Below, piece by piece: positions 1 through 64,000 of a stretch of 64,000 bases of DNA. Each line of letters opens with the position of its first letter. Positions within the stretch are counted from its first letter, which is position 1. Source of the stretch: Phycisphaera sp. (GTDB lineage: Bacteria; Planctomycetota; Phycisphaerae; Phycisphaerales; Zrk34); contig WGMA01000042.1 in assembly GCA_016125285.1 (NCBI GenBank), forward strand, positions 124,001 to 188,000, read 5' to 3'. A program made the position numbers and the translations under genes. Under the pieces are notes generated by a model, which had not been told where the DNA came from, searched no databases, and saw nothing but the letters and a program-made list of their open reading frames with translations.

Positions 1-33
1 GAGCCGGCTACCACTGGAGCCGGCGGATCATGA
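1..33 (+). CDS. C-terminal tail of an upstream gene (partial)
   Basis: A frame open from the window edge reads EPATTGAGGS and stops at a TGA that overlaps the next ATG in an ATGA arrangement. Such an overlap is typical of translational coupling. The next two genes are an ABC permease and ATPase, so the missing gene could be the substrate-binding protein. That is inference, since only ten residues are visible and they show no recognisable motif. Confidence 0.3.
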   Translation, partial: EPATTGAGGS

Positions 34-1001
34 GCAGTTTGGAGTCCGACGCGTCCGCTCCGGCCGGCGAGCACCGCGTCGCTGCCGACTGGCCGTTCTA
101 CCTCATCTTCGCCGTCATCGGCGGATGCTACGTCGTGCTGATCCTGGCGTTGCTGATCGGCGACATCGCCTACATGGTCCGCGGCGACGTCACCGGGCCC
201 GCGTGGGCGGGTGACATGCCCGCCTGGCTGCGGTGGTTCGTCGACAACCCCATCTTCGCCGCGCTGTCCAAGCCCGAGATCCAATACTCCATCACGCTCA
301 GCCTCGTGTCGTGCACCGTCACCGCGATCATGTCGATCTGGGTCGCCGTGCCCGTCGGGTACCTCATGGCGCGGTGGGACGACGCGATGGTCGCGCAGCA
401 GCTCGACCGCATCGCCCAACCCGTCGAACACCACAGTAAACGCCTCGCCGCGATCATCCGCTGGTGCAGCCCCAAGGCGCTGATCGACGCGATCCTCGAC
501 ATCCCGATCGTGCTGCCGCCGCTGGTCATCGGCCTGAGCCTGCTGATCCTGTTCCAGTTCTTCCCGCGCGGCGTGCGCGAAGAGGTGGTGTACGAGGTGC
601 CCGCCGTCGTGCTGGCGCAGTTCGTCGTCGCGTGCGCGTTCGCCGTGCGCGTCATGCGGGCGACCTACGAGCAGATCGACGCCCGCCGCGAGCAGGTCGC
701 GCTGACGCTCGGGTGCAGCCGCGCCCAGGCGTTCTTCCGCGTCGTCATGCCCGAGTCGATGCGCGGCATCCTCACCGCCGGCACCCTCGCCTGGGCGCGC
801 GCGCTCGGTGAGTTCGGCCCGCTGCTCATCTTCGCCGGCGCCACACGCAACAAGACCGAGGTGCTGTCGACCACCGTCTTCCTCGAACTGAGCATCGGCG
901 ACCTCGAGGCCGCCGTCGCCGTGTCCCTGATCATGGTGCTCGCCGCCGTGGTCGTCCTCGTGATCGCCCGCGTGTGGGGATCGAACAACCTGACCATCTG
1001 A
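30..1001 (+). CDS. ABC transporter permease, molybdate/tungstate/sulfate (ModB-like) type
   Basis: Inner-membrane channel subunit of an importer. Hydrophobic segments lie near residues 23-48, 86-113, 155-178, 188-208 and 294-315. The EAA cytoplasmic loop that docks on the ATPase lies at about 222-245 (VALTLGCSRAQAFFRVVMPE), followed by the ALGEFGPLLIFAG stretch common in ModB and CysT relatives. At 323 residues it is longer than a usual ModB (about 220-280). The extra length is an N-terminal segment and a charged insert around 115-150. The start overlaps the preceding stop (ATGA). The ATPase gene follows after 25 bp. The ThiF/MoeB-like gene downstream favours molybdate or tungstate over sulfate, but no binding protein is visible to settle the substrate. 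Confidence 0.85.
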   Translation: MSSLESDASAPAGEHRVAADWPFYLIFAVIGGCYVVLILALLIGDIAYMVRGDVTGPAWAGDMPAWLRWFVDNPIFAALSKPEIQYSITLSLVSCTVTAIMSIWVAVPVGYLMARWDDAMVAQQLDRIAQPVEHHSKRLAAIIRWCSPKALIDAILDIPIVLPPLVIGLSLLILFQFFPRGVREEVVYEVPAVVLAQFVVACAFAVRVMRATYEQIDARREQVALTLGCSRAQAFFRVVMPESMRGILTAGTLAWARALGEFGPLLIFAGATRNKTEVLSTTVFLELSIGDLEAAVAVSLIMVLAAVVVLVIARVWGSNNLTI

Positions 1002-1026
1002 CCGCCGCCCCGCAGGAAACGTTGCC

Positions 1027-1707
1027 ATGATCCGCGTCGAGAACCTGACCATCCGAGCCGGCGAGTTTCGCCTCCGCGACGTCTCCTTCGAGGCGCCGAC
1101 GGGGTCGTACGCCGTGCTGATGGGCAAGACCGGCAGCGGCAAGACGACGCTGCTCGAGGGCATCTGCGGGCTCAAGCGGATCGAGTCGGGCAGCGTGTTC
1201 CTCGGCGACCGCGACGTGACCTACGCCAAGCCCGCCGAGCGCGGCATCGGGTTCGTCCCGCAGGACGGCGCGCTGTTCCGCACGATGACCGTCTACGACA
1301 ACATCGCCTTCGCGCTGACCGTGCGTGGCTGGTCGGACGGTGAGATCCGCGAACGTGTTGACGAGTTGGCCGAGCTGCTCGGCGTCACGCACCTGCTCGA
1401 TCGTCACATCACCGGCCTCAGCGGCGGCGAGCAGCAGCGCATCTCGCTTGGCCGGGCGCTCGCGGCGCGGCCGAGCATCCTCTGTCTCGACGAGCCGCTC
1501 AGCGCCCTCGACGACGACACGCGCGAGGAGATGTACACGCTGCTCCGCTCCGTGCGCGAGCACAGCCACGTCACCACGCTGCACATCACGCACAACATCG
1601 CCGAGACGCAGAACCTTGCCGACCGGCTGTTCATCATCGCCAACGGCGGCCTCACCGAACGCCCGATCAAGCGGCCCGACTCGACGCCGAGCATCGAAAC
1701 GGTTTGA
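1027..1707 (+). CDS. ABC transporter ATP-binding protein (ModC-like)
   Basis: Cytoplasmic ATPase that powers the adjacent permease. Visible motifs are Walker A GKTGSGKT (33-40), the Q-loop Gln near 79, the signature LSGGEQQR (131-138), Walker B ILCLDEP (151-157) and the H-loop His near 189. The protein has 226 residues, so it is the core nucleotide-binding domain only. It lacks the C-terminal MOP/TOBE regulatory domain of full-length ModC. An AGGAAA ribosome-binding site precedes the ATG. Its TGA overlaps a possible TTG start of the next gene, which points to one transcript for the three genes. Confidence 0.88.
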   Translation: MIRVENLTIRAGEFRLRDVSFEAPTGSYAVLMGKTGSGKTTLLEGICGLKRIESGSVFLGDRDVTYAKPAERGIGFVPQDGALFRTMTVYDNIAFALTVRGWSDGEIRERVDELAELLGVTHLLDRHITGLSGGEQQRISLGRALAARPSILCLDEPLSALDDDTREEMYTLLRSVREHSHVTTLHITHNIAETQNLADRLFIIANGGLTERPIKRPDSTPSIETV

Positions 1708-1715
1708 ATGACGCC

Positions 1716-2483
1716 ATGAATCCCCTGCGCTCCGTCACACCACAGCCGCTGAACGACGAAGAACGCGCCACGTACGAGTGGCAGATCTGGGTCGACGACC
1801 ACCGCGAGGAAGGGCAGGAACGCCTCAAGGGCGCGTCCGTGCTGATCTCGCGTGTCGGCGGGCTCGGCAGCCCGGTCGCTTACGAGCTGGCCGCGGCGGG
1901 CGTCGGGCGGCTCGTGCTGGCGCACGGCGGCAACGTTAAGCACAGCGACCTGAACCGGCAGCTGCTGATGACCCACGACTGGCTGGGCAAGCCGCGTGTC
2001 GAGTCGGCGGCGCGAAGGCTCAAGGAACTCAACCCGCGCCTTGACATCGTCACCGTGCCGCACAACGTCGGTGACGACAACGCCGCGGAACTGGTGAGCA
2101 TGGTGGACGTCGTGGTCGATGCGGCGCCGCTCTTCGACGAGCGTTTCGCGATGAACCGCGAGGCGGTGCGGCAGGGCAAGCCGATGGTCGAGGCTGCGAT
2201 GTATGACCTCGAAGCGCACCTCACGACGATCGTGCCGGGCGTCTCGCCTTGCCTGGCGTGCCTCTATCCCGAGGACCCCGAGCACTGGCGGCGGCAGTTC
2301 CCGGTGTTCGGCGCGGTGTCGGGCACGATCGGGTGCATCGCGGCGATGGAGGTCATCAAGCTGATCAGCGGTTTCGGCGAGCCGCTGACCGGGCGGCTGC
2401 TGAACATCGACCTCCGCCGGATGGACTTCAAGGTGCTGCGGACGATGCGTAATCCGGACTGCCCGGTGTGCAAGGGCGTGTGA
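1716..2483 (+). CDS. ThiF/MoeB/HesA-family protein with altered adenylation-site residues
   Basis: E1-like Rossmann-fold protein of the family that adenylates the C-terminus of sulfur-carrier proteins (MoaD, ThiS). It has 255 residues from ATG 1716; a TTG at 1704 overlapping the previous stop is an alternative start. Family landmarks are VGGLGSPVAYELAAAGVG (47-64), SDLNRQ (77-82), and a zinc site made of CLAC (179-182) and CPVC near the C-terminus. Several usual catalytic positions differ by eye alignment. The first Gly of the nucleotide loop is Arg, the acidic residue before the NRQ motif is replaced (AHGGN), and the MoeB catalytic Asp aligns with Pro in VVDAAPLF. It could be a specialised or non-adenylating relative. 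The neighbours suggest a link to molybdenum or tungsten cofactor chemistry. Confidence 0.75.
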   Translation: MNPLRSVTPQPLNDEERATYEWQIWVDDHREEGQERLKGASVLISRVGGLGSPVAYELAAAGVGRLVLAHGGNVKHSDLNRQLLMTHDWLGKPRVESAARRLKELNPRLDIVTVPHNVGDDNAAELVSMVDVVVDAAPLFDERFAMNREAVRQGKPMVEAAMYDLEAHLTTIVPGVSPCLACLYPEDPEHWRRQFPVFGAVSGTIGCIAAMEVIKLISGFGEPLTGRLLNIDLRRMDFKVLRTMRNPDCPVCKGV

Positions 2484-2820
2484 CCGCGACCGCGACCTGA
2501 TCCTTCCAGTGACGCGCCGACACGCTGCCGGCGCAGCCGATCCCGCACGCGGATTAGCGATTGCGGCAATCTGTGTAACTTTGGTGTCACATCCGCACGA
2601 TCTGTGCCAAGCTATTGCACGCTGGGGCATCGATCCGGGTATTATCAACAGAATGACGCCGAGTCCGTGAACAAATACCCCGGTTCAAGGCGTCTATGAT
2701 CAGTGGACGCTTGGGGTCGTCGCCGGTGCGGGTTCGATCGGCGGGGCAGTCGCTTTGATGCATTCCGGCGTGTGCCGCGAGTCGTCCCCATAAACTCGCA
2801 CGTTTCGAGGAACCGATTAC
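2484..2820 (+). other. Intergenic region, 337 bp
   Basis: No convincing coding frame is seen here; one minus-strand frame is only the antisense of the next gene's 5' part. The region separates the transporter/ThiF unit from the long MoxR-type gene series and probably holds the latter's promoter. A candidate sigma-70-like pair is annotated separately. A GAGGAA Shine-Dalgarno sits at 2807-2812, eight bases before the GTG start at 2821. Confidence 0.6.
2615..2645 (+). promoter_or_regulatory. Possible promoter upstream of the long gene series
   Basis: TTGCAC (2615-2620) and TATTAT (2640-2645) resemble -35 and -10 boxes but with a 19-bp spacer, which is long. It would give a leader of about 170 nt before the GTG at 2821. 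Support is from consensus only. Confidence 0.3.
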
Positions 2821-4866
2821 GTGACCTTTAACGCGATGCGCAGTCCGCTGTTTGCCTGGGCCACGCTGGTGGTGATGGCGGCGATGTCGGTCGGGGTCGC
2901 ATCCGCGGAGATCATGATCGTCGACGATGATGGAGACGGTCAGCCCGACGCGCCGACGTCTTTTACGGTGCCGACGCTCGAAACCACCGAGGTCGATCGG
3001 ATCAACGACTTCAAGCGATACTGCGACAAGGGCGCGTGGGAGAAGGCGTTCCGGCAGCTCGACGAGATCCAGACGTCGAAGCACGACGGGATGATCCGCG
3101 ACGAAGAGGGGTTCTACGTGCCGGTCGAGCAGTACCTGCGCGGCCTGCTGACGTCGCTGAACGCCGAGGGCAGGCGGGCGTACGAGGTGTTCTACGGCGC
3201 CAAGGCCGAGGCGTTGTGGGACAGCGTCAGCGGCGACAAGGTCGTCGACAGCGAGACCGAGCGCAAGACGCTCCAGCAGCTCTACGACAGCTTCTTTATC
3301 ACGCCGTTCGGCATGCGTGCGGCGGATCGGCTCGGCGACCTGGCGTTCGAGCGCGGCGAGTTCTCCGCGGCGGCGGGCTACTGGCAGTCCGTCCGCGAAC
3401 ATCACACCGCGCTCGACACGTCGCCGCTGCGGCTCGACACGAAGCGTGCGATCGCCCTGGCGCGCGGCGGACGGTGGAGCGCGTTCGACGACCTCGTGCA
3501 GCGGATGCGGTCACGCTACGGATCGGAAAAGGTGAAGCTGGGCGGGCGCGACGTCGCGGCGATCGATTACCTCGCGACGATCGGCAAGTCGCGCTCCGCC
3601 GAGAACGCGCACGAGGACGGCGATGCGCCGGACGGCCCGGCACGCCTCGGCCTGCCCAAGAGCGACGAGCCGCTGTGGCAGTTCACGTTCATGGACGACG
3701 ACTCGCAGCAGCAGTACCAGCAGATGGTGCAGCGGATGTGGGGCCGGCAGGTGGGCGGCAACATGCAGGGGCCGGCGTCTGCGTTCGACGGCAAGCGTGT
3801 CTATCTGAACTGGTTCGGCGTGGGGATGGCGCTGGACGCCCGCACGGGCAAGCTGCTGTGGCGGACGGACAAGGCCGATGACGTGCTCAAGAAGATGCGC
3901 AACATGTACTACTACATCGACCCGGACCGCTACGGCGCGTCGGTGGTCGGCGACAGTGTGTACATGATCGCGGTGAACCCCAAGCGCGTGTCGAACAACG
4001 AGCCGTACCGCCTGTACAGCTACGCCGCGGAAACCGGCAAGCTGAACTGGTCGAGCGAGGCGACGATGAAGCAGTGGAGCTTCGCCAGCGACCCGCTGGT
4101 GGTGGACGACGAGATCCTCATCGTCGCGCACGAGCAGAGCAAGGTGGACCAGCACCTGCTGCGGGTCGAGGCGGCGACGGGAAAGTTCAAGTCGGAGGTG
4201 CTGCTGGGCACGCCGGCCGTCGCGGGCCAGAACTACTACCGCAAGAACATCCCCCGATCGACGTTGATGCTGTACCGCGGGCGCGTGATCGTGCTGACCA
4301 ACAGCGGCGCGGTCCTCGTCGTCGATCGCGAGTCGGGCGACCTGACCTGGGCGTTCGCCTACGGGATGAACCGCCAGCAGACGAACAACTACGCGTATCG
4401 CGAGGCGGACATCCTCGGTCGCGGCGTGCTCGACAACGGCGTGCTCTACTTCAAGGAGACCGACGCGAAGGAGATGTTCGCGTTGGATATCGACGCGCGC
4501 CAGCTGCTCTGGCGGCGGCGGATCTCGCCCGAGTACACGGTCGCGGGCATGGACGGCAAGTACATCTACACGATCGGGTCGGACGTCGGCGCGATCAACC
4601 GCGAGGACAAGGCGCTGGTCTGGGCTCCGCCGCTGGTGGTCGGCCAGGGGTGGCGCGGCCCGCTGCAGACCGACAAGTACCTGTACGTGTTCACGCCCCG
4701 CGGCGTGTTCGAGGTCGACAAGACCCACAACGGGATGATCGAGCAGAAATTCCGCGGCGCCGACCGCGAATCGGACGGCGGCAAGCTGATGTTGAGCGGT
4801 GACCGGCTGATCGCGGTGTCCAACGCCTCGGTCACGGCCTACCGCGTGCGTAAAAACCCAGACTGA
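2821..4866 (+). CDS. Secreted PQQ-like beta-propeller protein with helical N-terminal region
   Basis: 681 residues from a GTG start chosen for the well-spaced GAGGAA ribosome-binding site. Residues 1-29 form a signal peptide ending VASA. Residues about 45-270 are helical and repeat-like (for example YCDKGAWEKAFRQLDE). From about 310 onward there are seven or eight propeller blades with the pattern of a hydrophobic strand, then LDARTGKLLW or VDRESGDLTW. This is the BamB/PQQ-like repeat seen in many planctomycete extracytoplasmic proteins. I see no obvious PQQ-binding enzyme motif, so a scaffold or sensing role is more likely than dehydrogenase activity. It heads the series leading to the MoxR genes, with the next gene 47 bp downstream. 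Confidence 0.8.
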   Translation: MTFNAMRSPLFAWATLVVMAAMSVGVASAEIMIVDDDGDGQPDAPTSFTVPTLETTEVDRINDFKRYCDKGAWEKAFRQLDEIQTSKHDGMIRDEEGFYVPVEQYLRGLLTSLNAEGRRAYEVFYGAKAEALWDSVSGDKVVDSETERKTLQQLYDSFFITPFGMRAADRLGDLAFERGEFSAAAGYWQSVREHHTALDTSPLRLDTKRAIALARGGRWSAFDDLVQRMRSRYGSEKVKLGGRDVAAIDYLATIGKSRSAENAHEDGDAPDGPARLGLPKSDEPLWQFTFMDDDSQQQYQQMVQRMWGRQVGGNMQGPASAFDGKRVYLNWFGVGMALDARTGKLLWRTDKADDVLKKMRNMYYYIDPDRYGASVVGDSVYMIAVNPKRVSNNEPYRLYSYAAETGKLNWSSEATMKQWSFASDPLVVDDEILIVAHEQSKVDQHLLRVEAATGKFKSEVLLGTPAVAGQNYYRKNIPRSTLMLYRGRVIVLTNSGAVLVVDRESGDLTWAFAYGMNRQQTNNYAYREADILGRGVLDNGVLYFKETDAKEMFALDIDARQLLWRRRISPEYTVAGMDGKYIYTIGSDVGAINREDKALVWAPPLVVGQGWRGPLQTDKYLYVFTPRGVFEVDKTHNGMIEQKFRGADRESDGGKLMLSGDRLIAVSNASVTAYRVRKNPD

Positions 4867-4913
4867 CCGCGTATTGATATTGGCGCGGTCGCAACGACTG
4901 CAAGGAGCGCCTC

Positions 4914-5771
4914 ATGCGATTGCAACGGATTCCGGGATTCACAACGATCGGGCTGCTGGCGGTGATGCTCGTGGGCGTCGCGCCGCCGGCCGCGCGGGCT
5001 GCGGACCCGGCGTCGGGGATCACCGTGGTCGGACTCGGCCACGCCAGCCAGGCGCCGACGGTCGTGGAGATCCCCGCGATGATCAGTGGCGAGGCCCCGC
5101 TCGCGGCCGACGCGATCGTCAAGTACCGCGGCGCCAAGCAGCAGGCGCTCAAGGCGCTGGGCGAGCTGAAGGTGCCGGGCCTGAAGATCGAGGAACAGGG
5201 CTTCCGAATCGCCCACAGCACCAACGCCCAGCAGATGATGCAGATGATGATGCAGGGCAACGTGCAGCAGAAGATGCAGCAGAAGGTGCTGGTCTACGAA
5301 GAGGTCAACATCGTGCTGGAGAACGCGCCGACGCTCAAGCCGGACGAGTTGATGGACACGCTGGTGAAGGTGGTCGACGCGGCGAAGGACGCGGGGCTGA
5401 TCACGACGGGGCGCGAGCTGAGCATGATCGAGATGCAGATGAGCCGGGGCACGCCCACGAGCCTGGTGTCTTTCAAGATCGCCGATCCGTCCAAGCTTTA
5501 CGAGGCGGCCCAGGAGAAGGCCTACGCCGACGCGCTTCGCAAGGCCGAGCGCCTGGCGAAGCTGGCCGGGCTGAAGCTCGGCCGGGCGGTGTCGATCCAG
5601 GAATCGACGGTGTCGAATAACGACACGAAGGCGACGGGCGCGGTGTCGTGGTACGCGATGATGCTCGCGGCGTCGGACGACGACGAGAAGAAAGACAGCG
5701 GTTCGGACGTGTTCGCGGAGGTGTCTCGCGACGTCCAGCTGACGGTGACCTTCGAAACGAAAGCGGAGTGA
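4914..5771 (+). CDS. SIMPL-domain (DUF541) secreted protein
   Basis: 285 residues. An N-terminal signal peptide (about 1-29, LLAVMLVGVAPPAARA) is followed by a SIMPL/DUF541 domain over nearly the whole protein. It opens with the characteristic ITVVGLGHASQAP strand. Around 200 there is the typical segment YADALRKAERLAKLAGLKLG before the final strands. A Met/Gln-rich stretch (QQMMQMMMQGNVQQKMQQ, about 104-121) interrupts the domain. The family is periplasmic or exported with poorly defined function. AAGGAG lies seven bases before the ATG. Its stop overlaps the next gene's start in a GTGA junction. Confidence 0.82.
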   Translation: MRLQRIPGFTTIGLLAVMLVGVAPPAARAADPASGITVVGLGHASQAPTVVEIPAMISGEAPLAADAIVKYRGAKQQALKALGELKVPGLKIEEQGFRIAHSTNAQQMMQMMMQGNVQQKMQQKVLVYEEVNIVLENAPTLKPDELMDTLVKVVDAAKDAGLITTGRELSMIEMQMSRGTPTSLVSFKIADPSKLYEAAQEKAYADALRKAERLAKLAGLKLGRAVSIQESTVSNNDTKATGAVSWYAMMLAASDDDEKKDSGSDVFAEVSRDVQLTVTFETKAE

Positions 5772-6850
5772 CCAGCGTGCGGATCAGGGGCGGTGGGATC
5801 AGCGGGGCGGTGGTGCTGGCGGTGACGATCGCGGTAGCGATCGGGCCGGTCGCGCCGCGGCGCGCCCACGCCCAGGCGATCCCCGAGCAGTTGCCCAAGC
5901 ACGTAACGAAGGCGACGCTCGATAGCGTGTCCAAGGGGCTCGATTTTCTCGCCAAGGCTCAGGGACGCGACGGCGGCTGGCACGACGACAACGGCGCCGG
6001 CAGCTACCCGCTGACGATGGCGGCCCTGTCCGGCATGGCGTTCCTCGCCAACGGCAACACCCCCACGCGCGGGCCCTACGCCGACAACATCCGCAAGGCC
6101 AGCGAATTCATCATGAAGCACGCGCAGCCCAACGGCCTGATCACCGGGCCCGGGCAGGAGAACAGCCGGCCGATGTACGGCCACGGCTTCTCGCTGATGT
6201 TCCTGTCGTGCGTCTACGGCATGCAGACCGACACGCGTGCTCAGCAACGCATGGCCAAGGTCATCGACAAGGCGATCCAGCTCACCGCGGAGGGGCAGAG
6301 CCCGGCCGGCGGCTGGACGTATACCCCCGGCAGCGGCGACGAGGGGTCGGTGACGGTGACGCAGATCCAGGCGCTGCGTGCGGCGCACAACGCGGGGTTC
6401 GCCGTGCCCAAGGGCGTGATCGAGGGCGCGGTGAAGTACATCGAGGCGTGTCAGAACAGCGACGGCGGGATCAGCTATTCGTACGGCTCGCGCGGCACGT
6501 CACGCCCGGCGATCAGCGCCGCGGCGATCGCGACGCTGTACAACGCCGGCGAGTTCGACTCGCCCATGGCCGACTCGTGCCTCCAGTACGTCTGGAAGCT
6601 TTTCAAGAACAACCAAGGCAACCGCATGGGGCACGACTTTTACGCCAATCTCTACGCGTCGCAGGCGATGTACCTCGCGGGCGACGAATACTGGGACGAG
6701 TACTTCCCTTCGATCCGTGATCGGCTGATCAAGCAGCAGAGCGGTGACGGTTCGTGGGAAGGTGACGGCATCGGCAAGACCTACGGGACCGCGATCGGGC
6801 TGATCATTCTCCAGCTTCCGTATCGCTTCCTCCCGATCTATCAACGCTGA
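5768..6850 (+). CDS. Secreted prenyltransferase/squalene-oxidase-repeat protein
   Basis: 360 residues if the GTG overlapping the previous TGA is used; a second GTG lies at 5777. A signal peptide ends near residue 37 (RRAHAQA). Four alpha-alpha repeats resembling terpene cyclase/prenyltransferase beta-subunit repeats follow, marked by DGGWHDD, GGWTYTPGSGDEGSVTVTQ, DGGISYSYGSRGTSRPA and GDGSWEGD. The DxDD protonation motif of squalene-hopene cyclases is not present and the protein is half their length, so cyclase activity is not supported. Such secreted alpha/alpha-toroid proteins are common next to MoxR genes in planctomycetes. Role unknown. Confidence 0.75.
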   Translation: MTSVRIRGGGISGAVVLAVTIAVAIGPVAPRRAHAQAIPEQLPKHVTKATLDSVSKGLDFLAKAQGRDGGWHDDNGAGSYPLTMAALSGMAFLANGNTPTRGPYADNIRKASEFIMKHAQPNGLITGPGQENSRPMYGHGFSLMFLSCVYGMQTDTRAQQRMAKVIDKAIQLTAEGQSPAGGWTYTPGSGDEGSVTVTQIQALRAAHNAGFAVPKGVIEGAVKYIEACQNSDGGISYSYGSRGTSRPAISAAAIATLYNAGEFDSPMADSCLQYVWKLFKNNQGNRMGHDFYANLYASQAMYLAGDEYWDEYFPSIRDRLIKQQSGDGSWEGDGIGKTYGTAIGLIILQLPYRFLPIYQR

Positions 6851-6864
6851 GAACGGAGACCGCA

Positions 6865-7941
<1,077 letters not shown>

Positions 7942-8920
7942 CGTTCTTGCCCGGATCACGAAGCTCGGCCTGCGGGCCCAGCGCGTGGTCGAAGGCACAA
8001 TCAGCGGCCTGCACAAGAGCCCGATGCACGGGCTGAGCGTGGAGTTCGCGGATTACCGTCAGTACACCGCCGGCGACGACCTCAAGCGTCTGGACTGGCG
8101 TGTCTACGCGCGCACGAATCGTCACTTCATCAAGGAATTCGAGGAAGAGACCAACCTCCGCGCCACGCTCGTGCTCGACGCCAGCGCGTCGATGAAGTAC
8201 GGCCGCGGCGCGATGACGAAGTTCGATTACGCCGCGACGCTCTGCGCGTCGATGGCGCACATGCTCATCAAGCAGGGCGACGCCGTGGGGCTCGCGGTGT
8301 TCGATCAGCAGCAGCGCGAGCTGCTGCGTCCGTCCGGCACCGGCTCGCAGCTCGCCAAGATCGTCCACACCCTTGAGACCACGCAGCCCGACCGCGAGAC
8401 CGACGTCGGCAGCGTGCTCAAGGAACTGGCGCACCGGCTCAACCGCCGCGGCCTGCTGATGATCGTCAGCGACCTGCTGTGCGACCTCGACCTGTTCTAC
8501 CACGGCCTCGGTCGCCTGCAGCATCAGGGGCACGAGATCATCGTGTTCCAGGTGCTCGACCGCGACGAGATCGAGCTGCCGTTCCAGGACACCGTGCTGT
8601 TCAAGGACCTCGAGGGCGACGAGCAACTGTTCGCCGAGCCGTGGGCGTTCCGCAAGGCGTACCAGGAAGCGATGGGCGAGTTCATCGGCGAGGTGCAGCG
8701 CCGCTGCCGGTTCTGCGGGATCGATCACGTGCTGCTGCACAGCGACGACGACCTGTCGCTGGCGTTGAGCCACTACCTGCACCGCCGGCAGCGCATCGCG
8801 GGCATCGGGCGCGGCGGCCGCATGTCGTCGCTCACGGGCGGCGGCGGTGGTGGCGGTGGGGCGGCGACGCCGTCTGTTCCGGCCCGGGCATCCACCGACA
8901 CGGAGGCCGACGCGTAATCG

Positions 8921-11032
8921 ATGGGCTTCCTGAACCCGTTCATCCTGCTGGGCCTCGCGCTGGCGTCCGTGCCCATCATCATCCACCTGCTGTACAGGCG
9001 GCGGTTCCTCCGCGTCGACTGGGCGCCGATGAAGTACCTGAAGCTGACGATGCGGTCGAACCGCCGTCGGCTCCGACTCGAGCAGCTGCTGCTGTTGCTG
9101 CTGCGGACGATGATCATCGTGATGCTCGTGATGGCGGTGGCGCGGCCGACCGTGCAGGCGACCGGCGCCGGGTCCTGGCTCGCAGGCGGCAACCGCGTCA
9201 GCCGCATCGTCGTGATCGACGACTCGCTATCGATGGGTTACCAGGCCGACGGCCCGCCCGCGTTCAAACGCGCCGTCGAGGCCACGCAGACCCTCGTCGC
9301 GACACTCGGGTCGCAGGACAGCGTCACGCTGCTGCGCACCAGCGCCCCGGCCGACCCGCTCGTGCGTGACGTCCACCTCGACGACGACAAGCCGCTGCTC
9401 GACGCGCTCGGTTCGCTGAAGGTCTCGCACACCGCCAGCGACTGGCCGCGCACGCTCAAGGCGCTCGACCCGTACCTCGACTCCGCCACGTTCCCGATCC
9501 GTGAGATCACGATCGTCACCGACCTCCGCAAGCACGGCTGGAACGCCGAGGTCACGGAACTGGCCAAGGCGTGGGCGGACGATCGCGTCGCCGTCCGCAT
9601 CGTCAACGTCGGGGCGAGTGAGACCGACAACGTGTCGCTCGATGCGATGGACCAGGAGACGCCGATCGCGCTGGTCGGTGCGCCGGTGACCCTGCGGATC
9701 AAGGTCCGCAACCACACCGCCGCGACGATCTCCGACGCGCAGGCGACGCTGACCGTCGACGAGCAGACGAACACGCTCAAGCTGCCGGACCTGCCCGCAG
9801 GCGAGGTCACGGAGGTCACGCACAGCATCACGCTCCGCGAGCCCGGGCAGCACCGCGTCCGGCTCGACCTATCGAAAGATCGCCTCGACGAGGACAACAC
9901 GCGATGGCTGACGATCGACGTGCGCGACAAGCTGTCGATCATGTTGGTCGACGGCGAGCCGAGCGCCGAGCCGTTCCAGTCGGAGACCGACTTCCTGCTG
10001 TTGGCGTTTTCCGTGGGCCGCGTGCCGTGGCACGTGACGCGTGTGATCGACGCCGAGTGGATGGCCAACACGTACGAGGCGCCAGACGTGCTGGTGCTGG
10101 CGAACGTTGCCGACGCGGGGACGCGTCGCAAGCAGCTCGAAAAGCTGGTGCGCGAGGGCACGGGGCTGATGGTGTTCCCCGGGCCGCTGGTCGACCCCGA
10201 GTCGTACAACCGCTCGATGGTCGCGGGCGAGACGGAACTGCTGCCGGGCACGCTGGGGCAGACGATCGACGAGCCGGTGACCGGCGTGGTGGTCGAGGCG
10301 TTGCCCGATTCGCCGCTGACACTGCTCGCGGACGTCGCGCCCGAGGCGCTGGCGCGCGTGCAGACCAAACGCGTGCTGGACGTGAAGGTGCCCGACGACC
10401 AGAACCAGACGGTGCGCGTGCTGGCGCGGTGGAACGACCCGCAGCAACGCCCCGCGATCCTCGAACGGCGTGTCGGTCGCGGCAAGGTGTTGATGTGGAC
10501 GGTCACCGCGGACAAGCAGTGGAGCGACTGGCCGATCGATCCGACGTACGTGCTGGCGGTGCGCGAAGCGGCGTTGAGCATCGCCCGCCGCAGCGAGCAC
10601 GTCGCGGGCGTCGTCGCCGGACAGCCGCTGAGCCTGACGGTATCCAGCGACGAAACGCCCACACGCCCGACCGTCACGACGCCCGACGGTGACGCGCCGG
10701 TGCCCGTCACGGTCGAAGGCACGCAGCTGCGGCACGCCGACACCGCGCGGGCCGGCATCTACGCGATGAACTGGCAGACGCCCACCGGCGCCGACGCCGT
10801 ACGCCTGTTCCACGTCAATCCCGACAAGGCGGAGTCCGACCTCGAGCCGATCGATCGCAACGAGCTGCTCGGGCTGTTCGCGCCGGTCGACGTGGGCATC
10901 GTGGATTACACCGGCACCGCCGTGTCGCTGAGCGGACAGGGCAAGGAGATCTGGCGGACGCTGGCGATGGCGTTGATGACGATGGTGATGGTCGAGACGG
11001 TCTTCGCCTGGTGGGTCGGCCGCGAACGCTGA
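8921..11032 (+). CDS. BatA-domain, VWA-domain membrane protein
   Basis: 703 residues. Residues 1-75 form the BatA N-terminal module (GFLNPFILLGLALASVPIII, then a second span at about 55-75). A VWA domain follows with MIDAS DDSLS (100-104). The middle is beta-rich (CARDB-like, about 240-330) and then resembles a glutamine-amidotransferase-like fold. A last membrane span lies near 678-698. Most of the protein should face the periplasm. This architecture is the planctomycete version of Bat aerotolerance-type proteins. It follows the DUF58 gene by four bases and precedes a second VWA gene by about 40. Confidence 0.85.
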   Translation: MGFLNPFILLGLALASVPIIIHLLYRRRFLRVDWAPMKYLKLTMRSNRRRLRLEQLLLLLLRTMIIVMLVMAVARPTVQATGAGSWLAGGNRVSRIVVIDDSLSMGYQADGPPAFKRAVEATQTLVATLGSQDSVTLLRTSAPADPLVRDVHLDDDKPLLDALGSLKVSHTASDWPRTLKALDPYLDSATFPIREITIVTDLRKHGWNAEVTELAKAWADDRVAVRIVNVGASETDNVSLDAMDQETPIALVGAPVTLRIKVRNHTAATISDAQATLTVDEQTNTLKLPDLPAGEVTEVTHSITLREPGQHRVRLDLSKDRLDEDNTRWLTIDVRDKLSIMLVDGEPSAEPFQSETDFLLLAFSVGRVPWHVTRVIDAEWMANTYEAPDVLVLANVADAGTRRKQLEKLVREGTGLMVFPGPLVDPESYNRSMVAGETELLPGTLGQTIDEPVTGVVVEALPDSPLTLLADVAPEALARVQTKRVLDVKVPDDQNQTVRVLARWNDPQQRPAILERRVGRGKVLMWTVTADKQWSDWPIDPTYVLAVREAALSIARRSEHVAGVVAGQPLSLTVSSDETPTRPTVTTPDGDAPVPVTVEGTQLRHADTARAGIYAMNWQTPTGADAVRLFHVNPDKAESDLEPIDRNELLGLFAPVDVGIVDYTGTAVSLSGQGKEIWRTLAMALMTMVMVETVFAWWVGRER

Positions 11033-11071
11033 CCTGGTCGCGACACGGAACGAAAGGAAACGCACGCACGC

Positions 11072-13489
11072 ATGCACTGGTTGTACGAGAAACTCTTCGG
11101 CATCGACCCGGCCCCATGGGCCGAAGGCGGTCGCGTGTCCGTCGAGTGGCTGAACATGCCCGCGGGCGACGGTCGCCTCGCGCTGCTCGTCGCGATCGGG
11201 ATCGGCGTGTGGGTGGTGTGGTGGCTGTACCGCAAGGAAGGCCGCGGGCTGAGCGTGCCGATGCGTGTGGCGTTTACGTCGATCCGCACGATGATCGTGC
11301 TGTGCGTGCTGGCGATGCTGATGGAGCCGGTGCTCGTTTTCACGGTGACGCAGAAGACGCCGTCGAACCTGCTGGTGCTGGTCGATCGCTCGCAGAGCAT
11401 GGGCCTGAGCGACGCGTACGCGTCGGACGCCGAGGCGCAGCGGATCGCCGCGGCGTTGAAGGTGGAAGACGGGGCCAACGGCGTGCGGACGAGTACGCGG
11501 CTGAGCCTCGCGAAGCGCGCGCTCGACGGCGGGCTGCGCGACACGCTCGAGGCGCACGGCGACCGGGTCGTCCGCGTGCACACCTTCGACGGCCAGCTCA
11601 ACGGCGACGACGCGGCCGCGGGATGGGACAAGCTCGACACGACCGGCCGCGCCACCGGCATCGGCACCGCGCTGCGTCAGCTGCTGGTCGGCTACCGCGC
11701 CCAGCCGGTCGCCGGCGTGCTGCTGATCACCGACGGTCAATCGAACACAGGCGAGACGCCGCTGAAGGTCGCCGAGTTTGCACGCGACGAGTCGGCGCCG
11801 GTGGTCGTGCTCGCCACGGGCACGGAGGCCGGGCCGCGCAACGTGAAGATCACCAGCGTCGAGCACAGCCCCACGGTGTTCGTCCGCGACACGAACAAGC
11901 TGCGCGTGCTGCTGGAGTCGCGCGGCATGAAGCAGATGCCCGCGACCGTGCAGCTGGAGGTGCGGCGCGACGGCGGGCCGTGGCAGGAGCTCGGCCGCGA
12001 GCAGGTCACGCTCGCCGAGGCGGGGCAGGTGCAGGAGGTGCCCTTCGAGTTCTCCGAGGAGAAGCCGACGAAGCTGGAGTTCCGCGTGTCGGTCGAGGCG
12101 TCGGGCACGGAGCAGACGCACGACGACAACGTCGCCACGGCCGAGGTGCGCGTGATCCGCCAGAAGATCCGCGTGCTGTTCATCGCCGGGGCGACGTTCC
12201 CCGAGGTGCAGTTCCTGCGTAACGCGATGCTGCGCGACCGCGGCGTGTCGATGTCCAGCTGGCTTCAGACCGCCGAGCCGAACTACCACCACATGGGCGA
12301 CAACCCCATCCGTCGCCTGCCCAACACGCAGGAAGAGCTCAACGACTACGACTGCGTCGTGATGTACGACCCGGACCCGTCGAAGTGGCCGCCGCAGTTC
12401 TCCGACATGCTCACGCACTTCGTGACGAAGGCCGGCGGCGGGCTCGTGCTGATCTCCGGCGAGCGCATGACCAAGGATCTGTTCGACCGCCCGAACGATC
12501 CGCGCAACGGCTGGGTCAAGACGCTGCCCGTCGTGCGCGAGCCCGGCCTGTTTTCCAGCGAGGTGTTCGTCGGCCTCGGCGCCGACAGCGCGTGGAAGCT
12601 GCAGATCACGCCCGAAGGCGTCGCCGATCCGATCTTCCACTTCGTCGACGACCCGGCGAAAAACCGCGAGGTGCTCGCGTCGCTCCCCGGCATGTACTGG
12701 CACTTCCCCGTCACCCGCGCCAAGCCCGGCGCCACCGTGCTGGCGCGTCACGGCAGCCCGCTGATGGCCAACCAGTTCGGGCAGCACGTGCTGCTCGCCA
12801 CGCAGCTCGTCGGCCCGGGGCGCACCTTCTTCGTCGGATTCGACTCGACCTACCGCTGGCGATACCTCGACGAAAACTACTTCGACGGCTTCTGGGCGCG
12901 CCTCGTCGATCGCGCCGGGCGCAACAAGCAGCTCGGCGGCGTGTACCCCTTTACGCTGTCCACCGACCGCGCGACCTACGAGCCGGGCAGCCAGGTCACG
13001 CTCAAAGCTACGTTCGTCGATCCGGCCGATCAGGACGCCGGCCTCGTCGTGATGCACGGTGAGGTCGAGGTCGGCGACAACCCGCCCACGCCCGTCGCGC
13101 TCACGCCGACCGGTGAACCCGGCGTCTTCGCCACGACCTTCACCGCGTCGCAGGCCGGGCCGCACTTCATCCGCGTCTGGCCCGGCGAGGTCGATCCGTC
13201 CGGCGTCGTGACCGCCGCGACCACTCAGGTCGCCGTCGAGCTGCCGAACCTCGAGTACGAGCGACCGGGTCTCGATCGCGGCACGCTCGACGCCGTGGCC
13301 CGCGCGTCCGGTGGCGAGGTCTTCACGCTCGCGCAGCTCAACGACATCCCCGGCGCGTTCAAGACCGGGCGCGTCGACCGCGTGCTCCAGGACCGCCAGG
13401 AAGTGTGGGACGCGCCGCTGCTGTTCTGGTCGATCCTGCTGCTGCTTACCGCCGAGTGGGTTCTGCGCAAGCGTTCGCGACTCGTCTGA
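11072..13489 (+). CDS. Large membrane protein with VWA and amidotransferase-like domains
   Basis: 805 residues. Two N-terminal membrane spans (about 34-52 and 70-92) precede a VWA domain with MIDAS DRSQS (105-109). The segment beginning CVVMYDPDPSKWPPQF and ending GGGLVLISGE resembles the glutamine-amidotransferase-like fold of such proteins, without an obvious catalytic triad. Ig-like strands follow around 630-700, and a C-terminal span lies near 783-799. GAAAGGAAA precedes the ATG. It pairs with the preceding BatA-like protein, and both presumably form an envelope complex driven by MoxR. Confidence 0.82.
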   Translation: MHWLYEKLFGIDPAPWAEGGRVSVEWLNMPAGDGRLALLVAIGIGVWVVWWLYRKEGRGLSVPMRVAFTSIRTMIVLCVLAMLMEPVLVFTVTQKTPSNLLVLVDRSQSMGLSDAYASDAEAQRIAAALKVEDGANGVRTSTRLSLAKRALDGGLRDTLEAHGDRVVRVHTFDGQLNGDDAAAGWDKLDTTGRATGIGTALRQLLVGYRAQPVAGVLLITDGQSNTGETPLKVAEFARDESAPVVVLATGTEAGPRNVKITSVEHSPTVFVRDTNKLRVLLESRGMKQMPATVQLEVRRDGGPWQELGREQVTLAEAGQVQEVPFEFSEEKPTKLEFRVSVEASGTEQTHDDNVATAEVRVIRQKIRVLFIAGATFPEVQFLRNAMLRDRGVSMSSWLQTAEPNYHHMGDNPIRRLPNTQEELNDYDCVVMYDPDPSKWPPQFSDMLTHFVTKAGGGLVLISGERMTKDLFDRPNDPRNGWVKTLPVVREPGLFSSEVFVGLGADSAWKLQITPEGVADPIFHFVDDPAKNREVLASLPGMYWHFPVTRAKPGATVLARHGSPLMANQFGQHVLLATQLVGPGRTFFVGFDSTYRWRYLDENYFDGFWARLVDRAGRNKQLGGVYPFTLSTDRATYEPGSQVTLKATFVDPADQDAGLVVMHGEVEVGDNPPTPVALTPTGEPGVFATTFTASQAGPHFIRVWPGEVDPSGVVTAATTQVAVELPNLEYERPGLDRGTLDAVARASGGEVFTLAQLNDIPGAFKTGRVDRVLQDRQEVWDAPLLFWSILLLLTAEWVLRKRSRLV

Positions 13490-13500
13490 TTTGAAGGAAC

Positions 13501-15738
13501 ATGAGCACCACGACCCCGACCATCCCGACGCCGCCCTCCGACGAACGCAAGGCGCTGCGCGACGAGTTCGCCGCCCTGCAGCATCGATTGCTGCGTCGCA
13601 TCGACGACCTGCGCCGCCGCGTCCGCGTGTGGCTGCTCGTCGAAGGCGTGGGGCGTTGGGTGATGGCGTTGTTCGGCGTCGCGATGCTGAGCTTCGTGCT
13701 CGACTACACGCTGCGGCTCGGCGTCGGCGCCCGCGCGATCTGCGGCGTCGTCTTCGTCGCGACGCTGGCGTACCTGCTGGCACGCTGGATCGTTGGGCCG
13801 ATGCGCGTGCGGTTCGAAGCCCTCGACCTCGTGCACGTGATCGACCGCGATCGCGACGGGCGAGGCGTTCGCGGCGGCGACATCACACGCAAGGTCGCCA
13901 CGATCCTTCAACTGCCCGCGATGGTCGACTCACCGGCCCACCCCGACAGCGGCATGATCCGCGAGGCGGTGCGACGCTGCGACGAGGACCTGCGCGGCGT
14001 CGACTTCACCAGCCGCATCGAGCCCACCGGCCCCGTCGTCACGCTCAGCGGCGCCGGCGTCGCGCTGATCATGGCCGCCGTTGCCTGCACGCTCGCCTGG
14101 TCCAACGCCACGCTTTGGGCGCAGCGGTGGTTCGCGCTGTCGGAGAAGCCTTGGCCGCAGAACACGTACCTCGCGGTCGACGCGCTGGGTGACGACGGCC
14201 GCCTCATCGTGCCGCGCGGCGAGCCGTACACGCTACGTGTCACGACCGACGACCGCACGCTCGTGCAGCCCGAGGTGATCAACCTCACGTTCGTCAACGA
14301 ACGCGGCGACGCCGAGACGGTATCGATGACACGCTTCGACGAGCGTGACTTCCGTTACGACTTCCCGCCGATCGGTGCGCCGCTGCGTGTGACCCTTCGT
14401 GGGGGTGACGACCGCTTCGGCCCGTTCACGATCGAGCCCGTCGACCGCCCGCGCGTCACCAATCTCCGCCTGTACGCCACGTCACCCGGTCAGGCCGAGG
14501 TGCTGCACCGGTTTGACACCGGCGACACGGACGTCGCGTTCCTGCTCAAGACGAAGCTGCGTGTCGAGTTCGACACGGACATGCCCGTGCTGCCGCCGCG
14601 CCTCGTGACGCTGTCCGGCCCGGGCCCCGATCCCGCGTCGCTCAAGCCCGCGGCGACGGACGCGGACGCCGACGGCCAGGCTCCGCATAAGGCATTCGTG
14701 ATCGAGCCGTGGTCACACGAGGGCGCGACGCAGCTGCAGATCGAACTCGTCGACGCCGAGCATGGCCTCGCGTCGCACCCCGTGCCGCTGGCGATCGGCC
14801 TGAAGCCCGACCACGAACCGCGCGTCACCATCCGATACGCTGGTGTGCGCCAGCGCATCACGCCTATCGCGTCGGTGCCGCTGTCCGTGCTCGCACGCGA
14901 CGACTACGGCCTGACCGGCCTCGACCTGCGCATCCACGCCGAGCCGCCCGTCAAGCCCGAGAAGCCCGTCGCCGATCCCGACCCGATCAAGCTGTTCCCG
15001 CTGCCGGGTGACAGCGACGCGACGGACACGGACAAGACCAACGTCCAGCGGGCGCGCCTCCTCGACGTCTCTTCGCTGAAGCTGATGCCCGGCACGCTGA
15101 TGTACGTGCACGCCGAGGGCGTTGACGAGGCTTACGCTGGGCACGATGCGGCGGTGGGCAAATCGCGCCAGCTGGCGTTCCGCATCGTCACGCCCGAGGA
15201 GCTGTTCCACGAGATCAAGCTCCGCCTGCAGAAGGACCGCAGCGACTTCCGCACGGCGCTGGCCGACGCGGAGAAGGTCGCCGAGCGGATCGGTTTCATG
15301 AAGAGGCCCGAGGACGCGCTCGCCGCGGCGCGGACGCACAGGCTCATCCAGCGCACCGTCTGGCGGATCCACACGAACATGGACAACACGCTGACCGAGA
15401 TGCGTTACAACCGCCTCGGCAGCGACGAGGCGCGGCAGCTGATGCAGCGGAACATCATCTCGCCGATGGCGCGCCTGCACGACGAGCTGATGAACGATCA
15501 GCGACGCGACCTCGAACAGCTGCAGCAGACGTTCGACGCCCGCCAGTTGCCCGCGATCGGCGAGCGGCAGGGCCGGATCATCGCCGAGATGAACCGCATC
15601 CTCAGCCAGATGCGTCAGTGGGACAGCTTCGTGGACATCCTCAATCAGCTCAACGAGGTGATCGATCAGTCCACGGACGTCAGGGCGAAGGCCGAGCTGC
15701 TGACCAAGAAGCAGATCGAGTCGCTGTTCGATAACTGA
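13501..15738 (+). CDS. Membrane protein with long C-terminal coiled coil, DUF4175-like
   Basis: 745 residues. Two membrane spans near 41-67 and 79-99 and a third at about 178-200 anchor a large extracytoplasmic beta-rich region (about 215-520). A charged helical, coiled-coil C-terminus runs from about 560 to the end (for example QRRDLEQLQQTFDARQ). This layout resembles DUF4175-type proteins found with VWA/MoxR genes, though I could not confirm the family. The gene starts 11 bp after the VWA gene, behind GAAGGAAC. The next protein is also largely coiled coil, so the two may interact. Confidence 0.7.
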   Translation: MSTTTPTIPTPPSDERKALRDEFAALQHRLLRRIDDLRRRVRVWLLVEGVGRWVMALFGVAMLSFVLDYTLRLGVGARAICGVVFVATLAYLLARWIVGPMRVRFEALDLVHVIDRDRDGRGVRGGDITRKVATILQLPAMVDSPAHPDSGMIREAVRRCDEDLRGVDFTSRIEPTGPVVTLSGAGVALIMAAVACTLAWSNATLWAQRWFALSEKPWPQNTYLAVDALGDDGRLIVPRGEPYTLRVTTDDRTLVQPEVINLTFVNERGDAETVSMTRFDERDFRYDFPPIGAPLRVTLRGGDDRFGPFTIEPVDRPRVTNLRLYATSPGQAEVLHRFDTGDTDVAFLLKTKLRVEFDTDMPVLPPRLVTLSGPGPDPASLKPAATDADADGQAPHKAFVIEPWSHEGATQLQIELVDAEHGLASHPVPLAIGLKPDHEPRVTIRYAGVRQRITPIASVPLSVLARDDYGLTGLDLRIHAEPPVKPEKPVADPDPIKLFPLPGDSDATDTDKTNVQRARLLDVSSLKLMPGTLMYVHAEGVDEAYAGHDAAVGKSRQLAFRIVTPEELFHEIKLRLQKDRSDFRTALADAEKVAERIGFMKRPEDALAAARTHRLIQRTVWRIHTNMDNTLTEMRYNRLGSDEARQLMQRNIISPMARLHDELMNDQRRDLEQLQQTFDARQLPAIGERQGRIIAEMNRILSQMRQWDSFVDILNQLNEVIDQSTDVRAKAELLTKKQIESLFDN

Positions 15739-15868
15739 TCCGACGGACTGAACGTACGCCCGGCCGGGGCGTCTTAGCTATGGGAGCGTGGCGATGAAAT
15801 CCTTGACTGGGTTACGACGCGAGATACGCTTAAGAATGCCAAACACCTTTGCAGGGGGACGGAACGCC

Positions 15869-17353
15869 ATGAAACATCGACGCGCCTGGATGGGGTGGGC
15901 GATGCCCGCCGTGATCGCGATGTGCTGCCTGGCGGTCGTTCCGGCGTGGTCTGCCGAGCAGAAGGCGGACGACGCCAAGGCTCCCGCCGCGACCGGTCCC
16001 ATCGGCGAGGAGAAGGTCACCGCGCAGCAGCAGCTGGAGTTCCGCCAGCGGAAGGTCATCGCGCACATGCGCGAGCTGGAGGAACGCATGTTCCGCCTCT
16101 CGGAGCTGATCCGCGAGACCGAGCCCGAGAACGCCGCACGCCTGATGCTTGCTCTGGAGAAGGCGCGCAAGGAACTCATCGTCGACGACATGAAGGACGT
16201 GCTCGGCGATATCTCGCAGAACCGCCTCGACCGCAGCGCCAAGCAGCAGCAGAAGGTCGTCGAGAAGCTCGAGGAGATCCGCGAACTGCTGCTGTCGACG
16301 GACCTGGACATGCAGATGCAGCTGGCGCGCCTCCGCAAGCTCAACGAGGCGATCAAGAAGCTCGACAAGGTCATCGAGGAGCAGGCCCGCCAGAACGATC
16401 GTGGCGACGAGCTGTCGGACAAGCAGAACAAGGGCGCCCCGCTGGGCAAGGCGCCGCAGCAGCTCGGCGAGGATCAGAAGGCCAACCAGCGGAGCACCGA
16501 CGACCTGAAGGAGTCGCTCAAGGACGTCGAATCGAAGGACGGCAAGGCGGGCAAGTCGCTCGGCAAGGCGTCGGAGTCGATGGGCGGCGCGGCCGGTAAG
16601 CTCGGCGAGGGCAACCCGAAGGACGCGAAGGGCGATCAGTCCGACGCGAAGAAGAAACTCGAAGAGGCGAAGAAGGACCTCGAGCGGCAGCGTGACGAGC
16701 TGAAGAAGCAACTCGAGGACATGATCCGTGCGCAGCTGATGGACGACCTGTACCAGATGCTCGATGCGCAGCGGAAGATCACGAAGCAGACCGAGCAGCT
16801 CGGGCCGCTGGTCAAGGGCGGCAACGAGCAGGCGGTGCTCGGCGTGAAGTCGCTGGGACCCGAGGAGCAGCGGATCGATCGCATGATGGACAAGACGCTG
16901 CGTCTGCTGGAGGAGACGGACTTCAGCATCGTGCTTCCGCCGGCGTTGCGTGCGGTGCAGCGTCAGGTGATCTACGTCGTGGCGGACCTGAACGCCGGGC
17001 GAGCGAACACCTTTGTCGTGGCCGCGGAGAAGCAGATCGAGCGCGACCTGGAGTTGCTGATCGACGCGATCAAGTCCTCGGCGCCGCCCCCGAACCAGAG
17101 CCAGGGTGAAGGCAAGTGCAAGAGCTGCGGTCAGGACAAGAACAAGCTCGTCTCGGAATTGAAGATGCTGCGTCTGCTGCAGATGCGGGTCAACGGCGAG
17201 ACGGTCGAGGCCGACCAACGCCGCGCTCAGGACGGCGACCTGACGCCGCTGATGCGTGAGCGGATCGGCACGATCAAGGCGCACCAGCAGGAGGTGCGCG
17301 AGGCGACCGAGAAGATCCACCGCATGACCTGCAAGCACTGCCTGGAGTCGTAA
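15869..17353 (+). CDS. Secreted coiled-coil protein with two CxxC pairs
   Basis: 494 residues from ATG 15869, chosen because it gives a clean signal peptide (about 1-29, ending AWSA) and has a G-rich ribosome-binding site. Nearly the whole mature part is heptad-like and charged (QQQKVVEKLEEIRELL, KKKLEEAKKDLERQRDELKK). A Gly/Lys/Ser-rich linker lies near 215-260. CKSC near 416 and CKHC at the C-terminus could bind metal or form disulfides. It sits in the same tight gene series as the VWA proteins. An upstream in-frame ATG at 15794 would add 25 residues and spoil the signal peptide. Function unknown. Confidence 0.75.
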   Translation: MKHRRAWMGWAMPAVIAMCCLAVVPAWSAEQKADDAKAPAATGPIGEEKVTAQQQLEFRQRKVIAHMRELEERMFRLSELIRETEPENAARLMLALEKARKELIVDDMKDVLGDISQNRLDRSAKQQQKVVEKLEEIRELLLSTDLDMQMQLARLRKLNEAIKKLDKVIEEQARQNDRGDELSDKQNKGAPLGKAPQQLGEDQKANQRSTDDLKESLKDVESKDGKAGKSLGKASESMGGAAGKLGEGNPKDAKGDQSDAKKKLEEAKKDLERQRDELKKQLEDMIRAQLMDDLYQMLDAQRKITKQTEQLGPLVKGGNEQAVLGVKSLGPEEQRIDRMMDKTLRLLEETDFSIVLPPALRAVQRQVIYVVADLNAGRANTFVVAAEKQIERDLELLIDAIKSSAPPPNQSQGEGKCKSCGQDKNKLVSELKMLRLLQMRVNGETVEADQRRAQDGDLTPLMRERIGTIKAHQQEVREATEKIHRMTCKHCLES

Positions 17354-17355
17354 GC

Positions 17356-17955
17356 ATGCCGCGCATCCGCACCATCATCGTGACGCTCGCTCTGACCGCG
17401 GCGACGGCGACGGCCGCCGCGTGGGCGATCGACGTCAACCCCGGCAAGCTGCTGCCGCGACCCGGCGCCGGCGACGCGCGCATCCGCAAGGAGCTCGGCG
17501 AAGACCCGCTGCGCATCATCGGCGGCGGCATGAGTGAGGTCGCCTCCGATCTCGGCCAGTACGAAACGCACGACCCCGTGCAGACCAAGCAGCAGCGCAT
17601 CGTCCGTCAGCTCGACGTGCTCATCCGCCAGCTCGAACAGCAGCAGAAGGGCGGCGGCAGCGGCAACGGTTCCGGACAGGGCTCGACGAACAATCCCACC
17701 AGCCCGCTGGACGACTCGAAGATCGTGGGCGGGCCCGGCGGCATCGGCGACCTGCACGATCCGAAGCACGGCAACAAGGGCTGGGCCGAGCTGCCGCCGC
17801 ACCTGCGTGACAAGGTGCTGCAGTCCAAGACCGAAGGCTTCCCGCCGGGCTACGAGGACATCCTCCGCAGCTACTACGAGCGGCTGGCGCAGGAGAAGCT
17901 GACCGACGTGTCGCCCGCCGCGCCCGCGTCCCCCGATGGAAGCAGCGAACGCTGA
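17356..17955 (+). CDS. Small secreted protein of the MoxR/VWA series
   Basis: 199 residues. It has a signal peptide (about 1-24), a Gly/Ser/Asn-rich middle (about 95-120), and a C-terminal helical motif WAELPPHLRDKVLQSKTEGF followed by PPGYEDILRSYYERLAQEK. The LPPxxR...FPPGYExxLxxYYxRLA pattern recurs in planctomycete proteins encoded beside VWA/MoxR genes. It begins two bases after the previous stop and its TGA overlaps the next ATG (TGATG), so expression is coupled. No enzymatic motif is seen. Confidence 0.7.
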   Translation: MPRIRTIIVTLALTAATATAAAWAIDVNPGKLLPRPGAGDARIRKELGEDPLRIIGGGMSEVASDLGQYETHDPVQTKQQRIVRQLDVLIRQLEQQQKGGGSGNGSGQGSTNNPTSPLDDSKIVGGPGGIGDLHDPKHGNKGWAELPPHLRDKVLQSKTEGFPPGYEDILRSYYERLAQEKLTDVSPAAPASPDGSSER

Positions 17956-19778
17956 TGCGATACGTGCCGTACATCCCGGGCATGCGGGCGGCGATCGTCG
18001 CGGCGCTCACGCTTGCGGCGCTGTCGAGCGACGCGTCGGCGGCGCACATCTATACCGCGTCGGGCGAGCGCCACAGCGGCTGGATCGACGGCGTGGCCGA
18101 CGGCAAGCTGCACGTCGCGCCGGCCGGAACAGATGACGTCAGCAAGACGATCAGCGTGGACATGCTCGATGTGGTGCGCGTGGAGTTTCCGCCGCCGGAC
18201 CGCCGCATGGTGGTCGATCTCGGCAGCGGACAGGCGAAGCGTCTGCGCTGGGCGAAGATCCCGTTGAAGGCCGGGCGGCATCCGATCCGCCTGGAGTATC
18301 TCGCGGAGCGCGGCAAGCCGGGGCCGATCGTTCGCTACAAGGGACCGCAATTCGGCGAGCGCGACCCCGAGCCGAAGCGGCTCTCGCGTCTGCCGCCGGG
18401 CGTGGCGCCGCCGCTGCCCGTCGACATCGGCGAGACGGACCATCGCCTCGCCGAGCAACTGCCGGCGTCGGCGATCAACGGCCTGCGCGCCCGCGTTTAT
18501 CTGCCGGGCGGCGCGGCGTGGAAAGAGGTGCCCGACTACAACGCGATCAAGCCGGCCACCACGGCGGAGGTCGACGCGTTCGGAACGGCGGTCGAGCCGG
18601 CCGACCCGGCGGCGCCGGCGTGGGGCGTGGTGATCGACGGATACATCGAGGTCCCGGACGACGGGTTCTACACGTTCTACCTCACGTCGTCGGCCGGCGC
18701 ACGCCTGTACGTCGGCACGCCCGAGGCGTTGCCCGCCAAGCCCGCGATCGTGACCAGCGGCGGCAGCGACGACACGCCGACGCATCACGTGCTGCTCGCC
18801 GGCGGCGAGGCGCTGCGCGGCAGCGTGATCAGCTGGAACGATACGGGGCTGACCATCAGCCCGTCGTTTGCTCGCGAGCAACGCGTGCACGTCGACGTCG
18901 CGAACCTGCGCGAGCTGTGGCTCACGTCGGACCAGAGCGTCGAGAAGGCGGCCCGAGAGTCGCTCGTCGGCGGGGCGGCCGAAGACGAGGACACGGCGTT
19001 GGTGCGCAAGGACGACAAGCACGTGGCGGTGCGCGGTCGGGCGTTGGGCATCGACGGTGACTCGCTGCGGTTCGAGTACGCCGGCGAGGAACGCAAGCTG
19101 AAGCTCGATCGCGTCGCGGGCATCGTGTTCGCGACGCACGGCAAGGCCGACGTGGCCGGCGATTCGACCGGTGGCGCGTTTCACCAGGTGCTGCTGTTCA
19201 AGAGCGGCGACGCGCTGGCGGGGCGCTGGACGGGCGTGGCGGACGGCGGGCGGGCGATCGTGTTTTCGCTCGGCGAGGGCAGCGAAGTCACGCTGCCGAC
19301 CGACGTGTTGCGACAGATCCGCTTCGTCAACGGTCGCGTCCTGTACCTGTCGGACCTCGATCCGGCCTCGGTGGAGCAGACGCCGTTCTTCGACCGCGTG
19401 ACGCCGTGGCGGCGCGACACGACGCTGGACGGCGGCAAGATCCGCATCGGCGGTCGCGCGTACGAACGCGGCGTGTCGATGCACGCGCGGACGGTGCTGC
19501 AGTACGACCTCGCCGGCGCCTACGAGACGCTGCGGAGCGTGGTCGGCTTTGAAGAGCCGGCGGGTCGCCTCGGTCGCGCGATCATCCGTGTGAGCGGCGA
19601 CGGCAAGACGTTGTGGGAAAGCCTCGACGCGAAGGGCGCCGCGCCGCCGGTCGCCGTCGAGGTGAGCGTGGCGGGGATCAAGCGGCTGACGCTGGAGGTC
19701 GACTTCGGCGCGGGGCAGGATGTCGGCGACCGCGTGGTGTTCGCCGATGCGCAGCTGGTGCGAAAGGCGGCGAAGTGA
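17955..19778 (+). CDS. Secreted NPCBM-domain protein
   Basis: 607 residues. A signal peptide (about 1-30, ending DASA) is followed by a central PA14-like segment (WGVVIDGYIEVPDDGFYTFY, about 216-235) and a C-terminal NPCBM/NEW2 carbohydrate-binding-like domain (about 485-600). The NPCBM part is recognised by GGRAYERGVSMHARTVLQYD and the closing VVFADAQLVR. Both modules are associated with binding glycans at the cell surface. The start overlaps the previous stop by one base and the stop overlaps the next start by one base, so it belongs to the same transcript as its neighbours. Confidence 0.78.
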   Translation: MRYVPYIPGMRAAIVAALTLAALSSDASAAHIYTASGERHSGWIDGVADGKLHVAPAGTDDVSKTISVDMLDVVRVEFPPPDRRMVVDLGSGQAKRLRWAKIPLKAGRHPIRLEYLAERGKPGPIVRYKGPQFGERDPEPKRLSRLPPGVAPPLPVDIGETDHRLAEQLPASAINGLRARVYLPGGAAWKEVPDYNAIKPATTAEVDAFGTAVEPADPAAPAWGVVIDGYIEVPDDGFYTFYLTSSAGARLYVGTPEALPAKPAIVTSGGSDDTPTHHVLLAGGEALRGSVISWNDTGLTISPSFAREQRVHVDVANLRELWLTSDQSVEKAARESLVGGAAEDEDTALVRKDDKHVAVRGRALGIDGDSLRFEYAGEERKLKLDRVAGIVFATHGKADVAGDSTGGAFHQVLLFKSGDALAGRWTGVADGGRAIVFSLGEGSEVTLPTDVLRQIRFVNGRVLYLSDLDPASVEQTPFFDRVTPWRRDTTLDGGKIRIGGRAYERGVSMHARTVLQYDLAGAYETLRSVVGFEEPAGRLGRAIIRVSGDGKTLWESLDAKGAAPPVAVEVSVAGIKRLTLEVDFGAGQDVGDRVVFADAQLVRKAAK

Positions 19779-21331
19779 TGCGACGGTTGAACGCGACGTC
19801 CTCGGGTTGGCGAGCGATCGTGGTGGTGACCGCGGCGCTGATGTTGTCGATGGCGACGCTGCACGCGGAGGACGCGCCGCCGGTAACCGGCGACGCGCCG
19901 AAGCCCGCCGCGAAGCGGGCCGACGCGTTCGAGGCGCACGAGTGGCTGCTGCTGTTGTCTGACCCGCACGTCGATCACGCGAACGCCGAAACGATGTTCG
20001 ACTCGACCTTGCCCGACGTGGTGCGCACGCGACGCCCGTCGGCGAAGACCGATCTGTCGAAGGCCATGCCGGTGGGGGTGATCGCGCTGCACGGTTCGCC
20101 GGGTGATCCGCCACGCGAGGTCGACGTGCTGATCGAGTCGCCGAAGGCCAACTTCCTCGATCACTGGCCGCGCGCCGCGAGCCGGACCTATCGCCTGTTG
20201 TGGCAGGGCATGAAGCTCTCGGAATCGAGCACGGACGCGCGTCTGCTGACGCCGGGCCACTGGGTCGACCGTCTGCGCGACAATCCGGCTCTGTATGTCA
20301 CGCAGGACAATCGGGCCGAGCGGTTCATGCTGTATGACGTCGAGTTGCCGATCTCCACCCCGCTCAAGCTCGACGTCGCGGGCGCGGAGGCAAAACCCGA
20401 CGCGAAGGCGGACGACGACAGGCAGCCCGATCAATACACGGTCACCAACATCGGCGCGTTCGAGTTGCTCGACGTGACGGTCTATCAGCCGAGCGGTGAC
20501 GGCTGGCGTGTCGGCCGCGTTGATCGGCTCGCGGTGAACCCCGCGCGGCCTGCCGACGACAAGTCCAACGATACGAAGTCGCCCAGGAAGGGGCCCCGCG
20601 AAGCCGCCGCCGGGGCGATCAAGAAGCTACAGGTGACCCGTGGCGCCGGCGGCCAGGTGAAGATCGTCGCCAACGGCGGCAACATCGTCGTAAACGGCGG
20701 CAACGTGGTGATCAACGCTCAGGCCGTAGCGATCGAAACCGACGATGGCGAATCCGGCGCGCCCAAGGAGAGCGGCAAGCCGGACGCGTCGAGCACGACG
20801 CAAGCCGCCAAGCCCGCGTCGGCCATACCGACCGGCCCGTTCACCGCAAAGGTCGCGATGGGCGCCGAGGTTCAGTCGGCCGACAAGCTCATCACGGCGT
20901 GGCGCGACGCGATGAAGCACGACGGCTACACCGATGTCGAGGCCGACCACATGGCCGCGATGCTCAAGGCCAACGCGCTCGAACCCGATCACGCGACCGT
21001 CGTCTGTCGGCTCGGTGCGCCGTTTCACACCGACGTGCTCAAGCTCGACATCACGCCCGAGCCCGACCGCAAGCTACGCACGGCCCTGATGGTGATCCGC
21101 AACGCCGACCCCGGCATCAAGCGCGAGATCGCACGCCTCGTCAAGCAGCTCGGCGACGACCAGTGGAAGCTTCGGGAGGCCGCGTCGGAGCGTCTGGCGG
21201 CGTACGGCGAGGCCAGCGCCGACGCGCTCCGCACGGCGTTGAAGTCCAGCGACCTGGAGGTCGTCTATCGCGCCGAGCGTCTGCTCGACCGCATGAGCGA
21301 CAAGAAGAAGGCCGGCGACGAGGACCAGTGA
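19778..21331 (+). CDS. Secreted protein with C-terminal HEAT-like segment
   Basis: 517 residues from the ATG overlapping the previous stop (TGATG). A signal peptide spans about 1-30. A beta-rich N-terminal half contains a run of short Asn/Gly/Val repeats (VANGGNIVVNGGNVVINAQA, about 296-315). A helical C-terminus (about 448-505) resembles two HEAT repeats (ARLVKQLGDDQWKLREAASE). No catalytic motif is seen. It appears to be the last gene of the MoxR/VWA series, since the next gene has its own -10-like box. Confidence 0.7.
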   Translation: MRRLNATSSGWRAIVVVTAALMLSMATLHAEDAPPVTGDAPKPAAKRADAFEAHEWLLLLSDPHVDHANAETMFDSTLPDVVRTRRPSAKTDLSKAMPVGVIALHGSPGDPPREVDVLIESPKANFLDHWPRAASRTYRLLWQGMKLSESSTDARLLTPGHWVDRLRDNPALYVTQDNRAERFMLYDVELPISTPLKLDVAGAEAKPDAKADDDRQPDQYTVTNIGAFELLDVTVYQPSGDGWRVGRVDRLAVNPARPADDKSNDTKSPRKGPREAAAGAIKKLQVTRGAGGQVKIVANGGNIVVNGGNVVINAQAVAIETDDGESGAPKESGKPDASSTTQAAKPASAIPTGPFTAKVAMGAEVQSADKLITAWRDAMKHDGYTDVEADHMAAMLKANALEPDHATVVCRLGAPFHTDVLKLDITPEPDRKLRTALMVIRNADPGIKREIARLVKQLGDDQWKLREAASERLAAYGEASADALRTALKSSDLEVVYRAERLLDRMSDKKKAGDEDQ

Positions 21332-21363
21332 TCGATCGGTCGCCGCGTCGCGTTCGACGTCGC

Positions 21364-21369
21364 TACAAT
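21364..21369 (+). promoter_or_regulatory. -10-like box just before the dehydratase start
   Basis: TACAAT lies seven bases before ATG 21377, with no Shine-Dalgarno between them. If used, the transcript would be leaderless or nearly so. Similar spacing occurs before the starts at 23183, 55024 and 57691. No matching -35 was found. Confidence 0.35.
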
Positions 21370-21376
21370 GTCCACC

Positions 21377-23026
21377 ATGAGTCGCAGCGTCCTGCTCGTC
21401 CATCCCGACGACGACATGCTGGTCGCGCTCGTTGATCACGCCGCCGGGCAGACCGTCGCGTGCAACGGCCGCACGGTCACGCTCCGCGCCGACGTCCGCG
21501 CCAAGCACAAGGTCGCGCTGCGTGACTTCGCGCCCGGCGCGTCGCTCCGCATGTACGGCATCACCGTCGGCCGCGCCACGCAGCCTATCGCCGCCGGTGA
21601 TCCCATCACGATCGCCAACCTGAAGCACCACACCGACGCGGCCGCGCTCCGCGGCACGCGCCCGCTCTGGACCGCACCCGACGTCTCACGCTGGGCCGGC
21701 CGCACGTTCGACGGCTACGCCCGCGGCGACGGGCGCGTCGGCACCGCCAACCACTGGCTCGTCGTCCCGCTCGTGTTCTGCGAGAACCGCAACCTCGACG
21801 TCATCCGCGACGCACTCCTCGAAGAGCTCGGCTACGCACGCGACCGCTCCTACCAGGCCCAGACACGTCGACTCATCGACATGTACCGCGACGGCGCCAA
21901 GCCCCAGCAACTCATCGACACCACCTTCACGCCCGGGCCCACGCACACCGCCAAACGCGTCTTCCCCAATGTCGACGGCATCAAATTCCTCACGCACTCC
22001 GGCGGATGCGGCGGCACCTACGAGGACGCCCTGAACCTCTGCGGCCTGCTCGCCGGTTATATCAATCACCCCAACGTCGCCGGCGCGACGGTGCTCTCGC
22101 TCGGCTGTCAGAAGTCGCAGGTGCAGGACCTGCTCGACGCCGTGCACACACGCAACCCCGACTTCGACAAGCCGCTGCTCGTGTTCGAACAGCAGAAGTC
22201 GCCGTCCGAACAGGCGCTGCTCGAGACCGCCATCAAGCACACCTTCGCCGGACTCATCGAGGCCGACCGGTATACGCGTCAGCCCGCTGCCCTCAGCCAC
22301 CTAAGCGTCGGCGTCGAGTGCGGCGGGTCCGACGGATTCTCCGGCCTGTCCGCCAACCCCGCCATCGGTCACTGCTCTGACCTCATCGTCGCGCTCGACG
22401 GCTCCGTGATCCTCTCCGAGTTTCCCGAACTCGCCGGCTGCGAGCAGGAGATCGTCGATCGCTGTGTCGACGACGACGTCGCCCGTCGCTTCCTCGACAT
22501 CATGGCCGACTACGACGCCCGCGCCCGCGCCGTCAACGTCGCGTTCGAGACCAACCCCTCGCCCGGCAACATCACCGACGGCCTGATCACCGACGCCATC
22601 AAGTCCGCCGGCGCCGCCAAAAAGGGCGGCACCTCGCCCGTCGCCGACGCCATCGACTACCCCGGCGTCGTCACACGCAAAGGTCTCAACCTGCTCTGCA
22701 CGCCCGGTGGCGACGTCGAATCCACCACCGCCATGGCCGCCGCCGGCGCCAACGTCATGCTCTTCTCCACCGGCCTCGGCACGCCCACCGGCAACGCCGT
22801 CACCCCCGTCCTCAAGGTCTCGACCAGCACCGACCTCGCCAACCGACTGCCCGACCTAATCGACATCAACGCCGGCCCCATCATCACCGGCGACGCCACC
22901 ATCGAACAGATCGGTGAATCGATGCTCGACTACGTCATCAACACCGCCTCCGGCCAATACGTCACCAAAGCCCAACGCCTCGGCCAGGACGACTTCATCC
23001 CCTGGAAACGCGGCGTCTCACTCTGA
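21377..23026 (+). CDS. UxaA-family sugar-acid dehydratase (altronate/galactarate dehydratase type)
   Basis: 549 residues. An N-terminal SAF-like domain (about 1-90) is fused to the galactarate/altronate dehydratase core (about 105-545). This is the full-length form, whereas some bacteria split it. The core shows THSGGCGGTYED, LSLGCQKSQ and VECGGSDGFSG, the Cys/Gly-rich segments near the iron-dependent active site. The family removes water from aldonates such as altronate or galactarate to give 2-keto-3-deoxy acids. With the aldolase next door it would feed cleavage to pyruvate. Because fuconolactonase-like and FucU-like genes lie nearby, L-fuconate is a possible substrate. The upstream ATG at 21368 adds three residues and overlaps the -10-like box, so I prefer 21377. 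Confidence 0.82.
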   Translation: MSRSVLLVHPDDDMLVALVDHAAGQTVACNGRTVTLRADVRAKHKVALRDFAPGASLRMYGITVGRATQPIAAGDPITIANLKHHTDAAALRGTRPLWTAPDVSRWAGRTFDGYARGDGRVGTANHWLVVPLVFCENRNLDVIRDALLEELGYARDRSYQAQTRRLIDMYRDGAKPQQLIDTTFTPGPTHTAKRVFPNVDGIKFLTHSGGCGGTYEDALNLCGLLAGYINHPNVAGATVLSLGCQKSQVQDLLDAVHTRNPDFDKPLLVFEQQKSPSEQALLETAIKHTFAGLIEADRYTRQPAALSHLSVGVECGGSDGFSGLSANPAIGHCSDLIVALDGSVILSEFPELAGCEQEIVDRCVDDDVARRFLDIMADYDARARAVNVAFETNPSPGNITDGLITDAIKSAGAAKKGGTSPVADAIDYPGVVTRKGLNLLCTPGGDVESTTAMAAAGANVMLFSTGLGTPTGNAVTPVLKVSTSTDLANRLPDLIDINAGPIITGDATIEQIGESMLDYVINTASGQYVTKAQRLGQDDFIPWKRGVSL

Positions 23027-23159
23027 TTTGGTGAAGTGTTGAACACGTCGCGCCATTCCCCTCTCCCACCGGGAGAGGGCGAGGGTGAGGGATAACCGCA
23101 CGACCACCGACGACCCACGCGCCTCACAGCAATCGTCAACCAGTACCCTTCACCAAATC
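23025..23159. repeat. Outer 12-bp inverted repeat enclosing a REP-like hairpin
   Basis: GATTTGGTGAAG (23025-23036, overlapping the dehydratase stop) is exactly complementary to CTTCACCAAATC (23148-23159). Between them, 23059-23079 forms a hairpin with 9-bp arms CCCTCTCCC/GGGAGAGGG and loop ACC, followed by GCGAGGGTGAGGG. The inner hairpin resembles the CCCTCTCCC-type REP sequences scattered in many GC-rich bacteria. The whole could be a small non-autonomous element or a terminator. Confidence 0.6.
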
Positions 23160-23170
23160 ACCAAATCCCC

Positions 23171-23176
23171 TAAAAT
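23171..23176 (+). promoter_or_regulatory. -10-like box before the aldolase start
   Basis: TAAAAT lies six bases before ATG 23183 with no Shine-Dalgarno between. The position suggests a separate, nearly leaderless transcript for the aldolase in addition to read-through from the dehydratase. Confidence 0.3.
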
Positions 23177-23182
23177 CCCCCC

Positions 23183-24202
23183 ATGAGCTCCACCCGCAAA
23201 CTCACCGGCATCTTCACCCCCAACGTCGTCCCGCTCCACGACGACGGCTCCATCAACGAGCACGAGCTGCGCCGCTACATCGACTGGCTCATCGACGCCG
23301 GCGTCCACGGCCTGTACCCCAACGGATCGTCCGGCGAGTTCACGCGATTCACCGCCGAGGAACGCCAACGCATCATCAAGGTCTGCTGCGAGCAGTGCGC
23401 CGGGCGCATCCCCGTGCTCGCCGGCGCCGCCGAGGCGAACGTCACCGAAACCATCAAGGCCTGCGAGCTCTACCACGAGTACGGCGCCGCCGCCGTCGCC
23501 ATCGTCTCGCCGTTCTACTACAAGCTCAGCCCCGAGTCCGTCTACGCCTACTTCCGCGAGATCGCCATCCACTCGCCCATCGACGTCACCCTCTACAACA
23601 TCCCGATGTTCGCCTCGCCCATCGACGTGCCGACGATCAAACGCCTCGCCGAGTTCGAACGCGTCATCGGCATCAAGGACTCGTCCGGCGACATGGCCTT
23701 CATGATCCGCATGATCAAGGAGGTCCGCCCGATGCGACCCGACTTCTGCTTCCTGTCCGGCTGGGAAGCCGCGCTCGTGCCCATGCTCGTCATGGGCTGC
23801 GACGGCGGCACCAACGCGCTGTCCGGCGTCGTGCCCGAGTTCTTCCGTCACCTCTACGACCTCACGCGCGCCAACCGCCTCGATGAGGCCCGCGAACTGC
23901 AGTACAAGATGCTCGAGTTGTTCGACGCCATCGTCTATTCGGCCGACTTCCCCGAAGGCCTCCGCGTCGCCGTCGAACTCCGCGGCTTCAACGTCGGCCC
24001 GTCCCGCCAACCCCTCAGCGAATCCCAACAGATCGACCGCGCCGCCCTCAGCCGCGTCATGCAATGCATCATCGCCGACTTCGGCTACGCCAAACCACCC
24101 GCCGAAGGCTGCGCCCCACGCACCGGCAAGATCGACGCCGACCGCATCCAACAGATCACCCAGGGCGTGCTGGCGCGACTGAAGGAACGCGGCGCGCTAT
24201 AG
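23183..24202 (+). CDS. Dihydrodipicolinate synthase-family aldolase (DapA/NanA/KDG-aldolase type)
   Basis: 339 residues forming a class I TIM-barrel aldolase. Landmarks are [11 protein letters not shown] (about 37-47, the GxxGE pyruvate-binding motif), VTLYNIPMF (about 135-143, with the catalytic Tyr) and [10 protein letters not shown] (about 161-170, with the Schiff-base Lys). The family cleaves 2-keto-3-deoxy sugar acids to pyruvate and an aldehyde, or runs the reverse. Location after the UxaA dehydratase indicates catabolism rather than lysine synthesis. For a 6-deoxy acid the aldehyde would be lactaldehyde; for 2-keto-3-deoxygluconate it would be glyceraldehyde. The C-terminus is about 40 residues longer than DapA. 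Confidence 0.85.
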
Positions 24203-24208
24203 CGGATT

Positions 24209-24238
24209 CCCGTTTAGCGACCGCCCGCAGGGCGGTGC
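24209..24238. repeat. REP-like 30-bp repeat, copy 1
   Basis: The unit begins CCCGTTTAGCGACCGCCCGC and ends with AGGGCGGTGC. It is identical to 27329-27358. The core ACCGCCC-GCA-GGGCGGT makes a 7-bp hairpin. This copy lies seven bases after the aldolase stop codon and could act in transcription termination. Confidence 0.7.
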
Positions 24239-24288
24239 TTCACGTCTGCGAAATCGGAGATAAACTGCGCGAAAAATCACGGCGGTGG

Positions 24289-24294
24289 TTGTCG
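24289..24294 (+). promoter_or_regulatory. Severed -35 box of an ancestral promoter
   Basis: TTGTCG lies left of the inserted element. If the element and one copy of its target duplication are removed, this box is 17 bp from TATAAT, now at 27022-27027, which precedes the gene at 27069. The insertion seems to have separated the two halves of that promoter. Confidence 0.45.
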
Positions 24295-24304
24295 TAACGG
24301 GGGA

Positions 24305-24312
24305 TTTATGTT
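24305..24312. repeat. Target-site duplication, left copy
   Basis: TTTATGTT immediately outside the left terminal repeat is repeated at 27015-27022 immediately outside the right one. Eight bases is the usual duplication length for IS1595-family elements. Confidence 0.9.
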
Positions 24313-24334
24313 CGGAAGTATGTACTTGACGCAA
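24313..24334. repeat. Left terminal inverted repeat of the IS1595-family element
   Basis: 22 bp, exact complement of 26993-27014. It includes GTACTTGACGCAA, a version of which recurs inside the element at 25657-25668 in the transposase promoter. Confidence 0.92.
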
Positions 24335-24350
24335 TGGGTGGTTTTGGCTG

Positions 24351-24479
24351 CTAACTACCCGGCACGCCAATCGCGAACAGGCCGACCACGTAGTTCAGGG
24401 CGAGATAGATACCCCAGAATCCCAATACGAGAAACACGCCAAGGCCAACCGCCGCAAGGCTACTCGGCTTCATCGTCAT
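24351..24479 (-). CDS. Tiny single-span membrane protein carried by the element
   Basis: 42 residues from the ATG at 24479, or 40 from 24473. One hydrophobic helix covers about residues 8-36 (LAAVGLGVFLVLGFWGIYLA), ending in GVPGS. Its start lies inside the end of the 60-residue ORF (overlap about 14-20 bp), which suggests coupled translation after the transposase. It is not a known IS1595 component in my memory. The well-formed membrane helix argues it is real, but it is short. Confidence 0.45.
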   Translation of the reverse strand: MTMKPSSLAAVGLGVFLVLGFWGIYLALNYVVGLFAIGVPGS

Positions 24480-24642
24480 TGTCGTCGCCCCCGGCGCTGT
24501 GATCCGGCCACCCGCCATCGGGCTTCTTCTTGTGCATCGCGTTCTTGACGGCATCCTCCCACTCGACGCCTTCAATCTTGAAACGCTCTGCATCTGGCCC
24601 GGGCTTTGACTTCCTATCTTCCTTGTTCGGTTCGTCGCTCAT
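24460..24642 (-). CDS. Small acidic hydrophilic protein carried by the element
   Basis: 60 residues, rich in Asp, Glu, Lys and Gly, ending GGDDNDDEAE. It contains FKIEGVEWEDAVKNAMHKKK and has no signal or membrane span. The start follows the transposase stop by nine bases on the same strand, with a GGGGTAAG stretch upstream, so it probably belongs to the transposase transcript. No family recognised. A regulatory or accessory transposition role is possible but unsupported. Confidence 0.5.
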   Translation of the reverse strand: MSDEPNKEDRKSKPGPDAERFKIEGVEWEDAVKNAMHKKKPDGGWPDHSAGGDDNDDEAE

Positions 24643-24651
24643 GATGTCATC

Positions 24652-25626
24652 TTACCCCGCTACTGGTTCCCGGTACATGAGACGCTTGTCGTTTGCGCCA
24701 CGGATCGCGGCGACGACTCGCTCGCCATCTTCCATCTCGCGATGGTTGTAGCGGAACTCGAACTCGTCCACGTACCGCTGGAGATGCTTTCGGCTGACGT
24801 TGTGGTACACGCCGTTGATGCCGCGCTTGAGGATCGCCCAGAACGATTCGATGGTGTTCGTGGTGATGTCGCCACGGACGTACTCGTAGGCGCTGTGCTT
24901 GACCGACTCGTGCCCGGCGTACTCGCGACCGATGCCAACGTAGGCCGGGGCTTCGTCGCTGATCAACGTCGATGACTGGTCGATCAACTCGTTGCACGCC
25001 TTCTTGAGATTGGCGGTGGTGACGCTGGGGATCACGCGGGCGCGAACCTGCCCGGTCTCGCGGACGACCGCGCCGAACACTGGTGCCTTGGGCTTGTGCT
25101 TCCACGTGTACTTGCCGTCCGCGCGATGGGGGCGATGCTTGCGCGGCTTGCCGCCGACGCGCGTCTCGTCAACCTCAACCGTCCCCTTGAGCTTCGGGCC
25201 GTCCTGTTTTGGGGCAGCAGCCCAACGCACGCGATGCAGGAGGAACAGGGCCGACTTGTAGGACAGGCCGGTGTGACGCTTAATCTCCAACGCGCTGACA
25301 CCCTTCTTGCTGGTGCACATTCTCCAAAACGCGTAGACCCAATGACGCGCCGGGATGCGCGATTCTTCCATGACCGTGCCGATGCGGACGGTGAACTGCT
25401 GCTTGCAGCCCTTGCAACGCCAGAGGAACCGCTTGTTGCGCTCGCCGGTCTTGCGGTCACGCATCTGGTACACATCAACGTCGCCGCAGCGGGGGCAGCA
25501 CGCGCCGCCGTCCCAACGCTGCTTCTCAAGGAACTCCACGGCGGCGGTCTCGTCAGCGCATGCCAGTGGGATGTCAGCGACGATCTCCGACTTGTCCTGT
25601 CCGACCTTCTTCTGGTTGCGAGCCAT
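24652..25626 (-). CDS. IS1595-family transposase
   Basis: 324 residues. An N-terminal zinc ribbon (CPRC at 44-47 and CKGC at 71-74) precedes a helix-turn-helix-like stretch (about 108-135) and the ISXO2-type DDE catalytic domain. Proposed catalytic residues are Asp153 (VEVDETRVGG), Asp224 (ISDEAPAY), and Asn257 or Glu260 with Lys267 in TNTIESFWAILKRGINGVYH, the IS1595 signature region. AAAGGAA precedes the ATG. A strong promoter lies 27-54 bp upstream. The frame is intact, so the element may be active. Confidence 0.93.
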   Translation of the reverse strand: MARNQKKVGQDKSEIVADIPLACADETAAVEFLEKQRWDGGACCPRCGDVDVYQMRDRKTGERNKRFLWRCKGCKQQFTVRIGTVMEESRIPARHWVYAFWRMCTSKKGVSALEIKRHTGLSYKSALFLLHRVRWAAAPKQDGPKLKGTVEVDETRVGGKPRKHRPHRADGKYTWKHKPKAPVFGAVVRETGQVRARVIPSVTTANLKKACNELIDQSSTLISDEAPAYVGIGREYAGHESVKHSAYEYVRGDITTNTIESFWAILKRGINGVYHNVSRKHLQRYVDEFEFRYNHREMEDGERVVAAIRGANDKRLMYREPVAG

Positions 25627-25652
25627 GATGGGTTCCTTTCGCTTCTGACATC

Positions 25653-25680
25653 ATTATACTTGACGCAACGCCAGCGTCAA
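25653..25680 (-). promoter_or_regulatory. Transposase promoter overlapped by an operator-like repeat
   Basis: On the minus strand, TTGACG (25675-25680) and TATAAT (25653-25658) are separated by 16 bp, a near-consensus sigma-70 promoter for the transposase. TTGACGC (25660-25666) and GCGTCAA (25674-25680) form an inverted repeat across the spacer and -35. The top-strand sequence TACTTGACGCAA (25657-25668) matches 12 bases of the terminal repeat. Transposase binding here could repress its own gene. Confidence 0.65.
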
Positions 25681-25731
25681 TACTTGCTTGCTTTAAATTC
25701 AATAAAATGCTTGCTTGATTTTGGTGCGTGC

Positions 25732-25760
25732 TTGCAAGCGAAACGTGGCTTGGGTAGAAT
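25732..25760 (+). promoter_or_regulatory. Promoter of the P63C gene
   Basis: TTGCAA (25732-25737) and TAGAAT (25755-25760) are spaced 17 bp and point toward the P63C gene, whose GAAAGGAG ribosome-binding site lies at 25778-25784. The -35 sits in the palindrome GCTTGCAAGC (25730-25739). Two further CTTGCTTG repeats lie upstream at 25683-25690 and near 25710, possibly operator sites. Confidence 0.6.
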
Positions 25761-25790
25761 CTGGGCAAGTAACGGTCGAAAGGAGCCATC

Positions 25791-26831
25791 ATGACCGAAG
25801 ACGAGTCGATCCAGTCGAAAGGCGGAAACGCGAGGGCCAAGAAACTCTCTCCAGAGCGCAGGAGCGAGATCGCTAAGAAGGCGAATATGGCTAGGTGGGC
25901 AAAGCGCAGAGTTGAAAACGCCGCAGAGAACAACTTGCCTGATGGCGAGTTGCCCGAAGCTGCCTACAAGGGGTTTCTTCGCGTCATGGGGGTTGAGGTT
26001 CCGTGCTACGTGCTCAACACGGGGCAGAGGGTGATTGGCCGAACATCAGCCACAGAGATGCTGACGGGGATCAAGGGCGGTGGAGCACTCGAGAAATACA
26101 TAGGGGTTTCATCGCTTAAGCCTTTTATCAACAAAGACTTGGTCCTCGAGCAAATGATTGGCTTTCGCCTTCCAGAGGTGGAGGGGTTGGACAGGGACGT
26201 AAAGGGGCTTCCGGCGGATGCATTCATTGATATCTGTCGCGGATTTGTTGCGGCGATGGAGGCAAGCAACGATCCAGGCTCTAAGATTAAGTTGACGCAG
26301 CGCCAAACCGAGATGGCGTTGAACGCCAGTGTGTTTCTGGCCGCATGCGCGAAGGTCGGCTTGGACGCCCTCATTGACGAGGCCACAGGGTATCAATACG
26401 AGCGGGCGGAAGACGCTCTTGAGGTTAAGCTACGCGCGTATCTCACAGACGAGATGCGAAAGTGGGAGAAGACATTTCCGGACGAGTTGTGGCGCGAGTT
26501 TGCACGGCTAACGAATTGGAAGGGGACGGTTACGCAGCGCCCAAAGTATTGGGGCAAACTTGTCATGGAATTGGTCTACGAATACCTAGACAAGGATGTT
26601 GCTGATTGGTTGCGTGAGAACGCTCCGAGGCCGAGAAAGGGCCAGAACTATCATCAGTGGCTTAGTGATCAATATGGCCTCAAGAAGCTGGTCGAGCATA
26701 TCTGGAAGCTGATTGGCGTGGCCAGCACATGCGAGAGCATGTCAGAGTTGAAGCAGCGCATGGCAGAGCTTTATGGGCGCGTCCCGGTTCAATACACGTT
26801 GTTCCTCCCGCCCCTGCCTCGCCGAGAATGA
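25791..26831 (+). CDS. P63C-domain protein carried by the element
   Basis: 346 residues. The N-terminus has a basic helix pattern common in phage and plasmid proteins (GGNARAKKLSPERRSEIAKK, 11-30). A middle segment reads VEVPCYVLNTGQRVIGR (about 69-85). The C-terminal part (about 225-315) matches what I recall of the P63C domain, with RPKYWGKLVMELVYEYL, then KGQNYHQWLSDQYGLKKLVE. That domain occurs in phages and mobile elements and its biochemical role is not known to me. It has its own promoter and a strong ribosome-binding site, and is followed by a 12-bp hairpin and then the tRNA-like gene. It could affect the tRNA, transposition or host response; none is shown. Confidence 0.75.
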   Translation: MTEDESIQSKGGNARAKKLSPERRSEIAKKANMARWAKRRVENAAENNLPDGELPEAAYKGFLRVMGVEVPCYVLNTGQRVIGRTSATEMLTGIKGGGALEKYIGVSSLKPFINKDLVLEQMIGFRLPEVEGLDRDVKGLPADAFIDICRGFVAAMEASNDPGSKIKLTQRQTEMALNASVFLAACAKVGLDALIDEATGYQYERAEDALEVKLRAYLTDEMRKWEKTFPDELWREFARLTNWKGTVTQRPKYWGKLVMELVYEYLDKDVADWLRENAPRPRKGQNYHQWLSDQYGLKKLVEHIWKLIGVASTCESMSELKQRMAELYGRVPVQYTLFLPPLPRRE

Positions 26832-26859
26832 ACAAGACCCGGCATTTGCCGGGTCTTGT
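26832..26859 (+). terminator. Hairpin between the P63C and tRNA-like genes
   Basis: Perfect 12-bp stem, ACAAGACCCGGC (26832-26843) with GCCGGGTCTTGT (26848-26859), loop ATTT. It starts directly after the P63C stop and ends three bases before the tRNA-like gene. There is no U-tract, so it may be a weak terminator or a processing signal that frees the tRNA 5' end. Confidence 0.6.
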
Positions 26860-26862
26860 GTG

Positions 26863-26947
26863 GCTCCCGTGGCGAAACTGGTAAACGCAGCCGATCTGGG
26901 GTCGGCCAACCGGGCAGGTTTTGCGGGTTCGAGTCCCGCCGGGAGCA
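26863..26947 (+). tRNA. Class II tRNA-like gene, anticodon UGG, inside the element
   Basis: 85 nt that fold as a full cloverleaf. The acceptor is 7 bp perfect (GCTCCCG/CGGGAGC) with discriminator A and no encoded CCA. The D stem is GCG/CGC with GG in the loop. The anticodon stem is GCCGA/TCGGC with loop TCTGGGG. A 16-nt variable arm has a 4-bp stem (AACC/GGTT). The T stem is GCGGG/CCCGC with loop TTCGAGT. The long variable arm and A73 resemble tRNA-Leu, but the anticodon is UGG (proline codons) and position 33 is C instead of the near-universal U. It may be an unusual decoder, a non-decoding tRNA mimic, or a decayed tRNA-Leu, although all stems are intact. Confidence 0.75.
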
Positions 26948-26992
26948 GTCTCATTATACCGGGGGTCGGGGTTTTCGGCCAGATTTACCCCT

Positions 26993-27014
26993 TTGCGTCA
27001 AGTACATACTTCCG
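26993..27014. repeat. Right terminal inverted repeat of the IS1595-family element
   Basis: 22 bp, the exact complement of 24313-24334, beginning TTGCGTCAAGTACATACTTC. Inward of this the ends are only partly similar. Confidence 0.92.
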
Positions 27015-27022
27015 TTTATGTT
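27015..27022. repeat. Target-site duplication, right copy
   Basis: TTTATGTT, identical to 24305-24312. Its last T is the first base of the TATAAT box downstream. Confidence 0.9.
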
Positions 27023-27027
27023 ATAAT
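27022..27027 (+). promoter_or_regulatory. -10 box left adjacent to the inserted element
   Basis: TATAAT with a start about 35 nt before the AAGGGGAGAG ribosome-binding site region of the next gene. The matching -35 (TTGTCG) now lies 2.7 kb away on the other side of the element. No good -35 is seen in the terminal repeat at the required distance. Confidence 0.5.
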
Positions 27028-27068
27028 TTTGTTCGGTATATGACAGTTCTCACAACAAGGGGAGAGAA

Positions 27069-27578
27069 ATGGCTTTACACGACCTGAAGGACGTGGCGCA
27101 GGTGCTCGAGGTGACCCGGCGGTGTCGGGCCGACGCGCCGGAAGGAACGATGGCCCAGACGCTCGATCAGCACATCCTGTGCATGGTCGAGCAACTGATC
27201 ATCCTCGTCGACTGCGACGACCGCATCCGCAATCACCGGCGCGATAACCCGCCGCCCGCCGAGGCCGCGCCGCCGCGCGCGGATCGTCGCCACTTGCGCG
27301 TCGATATCGACCATGACATCGACGCCACCCCGTTTAGCGACCGCCCGCAGGGCGGTGCGCTCCGCGACAACCCGCACGTGCACGCCCTCGAAGACGACTC
27401 CACCGACGCGCCACCCCCTCCCCCCCGGTACGAAATCGCGCGACACGCCCGCGATGACCACCATGACCCCGTCGATGACCACGACGACGCCGTCGACGAC
27501 CCCAAACCGACCCAATCGCCACCCAACCCGGCCCCGCGCTCGCACCACAGGCCGCCCGACAACGGTCGACACGCCTGA
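27069..27578 (+). CDS. Small protein with low-complexity His/Asp/Pro tail
   Basis: 169 residues. The first 60 or so look folded and helical (LKDVAQVLEVTRRC, then DQHILCMVEQLIILVDCDDR). The remainder is disordered, rich in Asp, His, Pro and Arg. A very strong AAGGGGAGAG site at 27057-27066 precedes the ATG, which makes it credible. A 30-bp REP-like repeat (27329-27358) lies within the frame and encodes PFSDRPQGGA in the tail. Its promoter seems to have been split by the IS1595-family element. The following gene, 117 bp on, is a microcompartment shell protein. No family recognised. Confidence 0.6.
   Translation: MALHDLKDVAQVLEVTRRCRADAPEGTMAQTLDQHILCMVEQLIILVDCDDRIRNHRRDNPPPAEAAPPRADRRHLRVDIDHDIDATPFSDRPQGGALRDNPHVHALEDDSTDAPPPPPRYEIARHARDDHHDPVDDHDDAVDDPKPTQSPPNPAPRSHHRPPDNGRHA
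27329..27358. repeat. REP-like 30-bp repeat, copy 2, inside a coding region
   Basis: Identical over 30 bp to 24209-24238, with the same 7-bp hairpin ACCGCCC/GGGCGGT. This copy is read through in frame by the gene at 27069-27578 without disrupting it. Confidence 0.7.
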
Positions 27579-27695
27579 CAACCCGAGATCGCACGCCCGA
27601 TCACAGCGCCGCCGCTGTCGCCCACGACGCGGACAAGCTATCTTCGTGCACACGACGCGGGTACGAACCCCGCAACGACGCCGGAACCGCACCGC

Positions 27696-28358
27696 ATGAT
27701 CACACACGCACTCGGCATCCTGGAGATCAACGCGCTGACGCCCGCCATGGTTGCGCTCGACGCGATGGAAAAGGCGGCCGACATCCGCGTGCGCCTCACC
27801 GAGCTCAACGACCTGGCCGGCGTGTGCACGCAGATCACCGGCGACACCGCCGCGGTCGAAGCCGCGATCGCCGCGGGCGTGGCGGTCGCCGAGCAGATGC
27901 GCATCGAGTACGTCGTCCAGGTGGGCAACGGCGGGCAGGCGGGGCACGTCGGGCACGTGATCCCGCGACCCAGCGGCGACGCGGAACGATTCATCGTCGC
28001 CAAACCCGAATACACGCCGCTGATGGAATCCGAGATGGTGTGGTTCCCGAAGCGGCACGACAAGGAGAACAGCGTGGCAGACCCCAACAACTTCGCCCTC
28101 GGGTTCATCGAGACGCAGGGCTACACCGCCGTGTTCGAGGCGATCGACACCGCGTGCAAGGCGGCGAACGTCGAGGTCGTCGGCAAGGAGAAGCTCGGCG
28201 GCGGGTTCATCACCGTCGTGATCAAGGGCGACGTCGCCGCGGTCAAGGCCGCGATCGAGTCCGGCTCGGCCAAGGTCGAAGGCCTCGGCAAGCTCATCGC
28301 CGCGCACGTGATCGCCCGGCCGAGCGAGTCCGTGATGGCGCTGATGTCGAACGTTTAG
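27696..28358 (+). CDS. Tandem BMC-domain microcompartment shell protein (BMC-T type)
   Basis: 220 residues with two BMC folds. The first is at about 1-90 (ALGILEINALTPAMVALDAM) and the second at about 130-212 (ALGFIETQGYTAVFEAIDTA, then GGGFITVVIKGDVAAVKAAI). Fused pairs form trimeric, pseudo-hexameric shell tiles of bacterial microcompartments, often with a gated central pore. No BMC-H, BMC-P or signature enzyme gene is present within this window, so the rest of the shell must be elsewhere or this is an orphan. Planctomycete PVM-type compartments process lactaldehyde from fucose and rhamnose, and the surrounding genes look like deoxyhexose catabolism. It is convergent with the SGNH hydrolase gene. 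Confidence 0.85.
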   Translation: MITHALGILEINALTPAMVALDAMEKAADIRVRLTELNDLAGVCTQITGDTAAVEAAIAAGVAVAEQMRIEYVVQVGNGGQAGHVGHVIPRPSGDAERFIVAKPEYTPLMESEMVWFPKRHDKENSVADPNNFALGFIETQGYTAVFEAIDTACKAANVEVVGKEKLGGGFITVVIKGDVAAVKAAIESGSAKVEGLGKLIAAHVIARPSESVMALMSNV

Positions 28359-29107
28359 TCGGCCTGCTTCGACGTGACCGCCGTCACCGCCGCCGCGACG
28401 AGCTTGTACTTGTCGCCTTTCGCCGCGGCGTGCTCGACCGGCACGGAGCCGACCATCGTGCGGTACATCGTGTACGCCACGGCGTGCGCGCCGAGCGCCG
28501 CGGGATGCGAACCGTCGCCCGCGTACAACTCAGGGAAAAGATCCGGGTGCGACTTCTTGATCGACGCGTAGACCTCACCGACCGGCGCGATCCGCGCATG
28601 CAGCTTCGTCGCCGCGTCGCGATAGCTCTTTGACAACCTGGCCTGCATCGCCTCGAACGTCGGATTGAGTTCCTTGTTGCGCGCATCACCGTCGCGACGA
28701 CCCCACGTCATGTACATGACCGTCTTCGCGCCCGCGGCGCGGATCCGCTCGTCCAGCGACGTCGCCGAGTCCATGAAGCTCTTGACGTATTCATCGTTCA
28801 GCGAGGGCACCTGCGACTGCTCCTGCAGCACGACGAAGTCCCACTTGCCGGACGCGATCTGCTCGAGCAGCTTCGCGTCTTTTGCCCAGCGTTCGAGCCG
28901 CGCGCCGCCGGCGGTGTGCTGCTCGAGGTGATGCCCCTTGAACACGTCGACGATCGCGCTCCACGAACGATTCGTATAGCTGTTGCCGACGAACAGAATC
29001 CGCAACGCACCGGGCTTCGCGTTGTCGGGCTCGGCCGCGGCGCACGCGAACATCGGCGCGGCGGCGAGCAACGCGGTCAACAGCAGTTGGCGGCGGTTCA
29101 GCGACAT
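28355..29107 (-). CDS. Secreted SGNH/GDSL-type hydrolase
   Basis: 250 residues from ATG 29107, giving a signal peptide (about 1-24, RRQLLLTALLAAAPMFACAA) behind a GAGG box. The catalytic Ser lies in LFVGNSYTN (block I, about 41-49). The C-terminal Asp/His block reads GDGSHPAALG. The family contains esterases acting on acylated sugars and other esters. The upstream 89-residue gene is on the same strand 20 bp away, so it likely ends the minus-strand catabolic series. Its stop overlaps the shell-protein stop by four bases. Confidence 0.8.
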   Translation of the reverse strand: MSLNRRQLLLTALLAAAPMFACAAAEPDNAKPGALRILFVGNSYTNRSWSAIVDVFKGHHLEQHTAGGARLERWAKDAKLLEQIASGKWDFVVLQEQSQVPSLNDEYVKSFMDSATSLDERIRAAGAKTVMYMTWGRRDGDARNKELNPTFEAMQARLSKSYRDAATKLHARIAPVGEVYASIKKSHPDLFPELYAGDGSHPAALGAHAVAYTMYRTMVGSVPVEHAAAKGDKYKLVAAAVTAVTSKQAD

Positions 29108-29127
29108 GGAGCAACCTCGTGTTGGAG

Positions 29128-29397
29128 TCACATCAGTTCGTTGACGAGCTTCGCCAGGCCCTCGCGGTCGCGGTCGGCGATGATCTTTTCGACACGCGCG
29201 GGATTCGCCTTCGTGTGCTTCAACGCCGTCTCGACACGCTTCCACAGCGTCGCGGCCTTCTTTTCAGAGTCGCACAGGTAAAGCTCGCCGACGATATCGC
29301 CGAGCTTGTTCAGCGAGATCGTGTCGCGGTGCTCGTAGTAGCGGTTGACGATCTTACGCTGGTGATTGGTCAGGTCGCGTTTGGCCACGTGATTCAC
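29128..29397 (-). CDS. Conserved-looking small helical protein
   Basis: 89 residues, predominantly helical and basic, with no signal or membrane span (for example NHQRKIVNRYYEHRDTISLN). It begins with GTG overlapping the TGA of the amidohydrolase gene (GTGA), so it is translationally coupled to it. No family recognised. The phrase LYLCDSEKKAATLWKRVETA may be part of a helical bundle. Confidence 0.6.
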   Translation of the reverse strand: MNHVAKRDLTNHQRKIVNRYYEHRDTISLNKLGDIVGELYLCDSEKKAATLWKRVETALKHTKANPARVEKIIADRDREGLAKLVNELM

Positions 29398-30257
29398 TCC
29401 GTTGAAACGGGCAGGTTGTAGAACTCGATCGCGGTCCGGCCAAAGATACGGTCGCGCTCGTCGTCGCTCAACCCGTCGCCCAGCGCGTCGTTCAGCGCCA
29501 TGACGACCTGCTGATACGTGCCGGCCAGCGTGCTGACCGGCCAGTCCGAGCCGAACATCAGTCGCGACGGCCCGAACAGGTCCAGCGCCGTCTGCACGAA
29601 CGGCTTGAGATGCGCCGCGGTCCAGCTACGCCAGTCGGCTTCGGTGATCATGCCCGACAGCTTGCAGTATACGTTGTCGAACTTCGCCGCGGCGATCATG
29701 TCACGCCGCCACGTGTCGATCTTGCCGAGGCGGATCTCGGGCTTGGACAGGTGATCGATGACCATCGGCAGGTCGGGCAACTGCTTGGCGAGCGTGGGAG
29801 TGTGACGAAGATGCTTGGTGTAGAACAGCAGGTCGAACGGCACGCCGTGCTTTTCGAGGACCTTCAGGCCGCGGATCGTGTCGTCGCGGATGATGAAGTC
29901 GTCGTCGGGCTCGTCCTGCGTGACGTGCCGCACGCCGACGAACCGCGGGTGGTCCTTGAACTCGAGCAGCTGCCGCTCGACGTCGGGCGAGCGGAGGTCG
30001 ATCCAGCCGACGACGCCGGCGATCCACGGATGCTGCTCGGTCAGATCGAGCGCCCAGCGTGTCTCATCGACGTGATGCTGCGCCTGGACGAACACGCTGT
30101 AGTCGACGCCGGCCTTGTCGAGCAACGGACGCAGATCGTCGGGCAGGAACGTCCGACGGATCGGCAGCAGCTCGTCGGGATCCTGCCACGAATAATCGAA
30201 CGGGGCCGGCTGCGAGCGATCCCAGAAGTGCTGATGCGAATCGACGACGGGACCCAT
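29394..30257 (-). CDS. Fuconolactonase-like amidohydrolase
   Basis: 287 residues, amidohydrolase_2/COG3618-type TIM barrel. The metal-binding start is VVDSHQHFWD (4-13). Other landmarks are VGVRHVTQDEP (about 106-116), MVIDHLSKPEI (about 165-175) and the C-terminal MFGSDWPVS (about 235-243) with the conserved Asp. Members open L-fucono-, L-rhamnono- or related sugar lactones. Following a sugar dehydrogenase, this would hydrolyse the lactone to the aldonate that the UxaA-type dehydratase could use. The gene is 39 bp downstream of the zinc dehydrogenase gene on the same strand. Confidence 0.85.
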   Translation of the reverse strand: MGPVVDSHQHFWDRSQPAPFDYSWQDPDELLPIRRTFLPDDLRPLLDKAGVDYSVFVQAQHHVDETRWALDLTEQHPWIAGVVGWIDLRSPDVERQLLEFKDHPRFVGVRHVTQDEPDDDFIIRDDTIRGLKVLEKHGVPFDLLFYTKHLRHTPTLAKQLPDLPMVIDHLSKPEIRLGKIDTWRRDMIAAAKFDNVYCKLSGMITEADWRSWTAAHLKPFVQTALDLFGPSRLMFGSDWPVSTLAGTYQQVVMALNDALGDGLSDDERDRIFGRTAIEFYNLPVSTE

Positions 30258-30296
30258 ACGCGGCGCTCCAATGAGTCAGTGGCCAGGTGTCAGTTG

Positions 30297-31316
30297 TCAG
30301 GCGACCTCGATGATCGCTTTGATCACACCGGTTTCAGGCTTCGTAAACGACTCGAAGTCGCCGATCATGTCGTCGAAGCCGGTGCGGTGCGTGATCCACG
30401 GATCGGTGTTGATCTCGCCGTTTTCGATGTGCTTGATGATGCGTGTGAAGTCACGCGGCAGGGCGTTGCGGGAGCACAGCAGCGTGCCTTCGGGGCGGTG
30501 GAACACGGGATGCTTGAACGTGACGTCCTGCGTGGTGATGCCGACGTAGACGAGTCGGCCGGTCGGCGCGATGTAGCCGAACGCGTTAGACATCGAGCCG
30601 TTGTGGCCGGTCGCATCGATCACGACGTCGGGCAGGTTGCCGTCGGTCACGGCGCGCAGGTCGTCGACGATCTTGTCACTGAGCACGATCGTGTGATCGA
30701 CGCCCATGACGTCCTTGCAGAAGTTGAGGCGTGTCTGGTTCATGTCGACGACGATGGACTTCGCGCCGGCGAGTCGGACGAACTCGATGGCGGACAGGCC
30801 GATCGGGCCGGCGCCGATGACGAGGCAGTTCTCGCCGGGCTGCAGGGCGCTGCGGTCGACGGCGTGGCAGCCGATGGCGAGCGTCTCGACGAGCGCGAGC
30901 TGATCGTAGGCCAGCTTCGCGGAGGGGTGCAGCTTGTCGGCGCGGATGAGGAAGCGTTCGCAGAGTCCGCCGTCGGTCATGACGCCGATGACCTTGAGGC
31001 TGGCGCAGCAGTTCGTCGCGCCCTTGCGGCAGGCGATGCAGTCGCCGCAGTTCATGTAGGGCTCGACGCTGCAGCGGTCACCGGGTTTGACGTTGGTCAC
31101 GCCGTCGCCGACCTCGACGACCTCGACGCCGAGCTCGTGTCCGGGGATGCGCGGGTAGCTGAAAAACGGCATCTTGCCGAGGTAGCCGCTGATGTCGGTG
31201 CCGCACACACCCATGCGGTGCGTGCGGACGACGGCCATGCCGGGGCCGGGCGCGGCGGGCGCGTCGATGTTGATGCGTTCGAAGTGCTTGGGTTCTTTAA
31301 GACAGATGGCTTTCAT
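30297..31316 (-). CDS. Zinc-dependent alcohol dehydrogenase-family sugar dehydrogenase
   Basis: 339 residues from ATG 31316. Catalytic zinc ligands are in GVCGTDISG and PGHELGVEV. The structural zinc Cys cluster is CGDCIACRKGATNCC (about 94-108). The NAD(P)-binding motif is VIGAGPIGLS (about 168-177). It belongs to the medium-chain family with sorbitol, threonine and galactitol dehydrogenases. In this cluster it may oxidise the sugar or a keto-acid intermediate. The aldo/keto reductase upstream offers the same chemistry, so the two could act on different steps. Confidence 0.85.
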   Translation of the reverse strand: MKAICLKEPKHFERINIDAPAAPGPGMAVVRTHRMGVCGTDISGYLGKMPFFSYPRIPGHELGVEVVEVGDGVTNVKPGDRCSVEPYMNCGDCIACRKGATNCCASLKVIGVMTDGGLCERFLIRADKLHPSAKLAYDQLALVETLAIGCHAVDRSALQPGENCLVIGAGPIGLSAIEFVRLAGAKSIVVDMNQTRLNFCKDVMGVDHTIVLSDKIVDDLRAVTDGNLPDVVIDATGHNGSMSNAFGYIAPTGRLVYVGITTQDVTFKHPVFHRPEGTLLCSRNALPRDFTRIIKHIENGEINTDPWITHRTGFDDMIGDFESFTKPETGVIKAIIEVA

Positions 31317-31460
31317 GGAGACGTCCAGATAAGTTCGATTCTGCGCAGCGCGTGTCGGGCGAAGACACTTACATACTTGTGCGAATCCATAAGGATAGCG
31401 ACGGGGCGGCGGCCAACAATCCAATTTTGCGCAGCGGCCTCCGTGCTTGCGCACGCCGCG

Positions 31461-32420
31461 TTACTTCATCGGCAGCGGGTTGATCGGCGCGTCGGCGTTC
31501 TCCGGCAGGCACTCGACGTAGAACCAGTCGTGGATCGGCTTGAGGATCTCGAGCACCTCCGCGAGCAGGTCTTCGTCGATCGGCTCCGCGGCCCACTCGG
31601 CCCACTGCGCGATGCGGTCGGGGTTCGCCGAGCCGGTGATGCACGTGGCCATGTCGTCGTTGGCGATCGAGTACTGCAACGCGAGCTTGGCGATGTCGGA
31701 CCCGAGCTTCTTGCAGTGCGTCGCGGCCTTCGCGGCGACCTCGCGCACGGCCTCGGTCGCCTTGTGCCACGGCGGCAGCTTCGCGTCGGTCAGCAGCCGC
31801 GCGCTGAAGGGCGCGGCGTTTTCGATGCCCACGCCCTTGTCGTTGAGATACGGCACCAGGTCCGCCAGCATCGTGTTCTGCAGCGTGTAGTGGTTGTACG
31901 AGAGGATGACGTCGAGCGGTGCGCGGTCCAGCACGTACTTGAAGATCTTCATCGGGTAACCGCTGACGCCGACGAAGCGGACCTTGCCCTTGTCGATCTC
32001 CTTGCGGATCGCCGGCAGCGTCTCGTTGATGATCTGGCTCATGTCCACGAACTCGATGTCGTGGCAGATGATGCAGTCGAGGTGGTCGACGCCCATCCGT
32101 TCGAGCGAGATGTCGATCGACTCGACGACGCGTTTCGCGGAGAAGTCGAAGTGCTGCGGGGCGTATCGCCCGAGCTTGGTCTGCAGTGTGTACGAGTCAC
32201 GCGGCACGTCCCGCAGCGCGACGCCGAGCATGACCTCGCTCATGCCGCGGCCGTAGTACGCCGCGGTGTCGATGAAGCTCATGCCGCAATCGAGTGCGAC
32301 ACGGACGGCGCGCAGCGCCTCGTTGATGTCGACCTGACGGAACTCCTGGCCGAGCGACGAGGCGCCGAACGAAACGACGGGGACTTGCAGGCCGGTCTTG
32401 CCGAGCGGGCGGGTCTTCAT
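31461..32420 (-). CDS. Aldo/keto reductase, L-galactose/L-fucose dehydrogenase-like
   Basis: 319 residues, NAD(P)-dependent TIM barrel. The catalytic tetrad is visible as Asp in FIDTAAYYG (about 49-57), its Tyr, Lys in LQTKLGRY and His in CIICHDIEF. The sequence resembles plant L-galactose dehydrogenase and bacterial D-threo-aldose (L-fucose) 1-dehydrogenase. These oxidise the sugar at C1 to the lactone. With the mutarotase upstream and lactonase downstream, oxidation of a deoxyhexose to its lactone is the simplest reading. Confidence 0.85.
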   Translation of the reverse strand: MKTRPLGKTGLQVPVVSFGASSLGQEFRQVDINEALRAVRVALDCGMSFIDTAAYYGRGMSEVMLGVALRDVPRDSYTLQTKLGRYAPQHFDFSAKRVVESIDISLERMGVDHLDCIICHDIEFVDMSQIINETLPAIRKEIDKGKVRFVGVSGYPMKIFKYVLDRAPLDVILSYNHYTLQNTMLADLVPYLNDKGVGIENAAPFSARLLTDAKLPPWHKATEAVREVAAKAATHCKKLGSDIAKLALQYSIANDDMATCITGSANPDRIAQWAEWAAEPIDEDLLAEVLEILKPIHDWFYVECLPENADAPINPLPMK

Positions 32421-32576
32421 GACGGCGTCCTTACTGATTGCTGCATCGAAGAGGGATTGCAGATAGCAAATTGATCATGGCGGATTGTCTGACGCGTGGC
32501 GGACTTACACGATGCACGTAACCGGACAAACCCGTGTTCATCTTGCAATGTCCAATTTGCAATTTGCAATTCCCTG

Positions 32577-33026
32577 TCACGTGTTCGTTCTCACACCGAT
32601 CGTGAGCAGCAGATTGGCCCAGGTCTGCGTTTCAGCGGTCTGGATCGTCAGCACGAGATCGGGCGTCTTGACCGTGTCGTAGAACGCCCATTTCTCGATC
32701 GGCGTCAGCTCGATGCCGAGCTTCGCGGCCTTGATGATGCGGCGGTAGTCGGCCCAGATCGGCGGGTCTTCGCTGAGCGCGTACTCGCCTTCGGTCTGGT
32801 ACATCATCGTGTTCGCCTCCTCGACGGGGATCGCGGTGAGCAGGGCTTCGAGCGCCTGCGTGCACGAGACGACGCCGGGCGTGAGGTTCAGCGAGACGAG
32901 CTCGGCGTTGGGCCCGAGCGTGGTGGACGCGGGGTAGTGGCCGTCGGCGATGAGCACCTTGGCGTGGTGCCCGGCGCGTCCGAGCACCTCGTTGATCTTC
33001 GGATGAATCAGTGTGTGCTTGAGCAT
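32577..33026 (-). CDS. RbsD/FucU-family sugar mutarotase
   Basis: 149 residues from ATG 33026, the usual family length. The conserved start is MLKHTLIHPKINEVLGRAGH, with catalytic VLIADGHYPAS (about 29-39) and the C-terminal WANLLLTIGV. The family interconverts anomers of ribose or L-fucose. FucU members prefer fucose, which fits the neighbours, and the GHxxxVLIADGHYP pattern is shared by both subfamilies. The epimerase gene lies 47 bp upstream on the same strand. Confidence 0.87.
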   Translation of the reverse strand: MLKHTLIHPKINEVLGRAGHHAKVLIADGHYPASTTLGPNAELVSLNLTPGVVSCTQALEALLTAIPVEEANTMMYQTEGEYALSEDPPIWADYRRIIKAAKLGIELTPIEKWAFYDTVKTPDLVLTIQTAETQTWANLLLTIGVRTNT

Positions 33027-33073
33027 GTTGAACGTCTCCGTCGCGTGCGGGCGACCGTCGAGTCGGCCGGGGA

Positions 33074-34384
33074 TTACATCCCCGACTTCAGCGCGTCGAG
33101 GTGATGCGCGAAGTGGCTGGCCAGGCACTCGGTGTAGGCGTTGAAGTTGTTCTTGAGGCAATCGATGATCGCGGGGCCGAGTTCGGGGTCGGTCAGGACC
33201 GAGCCGAACGTGCAGTGCAGGATCTGGCGGCCGAGGTTCGTGAAACCCTTGCCCTCGGGCACGTCGACCCAGCTCTCGAGGTAGAAATACTCGAGGCCGT
33301 GGTTGTCGGGCACGTCGTCCGGCGGCGGCGCGTCGTCGAGCGTCGCCGAGACGTGGTACGTGGCCTTGTCGATGTCGTACCGCGCTCGGGAGAAGTCCAC
33401 GACGCGTCGGAACAAGTCTTCGTTGTACTTGCAGACCACACGCAGCGCTTCGAGGTAGCTTGTGCCGGCGGTCTTGACGTGGAAGCGGCCCTTGGTGGCG
33501 CGGGCGAAAGCGGGGTACATCGAGATCTTGTCGGAGCCCGAGTGCAGCGACAGCTTATAGGGGCCGAGCAGCTGGGCGATGCCGTTGTGATTGCGGATCG
33601 ACTTCTCCAGCTCGTGGACGTCGCCCTTGTAGTCTACGCCTTTCTCGAAGTCGCCGATGAATCGCGGCGCGAGGCTCACGAGCTTGACGCCGGTCTTGAG
33701 GAACTCGCGAGCGAAGATATAGTGCTCGGCGAGCGTCGTGGGCTGCGGCGTCTCGTCGACGCTGAGTTCGATCTCGTATTCGTGTTCGGCGATCTGGCAC
33801 GCCTTGTGGATGTATTCGCCGATCTGGGTCGCGCGTTTGATCGCCCGGCCGTACTTCACGGCGCACCGCATGCAGGCGTCGTGGTCGATGTCGATCACGG
33901 TGTCGGTGGGCAGCGTGATCATCTTGTTGTCGTAGTCGTTGAACCAGTCGATCTCGCCGCGGATCGCCTCGAACTTCTTCGTCAGCGTGTCTTCGTCGTA
34001 GTCGTCGGCCTTGGTGTCGACGTAGTCGGACGGATCGATCGTAAAGAAGGTGAAGCCCGCCTTGATCATGGCGTCGACGTCGCCGCGGCTCTTGAGGTGG
34101 TCCGCGTCGGCGCCCGATCGGCCGCGCCACTTGGCGACCTTCATGCCGTGCTGCGCGTCCATCATGACCTGTCTCGGGGATCGGTTCGTGCGCTTCATTT
34201 CGCGGACGGACTGCTGGGCGAAGATCGGGTAGATGCCTTCGCCGGCCCGATGCATCGCCTCCGCGTGCCCCGGCGTCGCGAGGCCGATGCGGTCTCCGAA
34301 CCCGAAGCTCGGCAGCGTGCCGAGGCAGACGGGGGTGTACTTGCTGCTGATGCTACTGCCGGTGGATTTGATCTTGTCGCTCAT
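33074..34384 (-). CDS. UxaE-family tagaturonate/fructuronate epimerase-like protein
   Basis: 436 residues from the ATG overlapping the upstream TGA (ATGA). It matches the tagaturonate epimerase family in overall pattern: GFGDRIGLATPGH (about 26-38), then ELSVDETPQPTT with likely metal-binding acidic residues (about 208-219), and LSLHSGSDKISMYP (about 279-292). UxaE epimerises D-tagaturonate to D-fructuronate in uronate breakdown. Its presence with FucU- and fuconolactonase-like genes leaves two readings: a uronate route, or a family member recruited to deoxyhexose acids. Confidence 0.75.
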   Translation of the reverse strand: MSDKIKSTGSSISSKYTPVCLGTLPSFGFGDRIGLATPGHAEAMHRAGEGIYPIFAQQSVREMKRTNRSPRQVMMDAQHGMKVAKWRGRSGADADHLKSRGDVDAMIKAGFTFFTIDPSDYVDTKADDYDEDTLTKKFEAIRGEIDWFNDYDNKMITLPTDTVIDIDHDACMRCAVKYGRAIKRATQIGEYIHKACQIAEHEYEIELSVDETPQPTTLAEHYIFAREFLKTGVKLVSLAPRFIGDFEKGVDYKGDVHELEKSIRNHNGIAQLLGPYKLSLHSGSDKISMYPAFARATKGRFHVKTAGTSYLEALRVVCKYNEDLFRRVVDFSRARYDIDKATYHVSATLDDAPPPDDVPDNHGLEYFYLESWVDVPEGKGFTNLGRQILHCTFGSVLTDPELGPAIIDCLKNNFNAYTECLASHFAHHLDALKSGM

Positions 34385-35223
34385 TTGTGACTCCAATGTG
34401 CGAACAGCGTGTTGAACTGGTCGATCGTCTGCTTCGCCGCGGTGTCGGGGTCGGGCAGCGGCAGGGCCTCGGCGCACGCGTAACCGTCGTAGCCGATCTC
34501 CGCGAGCGCTTCGATGATCGGGGCGTAGTCGAGGTGGCCGAATCCCGCGGCCCGCCGGTTGGAATCGACGAAGTGCAGGTGGCCGATCGCGCCGGCGCCG
34601 CACCGCAGGGCGTCGGCGATGCTGACCTCTTCGATGTTCATATGGAACAGGTCACACAGCAGCCTGACGTTGCTGGTGTCTGCCCGATCGAGCAGGGCGA
34701 CGCCGTGCTCGACGGTGTTGCAGAGGTTGGTTTCGTATCGGTTCAGCGGCTCGTAGAGCAGCGGCACGTTGTACCGCGCCGCGTGCTCGCCGAGGTCGGT
34801 GAGGGCTTCGGCGAGATAGCCGAGCGCGGTGTCACGGTCGACGCCGTCAGCGGCGCGGCCCTGCATCGAGCCGATGATCGCCGAGGCGTTGAACTCGCCG
34901 GCGAGGTCGACGACGCCGCGGACGAACTCGCGCGCTTCGGCCCGCCGCGCGGGGTCGGCGTCGGTGAGGCTGAGCTTGTGCAGCACCCATCCGGCGCCCG
35001 TGCCGACGGCCGCGAGGGCGAGGTCGTGCTTGTGAAGCAGGCCGTGCAGGTGGTTGCGGTCGAACGCGTCGATGGCGGGCGTAAAGATTTCCACGGCGTC
35101 GAAGCCGAGCCGGCCCGCTTTCTCACAGGCTGCGTCAAGGTCGTCCCAGAAGACGAACGGTCCGCCACGAGCCTGTTCAACCAGACTGATGGTCACACAG
35201 GAACGAATCATCTGTGTCTGCAT
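34381..35223 (-). CDS. Sugar phosphate isomerase/epimerase-family TIM barrel
   Basis: 280 residues, xylose-isomerase-like (AP endonuclease 2) fold. Metal-site candidates are Glu in LLYEPLNRYETN (about 154-165), CDLFHMNIEE and HLHFVDSNRR. Related proteins include hydroxypyruvate isomerase and tagatose 3-epimerase. It is coupled to the UxaE-like gene by a four-base ATGA overlap. The exact substrate cannot be read from the sequence, but a keto-sugar or keto-acid epimerase role fits. Confidence 0.8.
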   Translation of the reverse strand: MQTQMIRSCVTISLVEQARGGPFVFWDDLDAACEKAGRLGFDAVEIFTPAIDAFDRNHLHGLLHKHDLALAAVGTGAGWVLHKLSLTDADPARRAEAREFVRGVVDLAGEFNASAIIGSMQGRAADGVDRDTALGYLAEALTDLGEHAARYNVPLLYEPLNRYETNLCNTVEHGVALLDRADTSNVRLLCDLFHMNIEEVSIADALRCGAGAIGHLHFVDSNRRAAGFGHLDYAPIIEALAEIGYDGYACAEALPLPDPDTAAKQTIDQFNTLFAHWSHK

Positions 35224-35305
35224 CCCTTCCCGGGGAAAGTGCGGCCGTGCCCGGGCCGCTGGCGAGTGCCACAGTGTAGCGGATTCTGCGGCGATGTCAC
35301 GGGGG

Positions 35306-37054
35306 TCAGGTGAACAGTTTCGTGTACACGATCCACCCGCCGGTCAGCAGGAACGCGCCGAACGACAGCCAGAGCATCACGTCCCAGAGCGTGTTCGGCT
35401 TGAGGTTCGGGTCGCAACGGCGGTAGCGGAACCACAGCGCCGCGAGCCCGAGCATGGGCAGCATCAGCGCTTGTGCGAGGCCGCTGGCGAGCACCATCGC
35501 GGCGGGCGCCTTGACGAACACGAACACGATAAGGCACAGGATCGGGAACGCGGCGCTGATGATCCGCGTGAGCTTCGTGCGAGAGGCTTCGGTGTTGGCG
35601 GTGATGCCGAACAGGCCGAACGCGTCGGCGACGATGCGGGCGTTGCCGGCCGAGGCGACGAAGTACGTCGAGTAGAGTACGGCGAAGGCGCCGAAGAGGA
35701 ACACCGCGGGGGCCCACGTGCCGAAGACCGGCACGTACATCTCGGCGAGCGTGCGGATGAGGTCGCCGCCGGCGGGGTTGAGGCCCGTGCGACCGAGCAC
35801 CGCGGCGCCGAGCATGTAGAACGCCAGCGTCGCGAAGGTGTACACGACCATCGAACACCACGCGTCGACGTACATCACGCGCATCCAGCCCTTGGCGCGC
35901 TTCGCCCAGGCTTCGGTGCCGTCGTTGCGACCGGTCGATCGGGCGTAGCCTTTTTCGAGGCACCAGTAGGGGTACATGATCAGCTCGGCGGCGCCGACGC
36001 CGATGATGCCGAACGCCGCGAGCGCGGTGGCGAGCGGCTTTTCGGAAAGCCCCTCGATTACCGGCGGGAGCCGGAACTGCAGGCCCTGCGCGAACTCGCT
36101 GCCGCTGATCGCCCATTCGGGTTTCGATTGCAGCATGACGACGGTGAAGACCGTCGTCGCGGTGAACGCGCCGACGAGGAACGTCGACACGCCCTGGATG
36201 AATCCGTACCGGCCGATGTAGAGCATGATCGACGTGGCGATGGCGATGATCGTCGCCCAGATGATCGCGTCGTAAGGCTCGCCGACGTCGTTCAACGCCG
36301 ACCGTGCGACCATGACGGAAACCTCCTGCGTTTCGAAGTCGCCGGCCTGGTCGTTGAGCATCGTGCGCCGCTTGAGCGTGAGCTTCTGGTGGTCCGCCTG
36401 CGCGAGGAGCTTCGCCTGCTTGTCTTCGGGCGTCGCGTTGTCGGGCAGCTCGACGTGTGATTTGGCGTACAGGTCGATCATGCGCTTGAGGGTCACGCCT
36501 TGTTCGCGCAGCTCGGGGTGCTGCTTGTACAGCTTGGCGAGCTCGACCTGCTTCTCGACCCACGCGTTCTGCGCTTCGTTGTATTGCTTGCCCTGGGCGG
36601 TGAGCGGTTGCCAGATCGCCATCGCCTGTCCGACGCCGCCGACGATGCCGCCGAGCTGCGAGATGATGAGCACCATCATGACCAGCCAGTACCACAGCAG
36701 CCAGTTGACTTTCAGCCGCGGGCCGGGCACGTCGTTGAGCGCAGCGAGGGCGGTTTCGTAGTGCGTGACGGTGTAGCGGCCGATCTCGACCTGCGTGAAC
36801 ACCTTGATCACGCAGCCCACGATGATCAGCCACAGCAGCCAGAACCCCGCTTCGGCGCCGACCTTTGTCGTGGCGATCAGCTCGCCGGAGCCGACGATCG
36901 ATCCGGCGATGATCATGCCGGGGCCGAGACGCATCAGCGTCGGCAACACGCCGTGCGGCGGGTCTTCGATTTCGGCATTGGCGGCGGCGGCGTCAGGCAG
37001 ATCGGGCGCGTCGGGCGATCGATCGGCGTCGGTGGGTGGCGGCGCGTCAGGCAT
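35306..37054 (-). CDS. Nramp-fold transporter lacking the metal motifs
   Basis: 582 residues from ATG 37054. The N-terminus to about 40 is acidic and Pro/Ala-rich. LeuT-fold membrane helices follow, beginning MRLGPGMIIAGSIVGSGELI. In canonical Nramp proteins helix 1 carries DPGN and helix 6 carries MPH. Here those places read GSGE and MYPY, so Mn/Fe binding as known is doubtful. A long soluble insert of about 130 residues (about 145-275, including KRMIDLYAKSH) separates helices 3 and 4, unusual for the family. It heads the minus-strand catabolic series behind a good promoter, suggesting import of the pathway's substrate or an ion it needs. Confidence 0.75.
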   Translation of the reverse strand: MPDAPPPTDADRSPDAPDLPDAAAANAEIEDPPHGVLPTLMRLGPGMIIAGSIVGSGELIATTKVGAEAGFWLLWLIIVGCVIKVFTQVEIGRYTVTHYETALAALNDVPGPRLKVNWLLWYWLVMMVLIISQLGGIVGGVGQAMAIWQPLTAQGKQYNEAQNAWVEKQVELAKLYKQHPELREQGVTLKRMIDLYAKSHVELPDNATPEDKQAKLLAQADHQKLTLKRRTMLNDQAGDFETQEVSVMVARSALNDVGEPYDAIIWATIIAIATSIMLYIGRYGFIQGVSTFLVGAFTATTVFTVVMLQSKPEWAISGSEFAQGLQFRLPPVIEGLSEKPLATALAAFGIIGVGAAELIMYPYWCLEKGYARSTGRNDGTEAWAKRAKGWMRVMYVDAWCSMVVYTFATLAFYMLGAAVLGRTGLNPAGGDLIRTLAEMYVPVFGTWAPAVFLFGAFAVLYSTYFVASAGNARIVADAFGLFGITANTEASRTKLTRIISAAFPILCLIVFVFVKAPAAMVLASGLAQALMLPMLGLAALWFRYRRCDPNLKPNTLWDVMLWLSFGAFLLTGGWIVYTKLFT

Positions 37055-37093
37055 ACATATGAATCCGTGAGGGGGGTCGGTCGGCCCGGAGAA

Positions 37094-37123
37094 ATGATAC
37101 GGCGTGTCGCACGCTCGTGCCAA
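37094..37123 (-). promoter_or_regulatory. Promoter of the minus-strand catabolic series
   Basis: On the minus strand TTGGCA (37118-37123) and TATCAT (37094-37099) are separated by 18 bp, about 40 bp upstream of the transporter start at 37054. No operator-like palindrome or regulator gene is evident beside it. Confidence 0.5.
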
Positions 37124-37187
37124 CCGCCGGGCGGGTTGGTCGCGGCGGTGAGGCTCGGCTTGCCGACGGGCGTTCGTGTCGCGGCGC

Positions 37188-40100
37188 TCAGCCGGGCGCC
37201 GCGTTGTCGCCTCCGAGCCTCTCCTGCGCGATGCGCTTCAGCTCGCGGAGGTCGAGCTTGCCGGTGCCGAGCATGGGCAACTCGTCGACTTTGACGAACT
37301 GGTTCTCGCGCGGAATGAACAGGTTGGGCAGCCCCGACGCCTGGAGCTTGCCGATCAGCTCGGGGATGCGCTTCTCGCTCCATGTGTGCAGCACGGCGAG
37401 GCGCTCGCCCTTTTTCTCGTCGGGGATGGCCGTCACGGCGAACGCCTGGTGCTGGAGTTCCGCGGCGTCGTGCAGCGCTTCCTCAACCTTGCCGTGCGGC
37501 ACCATCTCGCCGCCGATCTTGCTGAAGCGCGACAGGCGGTCGGTGATGCGGATGAACCCGTCGGGGTCCTTGATGGCGATGTCGCCGGTGATGTACCAGC
37601 CGTCGCGGAACGCCTTGTCGGTGAGGTCGGGGCGGTTGAGGTAGCCGGGCATCACGTTGGGGCCTTTGACCAGCAGCATGCCGGGCTCGTCGACGGGCAC
37701 GGGTTCGAACGTGTCGGGATCGACGATGCGCACCGACACGCCGGGCAGCGGCTGGCCGACCGATCCGCGGCGCGACCCGGACTGGAACACGCCGTCGTAT
37801 CGCACGTCGAGCGTGCTGGTGGCGATGACCGGGGCGCACTCGGTGGTGCCGTAGCCCTCGATCGGGCGGAGACCGAATCGCTGCTCGAACGCCTCGACGA
37901 GCCGGTCGGGCAGCTTCTCGGCGCCGGTGAGCACGACGCGCAGCGTGGAGAAGTCGTGCGGGTCGACGCGGCGGAGATACAGCTGCAGGAACGTCGGCGT
38001 GGCCATGAGGATCGTCACGCGGTATCTGGCGATGAGCCGGCCGATCGCGTCGGGGTCGAGCGGGTTGGGGTTGAAGACGATGCCCATGCCGTGGTTCGCG
38101 GCGAACCACATCGTCATATAGCCGAACGAGTGGAAGTGCGGCAGGATGCCCAGCAGCTTGTCGCCGCGGCGGACCTGGAATACCTGCGCGATGCCCTCGA
38201 CGTTGGAGTCGATGTTGCCGTGCGTGAGGACGACGCCCTTGGGCTCGCCGGTCGATCCGCTGGAGAAGATGATCGTCAGCTCGTCGTCGTGCGTGACGAC
38301 GCGGTCGCAGCCGCATGCCCGCTCGAGCGTCCGGCACGGCGCAAACATCGCCAGCAGCAGGGCGGTCAGCTTCGCCGCTCCGCCGACGCGCGGCTTGACG
38401 TCTTCGAGGTAGATCGGCGTGACGTTGTCGGGCAACTCGATCTTCGCCTTCTCGAGGAACGCGCGGCTCGTCACGACCGTGCGCAGCTCCGCCTGCTTCG
38501 CGGCCGACGCGAGCGCGGACTGCCCGGCGGTGAAGTTGAGGTTGACGCTCGTGCGCCCGGCGATCGCGGCGGCGATGTTGGTCGTAGCGCTGGCGACGGA
38601 GGGCGGCAGCATGACGCCGACGCGTCGCTGGTCGCCCCAGTCGTCACGCAGCGCACGAGCCAACGCGATGGCCCCGGCGAGCGCGCTGATGCGCGAGACG
38701 CGCTTGCGTGTCGGATCGGCGAACGCGAACCGCAGCGGACGCCGACGCGCCGAGCGGATGTACGTGCGGTGCACCGGCGGGCGGTGCTCCAGCCGCTGCT
38801 CCCACGCCAGCGTGCCGAGCTCTTCGACGGCCTGGCGCACCTGCGGGATCGGCGTGTCCGGCGGCAGCGCCTCGCCGAACGAAACGGTCAGCCGATACGG
38901 CAGCTTCTCCGGCAGCTTCAGGAAATACTTGCCGCCCTTGAAGCTGAAGATGCTGCCCCACGCCTGATCGAGATGCACGGGGATGATCGGCGCGTCGCGG
39001 CCCTTGACGATGCGGCTCAGGCCGCGCGCGAACGGCATCATCTGCCCGGTGCGGCTCAGCTGCCCTTCGGGGAAGATGCACACGATCTCGCCGTCGTCGA
39101 TGTACTTGCCCGCGTCCTTCAACGCCCGCATGATCACACGCGGACCGCCCGACGAGTTGATCGGGATCGCGCCGATCGCCTTCATGATGGGCTTCATCCA
39201 CCACTTGTTGTAGTACGCGTCGTAGACCAGGAATCGCACGGGCCGATCGATGCAGCCCATGATGTACAGCCCGTCGGTGAAGGTCACGTGGTTGGGCACG
39301 AGCAGCGCGCCGCCCTCGGCCGGGACGTTCTTCACGCCGTTGGATCGGATGCGGTAGAACGTCGCGGCCATCAGCAGCAGCGCGAGCCGCACCAGGGCCG
39401 ACGGCAGCAGCCAGATCGCCCAGATCGTCGCGCCGAGCACGACGATCGCGCCCGCGAAGAAGATGCCGCCGGCGTCGAAGCCCGCGCTGGCCAGTCCAAA
39501 CGCCGACAGCGTGCCGAGGATCGTCCCGCCGTTGATGAACACGTTCGCGATCGCCAGCACCGCGCCGCGCTTGTCCTTCGGCGCCCGCCACTGCAGGATC
39601 GCGTTGAGCGGCACGACGATCAGCCCGCTGCACGCGCCCATCAGGCCCATGACGACGCAGGTGCCGAGGAACCCCGGCTGCCACGCCGCCATGATCATCG
39701 CGACGATCGCGAACGGCACCGTGCCCAATGGGATCAACCCGTACTCGACCTTGTGCCCGCTGACGCGCCCCGCGACGATCGCACCGACCGCCAGGCCGAT
39801 GCCGAACACGCCGAGCGGCAGGCCCTGGAGGCTCACGGCGTTCTTCATGCCCTCGGTGATGCCCTGCGTGTACACGATCGCGTTCTGGCCGAGCATGCTG
39901 ATGATGAGCCAGAACACGATGTTGCCGGCGATGGTGAGCTGGAGGACACGGTCGGCGCGGATCGCGCTCCACGCCTCGACCATCGTCTGCACGGGGCCGA
40001 GCTCACCGGAGCGTGCGGGCGGCACGCGGGGGATCTGCCACGCCGCGGTTACGCCGACGACGGCGAACACCGCCAGGGGAATGCCCGCGATCCACGCCGT

Positions 40101-40709
40101 CGAGAGATCGACACCGTGTCCCTCGTCCGAGTGCAGCAGCGCGGTGCCCGCGGCGGTGCCGGCGATGATCGCCAGCATCGTCCACATCTCCAGCAGGCCG
40201 TTGCCGCTGGACAGCTTTTCGTGCGGCAGCAGCTCGGGCATGATGCCGTACTTCGCCGGGCTGAACAGCGCCGACTGTGCGCCCATCAGACCGAGCACGA
40301 CGAGCATCGCCGTTGTCGCGGTCGGCCACATCACCAGCAGCGTCAGCCCGCTTCCCATCAGCACCACTTCCAGCGCCTTCATCGCGAGGATCACCGAACG
40401 CTTGGAGAAGCGGTCCGCGAGCGTTCCGGCGGGGAGCGAGAACAGCATCATCGGGATGGCGAAGACGCAGAACGCGTAGGTGGTGATCTGCTGCTTGGCG
40501 ACGAACGTTGGGTCACCACCCGACGCGGAGTCCGCGGCCATCCGCATCTTTAGCGCGAAGCTGCCGAGCGTGATGACGATCATCTTCCACGCGTTGTCGT
40601 TGTACGCCCCGAAGAACTGCGTCACGAGCAGCGCGGCGATCGGGTGCTTGTGTCGCCCCCCGACGACCGCCGTGCCGGACGTGTGATCGTGTGGATCATC
40701 GTGTGTCAT
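37188..40709 (-). CDS. MFS transporter / acyltransferase / acyl-ACP ligase fusion (LplT-Aas type)
   Basis: 1173 residues from ATG 40709, in three parts. An MFS lysophospholipid-transporter-like region (about 20-430) starts ALLVTQFFGAYNDNAWK. A PlsC acyltransferase follows (about 455-640) with NHVTFTDG (the HX4D motif, about 471) and FPEGQLS (about 545). An AMP-binding acyl-ligase region (about 680-1170) has IIFSSGSTGEPKGVVLTHGN near 815 and a C-terminal GTGKLDL Lys motif. The order matches proteins that flip lysophospholipid inward and re-acylate it with fatty acid activated on acyl carrier protein. Membrane lipid repair is the likely role. No close partner gene is apparent. Confidence 0.87.
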   Translation of the reverse strand: MTHDDPHDHTSGTAVVGGRHKHPIAALLVTQFFGAYNDNAWKMIVITLGSFALKMRMAADSASGGDPTFVAKQQITTYAFCVFAIPMMLFSLPAGTLADRFSKRSVILAMKALEVVLMGSGLTLLVMWPTATTAMLVVLGLMGAQSALFSPAKYGIMPELLPHEKLSSGNGLLEMWTMLAIIAGTAAGTALLHSDEGHGVDLSTAWIAGIPLAVFAVVGVTAAWQIPRVPPARSGELGPVQTMVEAWSAIRADRVLQLTIAGNIVFWLIISMLGQNAIVYTQGITEGMKNAVSLQGLPLGVFGIGLAVGAIVAGRVSGHKVEYGLIPLGTVPFAIVAMIMAAWQPGFLGTCVVMGLMGACSGLIVVPLNAILQWRAPKDKRGAVLAIANVFINGGTILGTLSAFGLASAGFDAGGIFFAGAIVVLGATIWAIWLLPSALVRLALLLMAATFYRIRSNGVKNVPAEGGALLVPNHVTFTDGLYIMGCIDRPVRFLVYDAYYNKWWMKPIMKAIGAIPINSSGGPRVIMRALKDAGKYIDDGEIVCIFPEGQLSRTGQMMPFARGLSRIVKGRDAPIIPVHLDQAWGSIFSFKGGKYFLKLPEKLPYRLTVSFGEALPPDTPIPQVRQAVEELGTLAWEQRLEHRPPVHRTYIRSARRRPLRFAFADPTRKRVSRISALAGAIALARALRDDWGDQRRVGVMLPPSVASATTNIAAAIAGRTSVNLNFTAGQSALASAAKQAELRTVVTSRAFLEKAKIELPDNVTPIYLEDVKPRVGGAAKLTALLLAMFAPCRTLERACGCDRVVTHDDELTIIFSSGSTGEPKGVVLTHGNIDSNVEGIAQVFQVRRGDKLLGILPHFHSFGYMTMWFAANHGMGIVFNPNPLDPDAIGRLIARYRVTILMATPTFLQLYLRRVDPHDFSTLRVVLTGAEKLPDRLVEAFEQRFGLRPIEGYGTTECAPVIATSTLDVRYDGVFQSGSRRGSVGQPLPGVSVRIVDPDTFEPVPVDEPGMLLVKGPNVMPGYLNRPDLTDKAFRDGWYITGDIAIKDPDGFIRITDRLSRFSKIGGEMVPHGKVEEALHDAAELQHQAFAVTAIPDEKKGERLAVLHTWSEKRIPELIGKLQASGLPNLFIPRENQFVKVDELPMLGTGKLDLRELKRIAQERLGGDNAAPG

Positions 40710-40841
40710 CGCCGCAGAGTTTACCCCGAACGTCGCCGTGTCGCTGCAATCCACACGCATGATTCTGGCCCACATGTTCCTTGTCCGTGACCGCTATGAA
40801 GTGAGACACGCCGCCCCCGGAAGGTCGGCGTGTCGCGGGTC

Positions 40842-40919
40842 GAGGAGAGAAGGCCGGGGTGGGGGTTCGGGCGTGAGCAACAGTATGTATCCCCACCCCG
40901 GGCCTTCGTTTCTCTCCTC
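40842..40919 (-). terminator. Long imperfect hairpin downstream of the DUF2339 gene
   Basis: GAGGAGAGAA-GGCC-GGGGTGGGG (40842-40864) pairs with CCCCACCCCGGGCC...TTCTCTCCTC (40891-40919) apart from small bulges. The stem ends at the TGA of the DUF2339 gene. It may act as a terminator, and its GGCCGGGGTGGGG arm resembles dispersed REP-type sequences. The 208 bp between 40710 and 40917 holds no gene. Confidence 0.55.
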
Positions 40920-43900
40920 ACAGTGAATCGTGATCCGACTTCGGCGGAACACCCGCCAAACTCGATCGGAACACGAATCGTTGATAGACGTAAGCCAGGC
41001 CGAACAGACTCAGGCCCAGACCCAGGAAGCTCATGACGCGGTAGAGGTCTTCGAGGTGACGCGTGTCGAACAGGAAGACCTTGCCGATGGCGATGACCAT
41101 CACGGCCAGCGACGCGTAACGGATCGTCTTGGACTGCGTGGCGATGCCGAGCACGAGCAGCGTGACGGCGAACACGATCCACGCCGCGGAGTACGCGTAC
41201 CACTCGGCGTTGGCGGGCATGTCGCCGTCGAGGTACAGGCCGTGGAACGCCTGCCGCACCTGCAGCGTCACCAGGACGAACGCGAGCACGAGCGTCGTGA
41301 CGCCGCAGAACGCCGCGAGGTCGCCGTGGCCGAGGCGGTGGTACAGACGACCGGCGATCAGCACGCACGCCGCGGGCACGCCGTAGTAGTACAGCAGCGC
41401 GTTGAAGATGACGACACCGGGCACGGCCTGGTGTGAGAACGCCGGGTTGTAGGCTACCAGCGTGCCCAGCGCCACGGCGCCGAGGCCCATGAACGTGAGC
41501 GTGTAGCCGCCGGCCGGGAGGATCGTCGCGGTCCAACGCGTCGCGGCGAGCAGCATGCCGACGCTCGCGCCGAGCCAGATCACGGCGTAGGTCGCGAACT
41601 CGGCCAGCGAGAACCCGCGATCGAGCTGCATGTCGTCGGTGTGGAAGCCTTGGCGGACCAGCATCGACGCCAGCACCACGCCGAGGATGAGCGTGCAGGT
41701 CTCGCCCACGTCGGCGAGGCTGGTCTCTTCGATCTGTCGGGCGAGGTAGGACGCGGTCATCGTCAGCGCCGCGGGCACGCCGAAGATGTACAGCAGCCAG
41801 TTGAACAGGACCCACGTGCCGACGTCCTGCTGGGAGAACAGCGGGTTGTAGATCGACAGGCCGCCGAACAGGACCGCCGCGAGGCCGACGTATGTCAGCG
41901 CCCGCCCGCCGATCCGCAGCATCGGCATCTTCGTGAAGAACTTCGCGGCGAGCAGCATGCCCACGGCCCCGGTGAGCCAGACGATGCTGTACGTCGCGGT
42001 CTCGACGATCGTGAACTGCTGGACGAGCCGCATGTCGTCGACGTGGAAGCCGTGGCGGATGAGCATCAGCGTGGCGATGAAGACGTAGCCGATGCAGACG
42101 CGGTCGAGCAGCGTGGCGAGGTCGTTTACGCCGTTGCGGCGGGCCTGCCAGCTGAGCACGCCGACCAGCGCCGTCGGCACGATCAGCACGTAGAGCAGGC
42201 CGTTGAACAGCGGCATGCCGCCGAGTGATTCCGCGGCATGCACGTTCCAAAGCGGGTTGGCGATCAGGCCGGTGCCCACGAGCAGCGCGAGCAGGGCGAT
42301 GACGACGACGACCTTGGCGTACGCGGCCATCGCGTTGAGCTTCGTGCGCGGCACGAGTTCCATGATGGACGAGCCGAGCATCAGCCACATCACGCCGTAC
42401 GTCGTCAGCTCGTAGAGCGTCACGCCGCCGCGGAGCAGCATGGACTCGGTGTGGAAGCCCTGGCGGACGAACAGGGCGAGCGCGAGCATCACGAGAGCGA
42501 GCACGCCGATGTCAAACACGTCGGCGATGTTCGCGGCGTTGGCGCGACGGGGCAGCCATGCGGCCTGGGCGGCGAGCAGCGTCGGCAGGGCGATCGCGTA
42601 GAGCAGTCCGTTGAACAAGATGGTGTTTCCAACGGCGCCCGCGGCGTCGGCGTTCCACATCGGGTTGACGACGAGGCCGACGCCAAACAGCGTGGCGATG
42701 ATCGACAGAGCGGCGATGACCACGCCGCCGCGCCGCACGAGCGTCAGCGGCCACTGCTGTACGCTGATCAGCAACATCGATGCCCCGAAGGCCCAGGCGA
42801 CGCTGTACGTCGACATCTCATACATCGTCAGGCCGCTCTGCGTCAGATCGCGGTGGAAGCCGTGGCGGACCATCAGCGTGACCATCACGAAGCCGAGCGA
42901 CATGGCGCCGAGGTCGAACAGCGGCGCGAGCTTCGGCGCGTTGCCGGCCCCGTCGCGACGCAGGATCCACGCGGTGGCCGCGAAGCAGCCCAGCGGCAGG
43001 CCGTAGCCGTACGCGAGCCAGTTGAGCACGGGCAGGTCGCCGATGTCGTAGGTCAGCACCCACGGGTTGAACAGCAGCCGAGCGGCGACGAGTGCGCCGA
43101 GGATGGCCACGACGTGGTGCAGCAGCGGGGCACGCAGCTGCCACGCGATCGCGGCGACGGCGACGAGCTGCAGCGCCCAGGCGATCGTCATCCACTGCGG
43201 GCCGATGCCGTCATAGTGGTTGACGAACAGCGGCACGGCGACCGCCACGAAGCCCGACACGCCGCTCAGCAGGATCGCCAGCACGGTGTCGCCATCAGGG
43301 ATGGAGTCACGCCGCGCGAGCACCGGCACGGACAGGCCGCAGAGCAGACCAGCCAGGCCGACGCTGATCACCCACCACGGCGCGATCACCGACGCCTCGT
43401 CGATCACCCAGTACGTCATGCCGGCGTAAGCGATCGCGCTGAGCACGGACAGCGCCGCCCACGGCACCGGCCGCTTCACGCCCCACAGCGCCGCGTACGC
43501 GCCGCCGCCGTAGAGCACGCCGAAGCACAACGCCGTCAGCGCGAAACGCGTCGTGTCGCCGGTCGTCAGACCGTTGACGTACCACACGCCGAGCATCACG
43601 ACGCCCAGCACTGCGGCCAGCCCGCTGAGGCCGAAGAACCGCTCACGCAGTCGCCCGAGCACGAGGCAGCCGGCGCCCAGCACGCCCATGTAAGCCCACT
43701 CCAGCGTCGTCATCGTCCCGGCGCCGAGCAGCCAGGCGACCAGCGCCATGCCGACCACCACGCCCAGCCACGGGACCACCGTGCCGACCGTGTGGGCGCC
43801 GATCTGCTGCTCGGATGCGAACGACCCGATGACGAACGTCGCGATCGACATCAGCAGGAACAGGCCGACCCACACCGAGCCGTCGGGGTGGTTGGCGTGG

Positions 43901-45174
43901 AAGAACAGCAGCCAGATGACCGCCCAGCCGAACCCGCCGGCCATCGTCGCCAGGCCCATCCACCACCAGTTGCGCTGACGCGTCAGCGCGAGCAGGCCGG
44001 CCTCGAGCAGGAACAGATAGCCGAACAGCTGAACGGTGGTGACGTTGTTGGCGCCGATGAGCGCGGGCGTAAGGAAGCCGGCGGCGAGGCCGAGGATCGC
44101 GACGAACGGGCCGTGGCGAAGGCTCAGCGCGACGGTGATGCCGGTCAACGCGATCAGCAGCGCGAAAGCGGTAATCGGCTCGATGAAGTGATAGAGATTC
44201 GCCGACGCAAGCACGGCGCCGAACAGCACGGCGGAACCCGCGGCGGTGAGGCCCGCGCCGATGCGGTGCATCGGCTTGTGGAAGAACTCACCAACGCCAA
44301 ACAGCGTCAGGCCGAACATGCCCGACAGCAGCACGCGACGCTCGGCGGTCAGGACACCGTGCTGCACCATGTAGCGCACGAAGTAAAGACCGGCCAGCGC
44401 CAGCGCCACCGCGCCGACCCACACGGCGAGCTTCGTGCCGAGTCGTTCTTCCCACTTCGCGTCGTCGGCGGCGCGTGCGACGGCACGCGGAGGGCGCGGA
44501 CCGGCGGGAGCCGCCGGCGCGGCGGGCGCGTGGCCGGAGGTCGGCGCGACGGGCGTCTCGACACGAGCCGCCTGTGACGTCTCACCGAAGATCGGTGTCA
44601 CGTGCGCCGGCGCGGACTTGTCCTGTTGAGGCGCAGCCGTCGTGATGGGCTTCTCGAGCGGCGGGACCGGCGTCGGCTTGACCACCGGCGGCTGCGCCTT
44701 GATTTGATCGGCGGGTGAAGGCGTGCGCGCCGCCGCGTTGTCACGGAGGTGCGGCGCGAGCGCGGGATTGTCCGCGGACAGGTCGAGCGGCTGATCGACG
44801 GGCGTCGGCTTGGGCGGAGCAGCGGGCGGTGTGGGTCGCGCGGCGGGCGTCGTCGGGTGCGCAGCGGGCCCCGTTGGGTGCGCGGCGGGCACCGTCGGGT
44901 GCGCGGTCGGTGTGGCGGCGGTGTGACGCGCGGCAGGCGCTGCTGGCGTCTCGCGGACGGGCGGCGCAGCGGGCGCTGACTTCGGCGGCAGCCCGTATCG
45001 CTCCAGCGCATCGACGCGGTCGTCCATGGCGTCCAGCCGCTTCAGGACGCTGACCACGCGTCGGTCGGCCTTGTCCGCCAGTTGCTCGGCCCGGGACGCC
45101 TTCGACATCGCCACGATCGGCAGAACGAGGATGACGAAGGCTGCGGCTAACAGGATGATGTAGATGATGGCCAT
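40918..45174 (-). CDS. Giant DUF2339 multi-span membrane protein with internal repeats
   Basis: 1418 residues. One membrane span at 2-24 precedes a short coiled coil (about 28-58), a Pro/Ala/His-rich linker (about 65-245, with four 21-bp repeats), and then some thirty or more hydrophobic helices to the C-terminus. From about 765 the sequence is built from five units of about 134 residues. Each contains R-H/Q-G/A-F-H (near 769, 902, 1038, 1172 and 1305). NP-x-W/F and LFNxLLYxxxxP follow in the first four units. DUF2339 function is unknown; a role in the envelope is likely. The gene stands alone, with a hairpin after its stop. Confidence 0.82.
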   Translation of the reverse strand: MAIIYIILLAAAFVILVLPIVAMSKASRAEQLADKADRRVVSVLKRLDAMDDRVDALERYGLPPKSAPAAPPVRETPAAPAARHTAATPTAHPTVPAAHPTGPAAHPTTPAARPTPPAAPPKPTPVDQPLDLSADNPALAPHLRDNAAARTPSPADQIKAQPPVVKPTPVPPLEKPITTAAPQQDKSAPAHVTPIFGETSQAARVETPVAPTSGHAPAAPAAPAGPRPPRAVARAADDAKWEERLGTKLAVWVGAVALALAGLYFVRYMVQHGVLTAERRVLLSGMFGLTLFGVGEFFHKPMHRIGAGLTAAGSAVLFGAVLASANLYHFIEPITAFALLIALTGITVALSLRHGPFVAILGLAAGFLTPALIGANNVTTVQLFGYLFLLEAGLLALTRQRNWWWMGLATMAGGFGWAVIWLLFFHANHPDGSVWVGLFLLMSIATFVIGSFASEQQIGAHTVGTVVPWLGVVVGMALVAWLLGAGTMTTLEWAYMGVLGAGCLVLGRLRERFFGLSGLAAVLGVVMLGVWYVNGLTTGDTTRFALTALCFGVLYGGGAYAALWGVKRPVPWAALSVLSAIAYAGMTYWVIDEASVIAPWWVISVGLAGLLCGLSVPVLARRDSIPDGDTVLAILLSGVSGFVAVAVPLFVNHYDGIGPQWMTIAWALQLVAVAAIAWQLRAPLLHHVVAILGALVAARLLFNPWVLTYDIGDLPVLNWLAYGYGLPLGCFAATAWILRRDGAGNAPKLAPLFDLGAMSLGFVMVTLMVRHGFHRDLTQSGLTMYEMSTYSVAWAFGASMLLISVQQWPLTLVRRGGVVIAALSIIATLFGVGLVVNPMWNADAAGAVGNTILFNGLLYAIALPTLLAAQAAWLPRRANAANIADVFDIGVLALVMLALALFVRQGFHTESMLLRGGVTLYELTTYGVMWLMLGSSIMELVPRTKLNAMAAYAKVVVVIALLALLVGTGLIANPLWNVHAAESLGGMPLFNGLLYVLIVPTALVGVLSWQARRNGVNDLATLLDRVCIGYVFIATLMLIRHGFHVDDMRLVQQFTIVETATYSIVWLTGAVGMLLAAKFFTKMPMLRIGGRALTYVGLAAVLFGGLSIYNPLFSQQDVGTWVLFNWLLYIFGVPAALTMTASYLARQIEETSLADVGETCTLILGVVLASMLVRQGFHTDDMQLDRGFSLAEFATYAVIWLGASVGMLLAATRWTATILPAGGYTLTFMGLGAVALGTLVAYNPAFSHQAVPGVVIFNALLYYYGVPAACVLIAGRLYHRLGHGDLAAFCGVTTLVLAFVLVTLQVRQAFHGLYLDGDMPANAEWYAYSAAWIVFAVTLLVLGIATQSKTIRYASLAVMVIAIGKVFLFDTRHLEDLYRVMSFLGLGLSLFGLAYVYQRFVFRSSLAGVPPKSDHDSL
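44831..44914 (-). repeat. Four tandem 21-bp repeats in the DUF2339 linker
   Basis: Units of 21 bp start at 44831, 44852, 44873 and 44894, with the consensus GTCGGGTGCGCGGCGGGC plus three bases. On the coding strand they give the heptad Ala-His-Pro-Thr-x-Pro-Ala, with Arg for His in one copy. Copy number may vary between strains. Confidence 0.75.
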
Positions 45175-45383
45175 GGCTCACGCCCTCTTTCGAGTGTTGC
45201 TCTGCCAGGTCTAAATCAATCGCCGTGCCAGCCGGGGTCGATGGCCGTAACACCTTTGATGTGAGCGAGATGGCGATACTGGCGAGGTTTAGGAATTAGT
45301 CCCTTCCGGGCCGCGTATGGCACTTGCTGGACATGCGATGTACATTCGTTGTGCGCGTGATTCGACGCGCCCGGAGGTCCACC

Positions 45384-46931
45384 ATGCCATTCTTCAACGC
45401 CGACGATCGTGGGTTTCTCGAAGAGCTTTCGCGGATCTGCTACTGCAACCCCTTCGTGCCGGACCGCATCGCCTACGAGCGAGCGGCGCTCGGCGACGCC
45501 TTCGACGACAGCGAAGCCCACTGGAACATCAACGCCGGCAACCTCGACTTTCACCCCAACGTCATTCTCCTCTGTCAGCGCGCCGACGCGTTGATCGAAG
45601 ACGCCGCGAAGCGCCTGGACGGCGGCAAGGCCAGGCCGACCGACGACGAGTCGCGACGCTTCGAAGACCTGTCGCTGTTCGTCCTGTATCACCGCTACCG
45701 GCAGGGGTTCGACCGGGCGATCCTCGAGTCGGAGGAGTCGAAGGGCGGCAAGGCGTACCGCATGTACGACGACTTCGTCGCGGACGCCGAACGCTACCTC
45801 AAACACCTCGACCGCGGGCCGCGCATCCTCGACGACCTGCCGCACCTGTTCGCGATCTTCTTCCAGATGCGCCGCGCGTTTCACAACATCTTCAACTACA
45901 TCTACGGCCGGTCGCGCTCCGCCGCGAAGCTCCGCGCCGCGGTGTGGCAGTCGATCTTCACCTGCAACATGCCGCGCTACCGGCGCACCATGTTCAGCCG
46001 CATGCACGACTACACGACGCTGATCACCGGCCCCAGCGGCACCGGCAAGGAACTCGTCGCCCGCGCCGTTGGCCTGTCGCGCTACGTGCCGTTCGACGTC
46101 GAGTCGCGCAAGTTCACCGCCGACTTCGCCGGCACGTTCTACAGCCTCAACCTCTCGGCCATGAGCCCGACGCTGATCGAGTCCGAGCTGTTCGGTCACC
46201 AGCGCGGCGCGTTCACCGGCGCCGTCGCCGACCGCGCCGGCTGGCTGGAGGTCTGCCCGCCGCTGGGCACGGTATTCCTCGACGAGATCGGCGAGCTCGA
46301 TACCGCCATTCAGGTCAAGCTCCTCCGCGTGCTTCAGTCGCGTCAGTTCCAGCGTCTCGGCGAGACCGCCACACGCAATTTCGAGGGCAAGATCATCGCG
46401 GCGACCAATCGCGACATCGTCGCGGCGATGCAGGAGGGCGATTTCCGCGCCGACTTCTACTACCGGCTCTGCTCCGACATCATCGAGACGCCGTCGCTTC
46501 GGCAGCGCATCGCCGACGACCCCGCGGAACTCGGCCACCTCATCGGCCTGCTCGCCGCACGCGTGCTCAACGACGTCGACGAGGCCGTGCGCGTCGCCGA
46601 GGAGGTCGAGGCGTGGGTGCACGAAAACCTCGGCGCGAGTTACGACTGGCCGGGTAACGTCCGCGAGCTCGAGCAGTGCGTCCGCAACGTCTTGATCCGC
46701 CGGGAGTACCACCCGGCGCGGACCGGCGGCCACGGCGTCCACCAGCGGCTCGCCGCCGACTTCACCGCCGGCGAGCTGCCCGCCGACGACATCCTGCGTC
46801 GGTATTGCACGCTCGTCTACGCACGCGTCGGCAGCTACGAAGGCGCCGCCCGCGAACTCGGCCTCGACCGCCGCACCGTCAAGGCCAAGGTCGACGAAGA
46901 CCTGCTCGCGGAACTCACCGGCGGGGCATAA
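45384..46931 (+). CDS. Sigma-54 interacting AAA+ transcriptional activator, orphan
   Basis: 515 residues from ATG 45384, which has GGAGG eight bases upstream. The N-terminal 200 residues match no REC, PAS or GAF pattern I recognise and contain YCNPFVPDRIAYERAALGDA. The AAA+ domain has Walker A GPSGTGKE (about 216-223), the sigma-54 contact GAFTGA (about 274-279) and Walker B VFLDEIGEL. The C-terminal Fis-like helix-turn-helix is GSYEGAARELGLDRRTVK (about 485-502). No kinase is adjacent. It may sense a ligand directly through the N-terminal region. No clear -24/-12 promoter was found nearby. Confidence 0.85.
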   Translation: MPFFNADDRGFLEELSRICYCNPFVPDRIAYERAALGDAFDDSEAHWNINAGNLDFHPNVILLCQRADALIEDAAKRLDGGKARPTDDESRRFEDLSLFVLYHRYRQGFDRAILESEESKGGKAYRMYDDFVADAERYLKHLDRGPRILDDLPHLFAIFFQMRRAFHNIFNYIYGRSRSAAKLRAAVWQSIFTCNMPRYRRTMFSRMHDYTTLITGPSGTGKELVARAVGLSRYVPFDVESRKFTADFAGTFYSLNLSAMSPTLIESELFGHQRGAFTGAVADRAGWLEVCPPLGTVFLDEIGELDTAIQVKLLRVLQSRQFQRLGETATRNFEGKIIAATNRDIVAAMQEGDFRADFYYRLCSDIIETPSLRQRIADDPAELGHLIGLLAARVLNDVDEAVRVAEEVEAWVHENLGASYDWPGNVRELEQCVRNVLIRREYHPARTGGHGVHQRLAADFTAGELPADDILRRYCTLVYARVGSYEGAARELGLDRRTVKAKVDEDLLAELTGGA

Positions 46932-46985
46932 CGGTAAAAGAACTCATCGCCAGATCCACGTGTTGCTGTGGGTCAACGTCCGGCG

Positions 46986-48050
46986 CTAGTTCGCGCCGGC
47001 GGGTTGCAGCGTCGCGGCGGTGAGGTGCGTGTCGTCCCAGACCTTCTTGTCGTGGGTCGAGTCGATCATCTTCAGGTGGACGTCGTCGCCGGTGATCTCG
47101 ATGGACACGACGTAGTGCATCGGGCCGGGGATCTCGCGTTCGGAGCCGTCGGCGGCGCGGTAGATGAAGCGGTTGTTGTCTTTCGGGTCGCGTCCGTAGA
47201 GCACGTCGCCGGGGATCGCGTCTTTCAGGCGGTTGAGCGGGTAGATCGGTGCGCCGGCGCCGGCGGAGATGACGTAGTGAACGCCGCCGCGCTGCGTGTG
47301 GTAGTAGATGTGGTCGTGCCCGGTGAACACGGCCGTGACGTGATACTTCTCGAACAGCTCGGTCGCGGCGTTGGGCTTGCCGGTAACGTCCTCGTAGGAC
47401 TTGTTGCCGACGGTGTAGTAGGGGCGGTGCTGGAAGATGAAGATGTGCTTGCCCTGTCCGGACTTCAACTCGTCCTCAAGCCAGGCGAGGCGTTTGGGGT
47501 CTTCGTGGGTCTTGGGCCAGCCGAGCGCGATGAACTTGGCGTTGCCGTATTCGAAGGAATACTGATCGTGCTCGATGCCGAAGAAGTTGGAGAAGTTGTG
47601 CACGCCGTCGGACCCGCCGGACTCCTCGTGATTGCCGACGGTGGGCCAGGTGGGGTACTTGGTGAGAAACCAGCCGCCCTCGTCTTCGAGCTGCTTGTAC
47701 TCGGTGGGGCCGCGCTTGCCAGCGCCAGCCTGAACCAGGTCGGCGGTGGTGATGCAGAACTCGGGGTGCAGTTCGTCGGCGTGCTTGAGGACGGTCTTGA
47801 AGTACGGCGAGTGCTTGGCGTCGCCGAACACGAGGAAGAACATGTGGTCGACGGGCTTGCCGGCGTGCTCGGCACGGAGCTTGTCCATCAGCGGGCGCGG
47901 GTCGAAGGGGTGGCCGAACCGGGCGGTGTCCTGGACCTGCGGCTTGTCGTCATCGTCGTCGTCCGCCGCGGGCTTCTTCGCCAGGCCGATCGAGACGGCG
48001 CAGGTGAGCAGGGCGGCGATCGTCAGCATCCAAGGGGTCGCGTTACGCAT
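46986..48050 (-). CDS. Secreted calcineurin-like metallophosphoesterase
   Basis: 354 residues from ATG 48050 with a signal peptide (about 1-25, WMLTIAALLTCAVSIGLA). Metal-site blocks are FLVFGDAKH (about 73-81), TADLV (usually GDxx), GNHEE (about 137-141), FQHRPYY and GHDHIYYH (about 243-250). The second block has Ala in place of the usual Gly, but the ligands are kept. It is a periplasmic phosphatase or phosphodiesterase of the purple-acid-phosphatase-like group. It is transcribed divergently from the polyphosphate phosphotransferase gene, so a shared phosphate theme is possible. Confidence 0.82.
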   Translation of the reverse strand: MRNATPWMLTIAALLTCAVSIGLAKKPAADDDDDDKPQVQDTARFGHPFDPRPLMDKLRAEHAGKPVDHMFFLVFGDAKHSPYFKTVLKHADELHPEFCITTADLVQAGAGKRGPTEYKQLEDEGGWFLTKYPTWPTVGNHEESGGSDGVHNFSNFFGIEHDQYSFEYGNAKFIALGWPKTHEDPKRLAWLEDELKSGQGKHIFIFQHRPYYTVGNKSYEDVTGKPNAATELFEKYHVTAVFTGHDHIYYHTQRGGVHYVISAGAGAPIYPLNRLKDAIPGDVLYGRDPKDNNRFIYRAADGSEREIPGPMHYVVSIEITGDDVHLKMIDSTHDKKVWDDTHLTAATLQPAGAN

Positions 48051-48134
48051 GTGGAACTCCGTGGGGGCGGTGCCCGGGTTGGTTGAACGGGAGATCATAT
48101 ACGGAACTACGCGACGGATCGCGGCAGGTTCGCT

Positions 48135-48140
48135 TAGAAT
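48135..48140 (+). promoter_or_regulatory. -10-like box upstream of the polyphosphate phosphotransferase gene
   Basis: TAGAAT lies 38 bases before ATG 48179, where GGGAGG provides the ribosome-binding site. No convincing -35 was found in the GC-rich sequence upstream. Confidence 0.3.
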
Positions 48141-48178
48141 CGCAACCGCGACACGAGGGGAATACGCGGGAGGCGATC

Positions 48179-49744
48179 ATGTTTGAAGCTGTGGAACTGG
48201 GCCGGTTCGTCAAGAAGTCGGAGTTCGAAGAGGAGGAGGGCGAGCTGCGGACGCAGCTGCTGGAGGTGCAGCGTGCGCTGCGCGCGACGCACTCGTCTGT
48301 GGTGGTGATCGTGTCCGGCGTGGAGGGCGCGGGCAAGAGCGACGTGGTGAATCGGCTGACGGAGTGGCTGGACACGCGCGGCGTGCGGGTCAGCGCGTTC
48401 TGGTTCGCGAGCGACGAGGAGCAGGGCCGGCCGCGTTTCTGGCGGTTCTGGCGTTGCCTGCCGGCGCGTGGGACGATCGGCGTGCTGTTCGGCAGCTGGT
48501 ATACGGAGCCGATCGTCGCGCGGGCGATGGGGGAGATCGACGACGCGGCGCTCGGGCAGGAGATGGAGCGGATCGAGTCGCTGGAGCGCATGCTCGCGGC
48601 GGACGGCGCGATCGTCGTGAAGCTGTGGTTCCATCTGTCGAAGAAGGAGCAGTCCAAGCGGCTCAAGAAGCTGGCGAAGTCGGTGGACGCTGAAAGCAAG
48701 AAGCGAGACAAGGGCAAGGCGTCGAAGGGCAAGAAAACAAGCACGCCGTTCGTGGGCGTGGATCGTTCGGCGCCGCTGCTGGCGCGTTACTCGAAGCACT
48801 ACGACGATTTCGTTGAGGCGTCGGAGTCGGCGATCCGGATGACGGACGCGGGCGTGGCGCCGTGGCACCTGATCGAGGCGACGAACGCGCGCTACCGGGA
48901 TTTGGCTGCGGGACGGGTGCTGCTGGACGCGATGCGACGCGGCATCGCGTCGGAGTCGAACGACGCGGAGGTCTCGGTCACGGCGTGTGAGTCACCGACG
49001 GTGCTCGTCAGCGACACCGACGATCCGACGACGGTGCTGGACACGGTGGACCTGTCGCAGACGCTCGATGACGACACGTACAAGCGCAAGCTCAAGAAGT
49101 ACCAGTCGCGCATCCGTGAGCTGTCGTGGGAACTGCACGCGTCGGGGCGTTCGTGCATCGCGATGTTCGAGGGTTGGGACGCCGGCGGCAAGGGCGGGGC
49201 GATCCGGCGGATCACGTCGGCGGTCGACGCGCGGCTGTTCCAGGTGATCCCGATCGCGGCGCCGACCGACGAAGAGCGGGCGCACCACTACCTGTGGCGT
49301 TTCTGGCGTCACGTGCCGATGGGCGGTCGCCTGTGCGTCTTCGACCGCTCGTGGTACGGGCGGGTGCTGGTCGAGCGCGTTGAGGGGTTCACGCCGGCGT
49401 CGCGCTGGCGTGCGGCCTACCAGGAGATCAACGAGTTCGAGCAGCAGCTGGTCGACCACGGCATCGGCGTGGCGAAGTTCTGGATCCACATCAGCAAGGA
49501 CGAGCAGCTGCGCCGTTTCGAGGACCGTCAGCGCACGCCGTGGAAACAGCACAAGATCACCGACGAGGACTGGCGCAACCGCGAGAAGTGGGGCGCGTAC
49601 GAGGCCGCGGTGAACGATATGGTGGCGATGACCAGCACGTCGTACGCGCCGTGGACGCTGGTGGCGGGCAACGACAAACGCTTCGCGCGCGTGCAGGTCG
49701 TCAAGACGATGGCGGATCTGTTGGAGCGGACGCTCGACGCTTAA
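48179..49744 (+). CDS. pap: Polyphosphate:AMP phosphotransferase (tandem PPK2 domains)
   Basis: 521 residues from ATG 48179 behind GGGAGG. Two PPK2 domains are present. The first (about 15-245) has Walker A GVEGAGKSD (about 46-54). The second (about 285-515) has EGWDAGGKGG (about 330-339) and FDRSWYGRVLVERVEGF (about 387-403). This is the two-domain PAP arrangement that phosphorylates AMP to ADP with polyphosphate. In known PAPs the C-terminal domain is catalytic. Consistent with that, domain 1 has SWYTEP where domain 2 has SWYGRV. The basic linker (KKRDKGKASKGKKT, about 175) is unusual. Its stop overlaps that of the next, convergent gene. Confidence 0.88.
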   Translation: MFEAVELGRFVKKSEFEEEEGELRTQLLEVQRALRATHSSVVVIVSGVEGAGKSDVVNRLTEWLDTRGVRVSAFWFASDEEQGRPRFWRFWRCLPARGTIGVLFGSWYTEPIVARAMGEIDDAALGQEMERIESLERMLAADGAIVVKLWFHLSKKEQSKRLKKLAKSVDAESKKRDKGKASKGKKTSTPFVGVDRSAPLLARYSKHYDDFVEASESAIRMTDAGVAPWHLIEATNARYRDLAAGRVLLDAMRRGIASESNDAEVSVTACESPTVLVSDTDDPTTVLDTVDLSQTLDDDTYKRKLKKYQSRIRELSWELHASGRSCIAMFEGWDAGGKGGAIRRITSAVDARLFQVIPIAAPTDEERAHHYLWRFWRHVPMGGRLCVFDRSWYGRVLVERVEGFTPASRWRAAYQEINEFEQQLVDHGIGVAKFWIHISKDEQLRRFEDRQRTPWKQHKITDEDWRNREKWGAYEAAVNDMVAMTSTSYAPWTLVAGNDKRFARVQVVKTMADLLERTLDA

Positions 49745-51465
49745 CGCAGCCGCTGACCGACGAGCCAGACGACTTCGTAGATCAGGCCGGCGTAGCGTTT
49801 GCCGGTGGACGTGTAGCCGCCGACCTGTCCGTGGTCGTCGGTGCCGATCTCGACGCCTTCGGCGGGCCTGGCGCCGAGGTAGTTGTAGCTCTTGGTCACG
49901 ACGGTCTTGCCGTTGACCATCAGGCTGACCTTGCCTTCGCTGAGGGCCATGCCGACGTGGACCCATCCGTTGGGCAGCGGGTCCGGGCCGGCGAGATTGA
50001 ACAGCGAGGTGTTGTTGCGGATGGCGAGGTAGAGCTTGCCTTCGTGGAGGTAGAGCGCGTAGCCGTTGGTCGCGTCGCCGTGAGCGAACAGCACGCCGGA
50101 GTCCTTGTCGGGCTTGATCCACATGCCCACGCCGACGGGTCGCAGGGTGGGATCGATGCCCGCGGCGGGCTGGGTGGCGAGGTAGCTGTCGTTACCGGTG
50201 AGCCGGCGAGCCTGCCCGTAGCTGCCGGTGTCGTAGAGGGTGGCGACGTTGAGCACGAGGTTGCGGTAGCCGGAGTGGTCGACGATGGCGTCGGAGCCGG
50301 CGTTGTCGTCGAAGGTCAGGTGCAAGGCGACGGTGGTGTTTCCGGGCATGGCGTCGAGGCAGGCGCGCAGCCAGCGGGTGCTGGGCGAGGCGTTGGCCGC
50401 GAGCGTGGGCTCGTCGGTGCCGCCACCGGGTCGCAGCGCATCGAGCAGCTGTTCGGTGGTGGTGGCGTCGCCCCGCACCGGCGCGGGCTTGAGGCTGATC
50501 TTGCGTGCGTCGGATTCGGTAACGATCGGTGCGTCGGCCTTGGCGATGGCGCGGTACCGGGCGAGGTAGAGCTCGGCGCGGTCGCGCAGGGCGGGGCGCG
50601 CGGACGTCGGCGCCTGGTCGGTCAGACGCTGGTACCACCGGGCGAGCGTCAGCGCCTCGTCGGCGTTGAGCGACTCGACGCGCCGGGCCGCGAGTCGGAT
50701 GTGATCCTTGATCGGCTCGTCCTTGATCAGGAACGTGTACTTGCGCGCCTCTTCGGGCTGGTCGAGCTCGATGACGTAGGCGTACATGAGCCGGGCGATC
50801 GCGGCCTGGTCGTCTTTGTTGGCCTTGATCGCCTCCTTGAGCTGCTCGGGGTTGACCTCGACGTGTTCCTTCTTCTTGGCCCGTTCCATCTGAGCGACGA
50901 TCTCGTCGACGCGGTCGGACTTGATGCCGATGGCGGTCTGGCGGGCGGTGCGGTAGTGCTCGACGGCCTCGTCCCACTTCTCGTTGCGGTGCTCGATACG
51001 CGCCAGCGCGGTGAGGGCTTCGATGAACTGGTTACCGGCGACCACCATGCGTTCCTCGTCGGCGTTGGTGAACTGTTCGCGACGGATCTCGACGATCTTG
51101 GCGTAGTTCTCGGGGCGCGAGGCGGGGTCGATGCGGTTGAGCATCTGCAGGGCGCTGAGCATCAGCGCCTGGGCGGGCGGGTAATCGGCGGTAAGGTCGA
51201 CGGTGGTGCGAGCGAGCAGCACCTGCATCGCCGGGTCGTCGCCGGACTCCTGGGCATTGTTGAACAGCTCGGCGGCGTACTCGGCGTCGTCGGAACGCCG
51301 GGGCGTGCCGCGGAGCAGTTGGAGCTTGAAGGCGTATTGGCGATCGAAGCGTTGCTTCGCGTCGGCGGCCGCGGCGGCTTCACCGTCGTCAGCGCGAGCG
51401 ATCGGCGCCGCGAGCATGACCAGCCAGCACAACAACCCTGTCGCGATAATCGAATGCTTCGGCAT
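49741..51465 (-). CDS. Secreted LamG-domain protein with helical N-terminal half
   Basis: 574 residues from ATG 51465, giving a signal peptide ending IARA (about 26). Residues 30-340 are helical with TPR-like spacing (EKWDEAVEHYRTARQTAI). Residues about 370-565 form a concanavalin-A/LamG jelly roll. It is recognised by VALHLTFDDNAGSDAIVDHS, GVGMWIKPDKDSGVLFAHG and GWVHVGMALSEGKVSLMVNG. Such proteins are exported and bind glycans or other surface ligands; no catalytic site is visible. Convergent with the polyphosphate gene, with overlapping stop codons. Confidence 0.8.
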   Translation of the reverse strand: MPKHSIIATGLLCWLVMLAAPIARADDGEAAAAADAKQRFDRQYAFKLQLLRGTPRRSDDAEYAAELFNNAQESGDDPAMQVLLARTTVDLTADYPPAQALMLSALQMLNRIDPASRPENYAKIVEIRREQFTNADEERMVVAGNQFIEALTALARIEHRNEKWDEAVEHYRTARQTAIGIKSDRVDEIVAQMERAKKKEHVEVNPEQLKEAIKANKDDQAAIARLMYAYVIELDQPEEARKYTFLIKDEPIKDHIRLAARRVESLNADEALTLARWYQRLTDQAPTSARPALRDRAELYLARYRAIAKADAPIVTESDARKISLKPAPVRGDATTTEQLLDALRPGGGTDEPTLAANASPSTRWLRACLDAMPGNTTVALHLTFDDNAGSDAIVDHSGYRNLVLNVATLYDTGSYGQARRLTGNDSYLATQPAAGIDPTLRPVGVGMWIKPDKDSGVLFAHGDATNGYALYLHEGKLYLAIRNNTSLFNLAGPDPLPNGWVHVGMALSEGKVSLMVNGKTVVTKSYNYLGARPAEGVEIGTDDHGQVGGYTSTGKRYAGLIYEVVWLVGQRLR

Positions 51466-51563
51466 AGCGATCCGTTTCCACTCCGACGGCGTGCTCAAAT
51501 CGTCGCCGCCTCATTCACGTGCCCCGGTGACATCTTGCTCTTGCGCGGTCGATCTGTCGAATC

Positions 51564-51923
51564 TCACATCAGGCAGAACCAGGCGGCAAGCAGGATCACG
51601 ACCGTGCACGCCAGGCTCAGGCCGAACATCATCAGGTGCATCCGCACGCGTTCGCGCCACTGCTGCGGCGTGCACGGCGCCGGCTCGTTGGTGGTGACCG
51701 GGTCGTGGCTCACACCCTGATCGACCTTCTCCTCAACCTTGGCCGCGTCGGCATTGCCGGGCTTGGGGCGCCTGAACAGATCGATCATCAGCGCCGCAGC
51801 CGCGTAGAGCATGATCATCGGGCTGAACGCAGCGAACGCCACCCAGCCGATCACGCTCTCGACGACCTTCTCGCCGGGCTCACGCTCGATCGGCCGATCG
51901 ATATCCAAGTGTTCACTACTCAT
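51564..51923 (-). CDS. Small two-span membrane protein
   Basis: 119 residues with hydrophobic helices near 25-50 (VIGWVAFAAFSPMIMLYAAA) and 97-118 (LMMFGLSLACTVVILLAAWF), joined by an acidic, Pro-rich loop. No signal peptide or conserved motif was recognised. It lies 98 bp upstream of the LamG gene on the same strand and could be cotranscribed. Confidence 0.55.
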   Translation of the reverse strand: MSSEHLDIDRPIEREPGEKVVESVIGWVAFAAFSPMIMLYAAAALMIDLFRRPKPGNADAAKVEEKVDQGVSHDPVTTNEPAPCTPQQWRERVRMHLMMFGLSLACTVVILLAAWFCLM

Positions 51924-52189
51924 TTCGGCACGCGGACATTGGCGGAGTTTCGGCGTCGCCCCTGGGGCACGCCCGTCTGGTCGGTGTCACGTCATGATAA
52001 TGGCTTGTGACCTCCAATCCAAGACACGCATCTAACTGCGGTCGTAGGGGACGGGATTCGATCAGGTGACGCCGCCGTCTTGGAAACGTCCGGCGAAAGC
52101 CGCTAGAGTCTGTCCCGCGGGCCGCCCGTCGTAGCGTGGTCGGACCGTGATATCCATCCAAAGCTTTACGATTTCATGAGGTGAACGAG
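51924..52189 (+). other. Intergenic region, 266 bp
   Basis: It lies between divergent genes for the small membrane protein and the peroxiredoxin, and must contain promoters for both. A TAGAGT (about 52104-52109) could be a -10 for the peroxiredoxin. I found no matching -35 and no operator-like palindrome. Confidence 0.4.
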
Positions 52190-52792
52190 ATGCAGACACT
52201 GGTTGGAAACAAGGCGCCCGACTTTTTGCTCGATGCGGTCCAGGGCGGGCAGTTCAAGCAGGTGAGCCTGGAGGGCTTCAAGGGCCAGTGGCTCGTGCTG
52301 TTCTTCTACCCGCTCGACTTCACGTTTGTGTGTCCGACGGAGATCCTGGCGTTCAGCGACCGTCTCGACGAGTTCCACGCCGCGGGGGCCGAGGTCGTGG
52401 GCGCCAGCGTCGACAGCAAGTACACGCACCTGGCGTGGACCGAGAAGTCACGCAAGGAGGGCGGGATCTCCGGGCTGAAGTACGCGTTGATCAGCGATCT
52501 GGGCCGCAGCCTCGCGACGGACTACGGCGTGCTCAACGCCGGCGGTGTGGCGCTGCGTGGCCTGTTCATCATCGATCCCGACGGCGTGATCCAGCACGCG
52601 ACGATCAACAACCTGGCGATCGGTCGCTCGGTCGACGAGACGCTGCGCGTCCTGCACGCGGCGCAGTTTGCGCGTGAGCACGGCGAGGTCTGCCCGGCGA
52701 ACTGGAAGCCCGGCGAGCAGGGCATGAAGCCCGACTGGGACGGATCGAAGGAGTGGTTCGGCAAGAAGGGCGAAGCGGTCGCCAGCGACTAA
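52190..52792 (+). CDS. Typical 2-Cys peroxiredoxin (AhpC/Prx1 type)
   Basis: 200 residues from ATG 52190 with GAGGTGA upstream; a GTG at 52181 is the alternative. The peroxidatic Cys lies in [14 protein letters not shown] (about 38-51). The resolving Cys lies in [12 protein letters not shown] near 170, so it is a typical 2-Cys enzyme that forms intersubunit disulfides. It reduces hydrogen peroxide and organic hydroperoxides in the cytoplasm. No AhpF or thioredoxin partner is adjacent. The stop overlaps that of the convergent next gene. Confidence 0.92.
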
Positions 52793-53532
52793 GCGGCGGC
52801 TTCCGGCTTCGTGTCGGCGGCGGGGCCGGATTTGTCGGCCTTGCCTTTGTCGTCGTCACCGCGGTCCGGGCGGACCTTGACGATGACCTGGTCGGCAGGC
52901 ACCTTCGCCGAGACGACCAGCGGCAGACCGGTGCGCGCGGCGATGGCTTTGGCGTCGTCGACCAGCAGCTTCGGGTTGCCGTGGCAGATGAGATTTACGC
53001 GGCGCGGCGTCACGGACGCCGCGCCGCTTTTTTGTTCGTCTTCGTCGGATGGCTCGGGTTCGTTGAGCACGACGTTCAGCTCGTACACGTCGATGAAGAA
53101 GCCGCGCTTGCCCGAACCCTTGAAGCGGTGCTCGCCGCCGGGGATCACCTGCAGCTGCGCGATCCGATCGAACGGGATCGGCTCGGCGTCGCCGTGCGCC
53201 GGTCCGGCGAGCGTCAGCACGCGACGCTGGATGTTGAAATAGAACCGCGAGAGCTTCTGTCGCTCGGCCCACCAGCCGCAGATCATGACCGTCGCGCCGA
53301 ATGGCGGGAACGTGTACGAGATGATCTCGACGATCGGCTCGAGGTTGTGGTAGTACGCCAGGTACGCCGACAGCGGCATCATGCCGAGGAACGACCCGGC
53401 CGTGATCAGCGGCGCGTTCGACATCACCACGCCGATCCCGCGCGAGCTGTCGCGCAGCACGTGCACGGGGCCCTCGTGGCACTCGATCGGGAAGGTCGGC
53501 TCGTCGGTGGTGGTGCTCGTCGTGTCGGCCAT
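52789..53532 (-). CDS. Membrane protein with C-terminal soluble domain, unknown
   Basis: 247 residues. Two hydrophobic segments (about 39-59 and 68-88) lie near the N-terminus. A beta-rich soluble part with PH-like strand order follows (for example [20 protein letters not shown], then [10 protein letters not shown]). The tail is acidic and low-complexity ([14 protein letters not shown]). The layout resembles bacterial PH-domain membrane proteins, but I cannot assign a family. It starts five bases before the stop of the upstream SASA esterase gene on the same strand. Confidence 0.6.
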
Positions 53533-53536
53533 GGCG

Positions 53537-54346
53537 TTACTTGCTCTGCAACGCGATCATCTTCGCCGCGTAGCGCTCGCCGAACGTCTTGAGCGCCTCG
53601 GTGTTGAAGTGTGTCTTGTCGCCCTTGTGCTCGAGTCCCTCGGATGAGGCGCACGCGGTGTGCTCGACATGCTCGGGCAGGGCGTTGAGCGCGGCGTTGA
53701 TCTTCTCGCCGCGCGGCACGCGTGCGACGAAGAACCGTCCGAGTTCGCCGACGACCACGGGCAGTTCCGGCGCTTCCAGTTCCTGCCTCACCGACGCGAT
53801 CATCCCCGCGAGCCGTTCTCCGTAGGTGTCCGTCGTCTCGTCCTTGCCGGTGTCCGACTCGCCCTGGTGCCACAGCATGCCCTTGAGCGTGCCGTCCTTC
53901 AACGCGATCTTTGCCCGCGCCATCGCGTTCTTGTACAGGTCGCCGTCCTTGACCCAGCGCGACAGCGGTGTGCCTCCGACGGCGCACGGCACCAGCGCGA
54001 TCACCACGTCCTTATCCTTCTCTTGCGCCAGCATCGTCTTGGCGAAGTCGATCGACAGGCCGTACGCCGCGATCGGCTTGTCGAAGTGCACCGGGTGCCG
54101 CGCGGGTGTCCAGTGGTTGTGCTTGTCGAGCATCACCACGCGCGGCGTCGGCTGCTTGTCGGCCTCCGTCAGCGGGCCGCGACCGGCCATGTTCGACTGA
54201 CCCATCAGCAGATAGACGTGCACCTTGGCCTTGTCCGGCAGCACCACCGCGTCGTCCTTCGCGTCGTCCGCCGCCCGCGCCGCGGGGCCCGTCAACGCCA
54301 ACGCCAGCGTGATGCACGCACACACGATCGATCGAGTGAAAGTCAT
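53537..54346 (-). CDS. Secreted sialate O-acetylesterase-family (SASA) esterase
   Basis: 269 residues from ATG 54346, with a signal peptide ending ARA (about 26). The catalytic Ser lies in VYLLMGQSNMAGRG (about 38-51). A second block is MLWHQGESDTGKD (about 144-156). The C-terminal Asp/His block is DKTHFNTEALKTFGERYA. The family removes acetyl groups from sialic acids or plant and algal polysaccharides and is abundant in planctomycetes. It is probably cotranscribed with the downstream membrane protein gene. A second ATG at 54355 is possible. Confidence 0.85.
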   Translation of the reverse strand: MTFTRSIVCACITLALALTGPAARAADDAKDDAVVLPDKAKVHVYLLMGQSNMAGRGPLTEADKQPTPRVVMLDKHNHWTPARHPVHFDKPIAAYGLSIDFAKTMLAQEKDKDVVIALVPCAVGGTPLSRWVKDGDLYKNAMARAKIALKDGTLKGMLWHQGESDTGKDETTDTYGERLAGMIASVRQELEAPELPVVVGELGRFFVARVPRGEKINAALNALPEHVEHTACASSEGLEHKGDKTHFNTEALKTFGERYAAKMIALQSK

Positions 54347-54416
54347 ACCCGACATGATAGGGGAAATCGCCCGCGAGTCGCGTCGCGGACCCACCGAAGT
54401 CGCCGCGACGCCGGGC

Positions 54417-54956
54417 TCAGTCTTCGCCGCTGTAGATCGACGTGTCGGGCACGGAACTCGCCAGACGGCGGAGCATCTTCGGCGTCGCCAGCCACTGAAG
54501 CTGCGCGTCGACCAACGCGTGATCCGCCGCCGTGGTCACGTCCACACACGCACATCCCGCCTTCTTGAGCTGAACGAAGCCGCCCGTGCGGTCCGGCGCG
54601 CACAGCAGCTCGACGATCATGCTGAACGTCGGCTCGTGCCCGACCATCATCACCACGGTCTCGGGGCGCCGGCACACGTGCTTGATGATCTTCTGCGGCG
54701 CGCCCCCCGCCAGCAGGTTCCAAGTCTCAACGGGCCGACCGAACACCTCTGCGGCGATCTCCGCAGTCTGCTCGGCCCGGGTCAGCGGGCTGGTGAGAAT
54801 GATGTCGCGGATCTCGGCGAACGTCGACAAACCCAGCGAGGCGGCGAGTGTCTTCTCGCGCCCCTCCGGGGTCAGTCGCCGCGACGCGTCCGTGCCGTCC
54901 GGACCGTCGTCTTCGGCGATTCCGTGCCGAAAAAGGATCAGCAGCATCGCCTGCAT
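54417..54956 (-). CDS. SixA-like histidine phosphatase
   Basis: 179 residues, phosphoglycerate-mutase-like fold. The catalytic motif is FRHGIAED (about 9-16). [13 protein letters not shown] (about 54-66) supplies the second Arg, and [10 protein letters not shown] (about 103-112) carries the second His. Length and the RHGxAED form match SixA, which dephosphorylates phospho-His in Hpt domains. Some members act on other small phosphates. It stands apart from any two-component gene here, so its target is unknown. Confidence 0.82.
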
Positions 54957-55008
54957 TCCTCACGTTGCGTTACGCGAATTATACGAAACCCAGCCCCGAC
55001 GGTTCACG

Positions 55009-55014
55009 TATAAT
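55009..55014 (+). promoter_or_regulatory. -10-like box before the MsrB gene
   Basis: Consensus TATAAT in the context CACGTATAAT, nine bases before ATG 55024 and 39 before the in-frame ATG 55054. The same CACGTATAAT precedes the gene at 57691. No -35 was recognised at 16-18 bp. Confidence 0.45.
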
Positions 55015-55023
55015 GCTTGCGCC

Positions 55024-55650
55024 ATGTTAAGTTTTCGCGATCTTTGCCGCCTTATGACCCGAACACCGCTCCGTGTGCCGGGCCTGCTCATGGCCGTGAT
55101 GCTCGCCGCGGCGATCGGGTGCGAGCGCAGCGGCCCCTCAACCGTCAGCCCCAGCGCCGCCTCGCCGGTGACTCCATCCGCCACCGACGCGCCCGCCTCA
55201 AGCGACGCCGCTACCGCTGGCGACAAGGTCGTCAAGACCGACGCCGAGTGGAAGAAGCAGCTGACCGCCCAGCAGTACTACGTCCTGCGGGAGAAAGGCA
55301 CCGAGCGTCCGTTCGCCAACGAGTACTGGGACAACCACGCCGAAGGGACCTATATCTGCGCCGCGTGCGGTCAGCCGCTGTACAGCTCCGACGCGAAGTT
55401 CAAGTCCGGCACCGGCTGGCCGAGCTTCTGGGCCCCGGTCGACCGCATGGCGATCGACACGGAGACCGACCGCTCGCTGTTCTTCGCCCCTCGGACGGAG
55501 CTGCTGTGCAGCCGCTGCGGCGGCCATCTCGGTCACGTGTTTGACGACGGGCCGAAGCCGACGGGCATGCGTCACTGCATCAACTCCGCGGCGTTGCGGT
55601 TCGTGCCGAAAGACACGCCCCCGGCCGACGCGGGCCCGGCGGTCAAGTAA
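55024..55650 (+). CDS. msrB: Lipoprotein MsrB, methionine-(R)-sulfoxide reductase
   Basis: 208 residues from 55024; ATG 55054 gives an equally good lipoprotein signal ([20 protein letters not shown] followed by IGC). The lipobox Cys is near 33. A Ser/Ala/Thr/Pro-rich linker runs to about 65. The MsrB domain follows, with zinc Cys pairs CAAC and CSRC, substrate site GTGWPSFW and catalytic Cys in MRHCINS near the end. It repairs oxidised methionine in exported proteins, here anchored by lipid. The TATAAT box nine bases before the first ATG favours the second as the start, or a leaderless message. Confidence 0.88.
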
Positions 55651-55772
55651 CGCCGCGCGCCGTCCCGATACCGCCAGCCCGTTTGACACCTCCGCCACAC
55701 AGCCGACGATGATTGCCGCCTTTGCCACGCGTCGGGGCGCGACAATGGCGCACCTTTCTGCGGAGGAACACC

Positions 55773-56420
55773 GTGCAGGCGATCAAGCGATTCATCAAGA
55801 CGTCCCTCATCGGTGGACTCATCGTCCTGCTGCCGTTGGGCATCCTCGCGGCGGTGTTCAGCTGGATCTACGGCGTGCTCAAGGGGCTCGTCGAACCGTT
55901 CACGCGGCGGATCATGGAATCGAACCCGACCGTCGAAGAGAACGTCGCGGTCGTGCTCGTGCTGGCGATCATTGTCGGCCTCTGCTTCGTGATCGGCGTG
56001 CTGGTGCGCACGAGCGTCGGTCGGTTCATGCACGAGCAATTCGAGAAGCGCGTGATGAAGGTCGCGCCGGGCTACAAGCTGATCAAGGAGACGGTGCTGC
56101 AGTTCCTGGGCAATCGCCCGTCGCCGTTCAGCTCGGTGGCGCTGGTGCAGCTGTGGGGCAACGACACGCTCGTTACGGCGTTCGTCACCGAGCGTCACGA
56201 CAACGGCTGGTACAGCGTGTTCGTGCCGACGGGGCCGAACCCGACGTCGGGCGGCATCTTCCACGTGAGGCCCGAGTACGTGCATCACCTCGATCATCCG
56301 GTCGATGACGTGATGCGCGTGATCATCAGTTGCGGCGCGGGTTCGGCGGCGTTGTTGAAGCACGCGAAGACCGGGCCGGCGGCGACGCCGAACGATGGCG
56401 GCGGGGCGAGCGGGGTATGA
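55773..56420 (+). CDS. DUF502 membrane protein
   Basis: 215 residues from GTG 55773, chosen for the GGAGGAAC site upstream. Two membrane spans (about 9-32 and 50-75) are followed by the DUF502 soluble part, with MKVAPGYKLIKETVLQFLGN (about 95-114), then VFVPTGPNPTSGGIFHV and a C-terminal ISCGAGSA. Bacterial and plant members have no settled function, though plant relatives affect trafficking. A GACAAT -10-like box lies about 30 bp upstream. The tail is Gly/Ala-rich. Confidence 0.82.
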   Translation: MQAIKRFIKTSLIGGLIVLLPLGILAAVFSWIYGVLKGLVEPFTRRIMESNPTVEENVAVVLVLAIIVGLCFVIGVLVRTSVGRFMHEQFEKRVMKVAPGYKLIKETVLQFLGNRPSPFSSVALVQLWGNDTLVTAFVTERHDNGWYSVFVPTGPNPTSGGIFHVRPEYVHHLDHPVDDVMRVIISCGAGSAALLKHAKTGPAATPNDGGGASGV

Positions 56421-56442
56421 GCGGTCGGTGATGTGCGGGCGG

Positions 56443-57012
56443 TTACTTGGCCGCGTCGGTCAGGGCGGTTTCGATCTTCGGGGCGTCGGTCTCGTTGACG
56501 GACACGAAGCCGAATTGTGCCGCGACCTTGGTCTTGTTGGCGACGACGACGGTGCAGAACGCGCGGTCATTGATGCCCCAGCCGTCGGGGCCGGACGCGG
56601 CGTCTCCCTCGAAAACGGTCAGCGCGGTGTTGGTCAGCTTCAGCGACGCCTGCGCGCGTGGCAGGTAGTTGCGTGACTTTTCCGCGTCGCTCGTCAGCCA
56701 CACGGCCACGACGTAAGCGTCGGCCTTGCCCGCCGCCTCGTCGATCTTCCGCAGGAACCGCGCCATCGGGCGCGACCAGTTGTCCGCCTGGATGAACACG
56801 TAGACCGTCGGCTTGTCCTTACGCTCGGCGGCGTAGTCGACGCGGTCGCCCTCGTGATTGCCGGTCGCGTCGAAGACGGTCAGCTTCGCGACATCGACGC
56901 CGACGCCGGGCCCGGAGGAGACGTCGGCACGGGCGGCGGAGGCGGTGAGCAGCGTGACGCAGCAGGCGGCAAGGACGAGGTACGCGGCGCGGCGGGCGGA
57001 GGTGGACGGCAT
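56443..57012 (-). CDS. Secreted thioredoxin-fold-like protein without CxxC
   Basis: 189 residues from ATG 57012, with a signal peptide ending ARA (about 28). The mature part shows a thioredoxin-like strand and helix order (PTVYVFIQADNWSRPMARFL, then AYVVAVWLTSD) but no CxxC motif. A single Cys occurs in DRAFCTVVVANKTKVAAQFG. It is therefore not an obvious disulfide oxidoreductase. It resembles redoxin-derived domains in other planctomycete exported proteins. Family not confirmed. Confidence 0.6.
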   Translation of the reverse strand: MPSTSARRAAYLVLAACCVTLLTASAARADVSSGPGVGVDVAKLTVFDATGNHEGDRVDYAAERKDKPTVYVFIQADNWSRPMARFLRKIDEAAGKADAYVVAVWLTSDAEKSRNYLPRAQASLKLTNTALTVFEGDAASGPDGWGINDRAFCTVVVANKTKVAAQFGFVSVNETDAPKIETALTDAAK

Positions 57013-57157
57013 GGTGAAGCTCCCTGGAGGTGTCCCGGTCGAACCACGACAGTTTACCGCGGCGTAGGGGCTGGGTGAATGAAAATGTTGGCGATCGACG
57101 CGCGGCCGTGTTGCAACAGGGCGCAACGGCGACGGGTAGTGATACGGGGCGATGACC

Positions 57158-57163
57158 TACAAT
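57158..57163 (+). promoter_or_regulatory. -10-like box before the 57196 gene
   Basis: TACAAT lies 32 bases before ATG 57196. No -35 was recognised. GGAG at 57190-57193 is very close to that ATG; the second in-frame ATG at 57202 is better spaced. Confidence 0.3.
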
Positions 57164-57195
57164 GCCTTCAGCCGAATGACCGGCGGTGTGGAGCG

Positions 57196-57639
57196 ATGAG
57201 GATGGATATCGAGCAACGTATCGAGGCGCTGGAGATCAGCGACCGTCGTAAGAGCCTGCTGACGCTGGCGCTGGTGCTGAACGCGGCGTTGATCCTGGCG
57301 GTGGTGATCTCGCTGGTTCGGCCGGGCGGCAAGGCTGCGGCCGCGCAGTCGGCGGGCGATTTGAAGGCCGAACGCGTGATCATCGTCGACGGCCAAGGGC
57401 GTCCGCGGATCGTGCTGGGGTCGGTACGCGGGGTGGTGGGCGTTTTCCACGTCGACGAGCACGACAACCCGCGCCTGATCACGGGCGTCAACGCGGAAGG
57501 CAAGGCGGCGGTGCGGATGTACGACGAGGACGGCCGCCTCCGGTACGAGTGCGCGACGAACCCCGACGGCGACGTCGAGTCGTTGTTCTACAAGCTCGAC
57601 GACCTCGGCGAGCCGGTGCCGACTTACAAGCTTCCGTAG
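57196..57639 (+). CDS. Small membrane-anchored protein with C-terminal beta repeats
   Basis: 147 residues from ATG 57196 (57202 possible). A short helix (DIEQRIEALEISDRRKSLLT) precedes one membrane span (about 22-42). Then comes a beta-rich domain of repeated short hairpins (VIIVDGQGRPRIVLG, FHVDEHDNPRLITGV, VRMYDEDGRLRYEC). The pattern of DxxGxxR turns is seen in other planctomycete and cyanobacterial small proteins, but I do not recognise a named family. Probably an envelope protein with the C-terminus outside. Confidence 0.6.
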   Translation: MRMDIEQRIEALEISDRRKSLLTLALVLNAALILAVVISLVRPGGKAAAAQSAGDLKAERVIIVDGQGRPRIVLGSVRGVVGVFHVDEHDNPRLITGVNAEGKAAVRMYDEDGRLRYECATNPDGDVESLFYKLDDLGEPVPTYKLP

Positions 57640-57676
57640 GCGGCGACGGCGGACTCGCCCGCGACGCCGCAGCACG

Positions 57677-57682
57677 TATAAT
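57677..57682 (+). promoter_or_regulatory. -10-like box before the DUF1080 gene
   Basis: TATAAT in the context CACGTATAAT, eight bases before ATG 57691 with no Shine-Dalgarno. The arrangement duplicates that at 55009-55024 and would give a leaderless message. Confidence 0.45.
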
Positions 57683-57690
57683 CAACCGCC

Positions 57691-58464
57691 ATGCATCAGA
57701 CCCCCCACGCAATGTTCGTGATGCGCGCCGCCCGACGGGGCGCGACGCTCGCGATGAGCCTGCTCGTGTTCTCGGTGATCGTCGGCTGCAGCAAGTCGTC
57801 GCCGCCGACCGTCGCCGACGAGGTGCTCGGTAAACGCCTACCCGCCGGCACCGAGCCCGCGCCCAAGCCCGAGGCTGAGGCGGGCGGCGGCGCGCCGGAA
57901 GGCGATGGCTGGGTCAGCCTGTTTGACGGCAAGACGCTCGACGGGTGGGAGTCCACGAAGTTCGGCGGCGAGGGCGAGGTGATGGTCGAGGACGGCCACA
58001 TCCACATCGGCTTCGGCTCCAACGCCAGCGGCATCACGTGGACGAAGCCCGACATGCTGCCGCGCATGAACTACGAGATCTCCCTCGAGGCGATGCGGTA
58101 CGACGGCAACGACTTCTTCTGCGGCCTGACGTTCCCCGTCGGTGAGGATTACTGCTCGCTGATCTGCGGCGGGTGGGGCGGCGGCGTGACGGGCCTGTCG
58201 AGCCTCGACCGCTTCGACGCCTCGGAGAACAGCACGTCGCAGTGGATCAACTACAAGAACAAGCAGTGGTACAAGATCCGTGTCCGCGTCACGAAGACCA
58301 ACATCTCCGCGTGGATGGATGGCAAAAAGATCATCGACGTCGACACGGAGGGTGTGGCGATCTCGACGCGGCCCGAGGTCGATCTGTCGAAGCCGCTGGG
58401 CGTGGCGACGTGGGTGACCAGCGCCTGCCTGCGGAACATCTACGTGCGTCCGCTGCCGGAGTGA
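57691..58464 (+). CDS. DUF1080-family lipoprotein (3-keto-disaccharide hydrolase type)
   Basis: 257 residues. A lipoprotein signal (LLVFSVIVGC, Cys about 31) is followed by an acidic and Pro linker, then the DUF1080 jelly roll from about 68. It is recognised by GWVSLFDGKTLDGWES and by WYKIRVRVTKTNISAWMDGK, ending LRNIYVRPL. The family is greatly expanded in planctomycetes. Characterised members hydrolyse 3-keto-glycosides, while many others are uncharacterised. No oxidoreductase partner is adjacent, so the substrate is open. Confidence 0.85.
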   Translation: MHQTPHAMFVMRAARRGATLAMSLLVFSVIVGCSKSSPPTVADEVLGKRLPAGTEPAPKPEAEAGGGAPEGDGWVSLFDGKTLDGWESTKFGGEGEVMVEDGHIHIGFGSNASGITWTKPDMLPRMNYEISLEAMRYDGNDFFCGLTFPVGEDYCSLICGGWGGGVTGLSSLDRFDASENSTSQWINYKNKQWYKIRVRVTKTNISAWMDGKKIIDVDTEGVAISTRPEVDLSKPLGVATWVTSACLRNIYVRPLPE

Positions 58465-58584
58465 TCTGCGCGGCGCGGCGGGCCGCAGCGTCGACAGCGT
58501 GGCGCTGCGCGGGATACAATCCGCGGGCCCGGATCGGTGTGGCGCACGCAATCCACCGGTGAATCTCAACTCGGAGTGACGATC

Positions 58585-59874
58585 ATGACACGATCAAACG
58601 TGACATTCGCGGTGTTGGCTGTGGTGAGCGTTTGTGTGGGCGCGTCGCGAGCGGGCGAGTGGCCCGGGTTCCTCGGGCCGAACCGCGACGCGGTGTCGAC
58701 GGAGAAGAATATCGCGGTGAAGTGGCCGGAGACCGGGCCGAAGGTGCTGTGGACGAAGGACCTGGGCTGGGGGTACGGCGGCGCGGCGGTCGTTGACGGC
58801 GAGGTATTCGTGCTCGACCGCAACCCGGAGGAGGGCGACGTGCTGCGTGTGCTCGACCTCAACAGCGGCGACGAGAAGTGGAGCTTCGCGTACGACGCCA
58901 AGGGACGGCTTCAGCACGCGGGGTCGCGCTCGACGCCGAGCGTGGACGCGGACAACGTGTACACCGTCGGCGGGTTCGGCGATGTGTACTGCATCAGCCG
59001 CAAGACGCACAAGCCTGTGTGGAGCACCAACCTCAACAAGGCGTACGCCGAGGGCACGAACAAGTGGGGCATCGCGCAGTCGCCGCTGCTGGTCGACGGC
59101 AAGGTGATCGTCACGCCGACGAGCCCCGACTCGCCCGGCCTCGTCGCCTTCGACAAGGATACCGGCAAGGTCGTGTGGGAATCCGAAAAGCTCGGCGGCG
59201 ATGACTATTCGTCGCCGATCCTCCGCACGGTCGAGGGCGTGCAGGGCATCCTCATCATCACGCACGGCAACGTGACGTTCGTTGACCCGAAGACGGGCAA
59301 GACGACCTGGCAGTACGGCGGCTACGAAGTGAAGTTCGCGATCCCCGCGCCGACGGTGCTGTCCGACGGCCAGCACATCTTCGTGACCGGCGGCTACGAC
59401 GGCGGGTCCGTGATGATCAGGGTCACGAAGAAGGGTGACGCGTACGACACCGCCGAGGTGTTCCGCCTGCAGGAAGGCTGCCAACTGCATCCCGCGATCG
59501 AACACGGCGGGTACCTGTACATGAACTGCAACGAGAACAGCTTCCTGAAGCGCGACAAGCGCCCCGAGCGCGGGCTGGCGTGCCTCGATCCGAAGACGGG
59601 CAAGTTCGTGTGGAAGACCGGCGCCGACCCGAACTTCGAGCGCGGTGCGCTGATGCTCGTCAACGACACGCTGTTCATCATGGACGGCGAGACCGGCACG
59701 CTGCACACGGCGCGGGCGACGTCCGAGGGCTACCGCGAGATCAGCCGGGCGAAGCTGCTCGAGGGCAAGGGCAAGGAAGTGTGGGCGCCGATGTCGCTGG
59801 CCAACGGCCTGATGATCATCCGCGATCAGCACCAGATGAAGTGCCTGGATCTGCGTGAAAACGCCGCGGAGTAA
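58585..59874 (+). CDS. Secreted PQQ-like beta-propeller protein
   Basis: 429 residues from ATG 58585, preceded by CTCGGAGTGA. A signal peptide spans about 1-23. The mature protein opens with WPGFLGPNRDAVSTEKNIAV, the standard start of planctomycete PQQ-like repeat proteins. Blades follow with KVLWTKDLGWGYGGAAV, VLDLNSGDEKWSF, AFDKDTGKVVWES, FVDPKTGKTTWQY and CLDPKTGKFVWKT. The fold is clear, while activity is not, and it may bind ligands outside the cytoplasm. TACAAT at 58516-58521 may be its -10. A sugar isomerase gene follows on the same strand after 40 bp. Confidence 0.83.
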   Translation: MTRSNVTFAVLAVVSVCVGASRAGEWPGFLGPNRDAVSTEKNIAVKWPETGPKVLWTKDLGWGYGGAAVVDGEVFVLDRNPEEGDVLRVLDLNSGDEKWSFAYDAKGRLQHAGSRSTPSVDADNVYTVGGFGDVYCISRKTHKPVWSTNLNKAYAEGTNKWGIAQSPLLVDGKVIVTPTSPDSPGLVAFDKDTGKVVWESEKLGGDDYSSPILRTVEGVQGILIITHGNVTFVDPKTGKTTWQYGGYEVKFAIPAPTVLSDGQHIFVTGGYDGGSVMIRVTKKGDAYDTAEVFRLQEGCQLHPAIEHGGYLYMNCNENSFLKRDKRPERGLACLDPKTGKFVWKTGADPNFERGALMLVNDTLFIMDGETGTLHTARATSEGYREISRAKLLEGKGKEVWAPMSLANGLMIIRDQHQMKCLDLRENAAE

Positions 59875-59914
59875 CGGCCCGTCGACGGCGGGTTGAATTA
59901 GCGATTGGAGCATC

Positions 59915-60733
59915 ATGAAGTTTGCGATCTGCAACGAGACGTATCAGGACTGGCCGCTGGAGCAGGTGTGCGAGCACGTGAAGGCGACGGGCTACGACGG
60001 TCTGGAGATCGCGCCGTTCACACTCGACAAGGACCCGGGCAGGATCAACGAGACGCAGGCCGAGGCGTTGGGGCGCGTGGTGCGTAACGCGGGGCTCGAG
60101 GTCGTCGGGTTGCACTGGCTGCTGGTGCGCCCGGAGGGCGAGGCGTTGCACCTCACGTCGCCCGACACGTCGCTGCGCGACCGCACGACGCAGTACGGCA
60201 AGCACCTCGCGAAGCTTTGCGCGGCGATGGGCGGCAAGGTCATGGTGTGGGGCTCGCCGAAGCAGCGCAACATCGCCGAGGGGCAGAGCTACGACGAGGC
60301 GTTCGCCAACGCCGTGGATGTGCTGCAGCGCATCAGCGACGAGTGCGAGAAGCTCGGCGTCGTGATCGCGATGGAGCCGCTGAGCCCGAAGGAGACGAAC
60401 TTTTTGCAGACCGCCGCGGAGACGATCAAGCTGATCGACGCGGTGGGCAGCCCGGCGTGCCAACTGCACCTCGACGTCAAGGCGATGAGCAGCGAGCCGA
60501 CGCCGATCCCGGACATCATTGAGGCGTCGAAGGCGCACACCGTGCACTTCCACGCCAACGATCCGAACCTCCGCGGCCCGGGCTTCGGCGATGTGAAGTT
60601 CGAGCCGATCGCCGCGGCGCTGAAGGCGACGGGCTACGACGGTTATGTGTCCGTCGAGGTGTTCGACTACAAGCCAGACCCCGAGACGATCGCGGTCGAG
60701 TCGCTGCGTTACCTCCGCGAGACGTTTGTGTGA
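59915..60733 (+). CDS. Sugar phosphate isomerase/epimerase-family TIM barrel
   Basis: 272 residues, xylose-isomerase-like fold, cytoplasmic. Landmarks are the N-terminal FAICNETYQDWPLEQVCEHV, GLHWLLVRPEG (about 65-75), the metal-binding Glu in VVIAMEPLSPKETNF (about 149-163), CQLHLDVKAM (about 185-194) and VHFHANDPN (about 209-217), and a late YVSVEVFDY. It is related to hydroxypyruvate isomerase and myo-inosose dehydratase-type enzymes. The substrate cannot be read. GGAG lies five bases before the ATG. A perfect palindrome follows the stop codon. Confidence 0.82.
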   Translation: MKFAICNETYQDWPLEQVCEHVKATGYDGLEIAPFTLDKDPGRINETQAEALGRVVRNAGLEVVGLHWLLVRPEGEALHLTSPDTSLRDRTTQYGKHLAKLCAAMGGKVMVWGSPKQRNIAEGQSYDEAFANAVDVLQRISDECEKLGVVIAMEPLSPKETNFLQTAAETIKLIDAVGSPACQLHLDVKAMSSEPTPIPDIIEASKAHTVHFHANDPNLRGPGFGDVKFEPIAAALKATGYDGYVSVEVFDYKPDPETIAVESLRYLRETFV

Positions 60734-60741
60734 GTGCGGTG

Positions 60742-60771
60742 AAAGCTGAGGCATGGCCATGCCTCAGCTTT
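60742..60771. terminator. Perfect 30-bp palindrome between convergent genes
   Basis: AAAGCTGAGGCATGG (60742-60756) is followed directly by its exact complement (60757-60771). It sits between the end of the isomerase gene and the end of the enolase gene. Read from either strand it gives a GC-rich stem ending in short A and T runs, so it suits a bidirectional terminator. Confidence 0.65.
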
Positions 60772-60799
60772 AGGAGGTGCGGATTGATTGAAGGCGCTT

Positions 60800-62254
<1,455 letters not shown>

Positions 62255-62349
62255 CTAAGATTCAACCCGACGCCGCCGGGCCGGACGTGTGAGCCCGGAG
62301 CCGCGTCGGATTGCCGACTCCGCCCAACCCTGACCGCGTGAGGGATGAC

Positions 62350-62790
62350 ATGATGCGAACGATCTGTTGGACGACGTTGTTGACGATGACCCTCGTGCTG
62401 ACCGGAGGTTGCGAGAAGGTCAAGGTGTCTGATGAGGACGTGCCGATCGTCAAGGACACCCAGGTCGCGGACACGATGGGCCAGAAGGGCGTGCTCGTGG
62501 TCGACGTCCGCAAGGCCGACGATTTCAACGCCGGCCACCTGCCCGGGGCCGTCAACGTTTATCTGCCCGACATCACCAAGAACCACCCCAAGCTCAGCGA
62601 CGCCAAGCAGCTGATCGTCTACGCCGGCGGCTGGACCGACCCGCTGTCGCTCGCCGCGGCCAAGCGGCTCAAGGCGATGGGCTATGCGAACGTGTCGGAG
62701 TTCAAGGGCGGCACGTCGGCGTGGACGGAGGCGGGGCACAAGCTCGTGACGTCCGCGACGGCGAGCGAGGTCCGGCCGGACTCGAAGTGA
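62350..62790 (+). CDS. Rhodanese-like lipoprotein without the catalytic Cys
   Basis: 146 residues from ATG 62350 (62353 possible), with GAGGGA just upstream. The lipobox is LVLTGGC with Cys near 21. The rhodanese fold is marked by GVLVVDVRKADDFNAGHLPG (about 46-65) and the closing FKGGTSAWTEAGH. The active-site loop, normally VYCxxGxR, reads VYAGGWTDP, so the sulfur-carrying Cys is Ala. It should be non-catalytic and perhaps bind an anion or protein partner at the membrane surface. Confidence 0.78.
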   Translation: MMRTICWTTLLTMTLVLTGGCEKVKVSDEDVPIVKDTQVADTMGQKGVLVVDVRKADDFNAGHLPGAVNVYLPDITKNHPKLSDAKQLIVYAGGWTDPLSLAAAKRLKAMGYANVSEFKGGTSAWTEAGHKLVTSATASEVRPDSK

Positions 62791-62811
62791 GCGGCCAACG
62801 GTGACGCGCCG

Positions 62812-63360
62812 TCACTCCGGCTTCCACGGCACATCCTCGACGCCCGCCAGCTGGTTCGCCCGGCGGGCCATCGCGAACAGCAGATCGCTGAGGCGGTTGA
62901 CGTACGCCACGACATTCGGGCCGACGGGTTCGGCGTGATCCAGCGACACGATGATCCGCTCGGCGCGTCGGCACACGCAGCGCGCCACGTGCAGCCTCGC
63001 CGACAGCTCACATCCACCCGGTAGCACGAATTGTTTCATCGGCGGCAGCGGCGCGCAGGTCGCGTCGATCATCCGCTCCAGTTCATCGACGTGACGCTCG
63101 GCGATCCGCGCGATCTTGTCGGCGTGCGGTGAGTCGGCGGGCGTGCAAAGGTCGGCGCCCAGGTCGAACAGGCGAGGCTGGATCGCGTCGATGATCGCGC
63201 TCAACTCGTCGGATGCGCACGCAGCCGCGGCGAGGCCGAGCGTGCTGTTGAGTTCGTCGACGGTGCCGTACGCCTCGACGCGCAGCGCGTCCTTGGACAC
63301 ACGCTGGCCACCGAACAGGCCGGTCGAGCCGTCGTCGCCTTGTCGCGTGTAGAGTTTCAT
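62812..63360 (-). CDS. PduO-type cob(I)alamin adenosyltransferase
   Basis: 182 residues. It transfers adenosyl from ATP to cob(I)alamin to make adenosylcobalamin. Family landmarks are the N-terminal KLYTRQGDDGSTGLFGG (ATP-binding), VEAYGTVDELNSTLG (about 28-42), FVLPGGCELSARLHVAR (about 111-127) and CRRAERIIVSL, with NRLSDLLFAMAR near the C-terminus. It could serve B12-dependent enzymes elsewhere. PduO relatives sometimes accompany microcompartments, but the shell gene here is 35 kb away, so no link is claimed. Confidence 0.9.
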   Translation of the reverse strand: MKLYTRQGDDGSTGLFGGQRVSKDALRVEAYGTVDELNSTLGLAAAACASDELSAIIDAIQPRLFDLGADLCTPADSPHADKIARIAERHVDELERMIDATCAPLPPMKQFVLPGGCELSARLHVARCVCRRAERIIVSLDHAEPVGPNVVAYVNRLSDLLFAMARRANQLAGVEDVPWKPE

Positions 63361-63402
63361 GATTCGGCGCGTATGGTGCGCGAGGCGATCACGAGTGGAC
63401 CG

Positions 63403-64000
63403 TCAGCCCAGGCCGCCCTTGAGTGTCGGGGCGTCGCTTGGCTTCGCCTTCGGCGGCGCGGCAGGTGCAGCAGGTGCAGCAGGTGCAGCAGATGTGGACG
63501 GCGCAGAGGCGGCAGGCTTGGCGGGCGGCACGACGGGGGCGCTGCCGCCCGCACGCTCCAACTCCTCGGCCAGCACATCCGGGCGATACAGCCGCGTGTT
63601 GAGCGCCCACAGCTTTTCGGTGAAATTGCCGCCGAGCTCTTCGGACTTGGCGGTGGACTCGTCACACGTCGCTGAGATCGCCATCTGCATCTTCGCGTCG
63701 ATGTTGTCGAGCAGGTTGACCAGGATCGCCTCGGGCGTCGAGGGGATCTTCAGCGCGCCGAACTCGGGCTGGCCGTGATGCGAGAGGATGATGTGCTCAA
63801 GCACGCGGAGGACGTCGCGCGGGATCGGCTTGTCGTTGTCGGCGCACCACCGCGCCTTGTCGTTGAGCCAGACCAGGCCGCGGCCGATGTGCCCGACGAG
63901 CTGGCCGTCGTCGCTGTACGAAAACCCGGCGTCCCACGTCAGCTCCTCGCACTTGCCCAGGTCGTGCAGGAAGAGCCCCATGATGACCAGCTCGCGATTG
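63403..64000 (-). CDS. HD-domain protein, 3'-5' exoribonuclease YhaM-like (partial, C-terminal part)
   Basis: Open through the right window edge; 199 codons are visible. The reading NRELVIMGLFLHDLGKCEEL carries the HD metal motif. Later blocks include VGHIGRGLVWLNDKARWC, LEHIILSHHGQPEFGA and LVNLLDNIDAKM. This order is that of YhaM/CBF1-type nucleases, which lack only the upstream OB-fold here. The C-terminal 50 residues are an Ala/Pro-rich tail encoded partly by 9-bp tandem repeats. It begins 42 bp upstream of the adenosyltransferase gene's stop-distal end on the same strand arrangement, so cotranscription is possible. Confidence 0.82.
   Translation of the reverse strand, partial: NRELVIMGLFLHDLGKCEELTWDAGFSYSDDGQLVGHIGRGLVWLNDKARWCADNDKPIPRDVLRVLEHIILSHHGQPEFGALKIPSTPEAILVNLLDNIDAKMQMAISATCDESTAKSEELGGNFTEKLWALNTRLYRPDVLAEELERAGGSAPVVPPAKPAASAPSTSAAPAAPAAPAAPPKAKPSDAPTLKGGLG
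63461..63491 (-). repeat. 9-bp tandem repeats in the tail of the HD-domain gene
   Basis: GCAGGTGCA repeats three times plus a partial copy. On the coding strand it gives Ala-Ala-Pro units (SAAPAAPAAPAAPP). The unit is a multiple of three, so length changes would keep the frame. Confidence 0.7.

What the first reader, a model, noticed from the sequence alone, without database searches (positions are those of the whole stretch)
26863..26947. Class II tRNA-like gene with a proline anticodon carried by an insertion element
The sequence folds into an intact cloverleaf with a 16-nt structured variable arm and A73, which are tRNA-Leu-like features. The seven-base anticodon loop TCTGGGG gives UGG with C at position 33. 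From established knowledge, LeuRS in several bacteria recognises A73 and the long-arm body without reading the anticodon. If that holds here, a leucylated tRNA could decode proline codons, or the RNA could be a mimic that does not decode. A tRNA as cargo of an IS1595-family element next to a P63C gene is unfamiliar to me. The decoding consequences are inference.
Basis: partly seen in the sequence, partly recalled or inferred. Interest (0 to 1): 0.8.

Follow-up and report, generated by a model that had tools for sequence, protein, structure and literature searches.

The report
Transposon tRNA matched to transposase codons
A family of bacterial jumping genes carries its own leucine-type tRNA with a "wrong" anticodon, and the codon that this tRNA reads is kept at fixed places in the jumping enzyme's own gene, which suggests that the element deliberately changes how its own message is read; this has not been tested at the bench.

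Summary
Confirmed. 26863-26947 is an intact class II tRNA with anticodon UGG and C33. It lies inside a 2702-bp IS1595-type element (24313-27014) with matching terminal repeats and a perfect 8-bp target duplication. It is not a one-off. At least 28 distinct relatives in five or more phyla or proteobacterial classes carry an equivalent tRNA between their repeats, nearly all with UGG; a few have GGG, AGG, UGC or UUA. The cloverleaf is held by strong compensatory change, and the leucine determinants (A73, C2-G71, A15-U48) are kept in 35-36 of 38 copies.

New here: the anticodon co-varies with codons of the element's own transposase. Pro20 is CCA in 24 of 25 UGG elements but in only 4 of 17 others; Pro139 is CCA in 17 of 20 against 0 of 10. 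The GGG element uses CCT at the same sites. Structural prolines avoid the readable codon. Tree pairs essentially never run the other way, and later batches agreed (8/8 against 0/5).

Best reading: a transposon-encoded missense tRNA makes a leucine-containing transposase isoform. Codon-anticodon coupling is shown by sequence. Leucine charging is inferred from identity elements. The isoform's function is unknown. The P63C gene is incidental, found in this element only.

The parts
24305..24312 (.). left 8-bp target-site duplication TTTATGTT
   Evidence: identical to 27015-27022
24313..24338 (+). left terminal inverted repeat (CGGAAGTATGTACTTGACGC...)
   Evidence: 96% complementary to right repeat; the first 15-17 bases recur at the ends of most related elements
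24652..25626 (-). IS1595-type transposase, 324 aa
   Evidence: PF12762 2.5e-41, PF12760 6.9e-11
25567..25569 (-). transposase codon 20 (Pro, CCA): main site that co-varies with the tRNA anticodon
   Evidence: sequence
25210..25212 (-). transposase codon 139 (Pro, CCA): second co-varying site, in the linker between DNA-binding and catalytic parts
24664..24666 (-). transposase codon 321 (Pro, CCA): C-terminal tail site, CCA-rich in UGG elements
25791..26831 (+). P63C-domain gene, passenger of this element only
   Evidence: PF10546 1.4e-26; no tblastn match in other elements
26832..26859 (+). perfect 13-bp hairpin between P63C stop and tRNA (terminator-like, no T run)
26863..26947 (+). class II tRNA, leucine-type body, anticodon UGG
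26897..26899 (+). anticodon TGG (UGG), with C33 at 26896
26989..27014 (-). right terminal inverted repeat
27015..27022 (.). right 8-bp target-site duplication TTTATGTT

Best explanation
The tRNA is a working part of a distinct group of IS1595 transposons: an element-encoded missense tRNA. Its leucine-type body should be charged with leucine by the host LeuRS, which does not read the anticodon, while its anticodon (mostly UGG) reads a sense codon that the element keeps at chosen sites of its own transposase, chiefly codons 20 and 139. In competition with the host's own tRNA, a fraction of transposase would then carry leucine instead of proline at those sites, giving two protein isoforms from one gene, comparable in purpose to the programmed frameshifts of other insertion sequences. 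Structural prolines are written with codons the tRNA cannot read or reads poorly. Shown: tRNA structure and conservation, carriage inside the element, and codon-anticodon covariation. Inferred: leucine charging, decoding on the ribosome. Unknown: what the leucine isoform does (regulation of transposition is my guess).
For: The tRNA is inside precisely bounded elements: 33 of 36 tested elements have perfect 8-bp duplications. Strong compensatory change in all four stems. Anticodon UGG recurs in Planctomycetota, Acidobacteria, Gemmatimonadetes, Delta- and Gammaproteobacteria. Leucine determinants kept: A73 36/38, C2-G71 36/38, A15-U48 35/38; proline determinant G72 4/38 (rules from PMC9976931). 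Pro20: CCA 24/25 with UGG, 4/17 otherwise, Fisher p 1.1e-6; Pro139: 17/20 against 0/10, p 9.5e-6. On the tree UGG presence changes 11 times; in independent pairs codon 20 goes the same way in 4.2 of 5 and essentially never the other way. L085 (anticodon GGG) has CCT at 20, 139, 141, 145, 169 and 321 and CCG at structural prolines 42, 45, 92, 161, 182 and 200; L146 (AGG) has CCC at 20. In UGG elements the prolines at 45, 92, 144, 161, 182 and 200 are CCA in 3 of 107. Later-batch elements agree: 8/8 with UGG have CCA20, 0/5 without. UGC elements have GCA at Ala103 in 5/5. Neighbouring codons of codon 20 vary freely, so no DNA motif explains it.
Against: Elements without the tRNA keep proline, never leucine, at codon 20, so leucine is not strictly required there. 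Direct evidence that the codon means leucine is weak: in UGC elements GCA falls at I/L/V/M/F columns in 7 of 25 against 5 of 58 for other Ala codons, p 0.04, and two of those elements are near-identical; for CCA only two clear cases, column 199. Exceptions: L087 (UGG with CCT20), L252 (UGG with Arg20), and L083, L078, L095 (CCA20, no tRNA found). On well-supported branches only, five pairs are too few for a 5% sign test. Sites 145 and 321 were picked after looking. No expression, processing or charging data.
Confidence: 0.55

Rival explanations
1. Helper tRNA: it is charged with proline and simply supplies CCA decoding for a transposase that uses a codon rare in GC-rich hosts.
For: Most anticodons are NGG, which ProRS reads; CCA is rare in the host (2 of 123 Pro codons in seven flanking genes); elements without the tRNA keep Pro at sites 20 and 139.
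Against: G72 and G15-C48, published proline determinants, are nearly absent while leucine determinants are kept. A helper tRNA should favour CCA at all prolines, but structural ones avoid it. UGC tRNAs have C3-G70, not G3-U70, so they are not expected to carry alanine.
Confidence: 0.15
2. Host-directed tool: the tRNA mistranslates host proteins (or answers a host defence that cuts tRNAs), and the transposase has merely adapted its codons to tolerate it.
For: Avoidance of the readable codon at structural prolines fits tolerance; transposase-less mini-elements that keep a tRNA exist (L233, L229/L241).
Against: Tolerance explains avoidance but not the near-fixation of CCA at codon 20 nor its synonymous change where the tRNA is absent; host CCA is rare in the window.
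Confidence: 0.13
3. Non-decoding RNA: a tRNA mimic that acts as a regulatory RNA or structural signal in the element.
For: Unusual C33 in the window copy and several relatives; tight position between the repeats.
Against: Anticodon changes are mirrored by codon changes of the transposase; flanking bases of codon 20 do not co-vary; aminoacylation determinants are conserved and some copies encode CCA ends.
Confidence: 0.06
4. Ordinary passenger: chance capture of a host tRNA-Leu with a drifting anticodon, no function.
For: Some elements lack it; anticodons vary somewhat.
Against: Structure, identity bases and UGG are conserved across phyla and the codons co-vary.
Confidence: 0.03

Closest known systems
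Allo-tRNAs (Mukai et al. 2017, reviewed in PMC7609411)
   Same: Bacterial tRNAs with long variable arms whose anticodon does not match the amino acid; found in Clostridia, Acidobacteria and Proteobacteria; one pseudogene overlaps a transposon-related ORF and a link to transposable elements was guessed.
   Different: Allo-tRNAs are serine/alanine type with 8/4 or 9/3 acceptor-T arms and 35 anticodons; these are leucine type with 7/5 arms, one dominant anticodon, a defined position inside IS1595 elements and matching codons in the transposase.
Phage suppressor tRNAs that recode stop codons of the phage's own genes (e.g. PMC10879173, PMC11210395)
   Same: A mobile element brings a tRNA that changes the reading of its own genes.
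   Different: Here sense codons at single sites are involved, not stop codons genome-wide, and decoding is expected to be ambiguous, not a reassignment.
IS1595-family insertion sequences with passenger genes
   Same: Transposase domains (PF12762/PF12760), inverted repeats, 8-bp duplications, passenger genes.
   Different: I know of no IS1595 element described with a tRNA passenger; literature searches found none.
Programmed frameshifting in IS1/IS3 elements (own knowledge)
   Same: One gene yields two transposase-related products through non-standard decoding.
   Different: Here the proposed switch is a missense tRNA encoded by the element, not ribosomal slippage.

Membership tests
IS1595 family insertion sequence | ISXO2-like DDE transposase domain with N-terminal zinc ribbon | tested here: met
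   PF12762 2.5e-41 and PF12760 6.9e-11
IS1595 family insertion sequence | Terminal inverted repeats and 8-bp target duplication | tested here: met
   26-nt repeats, TTTATGTT on both sides
tRNA-Leu (leucylated tRNA) | A73, A14, A15-U48, G18G19, A20a, long variable arm | tested here: met
   All present in the window copy; each kept in 33-38 of 38 relatives
tRNA-Leu (leucylated tRNA) | Leucine anticodon (NAG, NAA) | tested here: not met
   UGG; so it is leucine-like in body, not a leucine isoacceptor
tRNA-Leu (leucylated tRNA) | Charged with leucine | not testable with these tools
   Needs aminoacylation assay
tRNA-Pro | G35 G36 and A73 | tested here: met
   Loop TCTGGGG, A73
tRNA-Pro | G72 and G15-C48 | tested here: not met
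   C72 and A15-U48 in the window copy; host tRNA-Pro has G72 and G15-C48
allo-tRNA | 12-bp acceptor domain as 8/4 or 9/3 | tested here: not met
   7-bp acceptor and 5-bp T stem
allo-tRNA | Serine identity (G73, serine-type core) | tested here: not met
   A73, A15-U48; only L256 is serine-like
recoding (codon with altered meaning in the element's genes) | The codon marks a different residue in aligned homologues | tested here: inconclusive
   Site 20 is Pro in relatives without tRNA; hydrophobic bias weak

The most novel reading that the evidence does not exclude
Programmed missense recoding: a transposon encodes a leucine-charged tRNA that reads a chosen sense codon at set sites of its own transposase, making a second isoform that controls transposition, with anticodon and codon evolving together across phyla.
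Probability: 0.45. Interest if true: 0.95.

Novelty: categorically new. Interest (0 to 1): 0.87.

Why it matters
If true, a mobile element would use sense-codon ambiguity as a regulatory device, carrying both the tRNA and the codons it acts on. That would be a natural, horizontally spreading case of site-specific missense decoding, a route by which sense codons could become ambiguous in bacteria, and a ready source of natural tRNAs with leucine identity and foreign anticodons. It also gives a purpose to misfit tRNAs of soil and groundwater bacteria that have so far been listed without one.

Tried and rejected
P63C-tRNA pairing: P63C found in no other element. In-frame stops suppressed by the tRNA: stops in the transposases of L074/L058 (TAA at codon 283) and L061 (TAG at 302) do not match their UGG tRNAs, so probably decay. 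+1/-1 frameshifting after codon 20: no conserved downstream frame. A DNA or RNA motif around codon 20: neighbouring codons vary. UAA readthrough for the UUA tRNA of L054: only ordinary terminators and no convincing extension found. Cultured hosts: plasmid and phage collections hold only distant IS1595 transposases, and the four plasmid loci checked had no tRNA; plasmid hits for the tRNA itself were one weak match. One Fisher line was set up wrongly (the second printed) and is not used.

Full report
OBSERVATION. The window holds one tRNA gene, 26863-26947 on the + strand, called Pro(TGG) by ARAGORN and matched end to end by the Rfam tRNA model with 49.3 bits, E 1.6e-7.

THE ELEMENT. The tRNA lies inside a 2702-bp insertion sequence, 24313-27014. 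Its ends are 26-nt inverted repeats, 96% complementary, flanked by the perfect 8-bp duplication TTTATGTT. It encodes an IS1595-type transposase (24652-25626, minus; PF12762, PF12760) and a P63C-domain protein (25791-26831; PF10546). A perfect 13-bp hairpin stands between the P63C stop and the tRNA. The host is a 6.1-Mb genome; named relatives of the transposase with the highest identity are Phycisphaerae bacteria. The host has its own class I prolyl tRNAs and ordinary class II leucyl tRNAs.

RELATIVES. A second IS1595 element in the same genome (contig C72) carries a similar class II tRNA, 76% identical over 84 bases, with anticodon UUA. Searches with the transposase in relatives, in GTDB species genomes, in viral contigs and in further sets of genomes gave about 55 distinct transposases of this group. 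Among elements with a full enough sequence, 26 carry a tRNA with UGG (one of them, L258, with a possible 8-nt loop), one GGG (L085), one AGG (L146), five UGC (L249, L251, L254, L255, L268; the last two near-identical), one UUA (L054), and about 16-18 have no recognisable tRNA. Hosts named in the records are Planctomycetota, Acidobacteria, Gemmatimonadetes, Delta- and Gammaproteobacteria. Terminal repeats begin with CGGAAGTATGTACTT or a close variant, and 33 of 36 tested elements have a perfect 8-bp duplication, one of them with a 2-base offset. So the tRNA is cargo of intact, precisely bounded elements. P63C is not: no tblastn match outside the window element.

THE tRNA IS UNDER SELECTION. On 14 copies, 99.6% of stem cells are standard pairs and 15 of 20 pairs show changes on both sides; none of 500 shuffles reaches this. 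Over 38 copies, A73 is kept in 36, C2-G71 in 36, A15-U48 in 35, A20a in 33; the proline determinant G72 is present in 4 and G15-C48 in 2. According to the review PMC9976931, E. coli LeuRS depends on A73, A15-U48, G18G19 and A20a and not on the anticodon, while proline identity rests on G72, G35, G36, A73 and G15-C48. The host's serine, tyrosine and proline tRNAs have G15-C48. The most economical inference is leucine charging. One element (L256) instead carries a serine-like body with the same UGG anticodon, and L092 carries a class I body with UGG; this suggests that the anticodon, not one tRNA lineage, is what is selected.

CODON-ANTICODON COUPLING. In the transposase alignment, Pro20 (IPLACAD motif) is CCA in 24 of 25 UGG elements with proline there, against 4 of 17 others (Fisher p 1.1e-6); Pro139 is CCA in 17 of 20 against 0 of 10 (p 9.5e-6). 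Other prolines behave oppositely: sites 45, 92, 144, 161, 182 and 200 are CCA in 3 of 107 in UGG elements. The window copy has one exception, Pro182 = CCA. The GGG element has CCT, which GGG can read, at 20, 139, 141, 145, 169 and 321 and CCG, which GGG cannot read, at the six structural prolines; the AGG element has CCC at 20. The five UGC elements have GCA at Ala103 in 5 of 5, while conserved Ala112, Ala126 and Ala99 are GCG or GCC. On a tree built without the four Pro sites, presence of the UGG tRNA changes at least 11 times and CCA at codon 20 at least 10 times; of five independent pairs on well-supported branches the codon follows the tRNA in 4.2 on average and essentially never goes the other way. 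Elements without the tRNA nest among elements with it and keep proline, mostly with CCG, CCC or CCT. The pattern was first seen in the first batch; in later batches 8 of 8 UGG elements with Pro20 have CCA and 0 of 5 without a tRNA do (p 8e-4). Codons next to codon 20 differ freely between elements, which argues against a DNA or RNA motif.

WHERE THE SITES LIE. In an AlphaFold2 model (mean pLDDT 76) residue 20 is inside an N-terminal helix (14-24), residues 139 and 145 lie in the linker between the DNA-binding helices (ending at 137) and the catalytic strands (from 149), and residue 321 is in a low-confidence tail. A proline-to-leucine change at 20 could straighten a kinked helix; this is inference.

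MECHANISM. The coupling says that the tRNA reads codons of its own transposase. Segregation of the readable codon away from structural prolines says that the result differs from ordinary proline. With a leucine-type body, the likely outcome is partial leucine insertion, an isoform made by missense decoding. Against a strict need for leucine: elements without the tRNA use proline at these sites. A direct reading of the codon's meaning from alignments is inconclusive: GCA in UGC elements falls in I/L/V/M/F columns more than other alanine codons (7/25 against 5/58, p 0.04), and CCA occurs at column 199, 98% V/I/M/L, in two UGG elements. CCA is rare in seven neighbouring host genes (2 of 123 proline codons), so the cost of ambiguity to the host may be low. 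C33, present in the window copy and at least five relatives, would be expected to weaken decoding and may set the rate.

KNOWN SYSTEMS. Allo-tRNAs (PMC7609411) and phage suppressor tRNAs are the nearest; neither couples a sense-codon tRNA to sites in a transposase. Literature searches found no tRNA passenger of IS1595 elements; the library covers open-access papers only.

LIMITS. No expression or charging data exist here; about ten proline sites were inspected, and sites 145 and 321 were chosen after looking; the tree is a quick one with several open forks; some elements called tRNA-less may hold divergent tRNAs, and L095's contig ends within the element.

Noticed in passing
L031 (G000:C32:12500-23500): Dense array of about 31 tRNA genes on one strand in the same genome, including class I tRNAs with leucine anticodons; possibly a mobile tRNA array.
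   Followed up: no
L046:223-296 (G000:C12): The host's tRNA-Leu(UAA) called there is class I (74 nt); the L092 element carries a similar class I body with UGG.
   Followed up: no
L229:2350-3002 and L241:7996-8648 (viral contigs): 653-bp mini-element with the same ends and 8-bp duplication, holding a class II tRNA with loop TGTGTAA (UGU) and no transposase, beside phage genes.
   Followed up: partly
L233:11487-13705 (viral contig): 2.2-kb element with perfect ends and duplication, a class II UGG tRNA and no transposase: non-autonomous carrier.
   Followed up: partly
L289, L290, L292, L294, L295, L297, L298, L305 (viral contigs): Class II tRNAs with anticodon UUA (would read UAA), most with leucine-like bodies, sharing the arm GCGGT-CTTTAAA-ACCG.
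   Followed up: partly
L108:4917-7000 (Sphingopyxis) and L294: Alphaproteobacterial IS1595 relatives with two tRNA-like genes each: a class II UUA tRNA and a class I tRNA with a poor anticodon stem (CGU or GCU).
   Followed up: partly
L054:4024-4094, L090:4622-4687, L089:2499-2569, L084:6364-6435: Further, more degenerate tRNA-like sequences inside elements, three of them with reduced D arms.
   Followed up: no
downstream of the transposase in window, L054, L074, L076, L081, L083, L093: Small conserved ORF with pattern PGPxxxxLKxxGxWxxAVKxAMxKKxPxxGWP; possible transposition partner.
   Followed up: partly
L256:3002-3086: Element tRNA with serine-like body (G73, G15-C48) but again UGG.
   Followed up: no
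window 27696-28358: Bacterial microcompartment shell protein (PF00936) beside sugar-acid dehydratase and DHDPS-family genes flanking the insertion.
   Followed up: no
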